Shown here in pieces: positions 1 to 50,206 of a stretch of 50,206 bases of DNA. Location of the stretch: positions 1-50,206 of the forward strand of contig JANXXJ010000077.1 in the NCBI GenBank assembly GCA_025350665.1, in the 5' to 3' direction. Under the pieces are notes generated by a model, which saw only the letters and a program-made list of their open reading frames with translations, was not told where the DNA came from and made no database searches. Each line of letters begins with the position of its first letter. Position 1 is the stretch's first letter. The DNA is from Gemmatimonadota bacterium. Lineage in GTDB: Bacteria > Gemmatimonadota > Gemmatimonadetes > Gemmatimonadales > GWC2-71-9. The translations under genes and the position numbers were made by a program.

Positions 1-590
1 CGTTTGAGCAGGCTGAAATTCTGCATGTTGCGGGCGCCAATCTGGATGATATCGGCGACGGCCGCGATCCGGTCGATGCCCTCATCGTCCATCGCCTCGG
101 TGACGATCAGCAGGCCGGTTCGCTGGCGGACTTGATCGAGCAGGTCGAGGCCGGCTTCTCCCATACCCTGGAAGGCGTACGGCGAGGTCCGCGGTTTGAA
201 GGCACCGGCCCGAAGGGCCACCGCCCCGGCCTTCTGAACCACGGCGGCCGTGGCGAAGATCTGTTCGGCGCTCTCGACCGAGCAGGGGCCGGCGATGACG
301 AACAGGTCGGAGCCGCCGATCGACCGTCCGCCGGGAAGGCGGATCACGGTCGGATCGGGGCGCCAATCGCGCGCCACCATCCGAAACGGCTTGCTGAGGT
401 GGACGATCTCTTCGACGCCCGGCAGCGCCGCGAACCGGGCGCCGTCGATCCTGCCATCATTGCCGGTGACCGCCACCGCCTTGCGCCGGAGACTGGGAAT
501 CGGCGTGGCGCCGAATCCCAGTTCCTCAATCAGTGCGACCACCCGCTCGAGATCGGTGGCCGACGCATCCGACCTGAGGACGATCAGCAT
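1..590 (-). CDS. aroF: 3-deoxy-7-phosphoheptulonate (DAHP) synthase, 3'-truncated
   Basis: First enzyme of the shikimate pathway: condenses phosphoenolpyruvate with erythrose 4-phosphate in the cytoplasm. The ATG at 590 starts about 196 visible codons; the 3' part lies off the left edge. Residues 1-85 or so form a small ferredoxin-like N-terminal domain (starts MLIVLRSD) typical of the Thermotoga/Bacillus-type enzyme. The catalytic barrel then begins with FVIAGPCSVES, RAGAFKPRTSPYAFQG and ARNMQNF, which are the family's PEP and metal/phosphate-binding stretches. The gene starts 4 bp after the smc stop, so it is probably cotranscribed with smc. The pairing of smc with an aromatic-pathway gene has no obvious functional logic. 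The family call is firm; the exact symbol (aroF, aroG or aroA by species) is convention. Confidence 0.9.
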   Translation of the reverse strand, partial: MLIVLRSDASATDLERVVALIEELGFGATPIPSLRRKAVAVTGNDGRIDGARFAALPGVEEIVHLSKPFRMVARDWRPDPTVIRLPGGRSIGGSDLFVIAGPCSVESAEQIFATAAVVQKAGAVALRAGAFKPRTSPYAFQGMGEAGLDLLDQVRQRTGLLIVTEAMDDEGIDRIAAVADIIQIGARNMQNFSLLK

Positions 591-594
591 GACG

Positions 595-3500
595 TCAGGC
601 CGCGGCCCGGTCCTGTTCGCCGAGTCGGACGCCGACGATCGTGGACACTCCCGGCTCCTGCATGGTCACGCCGAAGACCGCGTCAGCCGCCTGCATGGTT
701 CGCGGATTGTGGGTGATGACGACGAACTGGGTCTGCTCCTTGAACTCGTGGAGCAGGTTGGTGAACCGCCCCACGTTGGAGTCGTCCAGCGGCGCATCGA
801 CCTCGTCCATCAGGCAGAAGGGGCTCGGCTTGGTGAGGTAAATGCTGAACAGCAGCGATACCGCCACCAGCGTTCGCTCGCCGGAACTGAGGAGGTGAAT
901 CCGCTGGGTCTTCTTGCCACGCGGCGCGGCGTGGATTTCGATTTCGGCCTCGAGCGGGTCGTCGACGTTGGAGAGCCGGAGGTCGCACTCGCCGCCGCCG
1001 AAGAGGGTCTGGAACACCTTGTGAAAGTTGGCCTGCACGGCCATAAAGGTGTCGAGGAACAGCGTCCTGGCCGTCCCGTCGATCTCCTTGATCGCCTGGA
1101 GCAGGGACTGGCGCGCGGCCACGAGATCGTCGCGCTGGGCGGTCAGGAATTCAAGACGCTTGGTCTCTTCGGCGTGTTCCTCGACCGCGAGCGGATTGAC
1201 CGGCCCGATGGCTTCGAGGCTCTGGACGATTCGCGACAGTTCGGTTTCGAGCGTTTCCCGATCCAGTTCGAGGAACTGCACCCGGCACATCAGGTCGTCG
1301 AACGGGGAGCGCCACTCGGTTTCCACCCGGTCGATGATGGTACGCCGGACTCCGGCGACCTCGGTGAGTTCGAGTTCGAGATGATGGAATTCCTCGCTGG
1401 CGCTGTCGACGTCGGCGCGGAGACCCAGGACACCCTGTTCGGCGAGTGCGAGCGTCGCGTTCGAGCCCGCCAGGGCGCCTTCGGCGTTGGCGGTGGCCAC
1501 CTCGAGTTCGGTCAGTGCAAGCAGTCGGTCCTGGCGTTGTTCGAGCCACCGGCCGTGTTGCGCCGAGAGGGCGATGGACTCCTGCTCCAGTTGGGCGATC
1601 TCGTGTTGCAGCGTCTCGGCGGCCTGCCGGGCGAGTTCGATGGTCTGATGGGCCCGGTCGAGGCGGTCGTTCGTCGCGCGAAGCCGGGCGGCGACGTGGG
1701 CCTCCTGGACCTGCCAGTGCACCCGTCCTTCTCGGGCGGCTTCCTGTTCGGTTTCGAGTGCGGCCAAGGTGGATCGGGCGGCACCGAGGGCCTCATCCTG
1801 GCGAGCCCGGGCGAGGTCGCCATCGCGGAGGGCGGTGCCGACTTCGGTGAGCCGGCTCGCCGATTTCGCGATGCGCTCGTTGAGGCGGCCGAGCTGGTGC
1901 TCGGCATCATTCCGTTCCCGGGCGAGCGACACGAGCAGGCGGTTGCCGTCGTCGCGGGCAACCGTGGCCTGGCGTTCGCTTTCGCGGGCCTGTTCCATGA
2001 CGGACTGGGCGTGCGCAGCGCTTCGCTCGACCTCGCCGAGGCGCTCCCGGGTCGAAGTGAGGCGATCGACGATCGCCTTGAGTTGGCCGTCCTGGACCTC
2101 GATCTCCTGCCCCAGAGCAACGAGATCGGCCCGGCGCCGGATCGACCCGGACGGGGCGGCCGCGCCGCTAAGCAGGACCGCGCCCGTTGGCCGCTTGAGG
2201 ATCCGGCCGGACGGATGGAGCACCTCTGATCCGCCGAGCAAGGCATTGATCCAGCCCGTTGCCGGGCCTTCCGACGACAGTCGATCGGCGAGCGGATGCA
2301 CGCCATGGCCTTCCGTCGTCGGGCCCGGTTCGACCGGCAGAAGTACCAGGGAGCCGGGTTGAGCGTCCTCGTACCAGCTGTGGATCTCGTTGACCGTCGT
2401 CCAGTCCTTGACGAGGATCGCGTGCATCCATTCGCCGAGAAGCCGTTCGGCCAGTTCGGCGTCTTCGCGATTGGTGCTGAGGAAATCACTGAGGGGGCCG
2501 AGGACCGCGCCACCGAACCGCTGCCGGGCGGCGAGCAGTGCCTGCGCGGCCGGGGCGAGGCCAACCCGGTCGCGTTCGAGTTCCTCGAGGGCATGGCGTC
2601 GCGCGGTCAGTTGCGCGAGTCCTTCCTCGGCGATCCGGCGTTCGTCACGCTCCTTGGCCTCGCGTTCGCGGGTTTCCGCGACGAGGTGGCGGGCCCGGTC
2701 GGCGGCGGCGGTGGCGGCGATGGTGTCGTGGCTTCGGTCCAGGGCGTCCTGCTCGGCCGCCTGGGCCCGGGTTTCAGCCTCGGCATAGTGCTGGGCCAAG
2801 CCGGCGCAATGGGCCTGTTGCTGGGCCAGGGCCTCGCGGAGCGAGGCGAGATCGCCCTCGAGCGCGCTTCGCTCGCCTTCCAGAGCCCGAAGTGACTGGG
2901 CTTGCGCGTGGACTGCCTCTTCGAGGCGGCGGACCTCGTCCCGGTGGCTGGACAGCCGGAGGCGGACTTCGTCCTCGACCTGTGCCCGGGTCACGAGGTT
3001 GTCCTGGATCTGGAGGTGCTCGCCTTCGGCGAGGGTCCGGTCGGCGGCGGCCTGATCGCGCTCGAGCGCGGCCTGGTGGGTTCGCAATTCAACCTGCTGG
3101 CGCTCCTCCTCGTCCCGTTCCCGCCGGGCTCGCGCGTGGGTCAACCGTTCCGCGGCCACGGCGAGGTCGCCGTCGAGCTTGCCCAGCGCCACCTGGACGG
3201 CCGCCAGCTCCCGGGCCACGATGGCGCGATGCTCTTCGGCATTCAGCCGGTCGCGGCCGGCGCTTTCCTGGGCCTGACTGGCGAGCACGAGTCGTTCGCG
3301 GAGATCCGGAAGGGCAGCCTTGAGGTGCTCGTGGCGGGCCTCCATCCCGCTGGCGCGCTCCATGAGCTCGTCGAGAAGGCGACGGGCGAGGGTAAGCTGG
3401 ACGGAGAATTTCTCTTCCGTCAGTTTGCCGTGCCGCTCCGCCTTGCCTTTCTGACGGGCGAGACTCCGGATCTGTGACTGGACCTCCGCGAGCAGGTCCT

Positions 3501-4074
3501 CTAGCCGCTGAAGATCGGTCGCGGTTTCCTCGAGGCGCCGTTCGGTGGAGTGCTTTCGGTCTCGGTACAGGCCGATGCCCGCGGCCTCCTCAAACAACGA
3601 TCGACGCTCGTCGGCCCGGTCCGAGAGGAGCAGGTCGATCATCTTCGCTTCCATCACGACGCCGGCGTCGCTGCCCAGACCGGTACCGCGCAGCAGATCG
3701 TTGACGTCGCGGAGCCGGACCGAACTCTTGTTGATGAAATATTCGCTCTGGCCGGACCGGGTAAGACGGCGGGTGATCACGACCTCCCGGTAGGCAATCG
3801 GCAGGCCGCCGTCTTCGTTGTCGAGGTAAAGGGACACCTCGGTCACGTTGACCGGCCGCCGACTGACCGAGCCCTGGAAGATCACATCTTCCATCTTGCC
3901 GCCGCGGAGCAGCCGGGCCGAGGTCTCTCCGAGCACCCAACGCACGGCGTCCGAGACGTTGGACTTGCCGCAGCCGTTGGGGCCGACGATGGCGGTTACG
4001 CCGTGATCGAATTCGAGAGTAACGGTATCAGCGAAGGACTTGAAGCCGGAGAGTTCCAGCTTGAGCAGTTTCAT
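595..4074 (-). CDS. smc: Chromosome segregation protein SMC
   Basis: Condensin ATPase that loads on DNA with ScpA/ScpB and organises the nucleoid. Its 1159 residues match the usual SMC length. The head has a Walker A GPNGCGKSN (31-39). Two long coiled coils rich in E/R/A/Q flank a hinge at about 500-680, which includes GAVLGPLSDFL. The C-terminal head carries the ABC signature at 1062-1067 and Walker B FCLMDEVDAPLD (1086-1097). The signature reads LSSGER rather than the usual LSGGE(K/R/Q), so one signature glycine is serine. The N-terminus MKLLKLELSGFKSFAD is canonical, so the ATG at 4074 is secure although no clear Shine-Dalgarno precedes it. A terminator upstream (4131-4161) separates it from the SPOR lipoprotein gene, implying its own promoter, which I could not place. 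DAHP synthase follows 4 bp downstream. Confidence 0.97.
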   Translation of the reverse strand: MKLLKLELSGFKSFADTVTLEFDHGVTAIVGPNGCGKSNVSDAVRWVLGETSARLLRGGKMEDVIFQGSVSRRPVNVTEVSLYLDNEDGGLPIAYREVVITRRLTRSGQSEYFINKSSVRLRDVNDLLRGTGLGSDAGVVMEAKMIDLLLSDRADERRSLFEEAAGIGLYRDRKHSTERRLEETATDLQRLEDLLAEVQSQIRSLARQKGKAERHGKLTEEKFSVQLTLARRLLDELMERASGMEARHEHLKAALPDLRERLVLASQAQESAGRDRLNAEEHRAIVARELAAVQVALGKLDGDLAVAAERLTHARARRERDEEERQQVELRTHQAALERDQAAADRTLAEGEHLQIQDNLVTRAQVEDEVRLRLSSHRDEVRRLEEAVHAQAQSLRALEGERSALEGDLASLREALAQQQAHCAGLAQHYAEAETRAQAAEQDALDRSHDTIAATAAADRARHLVAETREREAKERDERRIAEEGLAQLTARRHALEELERDRVGLAPAAQALLAARQRFGGAVLGPLSDFLSTNREDAELAERLLGEWMHAILVKDWTTVNEIHSWYEDAQPGSLVLLPVEPGPTTEGHGVHPLADRLSSEGPATGWINALLGGSEVLHPSGRILKRPTGAVLLSGAAAPSGSIRRRADLVALGQEIEVQDGQLKAIVDRLTSTRERLGEVERSAAHAQSVMEQARESERQATVARDDGNRLLVSLARERNDAEHQLGRLNERIAKSASRLTEVGTALRDGDLARARQDEALGAARSTLAALETEQEAAREGRVHWQVQEAHVAARLRATNDRLDRAHQTIELARQAAETLQHEIAQLEQESIALSAQHGRWLEQRQDRLLALTELEVATANAEGALAGSNATLALAEQGVLGLRADVDSASEEFHHLELELTEVAGVRRTIIDRVETEWRSPFDDLMCRVQFLELDRETLETELSRIVQSLEAIGPVNPLAVEEHAEETKRLEFLTAQRDDLVAARQSLLQAIKEIDGTARTLFLDTFMAVQANFHKVFQTLFGGGECDLRLSNVDDPLEAEIEIHAAPRGKKTQRIHLLSSGERTLVAVSLLFSIYLTKPSPFCLMDEVDAPLDDSNVGRFTNLLHEFKEQTQFVVITHNPRTMQAADAVFGVTMQEPGVSTIVGVRLGEQDRAAA

Positions 4075-4104
4075 GGCGTATCCGGGAGGAACGTTCGGTA
4101 CCGA

Positions 4105-4122
4105 CGCGGGGAGCGCCCCGCG
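4105..4122 (-). other. GC hairpin in the smc leader
   Basis: CGCGGGG (4105-4111) and CCCCGCG (4116-4122) form a perfect 7-bp stem with a 4-nt loop. It lies between the upstream terminator and the smc start. There is no T-tract, so it is not an obvious terminator. It could be part of a leader structure or simply GC-rich sequence. Confidence 0.4.
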
Positions 4123-4130
4123 GGACGGGC

Positions 4131-4161
4131 AAAAAATAGCCGGGAGAAGGGTACCCGGCTA
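4131..4161 (-). terminator. Rho-independent terminator of the SPOR lipoprotein gene
   Basis: On the minus strand an 8-bp perfect stem (TAGCCGGG with CCCGGCTA, 4154-4161 and 4137-4144) with a 9-nt loop is followed by six T residues (4131-4136). The stem includes the TAG stop codon of the lipoprotein gene. It should end the long rpsF-to-lipoprotein transcript and insulate smc. Confidence 0.85.
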
Positions 4162-5619
4162 CTGCTTGATCGGGGGATTGGTCAGGACGAAGTAGGGTCG
4201 GGCCAGCTTCCGGCCGGTCTCTTCCGCCGCCTCCCGGGTCCCGAACGGGCCGACCACCACTCGGTAGCCCTCGTCCGGGGTGGTCGGATCGAGGACTCGG
4301 GCAGGGTAGCCGGCGTCGTTGAGCTGCTTGGCGAACTCCTTGGACCAGTCCGCATTCTGGGAACTGGAGATCTGGAGGTACAGCCGGTCTGCCGGCGCCA
4401 CGGCCTGCGAGTCCGGGGCCAGGGCGCTGTCCTGGGCTACGAGGGCGGCCTCCGCCACGATCGCGGCCCGGGACAAGCGCTCCTTCGGGAGCCAGTTGGT
4501 GACGACCCACAGATCGATCGACCCGCCCGGGATCCGGCCGGCTTCTGGGGAGCCCGGCTTGGCCATGTCCAGGCTGATCACATCGCCGTTCCGGCGAGCC
4601 AGCAGGTTGGCGGCGCCGGCGACGGTAGGGAGGTCGTTGCTCCAGTCGGTGGCGACCGACGCGGTCAACGTTCCGGTGGCAAGATCCACCACCCAGGCGC
4701 TGTCGGCGCCCGCCGGCCGGGCCAGGAGCCAGCGACCGGAGCCGTCCGTCCGAAGCCGGTCGGGGATGCCCGGCAGGGTGATGGTCCCGGTCCGGTCCAG
4801 CGAAAAACGGTCGAATACTTCAATTCGGCGGCTCTGGTGCGAGACATAAAGCCGATGGCCTGACGGGCTGAACAGGACCTGGCGCGCCGGTCCGTCGACT
4901 TCCAAGGTCCGAGTTGCGAACGGCTCGGCGGTCTGGATCAGCGACAGTTCGGGTCCCGTTCCACCGACCGCGACCAACTCACCCCAGTAGGTCGCGGCCG
5001 GGGAGCCGTCCGGGACGTCAGTGACATGGAGCTGTCGGTCGGGGTTCAGGACGAGCAACTGCCTCGGCTTGGTCCCGAGAACGGCGACGTACCGCCCGCC
5101 CAGCGTCCCGGCCTGGAACAGGGGCGTGACCTGGAGGCTGGTCTTGTACTGGACCGGAAGCCCGGCTTCAAAGCGGATCACCTTCCTTGCCGCGGTGACG
5201 ATGACCACGGTGCCATCGGGCGCCATGATCGCCTGGTCCGCGCCCGAACCGACCGTGCGAACGCCCCGGGATTCGAGGTCGATAGCCAGGAGGTTTTTCA
5301 GCGTATCCACGACCATCAGCCGTCGGGACTCGTTGTCGACTCCCACAATCTCCCGAACTGCCGGGATGTCGGTACTGGAAGTCCAGATCGGTTCGCCCAG
5401 GCTGTCGGGCCGGTAGGCTTCCACGGTACCGCCAGCGCGCGGTACTCTGATCAGGGAGACCTGCCCTCCCACCGCCGGCAGGTCCGGTGGGAGACCCCCG
5501 TTTGCCCTTGGGCAGCCTACCAACGCAAGAAGGCCCGCGACCAGCACACAAAGGCTGGTCGCGGGCCTTCGGAACCCGTCGGAGGCGTCTAGAATGTCGG
5601 TCCCAGACTGATCGTCCAC
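4159..5619 (-). CDS. Lipoprotein with beta-propeller-like body and C-terminal SPOR domain
   Basis: Predicted envelope lipoprotein, 486 residues from a GTG start at 5619, which overlaps the preceding gene by 31 bp. A hydrophobic stretch ends in the lipobox LVGC (Cys36), preceded by an Arg pair. Residues about 45-400 are a run of repeated beta-type segments (for example VVDTLKNLLAIDLESRG and VFDRFSLDRTGTITLPG) resembling a WD40/YVTN-type propeller. The last 75 or so residues (from LYLQISSSQ) look like a SPOR domain, with YRVVVGPFGTREAAEETGRKL; SPOR domains bind denuded glycan strands of peptidoglycan, often at division sites. A downstream GTG within LCVLVAGLL could be the start, but it would remove the positive residues of the signal. 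The first codons contain a strong hairpin (separate entry). Exact role unknown. Confidence 0.75.
   Translation of the reverse strand: MDDQSGTDILDASDGFRRPATSLCVLVAGLLALVGCPRANGGLPPDLPAVGGQVSLIRVPRAGGTVEAYRPDSLGEPIWTSSTDIPAVREIVGVDNESRRLMVVDTLKNLLAIDLESRGVRTVGSGADQAIMAPDGTVVIVTAARKVIRFEAGLPVQYKTSLQVTPLFQAGTLGGRYVAVLGTKPRQLLVLNPDRQLHVTDVPDGSPAATYWGELVAVGGTGPELSLIQTAEPFATRTLEVDGPARQVLFSPSGHRLYVSHQSRRIEVFDRFSLDRTGTITLPGIPDRLRTDGSGRWLLARPAGADSAWVVDLATGTLTASVATDWSNDLPTVAGAANLLARRNGDVISLDMAKPGSPEAGRIPGGSIDLWVVTNWLPKERLSRAAIVAEAALVAQDSALAPDSQAVAPADRLYLQISSSQNADWSKEFAKQLNDAGYPARVLDPTTPDEGYRVVVGPFGTREAAEETGRKLARPYFVLTNPPIKQ
5530..5569 (-). other. Perfect 16-bp inverted repeat inside lipoprotein signal-peptide codons
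   Basis: Arms AAGGCCCGCGACCAGC (5530-5545) and GCTGGTCGCGGGCCTT (5554-5569) are exact reverse complements with an 8-nt loop. The hairpin begins about 20 nt after the TAG stop (5589) of the upstream barrel gene, where an intrinsic terminator would sit. The sequence that follows on the minus strand (CTTCTTGCGTTGG) is only mildly T-rich. It also encodes the signal-peptide region of the next protein. It may be a terminator or attenuator, or an mRNA processing/stability hairpin. Confidence 0.7.
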
Positions 5620-8600
5620 ACTCCACCTAGGCCGGTTCGTTGCAGGGGACGGGCATAATCCAGACGAAGGATGACGAAGTTAAGAAGGTTGGCCCGGATC
5701 GAGAAGCCGTAGCTCTGCAGCGGCGTACGGACGCAGGTGCCGGTGACCTTGGCGGTCTGCGGGTCGATCGAGCACGAGGGGGTCGCCTCGCTCCGCTTGA
5801 GGCTGACGGTCATGCCTTGCTCCCAGAATACGCCGGCGTCATAGAACAGGGCACCTTCGATCGCCCCGGGGAATCCCCGGAGCGGGATGAAGCCGAGGCC
5901 CGCCGCAATCAGCGGGAACCTGAGCTCGGCGTTGAAGACCGCGGCGCGGGTACCGATCAAGGCGTCGAAGGCGGAGCAACCGCTCAACGACTGCTGGTCG
6001 TTGGCCTGGAGACATTCATTCTTGCGGAAGGACCCGGCCGTGTAGCCCCGGATCAACTCGGTGCTGCCGCCGTAGAACCGGAACCGGGCCTCGTCCCGCC
6101 CGAATCGACCGAACATCATCGCCCGGGTGGCGAGAACGACGTTGCCGACGACCCGATCGTAGCGTCGGATATCGGCCGTGGCGGAGGTGAACTTCCAGCC
6201 GGTACCGAACACTTCGAGGTTCTGGCTGATGTCGAATCGAGCTCGGCGACCAAGGAATGGTCCCACATAGGCCGACAGCGAGTTGTCGAATACGTAGGCC
6301 AGGGTCGGCTGCAGGTATGTGATGCTCTGCAGGTTCGTGGTCTTGAGTGTCGGCTCCCTGGTCGGCACCCCTGAAAAGGCGTCGTAGGGTTCGCGGATCT
6401 GAAGGAGGTCGTCGTGGATGTTGGCGAGTGAGACCCCGCCTTCGACCCGCGAGAAGCGACTGAAGGGGTAGTAGCCCTGGGCCGCGATGTCGCGCATGAC
6501 GAGGCGGCGGATGTTGGTCACCAGGGTCTGCTCTGACGAGGTCGGCCCCGGCTCCAATGACGTATAGTCGTAGAAGAAGTACGGCTGCTGCTGAATGCCG
6601 AACGCCCAGTTGAAACGACGGCTCAGATTGATGTATTGGGCGATGAACTGGGTCTCCGGCAGGCGCCCGTTCAACGACGCCCCGAAGATCAGTTGCTGGT
6701 TGGACAGCATGTCGCCGAGGACGATCGTGGCCGACCCGGTCACGCCGCGGCCGAAGTTGTCGCGGACGTAGCCGATCGTGGGCCGGGCGACATACTCGGG
6801 TTCGAACTTGACCTTGTAAGGGCGCGAGATGAAGTCGGTCGTGTCGGGCGCCTTGATGTCGACCGAGTCGAGCAGCTTGGCGATCGTAATGGGCTCGGGA
6901 CCCTTAAGTGAATCCGGAATCGGTCCCAGGGAATCGGTCCGGCGGAAGCCGGTCACGCCGCGGTAGATCGACACTGATTGCAGCGCCTGCGGCGACTTGA
7001 TCGCTTGTGCGGTGTCCGAGGGGGACAATTGGAACGGCGGTAACGGCTGGGCCTGGACCAGGACCTGCGTGACCGTGGTTCCGGGCCGCCAGGGCGCTTT
7101 CTTGAGGGCGCGGGGATTGGCCAGCGCGTAGACGTCGTACTTGCCCTGCTCGAAATAGACGAACGCGATCCGGTCGGCGCCGCGGGCCCACGACAGCACC
7201 GGCGACAGCGGCGTGATGCCCTGAATGCCGGTGTAGAAATCGGTCAGCTGGTAAACCTCGCGGTCGGCAAAGTCGTAGAGGAACAGATTGGCGACGTTGT
7301 CGCGGTCGGACACGAAGGCGATCGATTTGCCGTCCGGCGCCCATTGCGGGTTCGAATTGCGTCCGTGCTCCATTCCGGGCAGCATTTCAATCCGGCCGTC
7401 ATCGACGTGGTACAGGGCGATTCCCAACTCGCTCCACTTGAGCGTGGAGAAGTTGGTTTCCGGGCCCCGGTCCGACGAGAACGCGATCGTCCTCCCGTCC
7501 GGCGACCAGACCGGGTGGAGGTCGGCAAACTTGTCGTTGGTGAGCCGGCGCAGGTCGCTGCCGTCCACGTTGATCGTGTACAGGTCCGAGATGCCACCAT
7601 CGAGGCCGGTGAAGACGAGTCGTTTCCCATCGGGGCTGAAGGCCGGGGTCGAAACGCCCGAGATCGGCACGGTGACCCGGCGAAGCTCGTGATTGGTCTT
7701 CGGGTCTACGATGACGATGTCGTCCTTGCCGCCTCGTTTCGCGGCGAACGCGAGCATCGAGCCGTCCTCGGACCACGCGGCCGAAGAGGCCAGGTAGCGG
7801 AAGCTCTCGTAGTTGCCCGAGAAACTCGACGAGAGGAGCCGCTTGATCGGCTTGCCGGTATTGCCGTCGCCGAGCCAGAGGTCGATGAAGAAGAAATTCT
7901 TCTCGCTGAAATACGCCACCCGCGATCCGTCGGACGAGAGCGCGGGGGCCAGGTGCCAGGTGCCTTCGGAAATCTTCTGGGTCAGGAGGGGCTGCGCGAT
8001 AGCCCGAGCCTTGACCCGGTTGCCGATCTCCGGCAGGTACTGTTTCGTCACTGCGTCCTTCCACTGCCCGACGAGCTGTTCGAAGTTCATGCCGAGGACA
8101 CGCCTGAGGGACAGTTCGAGTCCGCCGCCCACGGCGTTCTTGGTAATGGCCCCGACCGCTTCGTCACCCCAACGCTGGCCGATGTAGGTGATCAGGGCGT
8201 GGCCGAACTGATAGGGGAACACCTGGAGGAAGTCGCTCGCGGTCGGCAATTTCCCTTCGAGGGCCCCGTCGCGGAGCCACATGGCGGTCTTGCTGTCGGT
8301 CGGCCCAAGCGAGAAGTACTCCGCCATGCCCTCGCCGAACCAGAGCGGGGCGTTCGCCGACATGATGCCCTGAATCCCGGCTCCACCCCGTCCCCTCGAC
8401 CAGATGTCGAACTGAAACTGGTGGACCATTTCGTGGGTCAGGACGTGCTCGTTGTCTGCGTACGCTCCCTGGAAGGGGAAGGTGTTGCGGTGCCTCAGGT
8501 AGTCGGTAAAGCCCTGGGTCCCTTCGTCGACACCGCCGCCGCCGAGATTGGTCTGCTGGAAGTCGGAGTGGGAGGCGTACAGGATGATCGGCTTTCGATC

Positions 8601-8834
8601 TTCAAACTGGTGGTTCAGCACGCGGGACAGCCGGGCGTAGGACCGCTCCGCCATCCGTCCGATGTCCAGCGCCGCCGGACGCTCCCCCGAGTAGTAGTAG
8701 ACGTCGAAGTGTTCGGTCTGGATGATCTTGAAGTCGAACCGGCCATATTGAACCCGGTTCCGGCCGAAGTATTGGGCGGCCAGGACGCCAGGCAGCAGCG
8801 TCAACGTGGCGATGGCAAGGAGCAGGCGGCGCAT
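5589..8834 (-). CDS. Secreted gluzincin-like peptidase / TolB-type propeller / outer-membrane barrel fusion
   Basis: A 1081-residue envelope protein. The ATG at 8834 gives a clean signal peptide (MRRLLLAIATLTLLPGVLAAQ); longer upstream reading is out-of-frame sequence of rsfS. Residues 30-250 resemble the peptidase MA-like family: HEMVHQF (134-140, HExxH) and WFGEGMAEYF with a probable third zinc ligand Glu168. Residues about 330-650 contain TolB/PD40 propeller repeats (AFSPDGKRLVFTG, VWSPDGRTIAFSSDRG). From about 760 to the end the sequence alternates in beta-barrel style, ending RPLQRTGLGGVWTISLGPTF, with a RFYGGSTELIRGYTAGSF segment like the Omp85/surface-antigen family. It presumably sits in the outer membrane with peptidase and propeller on one face. 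It follows rsfS by 1 bp and is probably cotranscribed with ribosomal genes. Family logic is clear; the substrate is unknown. Confidence 0.82.
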   Translation of the reverse strand: MRRLLLAIATLTLLPGVLAAQYFGRNRVQYGRFDFKIIQTEHFDVYYYSGERPAALDIGRMAERSYARLSRVLNHQFEDRKPIILYASHSDFQQTNLGGGGVDEGTQGFTDYLRHRNTFPFQGAYADNEHVLTHEMVHQFQFDIWSRGRGGAGIQGIMSANAPLWFGEGMAEYFSLGPTDSKTAMWLRDGALEGKLPTASDFLQVFPYQFGHALITYIGQRWGDEAVGAITKNAVGGGLELSLRRVLGMNFEQLVGQWKDAVTKQYLPEIGNRVKARAIAQPLLTQKISEGTWHLAPALSSDGSRVAYFSEKNFFFIDLWLGDGNTGKPIKRLLSSSFSGNYESFRYLASSAAWSEDGSMLAFAAKRGGKDDIVIVDPKTNHELRRVTVPISGVSTPAFSPDGKRLVFTGLDGGISDLYTINVDGSDLRRLTNDKFADLHPVWSPDGRTIAFSSDRGPETNFSTLKWSELGIALYHVDDGRIEMLPGMEHGRNSNPQWAPDGKSIAFVSDRDNVANLFLYDFADREVYQLTDFYTGIQGITPLSPVLSWARGADRIAFVYFEQGKYDVYALANPRALKKAPWRPGTTVTQVLVQAQPLPPFQLSPSDTAQAIKSPQALQSVSIYRGVTGFRRTDSLGPIPDSLKGPEPITIAKLLDSVDIKAPDTTDFISRPYKVKFEPEYVARPTIGYVRDNFGRGVTGSATIVLGDMLSNQQLIFGASLNGRLPETQFIAQYINLSRRFNWAFGIQQQPYFFYDYTSLEPGPTSSEQTLVTNIRRLVMRDIAAQGYYPFSRFSRVEGGVSLANIHDDLLQIREPYDAFSGVPTREPTLKTTNLQSITYLQPTLAYVFDNSLSAYVGPFLGRRARFDISQNLEVFGTGWKFTSATADIRRYDRVVGNVVLATRAMMFGRFGRDEARFRFYGGSTELIRGYTAGSFRKNECLQANDQQSLSGCSAFDALIGTRAAVFNAELRFPLIAAGLGFIPLRGFPGAIEGALFYDAGVFWEQGMTVSLKRSEATPSCSIDPQTAKVTGTCVRTPLQSYGFSIRANLLNFVILRLDYARPLQRTGLGGVWTISLGPTF

Positions 8835-8835
8835 C

Positions 8836-9219
8836 TCAAGCCTTTCGTTCTGGCGTCGGCACAAAGGCCACGACCGGTGCGTCATTCCAGAGGCGTTCGA
8901 TCTGGTAGAAAGCCCGCGCTTCCGGGTGGAAGACGTGGACCACGAAATCGACAAAATCGAGCAGGGCCCAGCGACCGGTCTGGAGTCCCTCAACATGATG
9001 CGCGTGAAGTCCGAGCCGGCGCATTCGTTCGATGACCGAATCGGCCACGCCTCGAACGTGGGCGTCCGAGGTGCCCGAGGCGACGATGAAGAAATCCGTG
9101 GCGTCGGTCAGCCCCCGCAGGTCGAGCGCCACGAGGTCGCGGGCCTTGCGATCGTCGGCGGCTTCAAGGGCCTCGCGGACCTGGGTGGGCAGCGTGATCG
9201 CGCGGGCCGTGTCATTCAC
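8836..9219 (-). CDS. rsfS: Ribosome silencing factor RsfS (Iojap/YbeB)
   Basis: Binds ribosomal protein L14 (uL14) and blocks 30S-50S joining in starved cells. With a GTG start at 9219 the protein has 127 residues, normal for the family. Family features include ALEAADDRKARDLVALDLRG, TDFFIVASGTSDAHVRGVADSV, GRWALLDFVDFVVHVFHPEARAFY and IERLWNDAP. The GTG overlaps the TGA of the DhaL-DegV gene by 8 bp. A longer reading upstream (to 9501) only translates the DegV gene in another frame and is not used. It lies in a ribosome-related operon. Confidence 0.93.
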   Translation of the reverse strand: MNDTARAITLPTQVREALEAADDRKARDLVALDLRGLTDATDFFIVASGTSDAHVRGVADSVIERMRRLGLHAHHVEGLQTGRWALLDFVDFVVHVFHPEARAFYQIERLWNDAPVVAFVPTPERKA

Positions 9220-11053
9220 CGGCGGTTCGCTCCGGACGGGGCGGGGTCCCGTCCTCGATCTGATAGCAGACGGCCCAGGCCCCGATGCCCGCGTGGGTGC
9301 CGAGTACGCCGGTTGCGAGGGACACGAAACAGTCGCGCGGCCGGTACGCGGCCAGCAGCGCGGTCCGAATCCGTTCGGCAATCTCGGGGGCGTCGGCGTG
9401 GGCGATGCCGAACCGGAGGGCTGTCGGCCGCGGGGTGAGGGCCCGCTCCACGAGGCTGAGAACCCGGGCCACCAGGTGGTCTCGGCCTCGGACGCGGTCA
9501 ACGGGAACCACCCGCCCGTTGGCGTCGAGCGCGAGGATCGGTTTGACGTCGAGCATTCCAGCGAGCCATGCTTTTCCCCGGGACACGCGACCCGACCGCA
9601 GAAGGTTTTCGTAGGTGTCGACCGTCAGGAACAACCCTGATTGGCGCCGGACCCGTTCAAGTTCGATGACAATCGTTTTCGCGTCCCACCCTGACTCGGC
9701 CAGCTCGGCCGCCCGGAGCGCCAGCATTCCGAGGCCCAGGGACGCGCTCTTGCTGTCGAAAAGGTGGACCTGGCCCAGATTCGCGGCTCTGGCCGCCGCG
9801 TTCCCCGCCTGGAACGTACCGGAGAGGGCTCCGGAGAGGAGCACGGCCACCACCTCGTCCGCCTCGGCGGTGGCGGAGCGAAAGGCCTTGACGAACTCGC
9901 CCGGGGTAGGCTGCGACGTCGTCGGCAGGGCCTTGGCTTCCCGGAGCAGGCGGTAGAAATCCGCCGGCTTAAGGCCGATTCGATCCCGGTAGGTGACGTC
10001 GCCGAACGTGACCTGCAGCGGGACCAGGGCGATGTGATGGCGGTCCAGCACGTCGTCGGGAAGGTCGGCCGACGAGTCCGCCACGATCGCGACCGGCCGG
10101 CGGCTGATGTCGTGGCCGAGGGCCCGGTGCTGGGCCCGCATGTCGTCGGCCTTTCGGACCGTGACCGATCCCCAGCGTTCCGCGAGGGCGAACACCGCCT
10201 CCGGCGTGTCGGTGTGGACATGGATCTTGAGGATGTCGCTGACCTGGGCGACCACCACCGAGCCGCCGAACTGGTGCAACGCCGACCGGACCTCGTTGGA
10301 AGGGGGGAGCTGGTCGCCCCGCACGAGGCATTCGGTACAGAATTGGTAATCGCGCTCGGCCGAGACCATGAAGTCGGCCGCCGCGTTGAACTCGGCGTTG
10401 TTGGTCCCGGGCGCGGCCGCGAGTATCGGGTCGCCCTGAATCAGGCGAACGACGCCTTCGAGCATCCGGACGAAGCCCATGCCCCCGGCGTCCACGACAC
10501 CGGCCTCGCGGAGGACGGCCAGAAGGGTCGGGGTGCGGGCCAGCGCTATCTCACCCTGGGCCAGCATCAGCCGCATGAATTCGGCGATGTCGCGGGAGGC
10601 GAGCGCGGCCTGTTCGGCGGCGGTGGCGGTGTCCCGGGCGACGGTCAGGATGGTGCCTTCTCGAGGTTCATCGAGCGAGGCGTAGAGCGTGTCGGCGCCC
10701 CGCCGGATCGCGGCGGCGATCTCCGGGGCCTCGGCGGTCTCGCGGTTCCCCAGCGCTTCGGCGAAACCCAGAAGAAAATGGGCCAGCATCATGCCCGAGT
10801 TGCCCCGAGCCCCGAGCACCGCTGCCCGTGCCGCCGTCTGAGCGGTTTTGCCGAGCGGAGCGTCGCCGAGCGCCTGGAGGGCGTCAGCGACCGCTCGCAG
10901 TGTCATGGTGAAGTTGGTGCCGGTGTCCCCGTCGGGGACTGGGAAGACGTTGAGTCGGTTGATCTCGTCGCGGCCTGCGTGAACCCAATCGGCCGCCGCG
11001 TACATGGAACGGGTCAGGCGCGGCCCGTCCACGTACGCGATTCCGATCCCCAT
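9212..11053 (-). CDS. DhaL (DAK2)-DegV fusion, FakA-FakB-like fatty acid kinase
   Basis: A 613-residue fusion. Residues 1-200 or so are a DhaL/DAK2 kinase domain with the metal/nucleotide loop NVFPVPDGDTGTNF (35-48), then VLGARGNSGMMLAHFL and DAGGMGF. The middle region (about 220-320: FCTECLVRG, ILKIHVHTDTPEAVF) matches the second FakA domain. From about 325 the sequence is a DegV fold: VAIVADSSADLP, ALPTTSQPTPGEF, LLSGALSGTFQAGN, LRSGRVSRGKAW. DegV proteins (FakB) bind a fatty acid that FakA phosphorylates to an acyl-phosphate for phospholipid synthesis. In Firmicutes these are separate proteins; here kinase and lipid carrier are one chain. It begins 4 bp after rplI and overlaps rsfS. A fatty-acid kinase function is inferred from the domains only. 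Confidence 0.85.
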   Translation of the reverse strand: MGIGIAYVDGPRLTRSMYAAADWVHAGRDEINRLNVFPVPDGDTGTNFTMTLRAVADALQALGDAPLGKTAQTAARAAVLGARGNSGMMLAHFLLGFAEALGNRETAEAPEIAAAIRRGADTLYASLDEPREGTILTVARDTATAAEQAALASRDIAEFMRLMLAQGEIALARTPTLLAVLREAGVVDAGGMGFVRMLEGVVRLIQGDPILAAAPGTNNAEFNAAADFMVSAERDYQFCTECLVRGDQLPPSNEVRSALHQFGGSVVVAQVSDILKIHVHTDTPEAVFALAERWGSVTVRKADDMRAQHRALGHDISRRPVAIVADSSADLPDDVLDRHHIALVPLQVTFGDVTYRDRIGLKPADFYRLLREAKALPTTSQPTPGEFVKAFRSATAEADEVVAVLLSGALSGTFQAGNAAARAANLGQVHLFDSKSASLGLGMLALRAAELAESGWDAKTIVIELERVRRQSGLFLTVDTYENLLRSGRVSRGKAWLAGMLDVKPILALDANGRVVPVDRVRGRDHLVARVLSLVERALTPRPTALRFGIAHADAPEIAERIRTALLAAYRPRDCFVSLATGVLGTHAGIGAWAVCYQIEDGTPPRPERTAGE

Positions 11054-11057
11054 GAGG

Positions 11058-11507
11058 CTAAGCCTGCTCCACGGTCACCTTGATCTCGGCATGGACATCC
11101 GGATGAAGCCGGACCGAGACCGAGTGGAACCCGAGCTGCTTGATCGGGTGGTCGAGTTCGATCTTCCGCTTGTCGATCACGAACCCCTTGGCCGCCAGGG
11201 CGTCGGCCAGGTCACCGGTCGTGATGGATCCGAAGAGCTTGTCCCCTTCGCCCGCCTTGGCCGTCAGCGTCAGCTGCACCGCCGCCAGGCGAGCGGCCAA
11301 TGCGGTGGCTTCGGCGGTTTCCGTCTGGGCCCGTGACGCTTTGGCCTTCTGCTCGTTCTCAATCCGCTTCTTGTTGCCGGGCGTCGCCTCGAAGGCGAGA
11401 CTGTTCGGAAACAGGAAGTTGCGGGCGTAGCCTGGTTTTACCTTCACCAGCGCACCGGCCCTGCCAAGGTCCTTTACGTCCTCACGGAGAATCACTTCCA
11501 TCTGCAT
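11058..11507 (-). CDS. rplI: 50S ribosomal protein L9 (bL9)
   Basis: Binds 23S rRNA domain V and stabilises the L1-stalk side of the ribosome. From the ATG at 11507 it is 149 residues. The N-terminal domain (MEVILREDVKDLGRAGALVKVKPGYARNFLFP) is diagnostic, followed by the central helix and a C-terminal domain (KLFGSITTGDLADAL). A GGAGG sits 5 nt before this ATG; a second in-frame ATG two codons later is less well placed. It overlaps the end of the DUF2232 gene by 26 bp and lies in the order rpsF-rpsR-DUF2232-rplI found in several phyla. Confidence 0.97.
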   Translation of the reverse strand: MQMEVILREDVKDLGRAGALVKVKPGYARNFLFPNSLAFEATPGNKKRIENEQKAKASRAQTETAEATALAARLAAVQLTLTAKAGEGDKLFGSITTGDLADALAAKGFVIDKRKIELDHPIKQLGFHSVSVRLHPDVHAEIKVTVEQA

Positions 11508-12429
11508 TGCTGCCTCCAGCCGGAACCGTCCGGTTCCGGAAATCGATCCAGGTGTCAGCGAGGCCGAGGGCAAGGAGTGTCCCGAGGGCAATCGGCGCCG
11601 CCAAGAATGACATCACCACTACGAGAATTCGGCCCGGGATGGGCCACCGACGGGCTCCGTGTCCGGCCACGGCCAGACCTCGCGCACCATAGAGCCCAAC
11701 CCACACCACGAGACCGTTGGTGGTGACCCGGCCGAAGGTATCTCCCAGCGGAATCAGGGCCAAGCCCAGCGTTAAGATAGCACCCCAGATCATGTGATCG
11801 TTGAATCGAAACCCGCTTAACGGACCGGGGGGCTCGCCGATGGGATGGCTGGCGAGCCGATGGTACCATGACCAGGCCAGGATCAGTCCGAGCAGCGCCT
11901 GCAATGCGGCAATGGCGGGGAAGGCGCGGGCCACAGCCGGGACTGACGCCAGGGCGGACTGAACCTGGTCCGGCGAGGCACCCTCAAGCAGAATCTCGAG
12001 CGAGCGCTTGAGGTCGGCGCCGACCGAGGCGTCGATCGCGGAAAGCTCCAGGCCGGCCTGGTGACCCCAGGCGATCACGCCGAGAACGCCGACGCCGACC
12101 GGGATCGCAGCCCGGCCGAGGCCCCCAAGCCGAGGGGCCGCATGAACCAGGACGACGAAGGCGCCGGCCATGATCACCCCCATCGCGCCGAGCAGTCGGG
12201 CCGGGGCCGGGGCGCCGTCGAGGTCGAGGATGATTTTCGAGGCGGCCAGTCCGGCGAGGGCGAGCCAGAGCCATTCGCGAACGGTCGACGGGCGCGAGAA
12301 CAGCAGCAGCAGGGCCAACGGGGCGAGCAGAAAAAGTGGTGGCGCCAGGAACAGGAACGCCACCACCGCGAGCGCAACGGCCAATGCGGAGCGACGCCCC
12401 AGGTCCTGGGGCGCCGCGGGCGAAGTCAT
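11482..12429 (-). CDS. DUF2232 (YybS-like) polytopic membrane protein
   Basis: A 315-residue integral membrane protein with about eight hydrophobic segments (for example 14-45, 53-68, 80-98, 106-123, 168-188, 210-230, 240-256, 270-292). The position between rpsR and rplI is typical of DUF2232/YybS genes, and the segment around GFRFNDHMIWGAILTLGLALIPLG fits that family. The function is not established. The ATG at 12429 shares a base with the rpsR stop and the 3' end overlaps rplI, so translation is probably coupled. Confidence 0.75.
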   Translation of the reverse strand: MTSPAAPQDLGRRSALAVALAVVAFLFLAPPLFLLAPLALLLLFSRPSTVREWLWLALAGLAASKIILDLDGAPAPARLLGAMGVIMAGAFVVLVHAAPRLGGLGRAAIPVGVGVLGVIAWGHQAGLELSAIDASVGADLKRSLEILLEGASPDQVQSALASVPAVARAFPAIAALQALLGLILAWSWYHRLASHPIGEPPGPLSGFRFNDHMIWGAILTLGLALIPLGDTFGRVTTNGLVVWVGLYGARGLAVAGHGARRWPIPGRILVVVMSFLAAPIALGTLLALGLADTWIDFRNRTVPAGGSNADGSDSP

Positions 12430-12650
12430 CAGCCCGAGTATCCCTTGATGTACGGGAGCAGGGCCAGGTACCGGGCCCGTTTGATCGCGATGGCCAGTTG
12501 GCGCTGGTGGCGCGCCGTGACCCCGCTCAAGCGCCGCGGAAGGATCTTGCCTCGCTCGGTCAGGAACCGGGACAGGAGCTTCTCGTCCTTGTAGTCGACG
12601 ATCCGGATTCGCAGTTCGGCGAGCGGATCACCCTTCTTATGGCGGCTCAT
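12429..12650 (-). CDS. rpsR: 30S ribosomal protein S18 (bS18)
   Basis: 73 residues, full length. Binds 16S rRNA as a heterodimer with S6. Family landmarks are [50 protein letters not shown]. The start ATG overlaps the rpsF stop by 4 bp (ATGA). No zinc-binding cysteines are present, so this is the cysteine-free form of S18. Confidence 0.97.
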
Positions 12651-13000
12651 TCGTCGTCCTCCTCTTCAGTCTCCGCCGGCTTGACCGCGGCGTAATTCGG
12701 CGGCGTCGGGGGCTCCTCGTTCAGAACGACCAGGTGCCGCATGACCGCATCCTCGAGCTTGATGGCGCGTTCGAATTCGGGTAGCTGGGTCGGCTCGGCG
12801 GAGAAGGTGGCGATCACGTAGTAGCCAGTGTCGCGCTTCTTGATCTGGTAGGCCAGCGTACGCCGACCCCAGTGGTTGAACTGGGCCGCTTCGCCGGTGG
12901 CACTCGGCAACAGCGAATGGAAATGCGTGAGCTTGGAGTTGATGGTCTCTTCGTCCAGGGCCGGATCGAAAATGTAGACCACCTCATACGGACGGGCCAT
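12647..13000 (-). CDS. rpsF: 30S ribosomal protein S6 (bS6)
   Basis: 117 residues from the ATG at 13000, preceded by GGAAGG at 5-nt spacing; an in-frame GTG two codons upstream is less likely. Family features: [16 protein letters not shown] at the start, [21 protein letters not shown], and a C-terminal acidic tail (ETEEEDDE). The protein pairs with S18 on the platform of the 30S subunit. It is the first gene of the operon, with a promoter at 13076-13104 and a structured leader in between. Confidence 0.97.
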
Positions 13001-13023
13001 GCACACCTTCCTTTGGTCGTGAG

Positions 13024-13055
13024 CCTCCGCCTTGGGTGCAGGAAGGCGGGGGAGG
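13024..13055 (-). promoter_or_regulatory. Hairpin in the rpsF leader, possible S6:S18 autoregulatory site
   Basis: On the minus strand the leader reads CCT, a CCC bulge, CCGCCTT, a 9-nt loop and AAGGCGG, then AGG. This is a 7-bp stem (13027-13033 with 13043-13049) extended by 3 bp (13024-13026 with 13053-13055) across a three-base C bulge. Many bacteria carry an S6:S18-binding RNA with a bulged CCG in the rpsF leader. The architecture here is similar but I cannot show the exact motif. Confidence 0.45.
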
Positions 13056-13075
13056 ATGATTGTGAAACGCCACCG

Positions 13076-13104
13076 AATCTAACCTCGGGCGGCACCTGGC
13101 TCAA
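13076..13104 (-). promoter_or_regulatory. Promoter of the rpsF operon
   Basis: Minus-strand -35 TTGAGC (13099-13104), 17-bp spacer, -10 TAGATT (13076-13081). The predicted start near 13068 leaves a leader of about 68 nt before the rpsF ATG, enough for the hairpin noted separately. Confidence 0.7.
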
Positions 13105-13165
13105 CCCCCGATGATCCGCATGTCATTGCGCGGTATTGCCTTGGAGCTCCTGCTACCTTACAGGG

Positions 13166-13825
13166 ATGCGCGTGGAATCGATTCAAACGGGCCAGCCCAA
13201 GACCACGGGTCGACCAGCCAGTCCGGAGAGTTCGGAGACGCCATGGACCAGTGCCATCTGGAAGGAGCCGGTCGGGGGCCGGGTTTGGGCCGGCAGCGAG
13301 GGCCTGAGCGGCGACGCCCAGGTCCACCGGCCCAGTCATGGCGGGCCCGAACGGGCCCTCCTTCTCTACCCAGCCGAGCACTACCCGAGATGGCGAGCCG
13401 AATGGGGAATTCGGGAACTCGGGCCCGGAGGATTCGGCGAGAACCTGACCGTGTCGGGACTCGCCGAGCACTCGGTCTGTGTCGGCGATGTGCTGCAGGT
13501 CGGGGACGTCCGGCTGGAGGTTTCCGGGCCGCGGGAGCCCTGCGCGACGCTCGCCCGCCGGCATCGCCGCCCGGGTCTGATCGAACAGGTGGTCGGCAAC
13601 GACCGGTCAGGGTGGTATGCTCGGGTCCAGCATGAAGGCTGGCTTGAGCCGGGGCTGGTGATTCAGCTGCTCGATCGCCCGTATCCGCAGTGGCCGATCA
13701 GTCGCGCCGCCCAAGTGAAGCGGGATCGGAGCCGCGCGCCCGCCGAAGCCCGGTTGCTTGCGGCCTGTCCCGCCTTGTTGACGGATTGGCGGGCGAAGAT
13801 CGCCGGTTCGCCGCTGAACGGCTAG
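13166..13825 (+). CDS. MOSC-domain protein (YiiM-like)
   Basis: 219 residues from the ATG at 13166 (MRVESIQTGQP). MOSC domains are related to the molybdenum-cofactor sulfurase C-terminus; YiiM-type proteins reduce N-hydroxylated compounds with Moco. Diagnostic stretches are GGFGENLTVSGL, VCVGDVLQVGDVRLEVSGPREPCATLARR with the conserved cysteine, and GWYARVQHEG. No clear Shine-Dalgarno precedes the ATG. A TACCTT at 13155-13160 lies 6 nt before it, like the -10 boxes of leaderless genes here, though no good -35 is visible. The stop codon shares CTAG with the ychF stop on the other strand. Specific substrate unknown. Confidence 0.85.
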   Translation: MRVESIQTGQPKTTGRPASPESSETPWTSAIWKEPVGGRVWAGSEGLSGDAQVHRPSHGGPERALLLYPAEHYPRWRAEWGIRELGPGGFGENLTVSGLAEHSVCVGDVLQVGDVRLEVSGPREPCATLARRHRRPGLIEQVVGNDRSGWYARVQHEGWLEPGLVIQLLDRPYPQWPISRAAQVKRDRSRAPAEARLLAACPALLTDWRAKIAGSPLNG

Positions 13826-14919
13826 ACGTTGAACCGGAAGAGCAGGACGTCACCGTCCTGCACGACGTACTCCTTGCCTTCAGACCGCACCAAACCCTGT
13901 TCACGGGCCGGCTTCCAGCCTCCGACCCGGACGAAATCCTCGAACGCCACCGTCTCCGCGCGAATGAATCCGCGCTCGAAATCGGTGTGGATTACCGCGG
14001 CGGCCTGGGGGGCCTTGTCGCCGTTATGGATGGTCCAGGCACGGACCTCCTTCTCGCCGGCGGTGAAGTAGCTCCTGAGGCCGAGAAGATGGTAGGCGGC
14101 CCGCGCCAACCGGTCGAGTCCGGATTCGGTCACCCCGAGGGAATCCAGGAAGTCCTTCCGATCCTCGACGGGAAGCTCGGCCAATTCCATTTCCACCTGG
14201 GCGGAGAACAGGACGACCTCGGACTCCTCGGTCGACGCTGCGAGGGCGGCCTGCAGCGCCGCCACGTGAGCGTTGCCGGTGTTGATGTCGGCCTCGGCCA
14301 CGTTGGTGGCGTACAGCACCGGCTTGGCGGTCAGGAGGTTGAACTGGCGATACGTCGGCGCCTCTTCGGCGGTTGGTACGACGCTGCGGGCCGGCCGGCC
14401 TTCGGAGAGCGCGGTCTTGAGCGCATCGAGGAGACGGCTTTCGAGCTTGGCCTGGGCATCGCCCGATTTGGCGGCGCGGACGCTCTTGTCGAACCGCTTT
14501 TCGACGGCGGCCAGGTCCGCGAGGGCCAGTTCGAGGTTGATAACGTCGCGGTCCCGGGCCGGGTCAACGGAGCCCATGACATGCTGGATGTCGTCGTCAT
14601 CGAAACAGCGGACGACGTGAACGATGGCATCGACTTCCCGGATGTTGGCGAGGAATTGATTGCCGAGGCCTTCGCCCTGGCTGGCCCCTTTGACGAGCCC
14701 GGCAATGTCGACGAACTCGACGGTGGCCGGGACGATCCGCTCGGGTTTGACGAACTCGGCAATCCGGCCGAGGCGGGGGTCAGGCACTTCGACGACGCCG
14801 GTGTTGGGCTCGATGGTGGCGAACGGGTAGTTCGCCACGAGCGCCTTGGCGGATGTCAGGGCGTTGAAGAGCGTTGATTTCCCGACGTTGGGGAGTCCGA
14901 CGATTCCGAGTCGCAGCAT
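13822..14919 (-). CDS. ychF: YchF/OLA1-family ATPase
   Basis: 365 residues, normal length. An Obg-related P-loop protein that prefers ATP and associates with ribosomes; it is linked to stress and redox responses. Walker A GLPNVGKSTLFNALT (8-22), switch region ANYPFATIEPNTG, G3 DIAGLVKGASQGEGLGNQFL, then a coiled-coil insertion and a C-terminal TGS domain (YFTAGEKEVRAWTI, HTDFERGFIRAETV). The NxxE in place of NKxD (TNVAEAD) fits its altered nucleotide specificity. It is the last gene of prs-rplY-pth-ychF and converges on the MOSC gene with a 4-bp CTAG overlap. Confidence 0.96.
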   Translation of the reverse strand: MLRLGIVGLPNVGKSTLFNALTSAKALVANYPFATIEPNTGVVEVPDPRLGRIAEFVKPERIVPATVEFVDIAGLVKGASQGEGLGNQFLANIREVDAIVHVVRCFDDDDIQHVMGSVDPARDRDVINLELALADLAAVEKRFDKSVRAAKSGDAQAKLESRLLDALKTALSEGRPARSVVPTAEEAPTYRQFNLLTAKPVLYATNVAEADINTGNAHVAALQAALAASTEESEVVLFSAQVEMELAELPVEDRKDFLDSLGVTESGLDRLARAAYHLLGLRSYFTAGEKEVRAWTIHNGDKAPQAAAVIHTDFERGFIRAETVAFEDFVRVGGWKPAREQGLVRSEGKEYVVQDGDVLLFRFNV

Positions 14920-14962
14920 GGTTCGGTCCAGCCTGTGAGGGGACCGTTCGGGTCCCGATGGT

Positions 14963-15559
14963 TCAGGCGCCCTCCGACTCCGGAGTGGGCGGCTTCTTGT
15001 TGTGACGCGTCATGGCGATGTCGATACCATCGGTAACCCAGGTCTCGACCGCCTCGGCCATGGGCTCCAACAGGTCCTCGATCACCGCCCGTTCGTCGCG
15101 TCGAAAGGGATCAAGAACGAAGTCCGCCATGTCGGGGTAGTTCGCCGGGACGGGCCCGACACCGATGCGGAGCCGAGCGTAATCCGTGTGGCCGAGAACG
15201 CCTTCAATGCTCTTGAGGCCGTTGTGGCCCCCGGCCGATCCCTTGGACCGCAGCCGAAACCGGCCCAGGTCGAGTTGAACCTCGTCGACGACGATCAGCA
15301 GGTCCTGCTGGAGATCGAAGGCCCGGTCGGTCCGGAGCGGGCCCAACATGTTCCCGCTCCGGTTCATGAATGTCTGGGGTTTGACGAGCTGGACCTCGCG
15401 GCGGTGAAACATCCCGCGGGCGACCCGGGCCGGACCGTCGCGATGGAAGGAGCCGAAGCGCCAGCGCACCGCGAGATGGTCCACAAGCATGAACCCGGCG
15501 TTGTGACGTGTGTCCGCGTACTCCGGGCCGGGGTTCCCCAGCCCCACGAGGGTCCGCAG
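14963..15559 (-). CDS. pth: Peptidyl-tRNA hydrolase
   Basis: Cleaves peptidyl-tRNA dropped by ribosomes to recycle tRNA. The body is canonical: VGLGNPGPEYADTRHNAGF holds the conserved Asn and catalytic His (Asn9 and His19 with the start used here). QLVKPQTFMNRSG, DEVQLDLG, GSAGGHNGLKSI and the RLRIGVGP region follow. A GTG at 15547 would start at GLGNP and cut off the first beta strand. A CTG at 15559 gives MRTLVGLGNPG, matching the family N-terminus exactly, with AAGGA 7 nt upstream and the rplY stop one codon before. I therefore choose the rare CTG start. 198 residues. Confidence 0.93.
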   Translation of the reverse strand: MRTLVGLGNPGPEYADTRHNAGFMLVDHLAVRWRFGSFHRDGPARVARGMFHRREVQLVKPQTFMNRSGNMLGPLRTDRAFDLQQDLLIVVDEVQLDLGRFRLRSKGSAGGHNGLKSIEGVLGHTDYARLRIGVGPVPANYPDMADFVLDPFRRDERAVIEDLLEPMAEAVETWVTDGIDIAMTRHNKKPPTPESEGA

Positions 15560-15562
15560 AGG

Positions 15563-16228
15563 TCAGTCCTTCTTCTCGCCCTCGGCTTCGTCGGAAGGCT
15601 TGGGCTTGCGAATGAGTTCGGGCTCGGCGCCGACCACGGCTTCGACCGGCGTGGCGGCGGCTTCCTCGACCTTCGCGGCGACGATCGTGCAGAGCGTCAC
15701 GCCGCTGTCGGTCAGGAATGAACCTTTCTCCAGTTTGAGGTCGGAGACGTGGACCGACTGGCCGAGACCGAGGTTGTTGATGTCGACCTCGATTTGCTCC
15801 GGAATGTCGCCGGGCAGGCAACGGATCTGGAGTTCGTGGAGGACGACCTCGAGAACCCCCCCGCTGTTCCGGACACCCTCGGCGGTCCCGACGAACCTGA
15901 TCGGGACTTCGACGGCGATCTCCTCGTCCGCATGGACCTCGTAGAGGTCGACGTGGACAATTTCGATCGGGCGAACCGGGTTCCGCTGGATTTCGCGGAT
16001 CAGCGCCTTGATCGGTGTCCGGTCGGCAACGGTGACGTCGAGGACGGTGGTACCGGCGCGGACCTTGGTCAGCAGCCGTTCGAACGCCACCGCGTCGAGT
16101 TCGAGGGATTCGGGGGTGCGACCCCGGCCGTACACGACGGCCGGGACCTTGCCCTGACGACGGAGGGAACGCGCGGCGCCCTTGCCGACGGCGTTTCGGG
16201 TGTTCGCGCTGAGCGCTGCTGTAGCCAT
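15563..16228 (-). CDS. rplY: 50S ribosomal protein L25/TL5/CTC
   Basis: 221 residues, the long (CTC/TL5) form with a second beta domain and an acidic-lysine tail. It binds 5S rRNA. Landmarks are RNAVGKGAARSLRRQGKVPAVVYG near the N-terminus, IREIQRNPVRPIEIVHVDLYEV, and VEVPIRFVGTAEGVRNSGGVLEVVLHELQIRCLPGDIPEQIEVDI in domain 2. It sits 19 bp after prs and immediately before pth, the usual prs-ctc-pth order. Confidence 0.96.
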   Translation of the reverse strand: MATAALSANTRNAVGKGAARSLRRQGKVPAVVYGRGRTPESLELDAVAFERLLTKVRAGTTVLDVTVADRTPIKALIREIQRNPVRPIEIVHVDLYEVHADEEIAVEVPIRFVGTAEGVRNSGGVLEVVLHELQIRCLPGDIPEQIEVDINNLGLGQSVHVSDLKLEKGSFLTDSGVTLCTIVAAKVEEAAATPVEAVVGAEPELIRKPKPSDEAEGEKKD

Positions 16229-16247
16229 GTGGTCCAGTCCTTCCAGG

Positions 16248-17207
16248 TCAATCGAACAGCGAACTCACGGATTGGTCGCTGTGGGTGTAGCCGATCGCTT
16301 TCGCGAGCAATCCCGCGATCGAGAGGATCTTGAGCTTGTCGAACCGCTTGTGGTCGGGAATCGCGATCGAATTGGTGACGGCGACTTCCTTGACCGGGGA
16401 GTTCATGAGTCGTTCCACCGCCGGGCCGCTGAGCAGCGCGTGGGTGGCGCAGACGTAAATGTCGCGGGCGCCGAGGCGCTTCAATGCGGCGATCGCCTCC
16501 GTCATGGTGCCGCCGGTATCGATCATGTCGTCCGGGATCAGGCAGTCCTTCCCGTCCACGTCGCCGACGACGTTCACCACTTCGGCAACGTTGGCCGCGG
16601 TGCGGCGCTTGTCGATGATGGCGAAGGTGGCGTTCAGGCGCTTGGCAAATCCCCGGGCCATCTTGGCGCCGCCGGCGTCGGAGGCCACGACCACGAGGTC
16701 CTTGAGGTCCTTCTGCCGGTAGTGGTTCGTGAACACAGGGGCCGCGTAGAGGTGGTCGACCGGCAGGTCGAAGAACCCCTGCATCTGGTGCTGGTGGAAG
16801 TCGATCGCGAGGACCCGATCCGCACCGGCCACCGACACCATGTTCGCCATGAGCTTGGCACTGATGGCGACCCGCGGCTGATCCTTGCGGTCCTGGCGGG
16901 CATACCCGAAGTAGGGAATCACCGCCGTGATGCGCGCGGCGCTGGCCCGGCGAGCGGCATCCATCAGCAGCAGCAGCTCAAGGAGATTGTCGCCGGGCGG
17001 ATTGGTCGGCTGAATGATGTAGACGTCGCGACCACGAACGTTCTCGTCGATCTTGACGAAAATCTCGCCGTCGGCAAACCGCCGAATCGTTGCCTTGCAG
17101 AGGGTCTGTTCCAGTTCACCCGCGACCTCTTCAGCGAGGGCACGGTTGCCAGTGCCCGAGATCAGCATCATCGGGCTCAGGACAAGAGACTGGTTCGGCA
17201 GAGGCAT
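16248..17207 (-). CDS. prs: Ribose-phosphate pyrophosphokinase (PRPP synthetase)
   Basis: Makes PRPP from ribose 5-phosphate and ATP for nucleotide, His and Trp synthesis. 319 residues, full length. Signatures: FADGEIFVKIDENVRGRDVYIIQ, PYFGYARQDRK, DFHQHQMQGFFDLPVDHL, VVVASDAGGAKMA and the PRPP loop DDMIDTGGTM. The ATG at 17207 is preceded not by a Shine-Dalgarno but by a -10 box 8 nt away, so the mRNA is probably leaderless (see promoter). It heads prs-rplY-pth-ychF, with tRNA-Gln just upstream on the same strand. Confidence 0.97.
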   Translation of the reverse strand: MPLPNQSLVLSPMMLISGTGNRALAEEVAGELEQTLCKATIRRFADGEIFVKIDENVRGRDVYIIQPTNPPGDNLLELLLLMDAARRASAARITAVIPYFGYARQDRKDQPRVAISAKLMANMVSVAGADRVLAIDFHQHQMQGFFDLPVDHLYAAPVFTNHYRQKDLKDLVVVASDAGGAKMARGFAKRLNATFAIIDKRRTAANVAEVVNVVGDVDGKDCLIPDDMIDTGGTMTEAIAALKRLGARDIYVCATHALLSGPAVERLMNSPVKEVAVTNSIAIPDHKRFDKLKILSIAGLLAKAIGYTHSDQSVSSLFD

Positions 17208-17215
17208 AGCCCCTA

Positions 17216-17244
17216 AGTATAGCCGGCGATTGGGGTTGGGGCAA
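17216..17244 (-). promoter_or_regulatory. Promoter of prs, leaderless type
   Basis: Minus-strand -35 TTGCCC (17239-17244), 17-bp spacer, -10 TATACT (17216-17221), then 8 nt to the prs ATG. The expected start site is at or within two bases of the ATG. It lies just downstream of tRNA-Gln. Confidence 0.75.
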
Positions 17245-17254
17245 TATCGCTCAG

Positions 17255-17325
17255 TTGGCCCCGGTGGATTCGAACCACCATTCGCAGATCCAAAGTCTGC
17301 TGTCCTGCCGTTGGACGAGGGGCCA
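17255..17325 (-). tRNA. tRNA-Gln (UUG)
   Basis: 71 nt. Acceptor stem TGGCCCC (17319-17325) pairs with GGGGCCA (17256-17262) over 7 bp, with discriminator A. The anticodon arm GCAGA-CTTTGGA-TCTGC has anticodon TTG. T arm GGTGG-TTCGAAT-CCACC. The D arm GTCC-GGAC is short. No encoded CCA (ACTGAGC follows). It is transcribed toward prs. Confidence 0.95.
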
Positions 17326-17340
17326 CCGCCTGCGGGCGTA

Positions 17341-17368
17341 ATCTCAACCGGTAAAAGCGGTTAGTCAA
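17341..17368 (-). promoter_or_regulatory. Possible promoter of tRNA-Gln
   Basis: Minus-strand TTGACT (17363-17368), 16-bp spacer, TGAGAT (17341-17346), about 15 nt before the tRNA 5' end. The -35 is good and the -10 is weak. Confidence 0.4.
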
Positions 17369-17376
17369 AGGCCCGA

Positions 17377-17405
17377 TTGTCGGGCAGGCGCCGAGGCGCT
17401 AGAAT
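17377..17405 (+). promoter_or_regulatory. Promoter of the SAM hydrolase-like gene, leaderless type
   Basis: -35 TTGTCG (17377-17382), 17-bp spacer, -10 TAGAAT (17400-17405), then six bases (CGCCCC) and the ATG at 17412. Transcription should start at or next to the start codon. Confidence 0.75.
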
Positions 17406-17411
17406 CGCCCC

Positions 17412-18347
17412 ATGCGACGAAAGCATCGGTGGGTCGGGACGGTCGGCGGAATTGTCCTTGCGGCCGCGGCGCTGGCCTCGGTCCCGGCGGGGCTTGCCGC
17501 CCAGCGGGCGCTGGTATTGCAGACCGATTTCGGACTGGCCGAAGGGGCGATCGCCGAGATGAAAGGGGTGGCGTTCTCGGTGGACCCGGGGATCCGGGTG
17601 TTCGACCTCACCCACCTGATTCCACCCTACGATATCTGGGAGGCGGCGATCCGGCTGCAACAGACGGCCGGGTATTGGCCGGCCGGGACCGTCTTCGTGT
17701 CAATCGTCGATCCGGGCGTCGGGACCGAACGGAAGGCCGTCGTGGTAAAGACCCGGACCGGGCAGTTCTTCGTCGGGCCCGACAACGGCACGTTCACCTT
17801 CGTGGCCCGGGCGTTCGGTGTGGAGGCGGTTCGGGAAATCGACGAACAGGTGAATCGTCTGGCCGGCTCGGACCGGTCGCATACGTTCCACGGGCGGGAC
17901 ATCTTCGCCTACACGGGGGCGCGTCTGGCGGCGGGAGTGATCGATTTTTCCGGCGTCGGGCCCGAGCGCGGGACAGCGGTCGTCGCGCTGCCGCATACGG
18001 AGGCGGCCTGGAACGGCCGGACCCTGACGGGGACGGTCATGACGCTGGACCTGCCGTTCGGGAACGCCTGGACCAACATCCCATCAGATCTGATCGATCA
18101 GGCGGGGATCAACGTGGGTGACTCGCTCGACATCACGATCCGGCAGGGTGCCGTCGTTCGCTACCGGGGCCGGGCGCCGTGGGCGAAGAGTTTCGGTGAC
18201 GTGGCCCGCGATCATCCGCTCGGATACCTCAACAGTCTCCTCAACCTGGCGGTCGCGCTCAATCAGGCAAATTTCGCCCAGCGGTTCCACATCGGGCGGG
18301 GGCCGGAATGGCGGATCGAGGTGACGCCGGCGGCCCGGCGCCGTTAG
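17412..18347 (+). CDS. Exported SAM hydroxide adenosyltransferase-like protein (DUF62 family)
   Basis: 311 residues. The DUF62/fluorinase-related family hydrolyses S-adenosylmethionine to adenosine and methionine. Conserved elements are VLQTDFGLAEG (TDFG 38-41), FDLTHLIPPYDIWEAA, VDPGVGTERKAVVV (Asp100, Arg107), FVGPDNGTF and TFHGRDIFA (His160). Asp100/Arg107/His160 match the water-activating Asp-Arg-His triad described for archaeal members. Unusually, the protein starts with a signal peptide (MRRKHRWVGTVGGIVLAAAALASVPAGLAAQ), so the enzyme would act outside the cytoplasm, where SAM is not expected. The start is fixed by the promoter 6 nt upstream. The stop lies in a CGTTAGGC motif and only 3 bp separate it from the converging ispE. 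Confidence 0.88.
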   Translation: MRRKHRWVGTVGGIVLAAAALASVPAGLAAQRALVLQTDFGLAEGAIAEMKGVAFSVDPGIRVFDLTHLIPPYDIWEAAIRLQQTAGYWPAGTVFVSIVDPGVGTERKAVVVKTRTGQFFVGPDNGTFTFVARAFGVEAVREIDEQVNRLAGSDRSHTFHGRDIFAYTGARLAAGVIDFSGVGPERGTAVVALPHTEAAWNGRTLTGTVMTLDLPFGNAWTNIPSDLIDQAGINVGDSLDITIRQGAVVRYRGRAPWAKSFGDVARDHPLGYLNSLLNLAVALNQANFAQRFHIGRGPEWRIEVTPAARRR

Positions 18348-18350
18348 GCG

Positions 18351-19226
18351 TCAGGCGGTCTCGGCCGGGATGGCGACGCCGAGTTTCCGGCTGAGCATCT
18401 GCCGGGCGTCGTCGCGTTCCGCGGCGCTCCGATAGACCGCAAATACCGTCGAGCCCGATCCGCTCATCCGGCACAGGAGCGGGTGGGTGCGAGCAAGGGC
18501 CTCGAACCCCGCTCGGACCGCGGGCTCCCGGGCAAACACCGGCGACTCGAAATCATTGCCCGCCATGCGGGCCACGTCACTCCAGCGGCTGACGCTGGCG
18601 GCGTCGAGCAGCAGCGCCCCTCGGGGCGTGGTGCCGGCACGCGCTTCGTCGACCCAGCGGTACGCATCGGCGGTCCGGACCGCGACGGGCGGGACGAGCA
18701 GCAAGACCGGCGCCCGGGGTAACGGCGGCAGGCGGAAGAGCCGTTCGCCGTGACCCCAGGCAAGGGCGAGCGGCGCCCGGGAAAGCAGGAACGCCACGTC
18801 CGCGCCGAGCCTGACGGCGAAGTTGGCCAGTTCGAATCGCGGTATTGCGTTGCCGGCGAGCTGGTTCACCAGATCGAGCGTCAGGGCAGCGTCGGCGGAT
18901 CCCCCGCCGAGCCCCGCGCCCACCGGAATCCGTTTCGCGAGCGAGAGGTGGACGCCGAAGCGGCGGCCGGTGGCATCAACCACCATCCGGGCCGCGCGGT
19001 AGGCCAGGTTCTCCTCGACGGGCCCGGTATCGGTGCCGGTCACGTCGAGCGACACCCCGGCGGCCCGGTCGGTTCGCTGGACCACCAGATCGTCGGCAAG
19101 GGTAATTCCGCACAACAGGGTTTCGATACCGTGGTAGCCCGACGCCTCGCGGGCGAGCACCCGGAGAAACAGATTGACCTTGGCGGGGGCCTGGCCCGAC
19201 AGCCGGTCGCCCGGGTCAGCGTTCAC
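18351..19226 (-). CDS. ispE: 4-diphosphocytidyl-2-C-methyl-D-erythritol kinase
   Basis: GHMP kinase of the non-mevalonate isoprenoid pathway; phosphorylates CDP-ME. 291 residues from a GTG at 19226. Family motifs: APAKVNLFLRVLAREASGYHGIETLL, the ATP loop IPVGAGLGGGSADAALTL, and the C-terminal CRMSGSGSTVFAVY. The residue after YH is Gly where many homologues have Glu (HxE). The start overlaps the upstream UPF0104 gene by 11 bp, so they are probably cotranscribed. Confidence 0.94.
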   Translation of the reverse strand: MNADPGDRLSGQAPAKVNLFLRVLAREASGYHGIETLLCGITLADDLVVQRTDRAAGVSLDVTGTDTGPVEENLAYRAARMVVDATGRRFGVHLSLAKRIPVGAGLGGGSADAALTLDLVNQLAGNAIPRFELANFAVRLGADVAFLLSRAPLALAWGHGERLFRLPPLPRAPVLLLVPPVAVRTADAYRWVDEARAGTTPRGALLLDAASVSRWSDVARMAGNDFESPVFAREPAVRAGFEALARTHPLLCRMSGSGSTVFAVYRSAAERDDARQMLSRKLGVAIPAETA

Positions 19227-20220
19227 GGGCGGCCTCCCGAGCCGATTGCAGGCTCATCCCGGTCCGGAACAGGGACCACCCGCCGAGGATGGCGAGAGGG
19301 ATGAAGGTCGAAATGTGGTAGGTGAGGGCGAAGGCGACGGCCTTCGAACTCTCGACCCCGAAGAGCGCCAGGACGGCCTTGATCGCCCCTTCGAACACGC
19401 CGACGTAGCCGGGGCTTGACGGAGCGGCGATGCCCACGGCGAGCACGCTCTGCTGCAACAAGGCCCCGCCCAGTCCGACCGGGATGCCGAAGGCCAGGTA
19501 GCCGAGGTAGAACGACACGCCGTTGATGGCCCACATCAGGACCGACCAGAACAGGACCGCCAGGATCCGGACCGGCGACGCCAGGCTGCTGAGGCCGGCC
19601 CGGATCCCGACGAACAGGTTTTCGGCTCGCTCCGCGAGGGCACGGTTGGGGATGACGGTCCGGATCAACCGATGGGCGAGGCCCGGCCAGGCGAGCATTA
19701 CCGCGCAGGCCAGCAGGATCACCGCCAGGAAGAGGGACAGGCGGGTGGCGAGGGCGGTGACACGGATGCCGGCGACTTCGGCCGAAACCGGGAGGCCGGC
19801 AGTGAGGAGGCCGACGAACAGCAGCACGATGATGGCGATTCCGTCAAAGAGCCGCTCGACGACCAGCGAGGACAGGGCGGCCGAAAGTTTGACCGGGGCG
19901 AGCCGGTTGACGCAGAGGCCACGAATCAGTTCGCCGGCCCGAAAGGGCAGCACGTTGTTGGCGAGGAACCCGATCGTGATCGAGTGCCAGAGCGGGCCGG
20001 CCGCAATTCGTCCGCCGCGATCCGGCTCGAGGATCAACCGCCAACGAACCACGCGGAGCGCGAACATCACCGTTGAGGTCAAGGCCGAGGCCACGATGAG
20101 GCCGAGGCTCGCGTTCCGGGCCTGTTGCCACAGGTCGGTCAGCGAGACGTCTTTGAGGACCCAGGCCAGCAGGGCGACCGACACGAGCACGCCCAGCGCG
20201 GCGAGGATCCGGTTCTTCAC
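19216..20220 (-). CDS. UPF0104/YbhN-like integral membrane protein
   Basis: 334 residues from a GTG at 20220, with about eight hydrophobic segments. It resembles the membrane part of lysylphosphatidylglycerol synthases (MprF flippase domain) and UPF0104 proteins: ALRVVRWRLILEP, ITIGFLANNVLPFRAGELIRG, SSLVVERLFDGIAIIV and IAAPSSPGYVGVFEGAIKAVLALFGV are characteristic. It probably moves or binds a lipid or polyprenyl intermediate, but no substrate can be named. Between the Hpt-like gene (4 bp upstream) and ispE (11-bp overlap). Confidence 0.85.
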   Translation of the reverse strand: MKNRILAALGVLVSVALLAWVLKDVSLTDLWQQARNASLGLIVASALTSTVMFALRVVRWRLILEPDRGGRIAAGPLWHSITIGFLANNVLPFRAGELIRGLCVNRLAPVKLSAALSSLVVERLFDGIAIIVLLFVGLLTAGLPVSAEVAGIRVTALATRLSLFLAVILLACAVMLAWPGLAHRLIRTVIPNRALAERAENLFVGIRAGLSSLASPVRILAVLFWSVLMWAINGVSFYLGYLAFGIPVGLGGALLQQSVLAVGIAAPSSPGYVGVFEGAIKAVLALFGVESSKAVAFALTYHISTFIPLAILGGWSLFRTGMSLQSAREAARER

Positions 20221-20224
20221 GGAA

Positions 20225-21844
20225 TCAATCCGTCAGTGCGAGCGGAACGAGATCGATCAGTTCGCTGACCAGGGGTTCGATGTCGAGGTAGGCGTTCGAA
20301 AACCTGAGGGCTTCGGACAGCTCGCGCCGGACGGCGTCCGCGCGCTCGAGGGCCCGTCGGCCGCGGTACAAGAGATCATCGATCGGCACGACGTCGGTGT
20401 CGGTGGCGACGGGTCCGGCGATGGGGGGGTGGAGTCGCTGGTGGTAGGTCGAAAAACTGCGCTCGAACGCCGACGGTACCGCCGGGGGCAGATCCGGCGC
20501 GAGTGACGCAATCGGCACTGGTTCGAGCTCGACGGCGGGCACCGGGTCGGGGGCCAGGGACTCGATCGAGACCACGTCCGACTCGTCGTCCAGGGGGATC
20601 GGCGCGGTGATCTGGAGGCCGGCTATGGCCCGGACGACCGGGGCGAGTTCGTCCGCGAGAAAGATCGCGTTCCGGGCCTCGGCGGCCCGGCCGACCAGGT
20701 CGGCCGCATCGCGGAGCGCGGCGGCGAAGTCTCGGGGAGCCTTGAGGGCCCGTCCGCTCCCGATCGCGTCGGCCACGGCCGACAACAGGCCCGCCAGGTG
20801 AGGCCGCTCATCGCGGGCCCGCTGACCGAGCGGGCGGAGCTGGACGACCAGACCATAGAGATTGAGGGTCCGCCCGGCCGAGCTGGCCGGGAGGGTCAGT
20901 TGATCCGCGGCCTGGCGGAGACGGTCCGCCAGGCTCACCAACTCGAGCGTCGGATCCGGGGGCGGGGTGTCGTTGAGATGGGCGTTGCCCTGGACCACGA
21001 TCGGGGCGCCATCGCCGGTCTGAAACAGGGATTCGATCGGGACGACGTCGAGTTCGCTCCCGAACGATTCCAGCAGACTGACGGCGCCGATGGCGATTTC
21101 CGGTGTGTCGGCGTTGGCCTCGCCCCGGTCGGCGATCTCCCGGGCGAGCCGGGAGACGGCGGCCGCGGCCCGGCGCAGCGCGACGGCGCCGCCGGGCGGC
21201 GCGGAAGCGTCCTGGATCTGGCGGATCGTCAGTTCGATGGCATCGAGGAATTCCGGGAGGGGCGAGAGCCGCGGCAGTGACGCCAAGCCCCGGAGTGGTT
21301 GCAGTTTGACGAGGACGAGCTCGGCCGCGCGGCCGGGCTGTCCGAGTTCGAGCGATTGCGCCGCATGTTCGAGCGTGCCGGCAATCACGGACCCTTCCCG
21401 TCCAATGAATTCACGCACGCTGGCCTTGAGGTGTTCATCCTCGGCCGGGGCGGGTGCCTTTGGGGGAACCGGCGCTCCACCGGCCGCGGTAGCCACATGC
21501 CGGGCCAGGTCGCGAGCGGCCTGGTCGTCGGCATCGTTCCACTCCGCCGCGCGGGCGGTCAGGCGTTTCAGTTCACGGATCGCGGCCGCGACCAGCGTGC
21601 TGCGCTCGTCGGTCCAGCCGCGGGGTCGATCTCGGTGGGCCTTGGCCGTTTGTTCGAGCGCTCCGGCGGCCTGGGCGAATGACTCGAGGCCGGCCATCAG
21701 AGCCGCGCCCCGCAAGGCCCGGGTGAGGCGGACCAGGTCGTCGCCCTCCGGGGGGGACGGGCGATCAGCGATCACCGCGAGGCGATCGAGGTAATCCGTC
21801 GCCTCGAGGACGAAGAACTGAAGCCGGCCGGCTGGCAGTGCCAT
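20225..21844 (-). CDS. Degenerate Hpt-like scaffold with repeated VVPIxSL motif
   Basis: 539 residues, mostly helical, alanine and arginine rich. Residues 35-75 (LVRLTRALRGAALMAGLESF) align with the Hpt phosphotransfer motif (xxAHxLKGxAxxxGL), but the phospho-accepting His is Arg42. A second segment (LVKLQPLRGLASLP, 179-191) is similar with Gln in the His position. A short acidic-hydrophobic motif recurs four times: DVVPIESLF (266-274), DVVSIESLA (423-431), EPVPIASLA (441-449) and DVVPIDDLL (484-492), the last followed by YRGRRALERADAVRREL. No enzymatic residues are evident. It may be a pseudo-Hpt or docking protein in a signalling pathway. The partners are not in this window. Confidence 0.55.
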   Translation of the reverse strand: MALPAGRLQFFVLEATDYLDRLAVIADRPSPPEGDDLVRLTRALRGAALMAGLESFAQAAGALEQTAKAHRDRPRGWTDERSTLVAAAIRELKRLTARAAEWNDADDQAARDLARHVATAAGGAPVPPKAPAPAEDEHLKASVREFIGREGSVIAGTLEHAAQSLELGQPGRAAELVLVKLQPLRGLASLPRLSPLPEFLDAIELTIRQIQDASAPPGGAVALRRAAAAVSRLAREIADRGEANADTPEIAIGAVSLLESFGSELDVVPIESLFQTGDGAPIVVQGNAHLNDTPPPDPTLELVSLADRLRQAADQLTLPASSAGRTLNLYGLVVQLRPLGQRARDERPHLAGLLSAVADAIGSGRALKAPRDFAAALRDAADLVGRAAEARNAIFLADELAPVVRAIAGLQITAPIPLDDESDVVSIESLAPDPVPAVELEPVPIASLAPDLPPAVPSAFERSFSTYHQRLHPPIAGPVATDTDVVPIDDLLYRGRRALERADAVRRELSEALRFSNAYLDIEPLVSELIDLVPLALTD

Positions 21845-21876
21845 GACTGAAGTCTAGGTCGTTTCCGTCGGTCAGG

Positions 21877-22608
21877 TCAACGCGCGTGGCGGGCGGACTG
21901 GACGATTCTTTGCATTTCCGTCACGGCGCCGTACAGGCCGGTCATGACGGAACGGCTGACGACGCTGTGGCCGATATTCAGTTCCTCGATCGGTTCGATG
22001 GCGGCGACCGGGGCGACATTGACGTAAGTGAGCCCATGCCCCGCGTGGACGGCGAGTCCGATCGACGCCGCGTGCTCGGACGCCCGGGCCAGCTGGGCGA
22101 GGGCACCGCCGTTCTGGCGCCAGGTGTGGGCGTACCGCCCGGTGTGCAGCTCCACGGCGGGGACCCCGAGGGCCCGGGCCCGGTCGATGGTGGCCAGGTC
22201 AGGGTCGATGAACAGACTGACGCGGCTTCCGGCGGCGGTCAGGGTCGCAATGACCTCCTCAAGACGGCCGGAATCACCGGACAGGTCGAGCCCACCTTCG
22301 GTCGTGACTTCCTGTCTTCGCTCGGGCACCAGGGTGGCCTGGTAGGGCGCCAGACGGACCACCCGGGCGACGACGTCCGGTGCCAGGGCCAGTTCGCAGT
22401 TCAGGACCGTCCGGACCACCGGCGCCAGGCGGTCGAGATCGTGGTTCTGGATGTGGCGGCGATCCTCCCGGAGGTGCACGGTGATGCCATGGGCACCGGC
22501 GGTCTCGGCGATGCGGGCCGCTTCGACCGGATCGGGCTCGTCGGTCTTCCGGGCTTCTCGGACGGTGGCGACGTGATCAATGTTGATATAGAGGCGCAGT
22601 GGACGCAT
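21877..22608 (-). CDS. pdxJ: Pyridoxine 5'-phosphate synthase
   Basis: Final ring-forming step of DXP-dependent vitamin B6 synthesis: condenses 1-deoxyxylulose 5-phosphate with 3-amino-2-oxopropyl phosphate. 243 residues, full length. Motifs: LYINIDHVATVREAR, AHGITVHLREDRRHIQ, ELALAPDVV, LVPERRQEVTTEGGLD, VELHTGRYA, HAGHGLTYVNV and ELNIGHSVVSRSV. Start ATG at 22608; 32 bp upstream of the Hpt-like gene. Confidence 0.96.
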   Translation of the reverse strand: MRPLRLYINIDHVATVREARKTDEPDPVEAARIAETAGAHGITVHLREDRRHIQNHDLDRLAPVVRTVLNCELALAPDVVARVVRLAPYQATLVPERRQEVTTEGGLDLSGDSGRLEEVIATLTAAGSRVSLFIDPDLATIDRARALGVPAVELHTGRYAHTWRQNGGALAQLARASEHAASIGLAVHAGHGLTYVNVAPVAAIEPIEELNIGHSVVSRSVMTGLYGAVTEMQRIVQSARHAR

Positions 22609-22635
22609 TGCTCAGGAACTCCGGGTCGGTTTACT
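22608..22635 (+). promoter_or_regulatory. Possible promoter of the small lipoprotein gene
   Basis: TTGCTC (22608-22613), 16-bp spacer, TTTACT (22630-22635). It lies in the short space diverging from pdxJ. Both hexamers match the consensus only partly. Confidence 0.35.
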
Positions 22636-22666
22636 TTCGCGCGCCTTCTTCTTCAGGGAGCAGCAA

Positions 22667-23176
22667 TTGCCCAACACGGCTCGGCACGGCGCATTGGAGT
22701 TTCGGCGAACAGTGTTCGGCACCCTGGCGGCGATTGCGGTGGTGGCGGGTTGTACCACCAAGGTCCAGCCGGTCGCGGTGGCGCCGGTCTCGGCTGCGGC
22801 GCCGGCGGCGGTTGCCGCGGCCTTCATGCAGGCCGTCGCGGACAGCAACCTGCCCCACATGGGCGAACTATGGGGGACGGCCAAGGGACCGGCCTCGACC
22901 ACGAATACGCCGGCCAACTGGGTCCAGCGCGTCGGGGTCATCCAGGCGTATCTGCGCGGCGGCAAGTCCCGGGTGATGGGCGAGAACATCGCCAGCGCCA
23001 AGGAAGGCCGCCGGGAGATCCTGGTGGAACTGACCCGGGGCAGCTGCGTCAAGACCGTACCTTTTACCATGGTCCTCACCAAGCAGGGGTCCTGGGTCGT
23101 CAACGCCATTGATCTCAACGCGGCCGGCGTTCCGGGCAAGTCCTGTCAATCGAATCCATCGGGAACCTCGAACTGA
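22667..23176 (+). CDS. Small lipoprotein, function unknown
   Basis: 169 residues from a TTG start at 22667, with AGGGAG 6 nt upstream. The N-terminus has basic residues, a hydrophobic run and a lipobox VAGC (Cys28), so it is an envelope lipoprotein. The mature part (PAAVAAAFMQAVADSNLPHMGELWGTAKGP onward) has an NTF2/SnoaL-like feel: a helix, then beta segments EILVELTRG, TVPFTMVLTKQG and SWVVNAIDL. I cannot assign a family. It diverges from pdxJ and converges on the epimerase gene. Confidence 0.7.
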   Translation: MPNTARHGALEFRRTVFGTLAAIAVVAGCTTKVQPVAVAPVSAAAPAAVAAAFMQAVADSNLPHMGELWGTAKGPASTTNTPANWVQRVGVIQAYLRGGKSRVMGENIASAKEGRREILVELTRGSCVKTVPFTMVLTKQGSWVVNAIDLNAAGVPGKSCQSNPSGTSN

Positions 23177-23187
23177 GTGGTAGCGTT

Positions 23188-23206
23188 CGAATAGTTGCGC
23201 TATTCG
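23188..23206. terminator. Short bidirectional hairpin between convergent genes
   Basis: CGAATAG (23188-23194) and CTATTCG (23200-23206) form a 7-bp stem with loop TTGCG. It sits between the lipoprotein stop and the epimerase stop (which it overlaps). No T-tract follows on either strand, so termination is only suggested. Confidence 0.35.
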
Positions 23207-23622
23207 GTCAACTCGATGAGGATACCGTTGGTGGATTTGGGGTGCATGAAGGCGATCCGCTTGCCGCCAGCGCCCAGGCGGGGGACCTCGTCGATCAAGC
23301 GATAACCGTTCTGGCGGCACCGCGCGAGGGCCTGGTCGAGGTCGGCCACCTGGTAGCACACGTGGTGGATGCCGGGGCCCCGTTTGGCGAGGAACTTGGC
23401 GATCGGGCCATTGGGGGTCGCGGGCTCGAGGAGTTCGACCTCGGACTCGCCGAACGGCAGCGACACGATGGTGGCCCCGTCCTTGGTCTCGGGCCCATGG
23501 TGCGGGGTCAGACCGAGGACGTCGCGATAGAACGCAAGGCTGGCCTCGACACTCTCGACGGCCACACCGATATGGGCAATGCGGGCTTGGGGCAACACCT
23601 TGGGCCTCCGGAACGAAAACAT
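23200..23622 (-). CDS. mce: Methylmalonyl-CoA epimerase (VOC fold)
   Basis: 140 residues. Interconverts (2R)- and (2S)-methylmalonyl-CoA, linking propionyl-CoA metabolism to succinyl-CoA. Two VOC (glyoxalase-like) repeats: RIAHIGVAVESVEASLAFYRDVLGL with the first metal His, then VSLPFGESEVELLEP with a Glu, GPGIHHVCYQVADLDQAL with the second His pair, and IAFMHPKSTNGILIELTE with the final Glu. This pattern and length match methylmalonyl-CoA epimerase rather than lactoylglutathione lyase. No mutase gene is in the window. Diverges from trxA. Confidence 0.88.
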   Translation of the reverse strand: MFSFRRPKVLPQARIAHIGVAVESVEASLAFYRDVLGLTPHHGPETKDGATIVSLPFGESEVELLEPATPNGPIAKFLAKRGPGIHHVCYQVADLDQALARCRQNGYRLIDEVPRLGAGGKRIAFMHPKSTNGILIELTE

Positions 23623-23671
23623 TCAGCGCTTGGTGCTTTGAAACTAACAGGATCGGAAAGAGGGTTGGACG

Positions 23672-24010
23672 ATGAGTGCGATGATCAATCATGTGACGGA
23701 CGATTCGTTTGCCGCCGCGGTGGAGCAGGCGACCGGCCTGGTGCTGGTCGATTTCTGGGCGGAATGGTGCGGGCCATGCCGGGCGATTGCGCCGATTCTC
23801 GAGGATCTGGCCAAGAGCAACGAAGGCAGGGTTCAGATCGCCAAGCTGGACGTCGATGCCAACCAACGGACGGGGATGAGATTCAATGTCCGGTCGATTC
23901 CGACCCTGCTGTTCTTCAAGGACGGGAAGCTGGTCGACTCGGTCATCGGCCTGACCCAGAAGACCGCGCTCCAGGAACGGATCAACAAGCACGCGGCACA
24001 CGCGGCATAA
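23672..24010 (+). CDS. trxA: Thioredoxin
   Basis: 112 residues; cytoplasmic dithiol-disulfide reductase. Active site WAEWCGPCRAIAPIL, then KLDVDANQRTGMRFNVRSIPTLLFFKDG with the cis-proline (SIPT). GAGGG lies 7 nt before the ATG at 23672. A strong terminator follows 21 bp after the stop, so trxA is probably monocistronic. Confidence 0.97.
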   Translation: MSAMINHVTDDSFAAAVEQATGLVLVDFWAEWCGPCRAIAPILEDLAKSNEGRVQIAKLDVDANQRTGMRFNVRSIPTLLFFKDGKLVDSVIGLTQKTALQERINKHAAHAA

Positions 24011-24031
24011 GCGCCACCGCAGACTGGAACG

Positions 24032-24072
24032 GGCCGGACCTTTGCAGCGGCAAAGGTCCGGCCTTTCTTTCT
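24032..24072 (+). terminator. Rho-independent terminator of trxA
   Basis: Perfect 14-bp stem: GGCCGGACCTTTGC (24032-24045) and GCAAAGGTCCGGCC (24050-24063), loop AGCG, followed by TTTCTTTCT (24064-24072). It ends 3 bp before the rsmI start codon. Confidence 0.9.
24041..24069 (+). promoter_or_regulatory. Possible rsmI promoter embedded in the trxA terminator
   Basis: TTTGCA (24041-24046), 17-bp spacer, TTTCTT (24064-24069), then six bases and the rsmI ATG. Spacing matches the other leaderless promoters of this window. The hexamers fit moderately. Confidence 0.35.
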
Positions 24073-24075
24073 GAC

Positions 24076-24903
24076 ATGGCCGGAACCCTGTACGTCGTTG
24101 CGACGCCGATTGGGCACCTCGGGGACCTGTCTCCGCGGGCCGCGGAGGTGTTGCGCCAGGTCGCCGTGATCGCCGCCGAAGACACCCGGGAAACCCGGAA
24201 GCTGGTGTCCCACGTCGGGTCAGAGGCGCGGCTGGTGAGTTGGCATGCCCATTCGACCGAGGCCCAGACGGACCGGTTCCTGGCGGTGCTGGCCGAGGGA
24301 CGGGATGTGGCGCTGGTGACCGACGCCGGGACACCCGGGGTGAGTGACCCGGGGCCTCTGATGGTCTCGGCCGCGCGGGCCGCCGGGCATCTCATCGTGC
24401 CGGTGCCGGGGCCGTCCGCGGTGGCGACCGCCCTGATGGCATCCGGGCTCTCAGGGGATCGATACCTGTTTCTCGGCTTCGCGCCTCGCAAGGGAGGAGA
24501 TCGGACCGAGTGGCTTGAGCGGATCCGGGATGCGGACTGCACGGTCGTTTGCTTCGAGGCGCCGGGCCGGCTGGTTGCCCTGCTCGGGGCCCTGGCCGTC
24601 ACGATCGGCGCCGGCCGTCGGGCGATGGTTGGGCGTGAGATGACCAAGCGGTTCGAGGAGTACCGGGCCGGGACGATCGACGAATTGCTGGGCTGGGCGG
24701 CCGAGCACGACATGCGCGGTGAGGTGACGCTGGTCATCGAGGCCGGGGCCGGTGAACGGCTCGCACCGGAGAAGTCCCAGGTTGCCGCCCTGGTCCGGGC
24801 GCTGGGTGAAGCGGGCCTGGAGCGCAGTCGGGTGGCGCGGGTCGTTACCGAGGTCTTTGGCGTACCACGGAACGAGAGCTACAAGCTGGCGATGGAGGAT
24901 TAG
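24076..24903 (+). CDS. rsmI: 16S rRNA (cytidine(1402)-2'-O)-methyltransferase
   Basis: 275 residues from the ATG at 24076. Uses SAM to methylate C1402 of 16S rRNA. Tetrapyrrole-methylase fold: LYVVATPIGHLGDLSPRAAEVL, AAEDTRETRKLV, ALVTDAGTPGVSDPG, VPVPGPSAVATALMASGL, FLGFAPRKGGDR, FEAPGRLVALL, MVGREMTKRFEEYRAGT and GEVTLVIEAG all match RsmI. Longer in-frame sequence upstream is antisense to the epimerase gene and is not part of the gene. No Shine-Dalgarno is visible; the trxA terminator occupies that space. It overlaps the GTG of the DUF4159 gene by one base. Confidence 0.95.
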   Translation: MAGTLYVVATPIGHLGDLSPRAAEVLRQVAVIAAEDTRETRKLVSHVGSEARLVSWHAHSTEAQTDRFLAVLAEGRDVALVTDAGTPGVSDPGPLMVSAARAAGHLIVPVPGPSAVATALMASGLSGDRYLFLGFAPRKGGDRTEWLERIRDADCTVVCFEAPGRLVALLGALAVTIGAGRRAMVGREMTKRFEEYRAGTIDELLGWAAEHDMRGEVTLVIEAGAGERLAPEKSQVAALVRALGEAGLERSRVARVVTEVFGVPRNESYKLAMED

Positions 24904-25559
24904 TGCGCGGTGCGTTCTTGCTGGCGGCTCTGGCGGGCCTGGCCCGGGTGGCAGTGGCCCAGGAGACCATGACGGTTGGCCGCCTCCATTACGACGGGGG
25001 CGGGGACTGGTATGCCAACCCGTCCAGCCTGCCCAACCTGCTCAAGGCGATCGGGGACCGAACCTCGCTGCGGATGGCCCCTCGGGAACGGGTGGTGCGC
25101 CTGGGTGAGGACGACCTGTGGGGTGTGCCGTACATCTACATGACCGGCCATGGCAATGTGAAGTGGAGCGAGGCCGACCTGGTGACGCTGCGGTCCTATC
25201 TCGGCCAGGGCGGGTTTCTTCACATCGACGACAACTACGGCATGGATGAGTCGATCCGCAAGGAGATTGGGCGGCTGTTTCCGGACCGGCCACTCGTCGA
25301 AGTGCCGTGGACGCACCCGATCTACCGGTTGGTGTACGACTTTCCCAAGGGCATTCCCAAGATCCACGAACACGACGGCAAGCCGGCCCAGGGCTTCGGC
25401 ATCTTCGAGGAGGGCCGGCTGGTGCTCTACTACAGCTACCAGAGCGACCTTGGTGACGGCTGGGAGGACCCTGACGTCCACCACGATCCACCGGAAAAAC
25501 ACGAGGCCGCCCTTCGGATGGGGGTCAACCTGTTTCTGTATGCCGTGGGGAGCCGTTAG
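24903..25559 (+). CDS. Exported DUF4159 protein
   Basis: 218 residues from a GTG at 24903 that shares a base with the rsmI stop. A short signal peptide (MRGAFLLAALAGLARVAVAQ) is followed by the DUF4159 domain: VGRLHYDGGGDWYANPSSLPNLL, YIYMTGHGNVKWS, LRSYLGQGGFLHIDDNYGMDESIRKE and GIFEEGRLVLYYSYQSDLGDGWEDPDVH. The fold resembles a glutamine-amidotransferase-like sheet, but no catalytic triad is evident. In Bacteroidetes and relatives the family often sits with MoxR/DUF58/Bat genes. Here it leads an envelope cluster with the DUF4175-like and TPR proteins. Function unknown. Confidence 0.85.
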   Translation: MRGAFLLAALAGLARVAVAQETMTVGRLHYDGGGDWYANPSSLPNLLKAIGDRTSLRMAPRERVVRLGEDDLWGVPYIYMTGHGNVKWSEADLVTLRSYLGQGGFLHIDDNYGMDESIRKEIGRLFPDRPLVEVPWTHPIYRLVYDFPKGIPKIHEHDGKPAQGFGIFEEGRLVLYYSYQSDLGDGWEDPDVHHDPPEKHEAALRMGVNLFLYAVGSR

Positions 25560-25561
25560 GC

Positions 25562-28500
25562 GTGACGCCGAGCCGCACGCCGGAGGCCCTGGCGCGTCTG
25601 GGGCAGCCCCTTCGCAGGGCGGGAGCGGCGGCCGGCGGGCTCGCGGCGCTGGCAGCCGGCGGCCTGGCGCTGGCGGTGCCGTCGTGGCTGGTGCGGATCG
25701 GCGCGGTCCGCTCGCCGCTCTGGGTGATCGGGGCCTGGGGGCTGGCGATCGTGGCGGTGATCGTGGCCACGGTGGCGGCGCGGTGGCGTCAGCGCGGTCT
25801 GGCCCCGAACCGGTTGGCATCGACGGTTGAGGCGGCGCCGGGCTGGCGCCGCGGGGCGGTCACCAGTCTGCTCGAGCCGGTCTCGGCCGGGACGAGTGAG
25901 GACCTGTTGGCCGCCGCGGACGAGGCGTGCGCGGCCCGCCTGGCGGATCACGGACCCGAGGCGCTGGCCGGTGTCCGGGCGACCACCGAGCGGCGCCGGG
26001 CGCTGGGCGCGGGCTCGGCCCTCATCGCGGTGATCCTGCTGGCGCTGGTGCGTCCGTTCAGCGGACCGGTGGCGCAACTCTGGTCGCCGGCGGAGGCGTG
26101 GGCCCTGTTCCGGGCCCCGGTGGATCTCCGGGCCGACCGGGCAACGGTCGATCGGGGCGATTCGGTCCGGTTCGCGGCCCGCGCCGCCGGCCGGGTCGAC
26201 GCGCGGCTCTGGCTCCGGGGAAAGGGCGAGGCCTGGCGGCAGGAAACCGTGGCGCTCGACTCGGCCGGGCGAGCGACCCGGAGTTCGGGGCCGCTCGAGG
26301 GCGATGTGTACGCGTTTCTGGAGAGCGGCGGCCGCACCTCCGATACCGTGGCGATTCACGTTCGAATGCCGGTCTTCCTCGGGCGGCTCACCCTCACCGC
26401 CGTGTATCCCCCCTATCTCAAAATGGAAGACGAGGTTCTCCCGACCGGTGGCGACACCCTTCTGGTGCCGGCCGGGACTCGCTTGAAGGCAACGGGTGAG
26501 GCCACGGCGGATCTGGCCGCGGCGTCATGGCGCGGCGAGGGTGGCACGACGCCGCTGGCGGTGGCCGGCCGGGAATTCTCCGGGGCGATCGTGCCGAAGA
26601 AATCGGGCAGCATCGAGCTCGTCCTGGCCACCCGCGACGGAGCGCTCGTCGGCGGAGATCCGGTCCGGTTGCCGATCACGGTGGTGCCGGATCTGCCGCC
26701 GGTGGTCGAGGTGCCGGTGCCCGGTCAGGATACGATGCCGGTGCTGGGCCGGGAGGTGGCGTTGGTGATCGACGTGCGTGACGACCACGGCATCGCCGCG
26801 GTGGGCCTGTCGGCGGTGCTCAGCCGTGGCGACCGCCATGTGGTGACGACGGCGCTGCCGGTCCCGGCCGGCGCCAACGATCGGGCCTTCCTGTCGACCC
26901 GTCTCGACCTGAGCCACTTTGGCCTGGCGGCCGGCGATACCGTCCAGTACTGGGCCACGGCCCGGGACAACGCGCCTAACGGTAACGTCGGCCGGTCGCG
27001 GACCTTCGTCCTGATCGTGCCGACCGTCGCCGAGGCCCGGACCGAACAGCGGTCCGCCACGAAGCAAACGGCCAAGCGGATCGACTCGCTGGTGGCCGAG
27101 AGCAAGAAGCTCCAGCGCCAGACCGAAGACCTGAGCCGCGAGCAGACCAGAGCCCAGCAAGGCGACAAGGGCGATCCGTCGATGGCCTTTGAAGAGGAGA
27201 AACGGGCCGAGCAGGTGGCCCGCGACCAGCAGGAGCTGATGGACCGGGCCAATCAGCTCAACGACCAGCTGGAGCAACTCGAGAAGAACAGCGAGAAGGC
27301 CGGGATCGGCGATTCGGCGTTTCGGCAGCGCATGGACGAGATCCGGCAGCAACTCGACAAGGCGTTGTCTCCGGAGATGCGCAAACAGCTCGAGGAACTG
27401 CGTCAGGCGCTCAAGAATCTCGATCCGCAGGCGGCCAAGGAGTCGCTCAAGAAGCTGGCGGAGATGCAGGAGAAGCTGAAGGAGGCGCTGGAGCGAACGC
27501 GGGATCTGTTCAAGCGGGCGGCGCTCGAAGGCGAGCTGTCGAGCCTGCAGCAGGAGGCGAAGGACGTCGCCAAGCAGCAGGAGGACCTTACCGATCAGGT
27601 CGGCAAGGCCGACAGCAGCGCCGTGGCCAAGGAAGAGCAGCAACTCGGGGAACGGGCCGACTCCGTGGCCAAGGGACTGGAGCAGGCCTCGAAGCAAGTG
27701 AGCAAGGAGGAGCGGAAACAGGCTCTGCAGCAGAGCGCGCAGGAGGCGAAGCAGGCCGCCCAGAACATGCGGGAGGCGTCGAAGGCTGCCAAGAGCGGAA
27801 AGCAGCGCGAGGCGAAGCAGCAGGGTGAGAACGCGGCGCAGAAGATGAAGCAGGTCGAGAAGGAAGTGAAGGAACAGAAGGAAGACCAGCAGCAGCAGTG
27901 GCGGCAGGAAGTCATGGACGCGCTGGACCGGGCGCTGGCCGAAACGGCTCGACTGTCGCAGCGGCAGCTGGGACTCAGCACCACGATCGGACGGGGCACC
28001 ACGCTGGCCCAGTCGCGGCAGGACCAGGCCGTGATCGAGGAAGGGGTGCAGAAGCTGGTGGAGCAGGTGTTGGCCGTGAGCGGAAAGAACGCGCTGGTGT
28101 CACCGCAGATTGGCGCCTCCCTCGTGGCGGCCCGGCTCCAGATGGCCCGGGCCCGGGACGCAATTTCCTCGGCGTCGGCCAATCTTCGGGAGGCGACGGA
28201 GCAGTCCGGGGAGGCGGTGGACGCGCTCAACGTGGCGGCCTTCCAGATGCTGCGGGCCCGGGATGAGGTGTCTGGTTCGTCGTCCGGGTCCGGAGTGGCC
28301 GAAGCCATGAAGAAGATGCAGCAGATGGCGGGGCAGCAGGGCAGTCTGAGCCAGGAAGGCAACAATCTCCTGTCAATGCTGGCCGGCCAGCAGCAGATGC
28401 AGGGCCAGATGCAGGCCCTGGCCCGGAAGCAGCGCCAAATGGCCGAGCAGCTCGAACGGATGCGGGCTCAGAATCAGGTTCCCGGCGCCAGGGATCTGGC

Positions 28501-28822
28501 CGAGGAAGCGCGCGAGCTGGCGCGGAAGCTCGAGGCGGGCCGTCTGGATCGCGAGACCGTGGAGCGGCAGGAACGGCTGTTCAAGCGGATGCTGGATGCC
28601 GGGCGGACCTTGCAAGGCGAGGAGAAGGACGATAAGAAAGAGCGCGAGAGCGTAACGGCGAAGGGGGACAGCCTGAGCGTGCCGGCTCCGCTCCGGCGGC
28701 TGCTCGACCGGTCGGGTCAGATCCGATTCCCGACCTGGGAGGATCTGCAACGGCTCAGTCCGGAAGAGCGCCGGATCGTGACGGACTATTTCCGCCGACT
28801 GACGGCGAAGGACGGCCGATGA
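25562..28822 (+). CDS. Large membrane-anchored coiled-coil protein, DUF4175-like
   Basis: 1086 residues from a GTG at 25562, 2 bp after the DUF4159 stop. Hydrophobic segments at about 18-42, 50-72 and 150-166 anchor it in the inner membrane. Residues about 190-500 look like two or three Ig-like beta domains (VDLRADRATVDRGDSVRF, LTLTAVYPPYLKMEDEVLPTG, VALVIDVRDDHGIAAVGL). From about 500 it is a very long Q/K/E-rich coiled coil (KKLQRQTEDLSREQTRAQQG, QQMQGQMQALARKQRQMAEQ). It ends in a compact basic segment (FPTWEDLQRLSPEERRIVTDYF). This matches the DUF4175/TIGR02302 layout. Possibly an envelope scaffold; no enzymatic motif. ATGA overlap (28819-28822) with the TPR gene. Confidence 0.72.
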   Translation: MTPSRTPEALARLGQPLRRAGAAAGGLAALAAGGLALAVPSWLVRIGAVRSPLWVIGAWGLAIVAVIVATVAARWRQRGLAPNRLASTVEAAPGWRRGAVTSLLEPVSAGTSEDLLAAADEACAARLADHGPEALAGVRATTERRRALGAGSALIAVILLALVRPFSGPVAQLWSPAEAWALFRAPVDLRADRATVDRGDSVRFAARAAGRVDARLWLRGKGEAWRQETVALDSAGRATRSSGPLEGDVYAFLESGGRTSDTVAIHVRMPVFLGRLTLTAVYPPYLKMEDEVLPTGGDTLLVPAGTRLKATGEATADLAAASWRGEGGTTPLAVAGREFSGAIVPKKSGSIELVLATRDGALVGGDPVRLPITVVPDLPPVVEVPVPGQDTMPVLGREVALVIDVRDDHGIAAVGLSAVLSRGDRHVVTTALPVPAGANDRAFLSTRLDLSHFGLAAGDTVQYWATARDNAPNGNVGRSRTFVLIVPTVAEARTEQRSATKQTAKRIDSLVAESKKLQRQTEDLSREQTRAQQGDKGDPSMAFEEEKRAEQVARDQQELMDRANQLNDQLEQLEKNSEKAGIGDSAFRQRMDEIRQQLDKALSPEMRKQLEELRQALKNLDPQAAKESLKKLAEMQEKLKEALERTRDLFKRAALEGELSSLQQEAKDVAKQQEDLTDQVGKADSSAVAKEEQQLGERADSVAKGLEQASKQVSKEERKQALQQSAQEAKQAAQNMREASKAAKSGKQREAKQQGENAAQKMKQVEKEVKEQKEDQQQQWRQEVMDALDRALAETARLSQRQLGLSTTIGRGTTLAQSRQDQAVIEEGVQKLVEQVLAVSGKNALVSPQIGASLVAARLQMARARDAISSASANLREATEQSGEAVDALNVAAFQMLRARDEVSGSSSGSGVAEAMKKMQQMAGQQGSLSQEGNNLLSMLAGQQQMQGQMQALARKQRQMAEQLERMRAQNQVPGARDLAEEARELARKLEAGRLDRETVERQERLFKRMLDAGRTLQGEEKDDKKERESVTAKGDSLSVPAPLRRLLDRSGQIRFPTWEDLQRLSPEERRIVTDYFRRLTAKDGR

Positions 28823-30552
28823 GGGCGCTCCTGGCGGCGGTGGCGCTGGCGGTGCTGGTGCCGGCCGGCTCGGCGGCCCAGGCGAACCCGGCGCCTGACC
28901 CGGCCACCCGCGCCTTCGATCTCGAACGGCGGGGCCAGTACGCGGCGGCCGCAGAAGTCTACCGGGGCATCCTGACCGCCCGCCCCGGCGACCTCGGCGC
29001 CCTCCTCGGTCTGGAACGATCTCTCGCCCCCCAGAACAAGCTCGGCGACATGCAGGCCGAGTTGCGGCGGGCGTTGACCGTGGGCCAGCCTTCGGCGGCA
29101 TTTTACGGCTTGGCGGTGAGAGTGGCCGTGGCGGCGGGCGTCGCGGACACGGCGCGGTCGCTGGTACTCCGCTGGATTGCCCTCGAACCCAAATCCGAGG
29201 CTCCCTACCAGGAGTGGGGGGCGGCGGCGTTAGGCGTCCGCGACCGGGCCCAGGCGAAGGCCGCCTATCAGCTCGGCCGCCAGCGGTTGGGGGACAGCGT
29301 GCTGGCCGGCGAACTGGCCCAGTTGGCGACGATCGAAGGCGACTACGAGGCCGCGGTGCGCGAATGGCTGGCGGCCATTGCCCGGACTCCCGGGTACCGA
29401 TCGGCCGCGGTTTCGATGCTCGGGCAGGCCCCGGTGACCGGCCGGCCGGCGGTGCTCCGGCATCTGGAGGCGGCCCGAAGCGCGGCGGCGGAGCGGGTGG
29501 CCGCTACCCTCACGATCCGCTGGGGCGATCCGGTCGGCGGCCTGCGGCGGCTGGAGCGGGCGGCGCCCGTGATTGGAGACGGCATGGTCGAGGCCCTGCA
29601 GGACGGCCTCGACGAAGTGCGGGGCGGGTCGGGCCGGGAGGCCGGCATGGCGCGCGCGATCGGCCTCGAACTCCTCGGCGCCCGGATCCCGGCTCAGAGT
29701 ACCCGATACTGGCTCGAGTCGGCTCAGGCGTACGCCGACGCGGGTGATCAAGGCTCGGCCCGCCGGATGCTCGGGAAGCTGGCCGCCGATCCCAAGGCCT
29801 CGCCGACCATGGCGGCGTCGGCGACCTCGACTCTGGTCTCTGTGCTGATTGCCGAAGGCAAGATGGACGAGGCTGCCAAACAGTTCGCCCAGCTCAAAGG
29901 GGTGCTGGCCGAGGAAGAGCGAGAGGGGCTGCTGATCAGACTGGCCGAGGGGTGGGTTCGGGCCGGGAAGCTCGATCGGGCCGATCAGGTGATGGCCAAG
30001 GACAGTACGGTCGACGGCCTCGCGGTGCGGGGCCGGATCCGCCTGTATCTCGGCGACCTGGGCGAGGCTTCGACACTGCTGCGGGCGGCGGGTCCGTTCG
30101 CGGGGGCACGGGACGCGTCGGTCTCCCGGACCACGGCGCTGGCCCTGCTGCAGGTGATCGATGAGGACAGCCTGCCGCCGTTAGGCTCCGCCCTGCTCAA
30201 GCTCGAGCGCCATGACAGCGTAACCGCCGGCCAGGACCTGGCCCGGGTCGGTGCCACGCTCCCGCCCGACCGCGGCGGTGCCGAGGTCCTGTTGCTGGCC
30301 GGGCGGGTCCAGGCCGGCGCGGGGAACCGCAGTGAGGCCGAACGGCTGTTCCGGCTGGTCAGCGACCTCAAGGTGCCGGCGAGCGCGGCCCAGGCGACGG
30401 TCGAACTGGCCCGGATCCTCGTCGCCACCGAACGGAAGCCTCAGGCGATCGAGATGCTGGAGCAACTGCTGGTGAGCTATCCGATGAGCGCGGTCGCGCC
30501 CCAGGCCCGACGAATCATCGATCAGGCGAAGGGAGCGATTCCGCCGTCATGA
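28819..30552 (+). CDS. Exported TPR-repeat protein
   Basis: 577 residues. Signal peptide MRALLAAVALAVLVPAGSAAQ, then TPR-type helical repeats: FDLERRGQYAAAAEVYRGILTARPGDLGALLGL near the start, EWGAAALGVRDRAQAKAAYQ, LLAGRVQAGAGNRSEAERLFRLV and ILVATERKPQAIEMLEQLLVSYP near the end. Probably a periplasmic protein-interaction scaffold working with the preceding membrane protein. Overlaps both neighbours by 4 bp, so translation is coupled. Two CGTTAGGC copies lie in this gene (29228 and 30179). Confidence 0.8.
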   Translation: MRALLAAVALAVLVPAGSAAQANPAPDPATRAFDLERRGQYAAAAEVYRGILTARPGDLGALLGLERSLAPQNKLGDMQAELRRALTVGQPSAAFYGLAVRVAVAAGVADTARSLVLRWIALEPKSEAPYQEWGAAALGVRDRAQAKAAYQLGRQRLGDSVLAGELAQLATIEGDYEAAVREWLAAIARTPGYRSAAVSMLGQAPVTGRPAVLRHLEAARSAAAERVAATLTIRWGDPVGGLRRLERAAPVIGDGMVEALQDGLDEVRGGSGREAGMARAIGLELLGARIPAQSTRYWLESAQAYADAGDQGSARRMLGKLAADPKASPTMAASATSTLVSVLIAEGKMDEAAKQFAQLKGVLAEEEREGLLIRLAEGWVRAGKLDRADQVMAKDSTVDGLAVRGRIRLYLGDLGEASTLLRAAGPFAGARDASVSRTTALALLQVIDEDSLPPLGSALLKLERHDSVTAGQDLARVGATLPPDRGGAEVLLLAGRVQAGAGNRSEAERLFRLVSDLKVPASAAQATVELARILVATERKPQAIEMLEQLLVSYPMSAVAPQARRIIDQAKGAIPPS

Positions 30553-31838
30553 AGCGACGAACGTTCGTCGAAGTCGGCGCGGGGTCGGTTGCCGCAGTGC
30601 TGTGGCCCCGTGGGGGGATGGCCGCGCGCCGGGCCGCCGACTACCTGCTGGTGCCGATGGATGAGGCCCAGGCCGATCACCTCAAGGCGTACGGCCTGAC
30701 CTACCGGCTGCTGAACCGAACCGGCAAAGCCGAGTGGTTCCTCAACTATCGAGGCGGGTCGTTCCTGCTGCCGGGCGACGGGGCGACCGCCCGCGATGCG
30801 GCCCTTTCGGGTGTGACCGTTGAACCGGTCGATGAGAGCGCGGTGTTCCAGATCCGGGCCGAGATCAAAGAGTCGAACATGGACGCGGTCCCGCTCGAGA
30901 AGCCGCCCAAAGTCGCGGTGTACGCGCCGCCGAATGCCGCCCCGTGGGACGATGCGGTGACGATGGTCCTGCAGTATGCCGGGATCGAGTTCGACAAGAT
31001 CTGGGATGAGGAGGTCGTCAGCGGCAAACTCAAGACGTATGACTGGCTTCACCTCCATCACGAGGACTTCACCGGCCAGTACTCCAAGTTCTTCCTCAAC
31101 TACAACGGCGCGCCGTGGCTACAGGAAATGGTCGACCGGAACGAACGGATGGCCCGGAAACTCGGGTTTCGCGACGTCCCGGCGAACAAGCGGGCGGTGG
31201 CGTACGGGATCTTTCAGTTCGTGGACAACGGCGGGTTCCTGTTTGCGATGTGTACCGCAACCGAGACGCTCGATCTGGCGTTGGCGAGTGACGGGGTGGA
31301 CATCGCCGCCAGTTTCGCCGACGGTACACCGATGGACGGGAACGCCAGCGCCAAGATGAACTGGGACCGGGCGCTCGCCTTTCAGGGTGCCCGTCTCGAG
31401 CAAAGTCCCTCCCTGGCCCTGTTTTCCGACATCGACGGTCATCAGGTCAACTCGCCCGACCGGCGGCAGCCGCTGGGCACCTTCACGCTGTTCAACTTCA
31501 GCGCCAAAATCGACCCCGTGCCGGCCATGCTGGTTCAGAACCATCGCCAGGTGATTCCCGACTTCTATGGCCTCACGACCTCGTTCATGAAGAACCGTCT
31601 CAAACCGGGCATCACGGTTCTCGCGGACGAACCCGGGGCCCCGTGGGCGAAATACATCCGGGGTGACCGGGGGAAGGGCACCTGGTGCTTCTTCGGCGGC
31701 CATGACCCGGAGGACGCCCAGCATCAGATTGGCGACGCCCCGACGGATCTGTCGCTTCATCCCCACTCGCCGGGCTATCGCCTGATCCTCAACAACGTGC
31801 TGTTCCCGGCCGCCAAGAAGAAGGAACTCAAGACCTGA
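30549..31838 (+). CDS. Tat-type exported protein of an uncharacterised family
   Basis: 429 residues. The N-terminus MKRRTFVEVGAGSVAAVLWP resembles a twin-arginine signal. Strongly conserved-looking stretches are YLLVPMDEAQADHLKAYGLTYRLL, WFLNYRGGSFLLPG, KVAVYAPPNAAPWDDAVTMVL, YDWLHLHHEDFTGQYSKF and GKGTWCFFGGHDPEDAQH. I recall relatives in Bacteroidetes labelled 'asparagine synthetase B', but no synthetase or glutaminase motif is visible and I would not use that name. The middle (FQFVDNGGFLFAMCTATETLD) suggests a flavodoxin/amidotransferase-like fold. Last gene of the DUF4159 cluster, with an ATGA overlap to the TPR gene. Confidence 0.6.
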   Translation: MKRRTFVEVGAGSVAAVLWPRGGMAARRAADYLLVPMDEAQADHLKAYGLTYRLLNRTGKAEWFLNYRGGSFLLPGDGATARDAALSGVTVEPVDESAVFQIRAEIKESNMDAVPLEKPPKVAVYAPPNAAPWDDAVTMVLQYAGIEFDKIWDEEVVSGKLKTYDWLHLHHEDFTGQYSKFFLNYNGAPWLQEMVDRNERMARKLGFRDVPANKRAVAYGIFQFVDNGGFLFAMCTATETLDLALASDGVDIAASFADGTPMDGNASAKMNWDRALAFQGARLEQSPSLALFSDIDGHQVNSPDRRQPLGTFTLFNFSAKIDPVPAMLVQNHRQVIPDFYGLTTSFMKNRLKPGITVLADEPGAPWAKYIRGDRGKGTWCFFGGHDPEDAQHQIGDAPTDLSLHPHSPGYRLILNNVLFPAAKKKELKT

Positions 31839-31903
31839 TCGTCGGGGGCCAACTGCGGCGAAATGCGCCGCGTTCGGCCCCGCGGTTCCGCTATCTTTCG
31901 CGC

Positions 31904-34420
31904 ATGAACGCCCTTCCGCCCGTCGACCGGTTATCCCCGGCCGTTCGCGACTATCTGGCCCAGGAAATCGATCACGCCGGCGGGCGGGAGGTCTGTTTCG
32001 TGGCGTCGGTCGCCAGGGACGGGCGGCTGATCGAGGCGCGGGCGGTGGCGCGCGGGACGCCCGACATGGTGCTGGCGCTGCCGGGGATCGCGCGGCGGGG
32101 TGAGATGGTGATTCACAATCACCCGACAGGTCTCCTGGAGCCGTCGCATGCCGATCTGAATGTGGCCGCCCGGTTCCACGATGCGGGGATCGGGTTCGGG
32201 ATCATCGACAATGACGCGGTGGCGCTGTACGTGGTGGTTGAGGTGCCGACCGCCCGAGCCGTGGTCCCGCTCGATCCGCTGGCGGTGGTGGGGCACCTGG
32301 GCGAGGGCGGGGCCGTGGCCCGGCTGATGGGGCAATACGAAGATCGGCCGAGTCAGCGGGACATGGCGGCCTACATCGCCGACGGGTACAACGACGGCGG
32401 CGTCCTGCTGCTGGAGGCGGGCACGGGGGTCGGCAAGTCGTTTGCGTATCTCGTGCCGGCGCTGGAATGGGCCAGGCTGAACGACGAGCGGACCATTGTA
32501 TCGACCAACACGATCAACCTGCAGGAGCAGCTGGTCGGGAAGGATCTGCCGCTGCTCCGGCAAGCGTTAGGCGACGACACCCGCCAGCCGACGTTCGCGC
32601 TGCTCAAGGGCTGGCGCAACTATCTCTGCCTGGCCCGGCTCGAGGTGGCGTCGGCGGGCCAGCAGTCGCTGCTCGAGGATGGCCGGGTGGCGGAACTGAT
32701 GTCGGTCGCCGAATGGGCCACCCGTACGGCCGACGGAACGATCGGCGATCTCGCCACGCCGCCGTCCTCCGAAGTGTGGGACGAAGTCTCGGCCGAGTCC
32801 GACCTCTGTCCCCGCCTCAAGTGTCCCCATTTCGATCGGTGCTTTCTGTTCCGGGCCCGGCGGAAGGCGGCGGAGGCCGATGTCGTCGTGGTGAATCACC
32901 ACCTGCTCGCCGCCGACCTGGCGGTCCGGCAGCAGTCGGACAATTGGGAGGATGCGGCGGTGCTGCCGCCGTATCAGCGGCTCATCCTCGACGAAGGTCA
33001 CCATCTCGAGGACGTGGCGGCGAACCATCTCGGCAAGCGGCTCTCGAGCGTCGGTGTCCGGCGGCTGCTTGGCCGAATGGAGCGCAACGGCCGGGGGCTG
33101 GTGCCGACGCTGGTCCGGGAGCTGATGCGGGACGCGGATGTGCTGTCCCGCGCCAGCCTCCAGCTGGTCCATGAACGGCTGATGCCGGCCATCGGCGAGG
33201 CCCGCCACAGCGCGGACGCGATGTTCGATCGCCTGCATGGCCGCCTGGCCACGGAAAGCGGGCCACTCCGCCTGACGGACGACTTCGCGACGGATCCGGT
33301 CTGGGCGGAAGGGCTGACCCGCGAAGTCGAGGCGCTTCTGGGCGCCTTCCGACGGCTGGCCGATGACGTCGCCACGGTCGCCGACCGGTTGAGCCAGGGC
33401 GACATGAGCGACCGCCGGACCCAGCTGCTGCAGGAACTCAAGGCGGTCGTCCGCCGCTTCGACTCCGCCACCGACGCGGTCAACCAGACGCTCCGGCCGG
33501 TCGGCGGCGGACCACCCGTAGTGCGATGGGTCGAGCGGGCCGGTGCCCGGGGCACCAACATCGCACTGGCCGCCGTGCCCCTGGATCTGGCGCCGTTGCT
33601 CCGCGAGCTGCTGTTCGACCGGAACAAGACGGTGGTGCTGACCAGCGCCACGCTCGCCGCCGGCGGGGAGTTCGACTTCCTCGAGTCGCGGCTGGGCCTG
33701 AACCAGTCGCCGTCACTGGTCACGGTCCGCGAGATGTTGCCGTCGCCGTTCGACTACCCATCCCAATGTCTGTTCGGGGTTCCCAATGATCTTCCCGATC
33801 CCCGGGAGGATGAGGCGGCCCACGACGAGGCCGTCGCTCAGATCATCCGCGATCTGGCGTACGCCTCGGACGGCGGGATGTTCGCCCTGTTCACGAGCCA
33901 TGGCGCCCTCCGGCGGGCGGCGGACCGGCTTCGGGGGCAGCTCGACCCTCGCTGGCCGCTGCTGGTCCAGGGGCAGGGCAGTCGTGACGCTCTGCTGCGC
34001 CGGTTTCGCGAGGCCGGGAACGGAATTCTGCTGGGCACCGACTCGTTCTGGGAGGGCGTGGACGTGCCGGGCCGGGCGCTCCGATCTCTGGTGCTGTCCA
34101 AGTTGCCGTTCAAGGTGCCTTCCGAGCCGCTGACGGCGGCCCGACTGGAACGGCTGGCCGAGCAGGGCGCGGACGGGTTCTTCCAATACCTCCTTCCGCA
34201 TGCGGCGCTCAAGCTGAAGCAGGGTTTCGGCCGGCTGATCCGGTCCCGGTCGGACGTCGGCGTCGTGGTGTTGCTCGACAGCCGGGTCCTCAACCGTCGT
34301 TACGGTCCCTGGCTGCTGAGCGGACTCCCGAGGGCGTCACGGATCGACGGGTCCTGGGGACAGGTCCGAACAGCCGCCGAAGACTTCTTTGCCCGCCACG
34401 GGATCGGGGCCGAGACCTAA
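31904..34420 (+). CDS. DinG/XPD-family helicase with N-terminal RadC-like JAMM domain
   Basis: 838 residues. Residues 1-125 form a JAB/RadC-type domain with a complete JAMM metal site: a candidate Glu29 (REVCFVAS) and HNHPTGLLEPSHAD (His71, His73, Ser81, Asp84). Then a superfamily 2 DNA helicase of the DinG/XPD type: Walker A EAGTGVGKSF (171-180), four Fe-S cysteines (242, 302, 307, 313), Walker B DEGH (363-366), motif V around TDSFWEGVDVPG and motif VI QGFGRLIR (773-780). DinG helicases unwind DNA 5'-3' and act on replication forks, R-loops and G-quadruplexes. B. subtilis-type DinG has an N-terminal exonuclease; here a JAMM domain replaces it. A TATCTT lies 6 nt before the ATG (31892-31897), suggesting a leaderless start, but I see no good -35. 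Confidence 0.9.
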   Translation: MNALPPVDRLSPAVRDYLAQEIDHAGGREVCFVASVARDGRLIEARAVARGTPDMVLALPGIARRGEMVIHNHPTGLLEPSHADLNVAARFHDAGIGFGIIDNDAVALYVVVEVPTARAVVPLDPLAVVGHLGEGGAVARLMGQYEDRPSQRDMAAYIADGYNDGGVLLLEAGTGVGKSFAYLVPALEWARLNDERTIVSTNTINLQEQLVGKDLPLLRQALGDDTRQPTFALLKGWRNYLCLARLEVASAGQQSLLEDGRVAELMSVAEWATRTADGTIGDLATPPSSEVWDEVSAESDLCPRLKCPHFDRCFLFRARRKAAEADVVVVNHHLLAADLAVRQQSDNWEDAAVLPPYQRLILDEGHHLEDVAANHLGKRLSSVGVRRLLGRMERNGRGLVPTLVRELMRDADVLSRASLQLVHERLMPAIGEARHSADAMFDRLHGRLATESGPLRLTDDFATDPVWAEGLTREVEALLGAFRRLADDVATVADRLSQGDMSDRRTQLLQELKAVVRRFDSATDAVNQTLRPVGGGPPVVRWVERAGARGTNIALAAVPLDLAPLLRELLFDRNKTVVLTSATLAAGGEFDFLESRLGLNQSPSLVTVREMLPSPFDYPSQCLFGVPNDLPDPREDEAAHDEAVAQIIRDLAYASDGGMFALFTSHGALRRAADRLRGQLDPRWPLLVQGQGSRDALLRRFREAGNGILLGTDSFWEGVDVPGRALRSLVLSKLPFKVPSEPLTAARLERLAEQGADGFFQYLLPHAALKLKQGFGRLIRSRSDVGVVVLLDSRVLNRRYGPWLLSGLPRASRIDGSWGQVRTAAEDFFARHGIGAET

Positions 34421-34441
34421 CCGGTTCGGCGACCATTCGGG

Positions 34442-34465
34442 GCCTCCAAGCATTATTTTGGAGGC
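34442..34465 (+). other. Hairpin downstream of the helicase gene
   Basis: GCCTCCAA (34442-34449) and TTGGAGGC (34458-34465) form an 8-bp perfect stem with an AT-rich 8-nt loop, 22 bp after the helicase stop. No T-tract follows, so it is a weak terminator candidate at best. Confidence 0.45.
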
Positions 34466-34487
34466 GGCCCTCACTCCCGGATGCTCC

Positions 34488-35102
34488 GTGATTCACCAGC
34501 CGTCCAAAATCGTCTGCGTTGGGAAGAACTATCTCGATCACGCCAAGGAAATGGGCGGCGACCTCCCGCCCGAACCCTTGCTGTTCCTGAAACCCTCCAG
34601 CGCCATCATCGCACCGGGCCAGCCGATCGTGCTGCCGCGGTTGTCGACCCACGTCGAACACGAGGCGGAAATCGGCATCGTGATCAAGGATCGGCTCCGC
34701 AAGGTGTCGGAGGCGGAGGCGATGCGGGGCATTGCCGGATTCGTGTGTCTCAACGACGTCACCGCCCGCGACTGGCAGAAGCGGGAGTCGCAGTGGGCCC
34801 GCGCCAAGGGCTTCGACACGTTCTGCCCGGTGGGGGATTCGGTCGTGGCGGGTCTGGACTGGCGGGATCTCGAAGTCATCGGCCGGGTCAACGGCCAGGT
34901 ACGCCAGCACGGGAGGGCGCGCGACATGCTCTTCGAAATTCCGTTTCTGCTTTCGCACATCAGTCACGTGATGACCCTGGAACCGGGCGACCTGATCGCG
35001 ACGGGGACGCCGGCCGGCGTGGGCCGGCTCAATCCCGGGGACACCGTGGAGGTGGAGATTCCGGGTGTCGGGGTGCTCCGGAATCCCGTGGTTGCGGAGT
35101 GA
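34488..35102 (+). CDS. Fumarylacetoacetate hydrolase (FAH) family protein
   Basis: 204 residues from a GTG at 34488, giving the family N-terminus IHQPSKIVCVGKNYLDHAKEMG. FAH-fold landmarks: EPLLFLKPSSAI, HVEHEAEIGIVI with the metal-binding Glu pair, FVCLNDVTARDWQ with the metal Asp, KGFDTFCPVGD and the C-terminal LEPGDLIATGTPAGVG. Members act as acylpyruvases, oxaloacetate decarboxylases/tautomerases or isomerases. The small size fits the YcgM/FAHD1 group. Substrate unproven. Its TGA overlaps the aminotransferase GTG, so the two are coupled. Confidence 0.88.
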   Translation: MIHQPSKIVCVGKNYLDHAKEMGGDLPPEPLLFLKPSSAIIAPGQPIVLPRLSTHVEHEAEIGIVIKDRLRKVSEAEAMRGIAGFVCLNDVTARDWQKRESQWARAKGFDTFCPVGDSVVAGLDWRDLEVIGRVNGQVRQHGRARDMLFEIPFLLSHISHVMTLEPGDLIATGTPAGVGRLNPGDTVEVEIPGVGVLRNPVVAE

Positions 35103-36295
35103 CCGTCCGACTCTCGGACCGGCTGCAGCGTCTGCCGGGGTATCCCCTGGCGGAAATTCCATCGATCAAACGGCGGCTGATTGCGTCCGGAGTCGACGTG
35201 ATCGACCTGGGAGCCGGCGACAACGACGCGCCGCCGCCGGCCGATGTCGTGCGCGAAATGACCGCGGCGCTGACCGACCCGGCGATGAGCAAGTATGGCT
35301 TTCAGCAGGGCTACGCCGGCTTCCGGCGGGCGGCTTCCGACTACCTGACCCGCCGGTTCGGTCACCGATTCGATCCGGCAACGGAGATCCTGCCGTTGAT
35401 CGGGTCGAAAGACGGTCTGGCCCATCTCCCGTTTGCGTTCGTCAACCCCGGGGAGGTCGTGATCCTGCCGGAGCCGGGCTATCAGGCCTATATCGGCGGG
35501 GCGATGCTGTCGGGGGCCGAGCCCTACGTCTACCCGCTGACGGCGGGGGACGGCTTTCTGCTGGACCTCGACCGGGTTCCGGCGGCCGTCCTCGATCGCA
35601 CCCGCCTCGTCTTCATCAACTATCCGAACAATCCTACGGCCGCCGTGGCGCCGCTCGAATATCTGGAACGCACGGTCGCGATCTGCCGTGCCCGGGGGAT
35701 CGTGCTGGCGTACGACAACGCGTATTGCGACCTGGTGTTCGATGACTACCGGGCGCCGAGTATCTTCGACATTGCCGGTGCCCGTGAGGTAGCGATCGAG
35801 TTCTTTTCGCTCTCGAAGAGCTTCTCGATGACCGGGTGGCGGATCGGATTCGCCGCCGGAAACAAGGAGTTGATTGCCGCGCTCGCGAAGATCAAGAGCT
35901 ACACTGATACCGGCCCCTTCCTGGCCATTCAGCGGGCCGGCGTCGTGGCCCTCGACCGGGCCGAAGAGTTCGTGGAGCCCATCAAGGCGGAACTCACCCG
36001 GCGTCGCGATGCCGGCGTGGCGGCGCTCGAGGCCATCGGGCTCGACGTGACCTCGCCGAAGGCCGCGATGTACCTCTGGGTGCCGCTGCCGGAGGGCATG
36101 CCATCGGCGTCGTTTACCCGCCACGCGCTGGAACGCCACGGTGTCGTCACGCTGCCGGGCAGCGGATTCGGCCCTGCGGGCGAGGGCTATTTCAGGATTG
36201 CGCTGACGGTGGGTGCCGGACGGCTCACGGAAGCGATTGGTCGTCTGGGTCAGGCGCTCGCAACCTTCGAACTCGAACGTGTCGGAACCGCGTAA
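35099..36295 (+). CDS. Class I PLP aminotransferase, LL-diaminopimelate aminotransferase-like
   Basis: 398 residues from the GTG at 35099. Fold-type I aminotransferase: VIDLGAGDNDAPPPADVV, YGFQQGYAGFRRAASDYL, ILPLIGSKDGLAHLPFAFVNPGE, FINYPNNPTAAVAP with the substrate/PLP-binding Asn, DNAYCDLVFDDY and the Schiff-base Lys in SLSKSFSMTGWRIGFA. The IGSKDGLAHLP and GPGYxxY-like (EPGYQAYIGG) segments resemble DapL, which makes LL-diaminopimelate for lysine and peptidoglycan. Related PatA/AspC-type enzymes cannot be excluded. The 3' end overlaps the next gene by 17 bp. Confidence 0.8.
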   Translation: MTVRLSDRLQRLPGYPLAEIPSIKRRLIASGVDVIDLGAGDNDAPPPADVVREMTAALTDPAMSKYGFQQGYAGFRRAASDYLTRRFGHRFDPATEILPLIGSKDGLAHLPFAFVNPGEVVILPEPGYQAYIGGAMLSGAEPYVYPLTAGDGFLLDLDRVPAAVLDRTRLVFINYPNNPTAAVAPLEYLERTVAICRARGIVLAYDNAYCDLVFDDYRAPSIFDIAGAREVAIEFFSLSKSFSMTGWRIGFAAGNKELIAALAKIKSYTDTGPFLAIQRAGVVALDRAEEFVEPIKAELTRRRDAGVAALEAIGLDVTSPKAAMYLWVPLPEGMPSASFTRHALERHGVVTLPGSGFGPAGEGYFRIALTVGAGRLTEAIGRLGQALATFELERVGTA

Positions 36296-37187
36296 CTTCC
36301 TGCCGACCGGTGGTCCCCGGCTCTCGCGGCTCGCCATCGCGGTGAGCCTCGGGGTCCACCTGCTGTTGCTGGCGGTCCGGGTCGGGGCCTGGCTCCCGCC
36401 GCGCCGCGAAGTGGCCGAGCGGATTCAGTTCGTACCGTTAGGCACGGAAGGACCGCGCGCGGTCGAGATGGCCTTTCGTGAACCATCGGGCGGGGGAGCT
36501 CCTCATCGGCCGAGGACCTCGGGGATCTCGCAGCTGCCGACGGACGTGACCGGCCCGGTGCCGGATCGCCCGGTGCCGCCCGACACCGCCGCGGTCGCGG
36601 TCCAGGCAACGCCGGATACCACGAGCGGGCCGGCCGGGCCGCGGCCCGGTCCCGAGACCGGACGAGTCGGGCCGGCGCGGGGCGACGGCCACCTCTGGGT
36701 CCGGCCGTTGCCGCTGCCCCCGAGGGATCTGGCGCGGATCGTCGCTCGAAGCCCGGCGGAATTGGTGGACAGCGCGGTGACGGCTATCGTGCAGGCCTAC
36801 ATCGACTCGGTGCTGTCGGTGGCGCCCGCCAATGAACTCCTGCCCCGATGGACCACCAAAGTCGGCAATCAGACCCTCGGCCTGGATGCCCAGTGGATCT
36901 ACCTGGGTCCGATCAAGGTGCCGACCGCGCTCGTGGCCGGAATCCTGAACGCTCTTGGCGCACTGCCCGGTGGGGCGAGCGCCGAGATGAGCGACTACAC
37001 CCGGTACCGGGCGCTTCAGCAGATGCGGGAGGATGTCCAGATCGCGGCTCGGCGGGCCCAGACGATGGACGACTTCAAGCGGGCGATTCGAGAACTCCGG
37101 GCCCAGCGAGAACGGGAACGAGAGTTCGTGAAGAACCAGAAGATCGCGCCCAAGAAGCCCGACTCGACGGAGAACAAGACGCCGTGA
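36279..37187 (+). CDS. Single-pass membrane protein with TonB-like anchor, function unknown
   Basis: 302 residues from a GTG at 36279 inside the end of the aminotransferase gene; an ATG further upstream would translate aminotransferase sequence. A hydrophobic segment (LAIAVSLGVHLLLLAVRVGAW, about residues 19-39) with an internal His resembles the TonB anchor. A proline-rich stretch follows (about 70-150, many Pro/Gly/Thr), as in TonB periplasmic linkers. The C-terminal half (DLARIVARSPAELVDSAVTAI, LGLDAQWIYLGPIKVPTAL, a charged helix ending AQREREREFVKNQK) does not match the TonB C-terminal domain. Probably an inner-membrane, periplasm-spanning protein. Its stop overlaps the next gene. Confidence 0.6.
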   Translation: MSEPRNFLPTGGPRLSRLAIAVSLGVHLLLLAVRVGAWLPPRREVAERIQFVPLGTEGPRAVEMAFREPSGGGAPHRPRTSGISQLPTDVTGPVPDRPVPPDTAAVAVQATPDTTSGPAGPRPGPETGRVGPARGDGHLWVRPLPLPPRDLARIVARSPAELVDSAVTAIVQAYIDSVLSVAPANELLPRWTTKVGNQTLGLDAQWIYLGPIKVPTALVAGILNALGALPGGASAEMSDYTRYRALQQMREDVQIAARRAQTMDDFKRAIRELRAQREREREFVKNQKIAPKKPDSTENKTP

Positions 37188-37618
37188 AACTCGTCGACCG
37201 GGAAGAAACCATCATGGTGGTCGTCGGCGGCGACGGGATGAGCGGGGACCGTCCCGCGGCTGCCGAGCTCAAACAGGCGATCGACGCCCGCGCCAACGGC
37301 CAGCCCTATCGCCGCGCCGTCCTGATCGGCGACGCCGAATTCGTGGAACGGCCGGAGCTTCACCATCATCCGACGATCGCGATTGGCGGGCCCGGCGTCA
37401 ATGTGGTGTCCCAGCGGCTGGTCGATGACCTTCCGATGCGGTGGCAACACGAAGACCGCGCCTTCCTCCAGGCCGATCTGGACTTGACCAACCGCGTGGC
37501 GTTGTGGGGCATGGATGCCGCGGCCACGGCGCGGGCCGTCGGTGCGTTTCTCTCGGAGGGATATCTCGATGCGCTGCTCGACCGGGTCTGGCGGTTTCGA
37601 CCCGGGAACTTCATGTGA
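37184..37618 (+). CDS. Small conserved-looking protein, function unknown
   Basis: 144 residues from a GTG at 37184 overlapping the TGA of the preceding gene. No signal peptide or membrane segment. Segments ETIMVVVGGDGMSGDRPAA, YRRAVLIGDAEFVERPEL, IAIGGPGVNVVSQRLVDDLP and LDLTNRVALWGMDAAATARAVGAFL alternate strands and helices, suggesting a small alpha/beta fold. GGDG and GGPGVN look like ligand loops, but I recognise no family. It ends 15 bp before the converging gltX stop. Confidence 0.6.
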   Translation: MKLVDREETIMVVVGGDGMSGDRPAAAELKQAIDARANGQPYRRAVLIGDAEFVERPELHHHPTIAIGGPGVNVVSQRLVDDLPMRWQHEDRAFLQADLDLTNRVALWGMDAAATARAVGAFLSEGYLDALLDRVWRFRPGNFM

Positions 37619-37633
37619 AAGCCTTCTAGCCGG

Positions 37634-39064
37634 TCACTCGCCGCGCGCCGCGCGCCGCAAGGTCGCGAGCGCCGCGGCTCTCCCTACCACCGCCAGCAAT
37701 TCGTTCACCGGCTCCGACACCGTATCGCCCGTCAGGGCCACCCGGATCGGCTGCATGGCGTCGCCCAGCTTGAGAGCGTGGGCGTCGGCCCGGGCCTTGA
37801 GGGCGGCGAAGATCGGCTCCGGTGTCCAGTCGGCCTCCCCAATCGGTTCGAGCGCCGCGATGGCGTGCTCGAGACTGGCTCGATAGGCCGGCCCCATCTT
37901 CTCGATCAGCGCCTGGCCCTTGGGTTCGAGCGCCGCGCGGGTCGGATCGAGTCGTACGGCGACCCGTTCGGCGAGATTGGACGTGGTCCGGGCCCGGGGC
38001 TTGGCGGCGTCGATGATGGCGAGGATCGACCGGTCGCCCGGGTCGACGCCGAGCCGCGACAGGTGGCGTCTGACCTCGGGCTCGAGGACGGTGGCGGCCA
38101 TCGCGGAGATGTACTGGCCGTTCATCCACTCGAGCTTGGTCGGGTCGAAGACCGCCGGCTTCTTCTGAATCGCCTCGAGCGTGAACAGCGCGATCAGGTC
38201 GGCTTCGGCCAGAATTTCGCGGTCCTCGCCCGGCGCCCAGCCGAGCAGCGCCAGGAAATTCCGCATGGCGGCGGGCAGAATGCCTTTGTCCTGATAGTCG
38301 CCGACCGCGGTGGCGCCGTGGCGCTTGGACAGCTTCTTCCCATCGGCGCCGAGGATCATCGGCACGTGGGCGAACACCGGGATCGGCGCGCCTAACGCCC
38401 GGTAGAGGGCGATCTGCTTCGGCGTGTTCGAGATGTGATCGTCGCCGCGGATGACGTGGGTGATCCGCATCGCGATGTCGTCCGAGACCACGGCGAGATT
38501 GTAGATCGGGGTCTTGTCGCTCCGGAGAATCACCAGGTCATCGAGGTCCCGGCCGTGCCAGCGGATCCGGTCGTGGACGGCGTCATCCCAGGCAATCTCT
38601 TCGTCGGGCATCTGGAAGCGGATGACGAACGGCAGGTCCGCCGCCATGCGGCGCGCGATCTCGTCGGCCGGCAGGTGGAGACAGCGCCGGTCGTACTTGA
38701 AGCCATCGCCACCGTTGGGGCTCAGTTTCCTGGCCGCCTCGAGCTCCGCCTTGGTGCAGAAACAGCGGTACGCCTTGCCCTCGGCCAGCAAGCGCTCGGC
38801 GTCGCCGCGATGGCGGGCGCCCTCGGCCCCCTGGAAGACCGGGCCCTCGTCCCAGGCCAGCCCGAGCCAGCGGAGTCCGTCCAGAATGACCTGGGTATGG
38901 GCCTCGGTGCTTCGGGCCTGGTCGGTATCCTCGATCCGGAGTACGAACGTGCCGCCGGTCTTCCGGGCGAAGAGCCAATTGAAGAGGGCCGTCCGGGCTC
39001 CGCCGACATGGAGGTACCCGGTCGGCGAGGGGGCGAAGCGGACGCGCGGGGTGGGCTGGGACAT
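37634..39064 (-). CDS. gltX: Glutamyl-tRNA synthetase
   Basis: 476 residues, class I synthetase; charges tRNA-Glu with glutamate. HIGH-type motif APSPTGYLHVGGARTALFNWL, FVLRIEDTDQARS, KYDRRCLHLP, VIRGDDHISNTPKQIALYRAL, and KMSKS-type KKLSKRHGATAV. The C-terminal anticodon-binding helices end at EPVNELLAVVGRAAAL. Start ATG at 39064 with the canonical N-terminus VRFAPSPTG. It lies 30 nt after the terminator that follows tRNA-Ser, so it should have its own promoter, which I could not place. Confidence 0.96.
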   Translation of the reverse strand: MSQPTPRVRFAPSPTGYLHVGGARTALFNWLFARKTGGTFVLRIEDTDQARSTEAHTQVILDGLRWLGLAWDEGPVFQGAEGARHRGDAERLLAEGKAYRCFCTKAELEAARKLSPNGGDGFKYDRRCLHLPADEIARRMAADLPFVIRFQMPDEEIAWDDAVHDRIRWHGRDLDDLVILRSDKTPIYNLAVVSDDIAMRITHVIRGDDHISNTPKQIALYRALGAPIPVFAHVPMILGADGKKLSKRHGATAVGDYQDKGILPAAMRNFLALLGWAPGEDREILAEADLIALFTLEAIQKKPAVFDPTKLEWMNGQYISAMAATVLEPEVRRHLSRLGVDPGDRSILAIIDAAKPRARTTSNLAERVAVRLDPTRAALEPKGQALIEKMGPAYRASLEHAIAALEPIGEADWTPEPIFAALKARADAHALKLGDAMQPIRVALTGDTVSEPVNELLAVVGRAAALATLRRAARGE

Positions 39065-39094
39065 TGGTCTGGGGACCCCTCGGGGCCGGAAACG

Positions 39095-39118
39095 AAAAAG
39101 GCCCGGATCGTCCAGGCC
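39095..39118 (-). terminator. Rho-independent terminator after tRNA-Ser
   Basis: On the minus strand GGCCTGGA, loop CGA, TCCGGGCC (8-bp stem with one G-U pair) is followed by five T residues (39095-39099). It lies 25 nt after the tRNA-Ser 3' end and before gltX. Confidence 0.8.
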
Positions 39119-39142
39119 CCGTCGCCCTGCATGTGCTGACTA

Positions 39143-39233
39143 CGGAGCGGGAGGGATTCGAACCCTCGATAAGGGTTTTCACCCCTATAACGGTTTAGCA
39201 AACCGCCGCCTTCAGCCTCTCGGCCACCGCTCC
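39143..39233 (-). tRNA. tRNA-Ser (GCU)
   Basis: 91 nt with the long variable arm of a class II tRNA. Acceptor GGAGCGG (39227-39233) pairs with CCGCTCC (39144-39150), discriminator G. The anticodon arm CGGTTTGCTAAACCG gives anticodon GCT (codons AGC/AGU). D arm TGGCCGAGAGGCTGAAGG. Variable-arm stem AGGGGTGAAAACCCTT. T arm GAGGG-TTCGAAT-CCCTC. CCA is not encoded. Confidence 0.95.
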
Positions 39234-39282
39234 AACGGGGTAGGAAATTGGGTTGGGAGGGCGTGATCCGCAACCCGAGACT

Positions 39283-40077
39283 TCAGGCTCGTCGCCGGAA
39301 GGCCTCGCTCAGGGCATTGCAGGCCAGAACCGTGGCCACAATCAGAATGCCGGGATACAGGGCGAGCCAGGGAGCCGCCCCCAGATTCTGCTGGGCTCCG
39401 GTCAACATGTTGCCCCAACTGGCCTGGGGCGGTTCGACGCCGAGGCCGAGGAAGCTCAGAGCCGACTCCGTCAGGACGGCCTGGGCGACCCCGACGGTTG
39501 CGGCGGCCGTCAAGGTCGGCACCAGATGCGGCAGCACGTGGCGCAGAAAGAGCCGCGGGCGTGACTCGCCCAGGGCGACCGCCACCGCGACATAGTCGCG
39601 TTCCCGGAGCGTCAGTGTTTCGGCCCGGACCAGGCGGCCGATCCCCATCCAGGCGGTGGCGCCGATGGCGACGATCAGCGTTCCAGTGCCGGCTCCGAAC
39701 AGCGTGACAATCACCAGAAGGACGAAAAACGCGGGCACGGCCAGGGCGGCGTCGAGGAGCCGGCTTGCGGTCGCGGCGAGCCACCGTGGCCGGGACGCGG
39801 CCAACGCGCCGGCCAGCGTGCCGACCACGAGGGCCACGAGCCCGGCCGACCAGCCGACGATCAGCGAGACCCGCCCACCCGACATGAGCCGGGCCAGGAC
39901 GTCGCGTCCGCTTTCGTCGGTGCCGAGGGGATGGGCCCACGACATGGCCGCCGTGGTGTGGGCCAGGTCGACCAGGGTGGGATCGGCGCGGTAGAGCAGC
40001 GGCCCCAGGAACGCGAAGAGGGCCAGGGCGGCGATGCCGGCTGCGGCCCGGTGGTACGCATGCCGACCCGGATTCAT
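39283..40077 (-). CDS. Peptide ABC transporter permease, DppC/OppC type
   Basis: 264 residues with about six membrane segments. N-terminal LGTDESGRDVLARLMSGGRVSLIVGWSAG, typical of DppC/OppC. The EAA loop is VALGESRPRLFLRHVLPHLVPTL, which contacts the ATPase, followed by AVLTESALSFLGLGVEPPQASWGNML. Translationally coupled to the DppB-type partner (ATGA overlap 40074-40077). The two ABC ATPases normally found with it are not in this operon. Confidence 0.92.
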   Translation of the reverse strand: MNPGRHAYHRAAAGIAALALFAFLGPLLYRADPTLVDLAHTTAAMSWAHPLGTDESGRDVLARLMSGGRVSLIVGWSAGLVALVVGTLAGALAASRPRWLAATASRLLDAALAVPAFFVLLVIVTLFGAGTGTLIVAIGATAWMGIGRLVRAETLTLRERDYVAVAVALGESRPRLFLRHVLPHLVPTLTAAATVGVAQAVLTESALSFLGLGVEPPQASWGNMLTGAQQNLGAAPWLALYPGILIVATVLACNALSEAFRRRA

Positions 40078-41021
40078 GCCTGGCTCCGGATCCTGGGATC
40101 GGCCCAGCCGTAGGCCAAGTCGAGGAGGAAGTTGGCGGTCACGACGGTGGCGGCCACCACCAGGGCGATCGCCATCACGAGCGGGTAGTCCCTGCCTAAC
40201 GCCGCCTCGACGCTGAGCCGGCCCATGCCGGGCCAGGCGAACACCGTTTCGGTGACGGCGGCGCCGCCGACCAGCATCGGGATCTGGAGGCCCAGGACGG
40301 TCAGCAGGGGCACCAGGGTGTTCCTGAGGACATGGCGCCGGAGGACCGCGCCTCGGGTCAACCCTCTGGCGGCGGCGGGCCGGACGTGGCTCGCGGCGGC
40401 GGTGCCGGTGACCGCGGCCCTGAGGAACCGGATCAGTTCGGCCGACAGGGGCAGGGCCAGCACCGCCATCGGCAGGGCCAGGTGGGCGAGCCGGTCGCCC
40501 AGATCGTGCTGACCGGGCGTTACCATCCCGCCGGCCGGCAGCAGGTGCCAGCGGGCGGCCACCAGCAGGATCGCCACGATGCCGAACCAGAAGGGCGGGA
40601 TCGCGAGCGAGGTGAAGTTGATCACGCCGACAGTCCGATCGAGCCGGCCGCCGGGCGCCAGGCCCACGGCCACGCCTAACGGGACGGCAATGACGAGGCT
40701 CAGCAGCAGCGATGCCGCCACCAGGGCGAGGGTGTTGGGGAGCCGGGTGAGGACCGTCGAGAGCGTCGGGGTCTGATAGAGGAAGCTCCGGCCCAGGTCG
40801 CCCTCGAGGAGCCGGGCATGCCAGCGGAGATACTGGGTGGCGAGGGGCTGGTCGATGCCGAGCCGGGCCTCGATCGCTTGGCGTTCCACGGCGCTCAGTT
40901 TGGGGTCGGCGAGTACCGCCGGTCCGCCGGGCGCGGCGTGGATCAACAGAAACGTGGCCGTCGTCACCAGCCAGAGCACCAGCAGACCCTGGAGGACGCG
41001 GCGGACGAGAAAGCCGGCCAT
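40074..41021 (-). CDS. Peptide ABC transporter permease, DppB/OppB type
   Basis: 315 residues. Start MAGFLVRRVLQGLLVLWLVTTATFLLIHAAPGGP is characteristic of DppB. Then LGIDQPLATQYLRWHARLLEGDLGRSF, the membrane segments, and an EAA loop ARGLTRGAVLRRHVLRNTLVPLLTVLG. Ends LDLAYGWADPRIR as usual. Sits 7 bp after the binding-protein gene. Two CGTTAGGC copies fall in it (near 40194 and 40674), each supplying a TTA leucine codon. Confidence 0.92.
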   Translation of the reverse strand: MAGFLVRRVLQGLLVLWLVTTATFLLIHAAPGGPAVLADPKLSAVERQAIEARLGIDQPLATQYLRWHARLLEGDLGRSFLYQTPTLSTVLTRLPNTLALVAASLLLSLVIAVPLGVAVGLAPGGRLDRTVGVINFTSLAIPPFWFGIVAILLVAARWHLLPAGGMVTPGQHDLGDRLAHLALPMAVLALPLSAELIRFLRAAVTGTAAASHVRPAAARGLTRGAVLRRHVLRNTLVPLLTVLGLQIPMLVGGAAVTETVFAWPGMGRLSVEAALGRDYPLVMAIALVVAATVVTANFLLDLAYGWADPRIRSQA

Positions 41022-41028
41022 CCCGCCG

Positions 41029-42579
41029 CTACCGGGCCCTGAAGTACAGCTTCTCGGCGTGGCGGAGGGCGTCGCGGATGCCCAGGGCGGGCAGGCCCAT
41101 CAACTGGGCCCGACGGACCTGCACCTCCCTCGGGTAGTACAGCAGCAGCACGGGCGGGTCTTCGGCTTCGACCGCCTGGAAGGCGAGGTAGGCGGCGCGC
41201 CGCCGGGCCGGATCGAGCGTGGCGCGACCCACCGCGAGGAGGCTGTCCGCCGTGCGGTTGGAATAGAGCACGTCGTTGTTGGACTGGCCGGTGCCATAAT
41301 ACGAAAACTGGTCAGGGTCGAGCGGGGTGTTCCACCAGATGAGGTACGCCTCGTGCCGGCGCGGGGTGACGTAGTCCCGCACCAGCGAGGCGAATTCCAT
41401 GGTCTTGATCTGGGCCGTGACGCCGATCCGCTTGAAGTCCTGCTGAACCGCGACGGCCGCCTGTTCGCGGCTGGGATTGCCCTTGTCCACCAGCATCGTG
41501 AACTGGAACGGCCGGCCGCCGGCATCCGTGAGCACGGCGCCAGGCCCCCGATGCCAACCGGCCTGGGCGAGGAGCGCCAGCGCGGCGGTCGTGTCGTAGG
41601 GGATCGTCGGCAGGCCGTCGGCGTAGTACTCGCGGAGCGCCACGGGGATGGTGCCCTGCGGGTAGTCGGCGTAGCCTCGCATCACCCCGTCGATGATGGC
41701 CTGGCGGTTGACCGCGAGCGTGAGTGCGCGGCGCACCAGCGGCGACTTGAACAGGGGCAGGCTCTGATTGAACCCGACGTAGTAGTGCTGCGGTACGGTG
41801 ACCTGATCGATCCTGAGGTCAGGGTCGTCGGCGAGGCCGCGGAGGTTGGCGGGCTCGAGCGTCACGAGGTCCAGTTCGCCGGCCCGGAGCTGGGCCACCT
41901 GCGCGTTTACGTCCGGCACGATCTTGAACACGATTCGTGAGAGCCGGGGTGGAGCGCCATAGTACTTCGGGTTTGCGGTGAGCACGATGTAGCTCCCCGG
42001 TACCGACTCCGTTACCTGATAGGGGCCGGTGCCGACCGGATGGGACCGGTTGAAATCGACCTGATCCGCGATCGGCCCAGTGAAGGCGTGGGCCGGAATG
42101 ATGCCGGCGTTGTGGCCCAGCAGGGTCAGGAAGGGCGCGAAGGGGGACTTGAGCCAGAAATCCACCGTCAGCGGATCGGCGATGGTGACGGAGTCCACCA
42201 CTGAAAAGTCGGACCACTGCAGGGTGCCGGATTTGGGATCGAGAATCCGGTCGAAGGTGAATTTCACATCAGTCGCCGTGAACGGCTTGCCATCGTGCCA
42301 GACGACGCCGGACCGGAGCGTGAACGTGTAGCGCCGGCCATCCGGGGAGATCCGATAGCCGGTGGCCAGGTCAGGCTCGGGAGTGATCGAGTCGCTCGGC
42401 CGCATCAGGCCGGGGAAGATCACCTTGTTGATGAGCACCGAGCCGATGTCCGGCGACAGCGGCGCGTTCATCACCGGATCGTTGATGAGCGCAAGCCGCA
42501 GCGTGTCGCTGGGCGGGCCGGAGCGACGACACCCGGCGAGCGACAGCAGCGCCGCCGCGAGGAGAATGCGACGGCTCAT
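41029..42579 (-). CDS. Peptide-binding lipoprotein of an ABC transporter (SBP family 5)
   Basis: 516 residues. ATG at 42579 gives MSRRILLAAALLSLAGC, a lipoprotein signal with lipobox LAGC (Cys17). Family 5 features: LRSGVVWHDGKPFTATDVKFTFDRILDP, HPVGTGPYQVTESVPGSYIVLTANPKYYGAPPRLSRIVFKIVPD, AQLRAGELDLV and VRRALTLAVNRQAIIDGVM. It should capture oligopeptides (or another family 5 ligand) for the two permeases downstream. Overlaps the M28 peptidase stop by 4 bp, so peptidase and uptake genes are coexpressed. A longer upstream reading is peptidase sequence in another frame. Confidence 0.92.
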   Translation of the reverse strand: MSRRILLAAALLSLAGCRRSGPPSDTLRLALINDPVMNAPLSPDIGSVLINKVIFPGLMRPSDSITPEPDLATGYRISPDGRRYTFTLRSGVVWHDGKPFTATDVKFTFDRILDPKSGTLQWSDFSVVDSVTIADPLTVDFWLKSPFAPFLTLLGHNAGIIPAHAFTGPIADQVDFNRSHPVGTGPYQVTESVPGSYIVLTANPKYYGAPPRLSRIVFKIVPDVNAQVAQLRAGELDLVTLEPANLRGLADDPDLRIDQVTVPQHYYVGFNQSLPLFKSPLVRRALTLAVNRQAIIDGVMRGYADYPQGTIPVALREYYADGLPTIPYDTTAALALLAQAGWHRGPGAVLTDAGGRPFQFTMLVDKGNPSREQAAVAVQQDFKRIGVTAQIKTMEFASLVRDYVTPRRHEAYLIWWNTPLDPDQFSYYGTGQSNNDVLYSNRTADSLLAVGRATLDPARRRAAYLAFQAVEAEDPPVLLLYYPREVQVRRAQLMGLPALGIRDALRHAEKLYFRAR

Positions 42580-44315
42580 GCCAGGGCCGAATCGACCGCG
42601 GCCGTGGCGTCGCCGAGGACCGCGACGAAGCGGTTCTGGCCCCGGGTGAGATGGGTCCGGATGAAGCCGGTCCGCGACGGTGTGGCCTTCGGGAGTTCGA
42701 GGGCCGGGGCCAGGTCGGGGAGTGGCAACACCGTCTCGGCGTGGTCGTGGAAGAAGGCCGGCCGGGTGGTGAAGTTCACCGGGACCAGGTAGCGGGCAAG
42801 ACGACGGACGGCCGCGTTCAGGCGGCGAACGGCCGGATCTCCGACCGGCGCGGCCGCGAGGGCCGCCCCCCGGGTATTGAGGCGGGTCACCGCCTCGGCG
42901 AGCGACGCGATCGCGGCTCGGGCCGGGTCGAACGAGAACGCGGTCCCGGCCGCCTTCTGATATTTGTCCAGCGTGCCGCTGAACTCGGCCAGGGTACGGG
43001 CGAAGTCGAATGGAGCCACCGTCCGATTGGCGGCCTCCATGACGGCCGCCAGGTAGATCTTGATGTCGGTGGCGAGGATCGTTCGATCGGCGATCTCCAT
43101 GACGTCGTCTTCGGTGTGCCAGGCGATGTTGGCGCCGCACCCGCCGACGGCGTAGTAACCCTTCCGGGCCCGGTCCTCCACGGACATGGTGGACAGGAGC
43201 ATGAAATAGCTCGAGATCCCAATGTTGTTGAAGGAGTAGTCGCCGGCCTGGAAGGGCCGCTCGCCGCGGGCCTCCTTGCCGGCGATCTCGCGAATCACAT
43301 CCTTGCAGAAGTCTTCGGTCTCGGACATCCAGGAGATGTCGTAGTACTCGGTGGCCCAGCGGCAGCCCGGTGAGTCACAGTTCACCTGGGCGATGCAGTT
43401 CCGATAGAGGTCCTGTCCGTAGTGGTCCGCGAACCAGGTGCTGCCGGCATAGCGGCCGGTCGAGTGGCCCGGCCACCAGGCGATCCAGACGGAGCGTTTG
43501 AGGGAGGCCCGGTTCTGCCAGAGGACCCGGGCGATTTCGAGCATGGTGCCATCGCCGACCGCGTTGTCGCCGACGCCCACGTCCCACGAGTCGTAGTGCC
43601 CATGCAGCAGGACAAACGGCTCGGCCTCGTCGGTGCCCGGGATCTTCACGACGGGGATGGGCGAGACGTACCAGCCGTCCTCGAGGTCCGCGACGATGGT
43701 ACCGACTTCGTGTCGGCCCGCCGCCTTGATGATCTCCTGGCCGTCCGGATGGTTGACCGCCACGACCGGGATCGCCGGCTTCCTCGGCAAGTCGTACAGG
43801 TCGGGGGTGCCCCAGACGGTGGTGCAGATTCCCCAGTGGGGATTCTGACCCGGGTTCACGGCGATGATGCCCACGGCACCCAACGCCTCGTAGTGGGCAA
43901 CCTTGCCCGGCATGCCGAAGCCCTCGGTGACCACGATCCGGCCCCGGGCCATCGAATCCAGATTGGACGCCGGCGGACGCTGGAAGAACTCCTCGAGGCT
44001 GGGGTCCTGCGTGTTCGGGATGTAGAGCAGGGGCGCGGTCCGGCCTGGGGTGGCCATGCTCATGGCCATCGGCTTGGCCCGGAAAGTCCGGTTCCCCGAC
44101 TCGATCCGAGCTACCCCGGGCAGACTCAGGTATAACTCCGGCCGATGGACGGTGACCGGCACCCCGAGCTTCTCCAGTCGGCCGATGATCTCGCCCGCGG
44201 CGGTTTCGACGTCACGGGGGTGCTCCCGCCTCAGGGTGGAGAACCGTTGAATGAGGGACCAGGCGTGGTCGGTGGACACAGCGCCAAGAGCGGCACGGAC
44301 CTCGGGTCGGAGCAC
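42576..44315 (-). CDS. M28-family zinc aminopeptidase-like protein with PA domain
   Basis: 579 residues from a GTG at 44315 with CGAGG 5 nt upstream. The frame is open farther, but that part (to 44537) is AT-rich non-coding-looking sequence. A PA-like insertion (ARGRIVVTEGFGMPGKVAHYEALGAVGIIAVNP) precedes the M28 domain: VLLHGHYDSWDVGVGDNAVGDGTMLEIARVL (metal His/Asp and the bridging Asp), NCDSPG and AWHTEDDVMEIAD (last His). The C-terminal 150 residues are helical. No signal peptide is seen, so location is uncertain. A different start would change that. It heads peptidase-SBP-permease-permease, suggesting peptide scavenging. Confidence 0.82.
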   Translation of the reverse strand: MLRPEVRAALGAVSTDHAWSLIQRFSTLRREHPRDVETAAGEIIGRLEKLGVPVTVHRPELYLSLPGVARIESGNRTFRAKPMAMSMATPGRTAPLLYIPNTQDPSLEEFFQRPPASNLDSMARGRIVVTEGFGMPGKVAHYEALGAVGIIAVNPGQNPHWGICTTVWGTPDLYDLPRKPAIPVVAVNHPDGQEIIKAAGRHEVGTIVADLEDGWYVSPIPVVKIPGTDEAEPFVLLHGHYDSWDVGVGDNAVGDGTMLEIARVLWQNRASLKRSVWIAWWPGHSTGRYAGSTWFADHYGQDLYRNCIAQVNCDSPGCRWATEYYDISWMSETEDFCKDVIREIAGKEARGERPFQAGDYSFNNIGISSYFMLLSTMSVEDRARKGYYAVGGCGANIAWHTEDDVMEIADRTILATDIKIYLAAVMEAANRTVAPFDFARTLAEFSGTLDKYQKAAGTAFSFDPARAAIASLAEAVTRLNTRGAALAAAPVGDPAVRRLNAAVRRLARYLVPVNFTTRPAFFHDHAETVLPLPDLAPALELPKATPSRTGFIRTHLTRGQNRFVAVLGDATAAVDSALA

Positions 44316-44365
44316 GGGAACCTCGGGGCGATCAAGTCGGGTCGAGCGGACAATGCGGGCGGAAT

Positions 44366-44394
44366 AATCTACGCCCGGAACGATCGGAGTTCCA
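44366..44394 (-). promoter_or_regulatory. Possible promoter of the M28 peptidase operon
   Basis: Minus-strand TGGAAC (44389-44394), 17-bp spacer, TAGATT (44366-44371), about 43-50 nt before the GTG start. The -10 is good, the -35 weak. Confidence 0.4.
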
Positions 44395-44545
44395 GTTGCG
44401 AGCGTGGATATCAACAGTGTTGGATAGTTGTTGGTAGTTAGTGGTGAGTCGTAGGTAGATGTAATGCCACATAAGATATTGAAACACAAGCCTATACGAC
44501 ATTTGTGGTCAGCGTGTGGATAAGTTGAGTGTATCATTATTGTGC

Positions 44546-44574
44546 TTGTGGGTACTGGTGTGGATTCCTATCTT
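44546..44574 (+). promoter_or_regulatory. Promoter of the secreted conserved protein, leaderless type
   Basis: -35 TTGTGG (44546-44551), 17-bp spacer, -10 TATCTT (44569-44574), then seven bases and the ATG at 44582. It overlaps two of the TGTGG motifs, so a protein bound there would control it. Confidence 0.65.
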
Positions 44575-44581
44575 CCAAGGT

Positions 44582-45586
44582 ATGAGAACTCGGCTGGTGG
44601 CGGGGTGGGTGGTTGTAGGGGTGGCGGGGATGCTGTTCGCGGGGTGCCAACGAGCGGAAACCGGTGGGTTGGATCCCGACCCGGCGACGCCCGGGCCGCC
44701 CCCACCGCCAGCCACCGGACCGATGGGGTTGAACGCGGCCCTGGCGCCCCGCCGGCTCTTTCCGGCCGACAATCCATGGAACCAACCCGTCGACACCGCC
44801 CAGGTTGATCCCAACTCGGATGCGATTGTGGCGGCCATTGGGTCAGCCAAGGCGCTTCATCCGGACTTCGGTGCCAGTTACAACGGCGGGCCGTTCGGGA
44901 TTCCGTATGTCGTGGTCGGTGCTATGCAGGCCAAGGCCGCCGTGAGCTTCGACTATGCGGACGAGAGCGACCCAGGCCCGTATCCGATTCCAGTCGGGGC
45001 TCCGATCGAGGGAGGTGCCGGGTCATCGGGTGACCGGCACGTGTTGATCATCGATCGCGACGCCTGGAAACTCTATGAACTCTACGCCGCCTACCCGCAG
45101 CCGGACGGGACCTGGCACGCCGGATCCGGTGCGGTCTTCGACCTCAATTCCAATGTGCCCCGGCCTGCCGGCTGGACGTCGGCGGACGCGGCGGGGCTGC
45201 CGATTCTCCCTGGCCTGGTGCGTTACGACGAAGTGGCGGCCGGCGTCATTCCCCACGCGCTCCGGTTCACCGTAGCGCGGACTCGCCGGGCCTACCTGCC
45301 ACCGGCCCGCCACTGGGCGAGCAGCGACGTCTCCGCGCTGCGGCCGCCGATGGGAATGCGGGTTCGCCTCAAGGCCGGCTACGACATCTCCGCTTTTCCG
45401 GCCTCGGCGAAGGTGGTCCTCACGGCCCTCAAGAAATACGGCATGATGGTGGCTGATAACGGGAGTGACTGGTTCGTGAGCGGGGTGGCGGACGGCCGAT
45501 GGATTGACGGGGAGATCAATAGCCTGAAGCAAGTGCGGGGGTCGGACTTCGAGGTGGTCCGGATGGCGGGGGTCGTCGTTCCCTAG
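44582..45586 (+). CDS. Conserved lipoprotein of unknown function
   Basis: 334 residues. The ATG at 44582 gives MRTRLVAGWVVVGVAGMLFAGC, a lipoprotein signal with lipobox FAGC (Cys22). An earlier in-frame start exists (44516) but lies before the promoter. A proline-rich linker follows, then a domain with FPADNPWNQPVDTAQVDPNS, GIPYVVVGA, HVLIIDRDAWKLYELYAAYPQPDGTWHAGSGAVFDL, LPGLVRYDEVAAGVIPHALRFTV, PPMGMRVRLKAGYDIS and VLTALKKYGMMVADNGSDWFVSGVADGRW. I recognise this as a widespread secreted domain (also in actinobacteria, acidobacteria and eukaryotes) without a known activity. Confidence 0.78.
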   Translation: MRTRLVAGWVVVGVAGMLFAGCQRAETGGLDPDPATPGPPPPPATGPMGLNAALAPRRLFPADNPWNQPVDTAQVDPNSDAIVAAIGSAKALHPDFGASYNGGPFGIPYVVVGAMQAKAAVSFDYADESDPGPYPIPVGAPIEGGAGSSGDRHVLIIDRDAWKLYELYAAYPQPDGTWHAGSGAVFDLNSNVPRPAGWTSADAAGLPILPGLVRYDEVAAGVIPHALRFTVARTRRAYLPPARHWASSDVSALRPPMGMRVRLKAGYDISAFPASAKVVLTALKKYGMMVADNGSDWFVSGVADGRWIDGEINSLKQVRGSDFEVVRMAGVVVP

Positions 45587-45617
45587 GCGCGACCGCCGCG
45601 CCGGCGCCACAATCTGT

Positions 45618-45644
45618 GGGCCGGCCGCTCCGTCGGGCCGGCCC
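45618..45644. terminator. GC hairpin between convergent genes
   Basis: GGGCCGGC (45618-45625) and GCCGGCCC (45637-45644), 8-bp perfect stem, 11-nt loop, between the stop codons of the conserved lipoprotein and the zincin lipoprotein. There is no T-tract, so intrinsic termination is uncertain. Confidence 0.4.
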
Positions 45645-45646
45645 GA

Positions 45647-46114
45647 CTACCGGTCGGCTACTCCGCTCGACCAGCTCTCCCAAGTCAGGCGGCACCGGGT
45701 TACGAAGTACTCGGGGGGGTGACCTTCACGATCGAGAAGATGGTGCAACATCTCGTGGCGGATCACCATTTCGTGGCCGACGTACTTGCCGGCGATGATG
45801 ATCCGCGCCACGTTGCCGACCTTCTCCCACATGCCGACCTTGGGGCCGGCACTGGTCTGAAACGTCTCGGCGTCCGGCACCACAAACCACTGTATCTGCT
45901 TGAATTGTCCCGCCAGTCCGCTACAGGCTTCGGTCCGTTCGAACCACGCCGTATAGGATGGCTGGGCCCCCAGCGGGACCGCCCCGGCCGGCAACTCCGG
46001 CTCGGATGGCGAGAAGGCCGAGCACCCCCCGAAGGCCACGACCGCAAACGAGAGTTGGCGGAGCCGCTTGGCGAGGGTTGAACGGTTGTGGCGCGGATGC
46101 GACAAATTCTGCAC
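45647..46114 (-). CDS. Small lipoprotein with a zincin HExxH motif
   Basis: 155 residues from a GTG at 46114. N-terminus RLRQLSFAVVAFGGC gives a lipobox FGGC (Cys31). After a Pro-rich stretch comes a compact domain: KQIQWFVVPDAETFQTSAG, VARIIIAGKYVGHEMVIRHEMLHHLLDREGHPPEYF. RHEMLHHLL holds HExxH (His120, Glu121, His124); the following GHPPEYF could supply a third ligand (His132). It looks like a minimal metallopeptidase or a zinc-binding remnant of one, held at the envelope. I cannot assign a MEROPS family. It diverges from the M24 peptidase gene, sharing the regulatory region 46115-46212. Confidence 0.65.
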   Translation of the reverse strand: MQNLSHPRHNRSTLAKRLRQLSFAVVAFGGCSAFSPSEPELPAGAVPLGAQPSYTAWFERTEACSGLAGQFKQIQWFVVPDAETFQTSAGPKVGMWEKVGNVARIIIAGKYVGHEMVIRHEMLHHLLDREGHPPEYFVTRCRLTWESWSSGVADR

Positions 46115-46123
46115 TGGTCTACC

Positions 46124-46148
46124 GTCGAAGAATTCGACTGTCGAAGAA
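46124..46148. promoter_or_regulatory. Possible operator: GTCGAAGAA direct repeats and GTCGAA/TTCGAC dyad
   Basis: GTCGAAGAA occurs at 46124-46132 and 46140-46148. The first is also half of a dyad GTCGAA-GAA-TTCGAC (46124-46138). It lies in the divergent space between two peptidase-type genes, just downstream of the predicted start of the minus-strand transcript. Confidence 0.45.
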
Positions 46149-46162
46149 GCGAACTATGTGCC

Positions 46163-46191
46163 ATTTTCCGGTCTGGAAGTGGTTCTGTCAA
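46163..46191 (-). promoter_or_regulatory. Promoter of the zincin lipoprotein gene
   Basis: Minus-strand perfect -35 TTGACA (46186-46191), 17-bp spacer, -10 GAAAAT (46163-46168). The predicted start near 46155 leaves about 40 nt to the GTG at 46114 and places the GTCGAAGAA repeats in the initial transcribed region. Confidence 0.55.
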
Positions 46192-46212
46192 CCCCGCTTA
46201 GAGGATGTCGCC

Positions 46213-47508
46213 ATGCCGTCACGCCGGGATTTCCTGGGTTCGATCGCCGCGTCGGGAGCCGTTTTCGGGTCAGGAACGGGGTGGTCGCCGGAGCTGCCGA
46301 TGGTGGCGGAGGGCCAGCAGCCCGGGCCGGTGCCAGCCCCGATCGCCGCTCTCAAGTCGATGAAAGACCAGATGGTGCCGATTGCCGGGGCGGAGCGGCT
46401 GGCCCGGATCGAAAAGGCCCGCCGGCTGATGGCGGCGCAGCGACTCGACGCGATCATCCTGACCGGGGGTACGTCGCTCCGTTACTTCACCAACATCGAG
46501 TGGGGTTTGAGCGAGCGGCTTCTGGCGGTCGTGATTCCGGCCAAGGGCGGCGCCTTCCTGGTGTCGCCGGCTTTTGAGCGGGACCGCGCCATGGAACAGG
46601 TGGCGGCGAGTCCTCTCGGCCACGACGCCGAAGTGATGACGTGGGATGAGCATGAGAGCCCGTTCGATCTGGTCGGGGCCGGATTGAAAGCTCGCGGCGC
46701 CACGGGCACGATCGGATTCGAGGAGACGGTGCGGTACGTCTTCAGCCACAACATTGCGAACGCCTTGCCGAGTGCCCGATTCACCAGCGCCACCGGGGTG
46801 ACGGCCGGGTGCCGGATGGTGAAGAGCCCGGCGGAGCTGGCCCTGATGCGGCTCGCGGCGCAGGTGACGCTCAAGGCCTACGAGGCGGCCTACCGGTCGA
46901 TGAAGGCCGGGATGACCCAGAATGATTTTGGCGGCCTGGTGCGGACGGCGCACGACCGGCTGGGCTTCAGCGGCGGGGCTGGTGTGCAGGTCGGGAAGTA
47001 TTCAGCGCTTCCGCACGGGTCGATCACACCGCAAGTGATCAGCGAGGGATCGATTTTGCTGATCGATGGCGGCTGTACGGTGGGCGGCTATGCCTCTGAC
47101 ATCAGCCGGACGTTTGTGTTAGGCAGGGCGACGGGGCGGATGAAACAGGTGTTCGAGATCGAGCATCGGGCCCAAACGGCGGCGCTCAAGGCGGCGGGGC
47201 CCGGCGTGGCGGCGGGCACCGTCGATGCGGCCGCGCGGAAGGTGATCGAGGACGGCGGGTTTGGCCCGGGCTACCAGTACTTCGGCCACCGGGTGGGGCA
47301 CGGGATGGGCATGGACGGCCACGAGTGGCCGTACCTGGTCAAGGACAATCCGCTGCCGCTCGAGCCGGGGATGACGTTCAGTGACGAACCCGGCATCTAC
47401 ATTCCGGGAGAATTCGGGATCCGCCTCGAGGACGATATGATCATCACGGAGAACGGGGCGGAGCTGATGACGCCCCAGAGTCCGTCGCTCGAGGCGCCGT
47501 TCGCCTAG
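46213..47508 (+). CDS. Tat-exported M24 metallopeptidase (Xaa-Pro aminopeptidase-like)
   Basis: 431 residues from the ATG at 46213, with AGAGGA 7 nt upstream. The Tat signal MPSRRDFLGSIAASGAVFG sends it to the periplasm. An N-terminal creatinase-like domain (RLMAAQRLDAIILTGGTSLRYFTN) is followed by the pita-bread M24 domain with its metal ligands: LLIDGGCTVGGYASDISRTFV (two Asp), FGHRVGHGMGMDGHEW (His), FSDEPGIYIPGEFGIRLEDDMIIT (two Glu). It should cleave Xaa-Pro bonds, complementing the M28 peptidase and peptide importer nearby. Its stop shares CTAG with the EAL-HDOD gene on the other strand. Confidence 0.92.
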   Translation: MPSRRDFLGSIAASGAVFGSGTGWSPELPMVAEGQQPGPVPAPIAALKSMKDQMVPIAGAERLARIEKARRLMAAQRLDAIILTGGTSLRYFTNIEWGLSERLLAVVIPAKGGAFLVSPAFERDRAMEQVAASPLGHDAEVMTWDEHESPFDLVGAGLKARGATGTIGFEETVRYVFSHNIANALPSARFTSATGVTAGCRMVKSPAELALMRLAAQVTLKAYEAAYRSMKAGMTQNDFGGLVRTAHDRLGFSGGAGVQVGKYSALPHGSITPQVISEGSILLIDGGCTVGGYASDISRTFVLGRATGRMKQVFEIEHRAQTAALKAAGPGVAAGTVDAAARKVIEDGGFGPGYQYFGHRVGHGMGMDGHEWPYLVKDNPLPLEPGMTFSDEPGIYIPGEFGIRLEDDMIITENGAELMTPQSPSLEAPFA

Positions 47509-48725
47509 GCGGCCTTGACGAGACCGGCCGCCCAGCTCGAGGCGGTGAGGTACGCCTCCTGGACCTGGCCGGGCGCGGTTCCGAGTTGCCCGGCGAGCGC
47601 TTCCATCTGATTCCAGTCACCGCGATCCTGGGCGATGGCGAGATCGAGGACCGGCCCGAACGGCGGCTCATGGCGAAGGAGCCCGGCCGCGAGAGCGGGT
47701 GACACGGACATCGAGTCGACGACGCGGTCGAGCGGCTCGTCCATTACGGCGTCCATCACCGACAGCAGTCCACCGAAGAACAATTCCAGGTCGGACCGGG
47801 CCAGGCCGGCGGGGCCGGCCAGCAATTCCGCGAGCCGGGCCCGCAGGAGTGCCGTGGTCACCAGTTCGATCGGCTTGCCGTCGGCCAAACCCACGGTGGC
47901 CACGGCCGAGACCCATTTCCGGAGTTGCCGCACGCCGAGCAGGCGAAGGGCGTGATTGATGGTTTCGACCTGATGGCGCCAGCCGAAGCCAGCGGAGTTG
48001 AGATAGCGGAGCAGGCGGATCGAAAACGCGACTTCCTGCCGGATGATGCCCTCGACCCGCTCGAACTCGACGTCGTCCTGCGCTACTTCGCGTAGCAGCT
48101 GCAGGTAGTTGGTGCGGCCGGGCACGGGAGCGCGGCGCCGCAGCATTTCGGGGCGACAGAAGAAGTAACCCTGGAACATGTCGAAACCGAGTTGCTGGGC
48201 CTGGACCCGCTCGTCCTGGGTCTCGACTTTCTCGGCGAGCAGTTTGCAGTCGTAGCTCTTGAGGCGGTTGATGGCTTCGACCGACCGGCTCTCCGGAATC
48301 CGGAAATCGACCTTCACGATGTCGGCGAGTTCGAGCAGCGGATCGAACTCGGGGCGATAGACGAAATCATCGAGGGCCAGCTGGTAGCCGTAGCTCTTGA
48401 GCCGGTGACAAGCGGCCATCACCTGCTCGTCCGGTTCAACCGTCTCGAGCAGTTCGATGACCGATCGGTCCGGGGGAAGCAGGGTGTACAACTCGTTCAG
48501 GAGGACGCGCTTCGAGAGATTGACGAAGGCGAGGCGCCCTTGGGTGAGTTCGTCGAAGCCGAAGCTCATGACGCTTCGCTCAAGGCCCTGGGTGGCCGCG
48601 AGGTCGATGTCGTGGGCAGCGAAGAAGTTCTCGGGGCCGGAGCGAAACAGCAGCTCGTAGCCGTGGACGGCATTGGCTCGATTGAAGATGGGCTGCCGGG
48701 CGATGAAGACGTCGGTTAGGGCCAT
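47505..48725 (-). CDS. EAL-HDOD signalling protein (YuxH/CdgJ-like)
   Basis: 406 residues. The N-terminal EAL domain keeps YELLFR, AFVNLSKRVLL, VIELLETVE, LALDDF, ADIVKVDF, LLAEKVET and FQGYFFCRP. The catalytic DDFGTGYS loop is replaced by DDFVYRPEF, so cyclic-di-GMP hydrolysis is doubtful. From about 200 follows an HDOD domain: LQLLREVAQDDVEFERVEGIIRQEVAFSIRLLRYLNSAGFGWRHQVETINHALRLLGVRQLRKWVSAV. Members of this two-domain family regulate motility or stress responses, often as binding proteins rather than enzymes. Complete length. Convergent with the M24 gene. Confidence 0.9.
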   Translation of the reverse strand: MALTDVFIARQPIFNRANAVHGYELLFRSGPENFFAAHDIDLAATQGLERSVMSFGFDELTQGRLAFVNLSKRVLLNELYTLLPPDRSVIELLETVEPDEQVMAACHRLKSYGYQLALDDFVYRPEFDPLLELADIVKVDFRIPESRSVEAINRLKSYDCKLLAEKVETQDERVQAQQLGFDMFQGYFFCRPEMLRRRAPVPGRTNYLQLLREVAQDDVEFERVEGIIRQEVAFSIRLLRYLNSAGFGWRHQVETINHALRLLGVRQLRKWVSAVATVGLADGKPIELVTTALLRARLAELLAGPAGLARSDLELFFGGLLSVMDAVMDEPLDRVVDSMSVSPALAAGLLRHEPPFGPVLDLAIAQDRGDWNQMEALAGQLGTAPGQVQEAYLTASSWAAGLVKAA

Positions 48726-48764
48726 GTGGCCGGTTATCGGCAGGCCCTGGCCGAAACTGAGTCC

Positions 48765-49463
48765 TCAGGTCAGGGCCACCTCATCCTGGCCGAGGGGGCG
48801 GCGGTCCCGGCTGTCGAGCACCCGGTGGGCGGTGCCCGGCCGGCGATCGGCCGGCGATGTGGTGGCCGCGGGCAGCGGGGAGAACGCTGCCCTGGCCGCG
48901 TCCCACGCCGCGCGGTTGAGATAGAGGGTAACGGTGGTGCCGTCCGGCTCGGACCAGACCTCGGCCGGATCGGCGGCGAATGGGGTGGCCGGTGACGCTA
49001 GATAGCGGGACAGCGCGGCGAGGAAGGCACCCGCCTGGTCGGCCGGGAGTCCGAGTGCGTGGTCGATCGGGCCTTCGAAGTAGGCCGCCTCCGCGCCCGC
49101 GAAGCCGGTGAGCCAGGCCTCGAGGTCGGCGCCGACTTCGGCGACGTCGCCGGCGAGGCCGGCACGGGCCAACAGGTAGCCGTTGTCGAACTGGGCGAGG
49201 CGGACCTCGAGCTCGGGGGCCAGCGTCAGACCGCGGCGGAGCTGAGCCAGCACGGTGAAGGTATCGGTCAAGGAACGGCGGCCATCGCGGAGTTCGCGCG
49301 CGGCCCGGTCGACCAGCGCGGCCGTGAGGCCCTCGGGCCCCGGTGCCTCGACGAGGGCGAGGGCGTGGCGGAGCGCGGACAGGTCGCCCGCCGGTGTCAT
49401 GGCAACCTCAATCAGCTCGGCCCGATGGAAGGCCGCCTCGCGGCGATAGCGGGGCGAGATCAT
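48765..49463 (-). CDS. Protein of unknown function
   Basis: 232 residues, no signal peptide. Mainly helical, rich in Ala, Leu and Glu: REAAFHRAELIEVAMTPAGDLSALRHALALVEAP, LTDTFTVLAQLRRGLTLAPELEVRLAQFDNGYLLARAGLAG, then FEGPIDHALGLPADQAGAFLAALSRYLASP and a DGTTVTLYLNRAAWDAAR segment. I recognise no family. The codon pattern fits the neighbours and it overlaps the upstream DinB-like gene by 4 bp (49460-49463). Confidence 0.6.
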   Translation of the reverse strand: MISPRYRREAAFHRAELIEVAMTPAGDLSALRHALALVEAPGPEGLTAALVDRAARELRDGRRSLTDTFTVLAQLRRGLTLAPELEVRLAQFDNGYLLARAGLAGDVAEVGADLEAWLTGFAGAEAAYFEGPIDHALGLPADQAGAFLAALSRYLASPATPFAADPAEVWSEPDGTTVTLYLNRAAWDAARAAFSPLPAATTSPADRRPGTAHRVLDSRDRRPLGQDEVALT

Positions 49464-49978
49464 GGGCGCTGCAGCTGCCGGGTGTGATGATCGTTATGCA
49501 CGGTGCCGAACCGGACGATCTGGGGCAGGCTGAGCCGGCCGAAGATGTGGTGGGTGACGGCGGCGCGCGGCGTATCTTTCCGTTCGTTCAGACTTCGCTG
49601 CATGGCCGTGGCGGCCGCGAGGGTCGCGGCCAGCAACGGTTCCCGTTCGAACGGGCCGGGGCCGGGCCGCGCCTCGCGCGGGGCGGGGGCCCGGGCGGGA
49701 ATCGTCCCGTGGGCGAGAATCCCGGGGAGGATCCTGACCCTGAGCACCGCGCGCTGCCACCACGTGGTCCGGATCGCGAGCCCCGGACCGCCGGCCAGCT
49801 CCCGGCCAAGGACTTCGTACACCAGCCTAACGTGCTCGACCTGCTGGGCCGGCGACCACTTGCCCGGCGCGAGCGGGATGTCCCACCCGGCCACCGGGAT
49901 GGCCCGCACCGCTCCGAGGAAGCGATCGAGGGAGCTCTGGTGTGCCGCCATGGCGGCGGTCCAATCCTCCTGGGGCAT
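49460..49978 (-). CDS. DinB-like/DUF1569-type four-helix protein
   Basis: 172 residues from the ATG at 49978. The start region MPQEDWTAAMAAHQSSLDRFLGAVRAIP and APGKWSPAQQVEHVRLVYEVLGRELAG resemble DinB/YfiT helices with an early His. The end VTHHIFGRLSLPQIVRFGTVHNDHHTRQL supplies the HNxxH-like metal cluster. DinB-type proteins bind a metal and some act as thiol transferases; no substrate can be named here. Coupled by a 4-bp overlap to the following unknown gene and 17 bp after the SnoaL-like gene. Confidence 0.75.
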   Translation of the reverse strand: MPQEDWTAAMAAHQSSLDRFLGAVRAIPVAGWDIPLAPGKWSPAQQVEHVRLVYEVLGRELAGGPGLAIRTTWWQRAVLRVRILPGILAHGTIPARAPAPREARPGPGPFEREPLLAATLAAATAMQRSLNERKDTPRAAVTHHIFGRLSLPQIVRFGTVHNDHHTRQLQRP

Positions 49979-49995
49979 CGTCGGCTCCGCTCGAT

Positions 49996-50206
49996 TCAGT
50001 GGGGGAGAAACTCGGCCGGCACGCGGTTGCCGGCGCGTTCGTCGTCGAACACCCAGCCGAGAATCCACCAGCGGTGGCCGTCCCAGTAGGTCTGAATGCT
50101 GTTGACCCCGCGACTGAATGGCTTGCCGCCCGGCGTCAGGGCGCTCTCGTAGGTGCTCCAGATGTGGGCGAGCGCGCCGATCCGCTGCACGACCCGGTGG
50201 ATCTCG
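49996..50206 (-). CDS. SnoaL/NTF2-like protein, 5'-truncated at the window edge
   Basis: About 69 C-terminal residues are visible; the start lies beyond the right edge. The segment IGALAHIWSTYESALTPGGKPFSRGVNSIQTYWDGHRWWILGWVFDDE matches the end of small SnoaL/DUF4440-type (NTF2-like) proteins, where a curved sheet forms a ligand pocket. Activity unknown. Probably leads the small operon with the DinB-like gene. Confidence 0.75.
   Translation of the reverse strand, partial: EIHRVVQRIGALAHIWSTYESALTPGGKPFSRGVNSIQTYWDGHRWWILGWVFDDERAGNRVPAEFLPH

Follow-up and report, generated by a model that had tools for sequence, protein, structure and literature searches.

A RadC-like domain fused to a YoaA/DinG-type helicase

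The window, a stretch of 50,206 nucleotides of contig JANXXJ010000077.1 from a Gemmatimonadota bacterium (source assembly of 4.59 Mb in 366 contigs), contains on its forward strand one intact reading frame with an ATG start, 838 codons followed by a stop, and no internal stop. When the 838-residue product was analyzed with Pfam, only three domains were found: RadC (PF04002, residues 13-100, 30.5 bits for a cut-off of 22.1), DEAD (residues 164-211, 29.4 bits for a cut-off of 26) and Helicase_C_2 (residues 649-809, 142.5 bits for a cut-off of 25.3). No exonuclease domain was detected by Pfam at the N-terminus. The features of the locus are as follows.

31904..34420 (stop included), + strand: RadC-like DinG fusion protein, 838 aa (reading frame, Pfam, NCBIfam)
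31931..32257, + strand: RadC-like JAB/JAMM domain, residues ~10-118 (Pfam, domain profile A2, model)
31988..31990, + strand: JAMM Glu29, invariant in 105/105 fusions, just ahead of the first core strand (residues 30-36 in the model)
32114..32122, + strand: JAMM His71-x-His73, invariant in 105/105
32144..32155, + strand: JAMM Ser81 and Asp84, invariant in 105/105
32297..34348, + strand: YoaA/DinG-type Fe-S superfamily 2 helicase, residues ~132-815 (NCBIfam YoaA model, match to 6fwr)
32414..32440, + strand: Walker A EAGTGVGKS, residues 171-179
32627..32629, + strand: Fe-S cysteine C242, Ser in some relatives
32807..32842, + strand: Fe-S cysteines C302, C307 and C313
32990..33001, + strand: Walker B DEGH, residues 363-366
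34355..34396, + strand: predicted C-terminal helix, residues 818-831, taken from the model as the counterpart of YoaA alpha7

Within its own genome, the fusion domain was matched by domain profile A2 at E=4.4e-44. Among the best 80 of 563 relatives, the closest named ones were Gemmatimonadetes/Gemmatimonadales loci, in line with a Gemmatimonadota host, and the same architecture was also found in Desulfuromonadales, KSB1, Calditrichota, Dadabacteria and other loci.

The JAMM site and the predicted fold

The JAMM/MPN+ signature consists of a glutamate and the motif HxH-x7-S-x2-D in a JAB fold. Signature and fold are both present in the window protein, where the signature is exact (E29, H71-x-H73-x7-S81-x2-D84). 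The earlier note had read His71-x-His73, Ser81 and Asp84 as a JAMM site, with Glu29 as a candidate for the fifth residue; in an alignment of 105 fusions (~24.5 clusters at 62% identity), none of these positions varies, so that Glu29 takes its place as the fifth JAMM residue and the ligands are retained in close homologues. Over residues 1-118, ten columns are invariant in the 105 fusions (E29, G51, A58, H71, N72, H73, P74, P80, S81 and D84), and all five JAMM residues fall within them.

For this count, 9 of the 114 aligned rows were dropped, the domain being absent (L103 to L107, five rows from four genomes), partly present in another frame (L045) or not covered in the aligned frame (L047, L048 and L051); six further rows were taken out of the alignment as duplicates. 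The sample of 105 is biased towards good matches, as it was drawn from the best 80 of 563 relatives and one of the six patterns contained HNH. Since the 105/105 count stems largely from this best-hit sampling, the Gemmatimonadota sample was examined genome by genome (see below).

The first 134 residues were modelled with a mean pLDDT of 88.1. When this model was searched with Foldseek, five chains of the Chlorobium RadC 2qlc came first (best E 1.7e-5, TM 0.48-0.51), followed by a proteasome lid chain, CSN5, BubCD and CsRpn11 at E values from 2.5e-3 to 7e-3. The first 25 matches (E <= 0.026) were RadC and JAMM-fold proteins, with no nuclease among them. Weaker matches were obtained with a DNA deaminase (E 0.032), a splicing endonuclease (E 0.43) and a DNA/cytidine deaminase (E 0.49). 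By profile (HMMER), the next JAMM protein was AfJAMM, at a non-significant E of 0.074. The RadC-like character first read from the letters was thus borne out by the PF04002 score and by 2qlc as the best PDB match, and Pfam, Foldseek and HMMER agreed in placing the domain inside the JAB/MPN fold. The full-length model (pLDDT 88.3, pTM 0.83) matches E. coli DinG 6fwr at E 1e-42.

The helicase half and the absence of HolC

An intact Fe-S helicase with four cysteines and the main motifs had been proposed from the letters, and it was found as such (C242, C302, C307, C313, Walker A and DEGH). In NCBIfam, the YoaA model ranks first (residues 132-814, 571 bits), the DinG models giving 454 and 416 bits; this proximity to YoaA is an addition to the earlier DinG/XPD reading. 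The window protein stays below the YoaA equivalog cut-off of 680 bits, it is 34% identical to E. coli YoaA, and the latter lacks the N-terminal RadC-like domain. Searched against the PDB sequences, the protein gave its top matches with the chains of DinG 6fwr and of 8zef, a DinG that carries an exonuclease.

According to passages of PMC8378479, YoaA R619 and T620 are required for the interaction with HolC. These residues lie just before the C-terminal helix, where the window protein has Arg and Ile. In seven aligned family members read by eye, the T620 position is occupied by I, V, S, V, F, V and I, while the R619 position, variable among the relatives, is Arg in the window protein and in a single further member. 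The R619-T620 pair is therefore not maintained in the fusion family, T620 not being conserved. HolC itself (PF04364) was absent from the genome of the window and from 61/61 genomes, relatives included; of the 14 controls in this search, E. coli and Caulobacter were positive. This absence agrees with the main-text sections of PMC11981726.

A distinct RadC subfamily diverging together with its motor

The fusion domain shares with stand-alone RadC the JAB fold and the exact spacing HNHP-x6-S-x2-D. In contrast, the window protein scores far below the cut-offs of the whole-protein models of stand-alone RadC (25.6 for a cut-off of 180 bits with NF000642, 21.9 for 133.85 with TIGR00608) and is covered by them over residues 13-100 alone, which corresponds to their C-terminal JAB part. 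When 56 fusion domains were compared with 30 stand-alone RadC proteins of Gemmatimonadota, E, RG, HNHP, P, S and D were found in common; the fusion domains lacked the LVHPREVF stretch and the DH motif of the stand-alone proteins and carried a DN...YVVV segment of their own. Judged by these motifs, the JAMM domain of the fusion is a distinct RadC subfamily. A strong match of the stand-alone RadC type (E <= 4.3e-31) was present in 53/61 genomes, and therefore the fusion is no replacement for RadC.

The divergence of the two halves was followed by distance correlation with permutation, in place of a phylogenetic tree. For 101 sequences, the distances of the JAB domain correlated with those of the two motor parts at 0.906 and 0.902 (maximum of 300 permutations 0.107); outside Gemmatimonadota, the values were 0.796 and 0.848 for 50 sequences (maximum permutation 0.177). 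Such co-divergence is compatible with an old fusion passed on as a unit.

Presence of the fusion, loss of the site and loss of the domain

Profile A2 was run against 200 evenly drawn Gemmatimonadota genomes with a completeness of at least 85%. Some match was obtained in 192 of them, the weak ones having the size of stand-alone RadC matches. The fusion JAB subtype was present in 154 genomes, 152 of them at E <= 3.3e-23; the other two, G162 and G153, were added on a whole-protein match. Among the 150 rows listed (149 genomes), 145 frames had at least 772 aa and five had 136-394 aa; of these short frames, four (G012, G015, G151 and G184) run on into the helicase and the fifth (G097) reaches the end of the available sequence. 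As a separate protein, the fusion JAB subtype was never seen in the genome samples surveyed.

Of the 154 Gemmatimonadota fusions, 151 have an intact metal site (115 further domains, with E, H, H, S and D in 115/115, and 36 other intact genomes) and three, which keep the helicase motifs, a degenerate one, bearing in mind that a profile built on intact sequences may overlook very degenerate copies. As far as aligned residues can tell, the metal site is under selection. Among 197 genomes sampled from the phylum around Geobacter argillaceus, 19 carried the subtype at E <= 3.2e-38, with an intact metal site in 19/19; 17 of the 19 frames have at least 845 aa, and those of 200 and 517 aa enter the helicase as well.

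The three degenerate copies (G171, G162 and G153) come from two genera of one family, and their genomes measure 1.8-2.0 Mb. A fourth ligand-less fusion, G284, comes from another phylum and has lost all five JAMM residues; its 1231-aa frame contains one TGA, which lies outside the part that aligns with residues 5-831. In all four, the Walker A motif, the DEAH-type box and those C-terminal motifs that were examined are preserved. Since these four more distant fusions keep the domain but have lost the site, the domain is not catalytic everywhere; judged by their residues, such members show that it can persist without metal-site chemistry. A coupled loss of the JAMM site and the first Fe-S cysteine was also considered and rejected, because Ser at the position of this cysteine occurs together with an intact JAMM site (L160, L163, L164 and L049).

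In other genomes, the helicase lacks the domain. In the first search of relatives, a match was obtained in 55/61 genomes, with the N-terminal domain in 47; it was missing from the matches of G041, G045, G047 and G052, while those of G004, G013, G017 and G050 start at residue 253 or later and were taken as cut pieces. A whole-protein search was then applied to 50 genomes, namely G284 and 49 genomes from the Gemmatimonadota sample, of which 46 had no recognised domain and three were the ligand-less ones. It gave a match in 17 of them and none in the other 33. A helicase without recognisable JAB domain was found in ten sampled Gemmatimonadota genomes, eight of one family and two of another (G117 and G091); in G213, G013 and G130, the match begins only at residue 182 or later.

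Gene neighbours and upstream sequences

In KSB1 and Calditrichota, a metallo-beta-lactamase exonuclease-like gene ends at most ~60 bp upstream of the fusion in 6 of the 8 loci with upstream sequence (L053, L059, L068, L072, L074 and L079, not L061 or L092; L085, which is cut, was left out). TIGR04122, the model for the ligase-associated DNA damage response exonuclease, matches five of these six adjoining genes and a similar gene ~1.25 kb upstream in L066, with 185-233 bits, short of the 325 required by its cut-off. None of the Gemmatimonadota neighbours that could be named (DUF4175-like, TPR, FAH hydrolase) is a repair gene. Outside KSB1/Calditrichota, the listed neighbour clusters are poor in repair genes, with a RadC gene and a glycosylase-like gene at four loci each.

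Five LexA-box patterns, CTGTN8ACAG among them, were scanned in 113 upstream stretches, three of which belong to JAB-less helicases and in which six genomes are represented twice. Exact boxes were present at 0, 1, 1, 1 and 0 loci for 0.0, 0.6, 0.0, 0.4 and 0.4 expected, and boxes with one mismatch did not exceed expectation except for CTGTN8ACAG (4 loci for 2.3 expected). SOS control of the fusion is thus unsupported, no enrichment of LexA boxes being seen in the 113 stretches.

Relation to known systems

A "RadC-like DinG" subgroup, of the Desulfuromonas soudanensis type, has been defined by Cheng 2025 (PMC11981726). As described in the main-text sections of that paper, its members combine an N-terminal RadC-like domain with conserved E, H, H and D, intact helicase motor domains with the Fe-S cysteines and a YoaA-like C-terminal helix, and have no HolC homologue. 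The window protein has the same domain and residues, the same motor and cysteines and a predicted helix at 818-831, in a genome devoid of HolC; nothing bars it from membership, and this member comes from Gemmatimonadota. By its sequence features, the fusion is a chromosomal member of the published subgroup, and the architecture is not new. Passages of Iyer et al. 2017 (PMC5512222) already mention RadC fused to DinG/RAD3-like helicases. The ligand-less RadC-like DinG proteins, the KSB1 linkage and the motif differences are unmentioned in the literature found, the main-text sections of PMC11981726 included. These new facts refine the published subgroup without changing its kind.

Among the other subgroups, ExoDinG and EndoDinG carry nuclease domains (main text of PMC11981726). 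ExoDinG (S. aureus DinG, 8zef and 9ii8) likewise has an enzyme domain N-terminal to the DinG helicase; this is an exonuclease domain unrelated to the JAMM domain of the fusion. A 5'-3' helicase and a 3'-5' exonuclease activity are described for S. aureus DinG in the abstract of PMC12345164, and the unwinding of forked DNA by E. coli YoaA-HolC in section 3.2 of PMC11981726.

Possible functions of the fusion

The sequences establish the fusion architecture, a complete metal site, intact motor motifs, the co-divergence and the absence of HolC. For the function, the explanation that we tentatively place first, with somewhat less than even confidence, is a YoaA-type Fe-S helicase with an N-terminal JAMM zinc-hydrolase acting in cis, most likely on DNA-bound or cross-linked protein. 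The motor would load onto the single-stranded DNA of stalled forks or gaps and travel 5' to 3', and the JAMM domain would hydrolyse whatever the motor meets or unfolds, the probable substrate being peptide bonds of DNA-bound or cross-linked protein. Protein is favoured as substrate because the structural neighbours of the domain are peptidases. The linked exonuclease of KSB1 might exemplify a nuclease acting afterwards, and a few lineages would retain no more than a remnant of the domain that lacks the ligands. Coupled DNA-protein processing by the fusion, already suggested in the earlier note, is put forward as a hypothesis.

FANCJ is an XPD-family Fe-S helicase, and SPRTN is a different kind of protease from JAMM. 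In vertebrate DNA-protein crosslink repair, these separate proteins cooperate, FANCJ unfolding the crosslinked protein and enabling SPRTN to cut (passages of PMC12279946). In the reading of a helicase-coupled hydrolase acting on protein, the fusion would resemble FANCJ and SPRTN in one polypeptide, as an analogy of mechanism only. The more specific proposal of a one-polypeptide bacterial DNA-protein crosslink repair enzyme, in which an XPD-family unfolding helicase is joined to a JAMM metalloprotease and the site or the domain was later lost in some lineages, is doubtful.

Several observations were counted against action on DNA-bound protein: the lack of any reported activity of a RadC domain in the literature found, the nuclease proposal for RadC (passages of PMC5512222), the normal damage sensitivity of E. 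coli radC mutants (PMC11981726, main text), the four ligand-less fusions, the ten JAB-less Gemmatimonadota helicases, the lack of LexA-box enrichment and the small number of repair neighbours outside KSB1/Calditrichota.

The JAMM domain could instead be a metal-dependent nuclease or other nucleic-acid-processing enzyme, a counterpart of the DnaQ exonuclease of ExoDinG that trims the strand displaced by the helicase. We regard this as a genuine possibility, although not one to be expected, and on the published arguments a nuclease is nearly as likely as a protease. The domain occupies the position of the nuclease domains in the other DinG subgroups (PMC11981726, main text), a nuclease role for RadC has been proposed in print, and the passages of PMC5512222 concerned, citing Iyer 2011, consider RadC domains unlikely to possess the groove for a ubiquitin tail. 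The exonuclease-like neighbour in KSB1 would also provide the fusion with a nucleic-acid setting. The DALI search reported in the main text of PMC11981726 nevertheless gave no nuclease similarity. Our first 25 Foldseek matches were equally devoid of nucleases, the splicing endonuclease appearing only at E 0.43. We know of no JAMM nuclease. In the model, R50 lies at the end of a strand whose neighbour in strand order is that of E29, and it may contact a phosphate; no other Arg or Lys of the JAB domain reaches 90% conservation, yet R50 is kept in three members without metal site. Neither is it universal, with Ala in one intact fusion (L162) and, as read by eye, Glu in one Desulfuromusa RadC.

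A mainly structural, regulatory or recruiting module, for example a substitute for the HolC link to the replisome with a metal serving folding or binding, would account for the absence of HolC in 61/61 genomes and for the four fusions that keep domain and helicase motifs around a broken metal site. The pExoDinG subgroup, with its incomplete N-terminal nuclease centre (section 3.6 of PMC11981726), is a published parallel. We consider such a role unlikely, as the catalytic Glu and the Ser, which go beyond the metal ligands, are conserved in 151/154 fusions. A recent or chance gene fusion, or an assembly artefact, without function of its own can hardly be credited: nothing was found in its favour (a stand-alone-type RadC is also present in 53/61 genomes), and it is refuted by the spread of the same architecture from Gemmatimonadetes to Desulfuromonadales, KSB1, Calditrichota, Dadabacteria and others and by the correlated divergence of both halves. 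The JAB subtype is moreover unlike that of stand-alone RadC.

RadC domains are widespread, no activity of any of them is reported in the literature found, and the fusion is a defined protein in which a RadC-type activity can be tested. Its value for this purpose lies in a metal site kept in 151/154 cases on a helicase of a repair family. The natural variants, in which the domain is absent or the site is lost with the helicase motifs kept, are ready-made controls. Should the domain prove to be a protease, bacteria would possess a helicase-coupled crosslink protease; should it prove to be a nuclease, we would know of no earlier JAMM enzyme of that kind.

Relatives of the domain were also detected in viral contigs. 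In the domain-profile search, the best 80 of 113 such relatives showed 21-60% identity over the matched segments, with a best E of 9e-10.

Genes neighbouring the fusion

The gene lying directly 5' of the RadC-like DinG fusion encodes a product of 429 aa for which a Pfam search returned no match. In 16 named loci, relatives of this gene precede the fusion and share its orientation. Elsewhere in the window, near its start, an SMC-type protein is encoded.

window 30549-31838: 429-aa gene, directly 5' of the fusion
window 595-4074, minus: SMC-type protein, 1159 aa

In KSB1/Calditrichota loci, an exonuclease-like metallo-beta-lactamase gene adjoins the fusion upstream.

L053:5014-5991
L068:3028-3987
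L072:4972-5916
L074:5009-5971
L079:3407-4384

Other repair-type neighbours were observed. In L056, L065, L080 and L084 (grouped by clustering; scan of L056 only), the fusion is followed, after about 0.65-2.1 kb, by a stand-alone RadC gene with the same orientation, and a DNA glycosylase/endonuclease III-like gene lies upstream, on the opposite strand, in L065, L067, L069 and L084 (grouped by clustering; scan of L067 only).

L056:3779-4477, same strand as fusion, downstream: stand-alone RadC gene
L067:140-1117, opposite strand, upstream: DNA glycosylase/endonuclease III-like gene

Variation of the N-terminal domain

Four RadC-like DinG fusions combine a degenerate JAMM site with retained helicase motifs.

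L165 (G171)
L166 (G162)
L167 (G153)
L195/L411 (G284)

The published pExoDinG subgroup (PMC11981726) is comparable to these fusions. In L408 (G117), a helicase of the same family is preceded by a different N-terminal stretch, devoid of the JAB motif. When viral contigs were searched with the profile of the fusion's JAB/JAMM domain, the best match was L203, with 39% identity across query residues 29-122.
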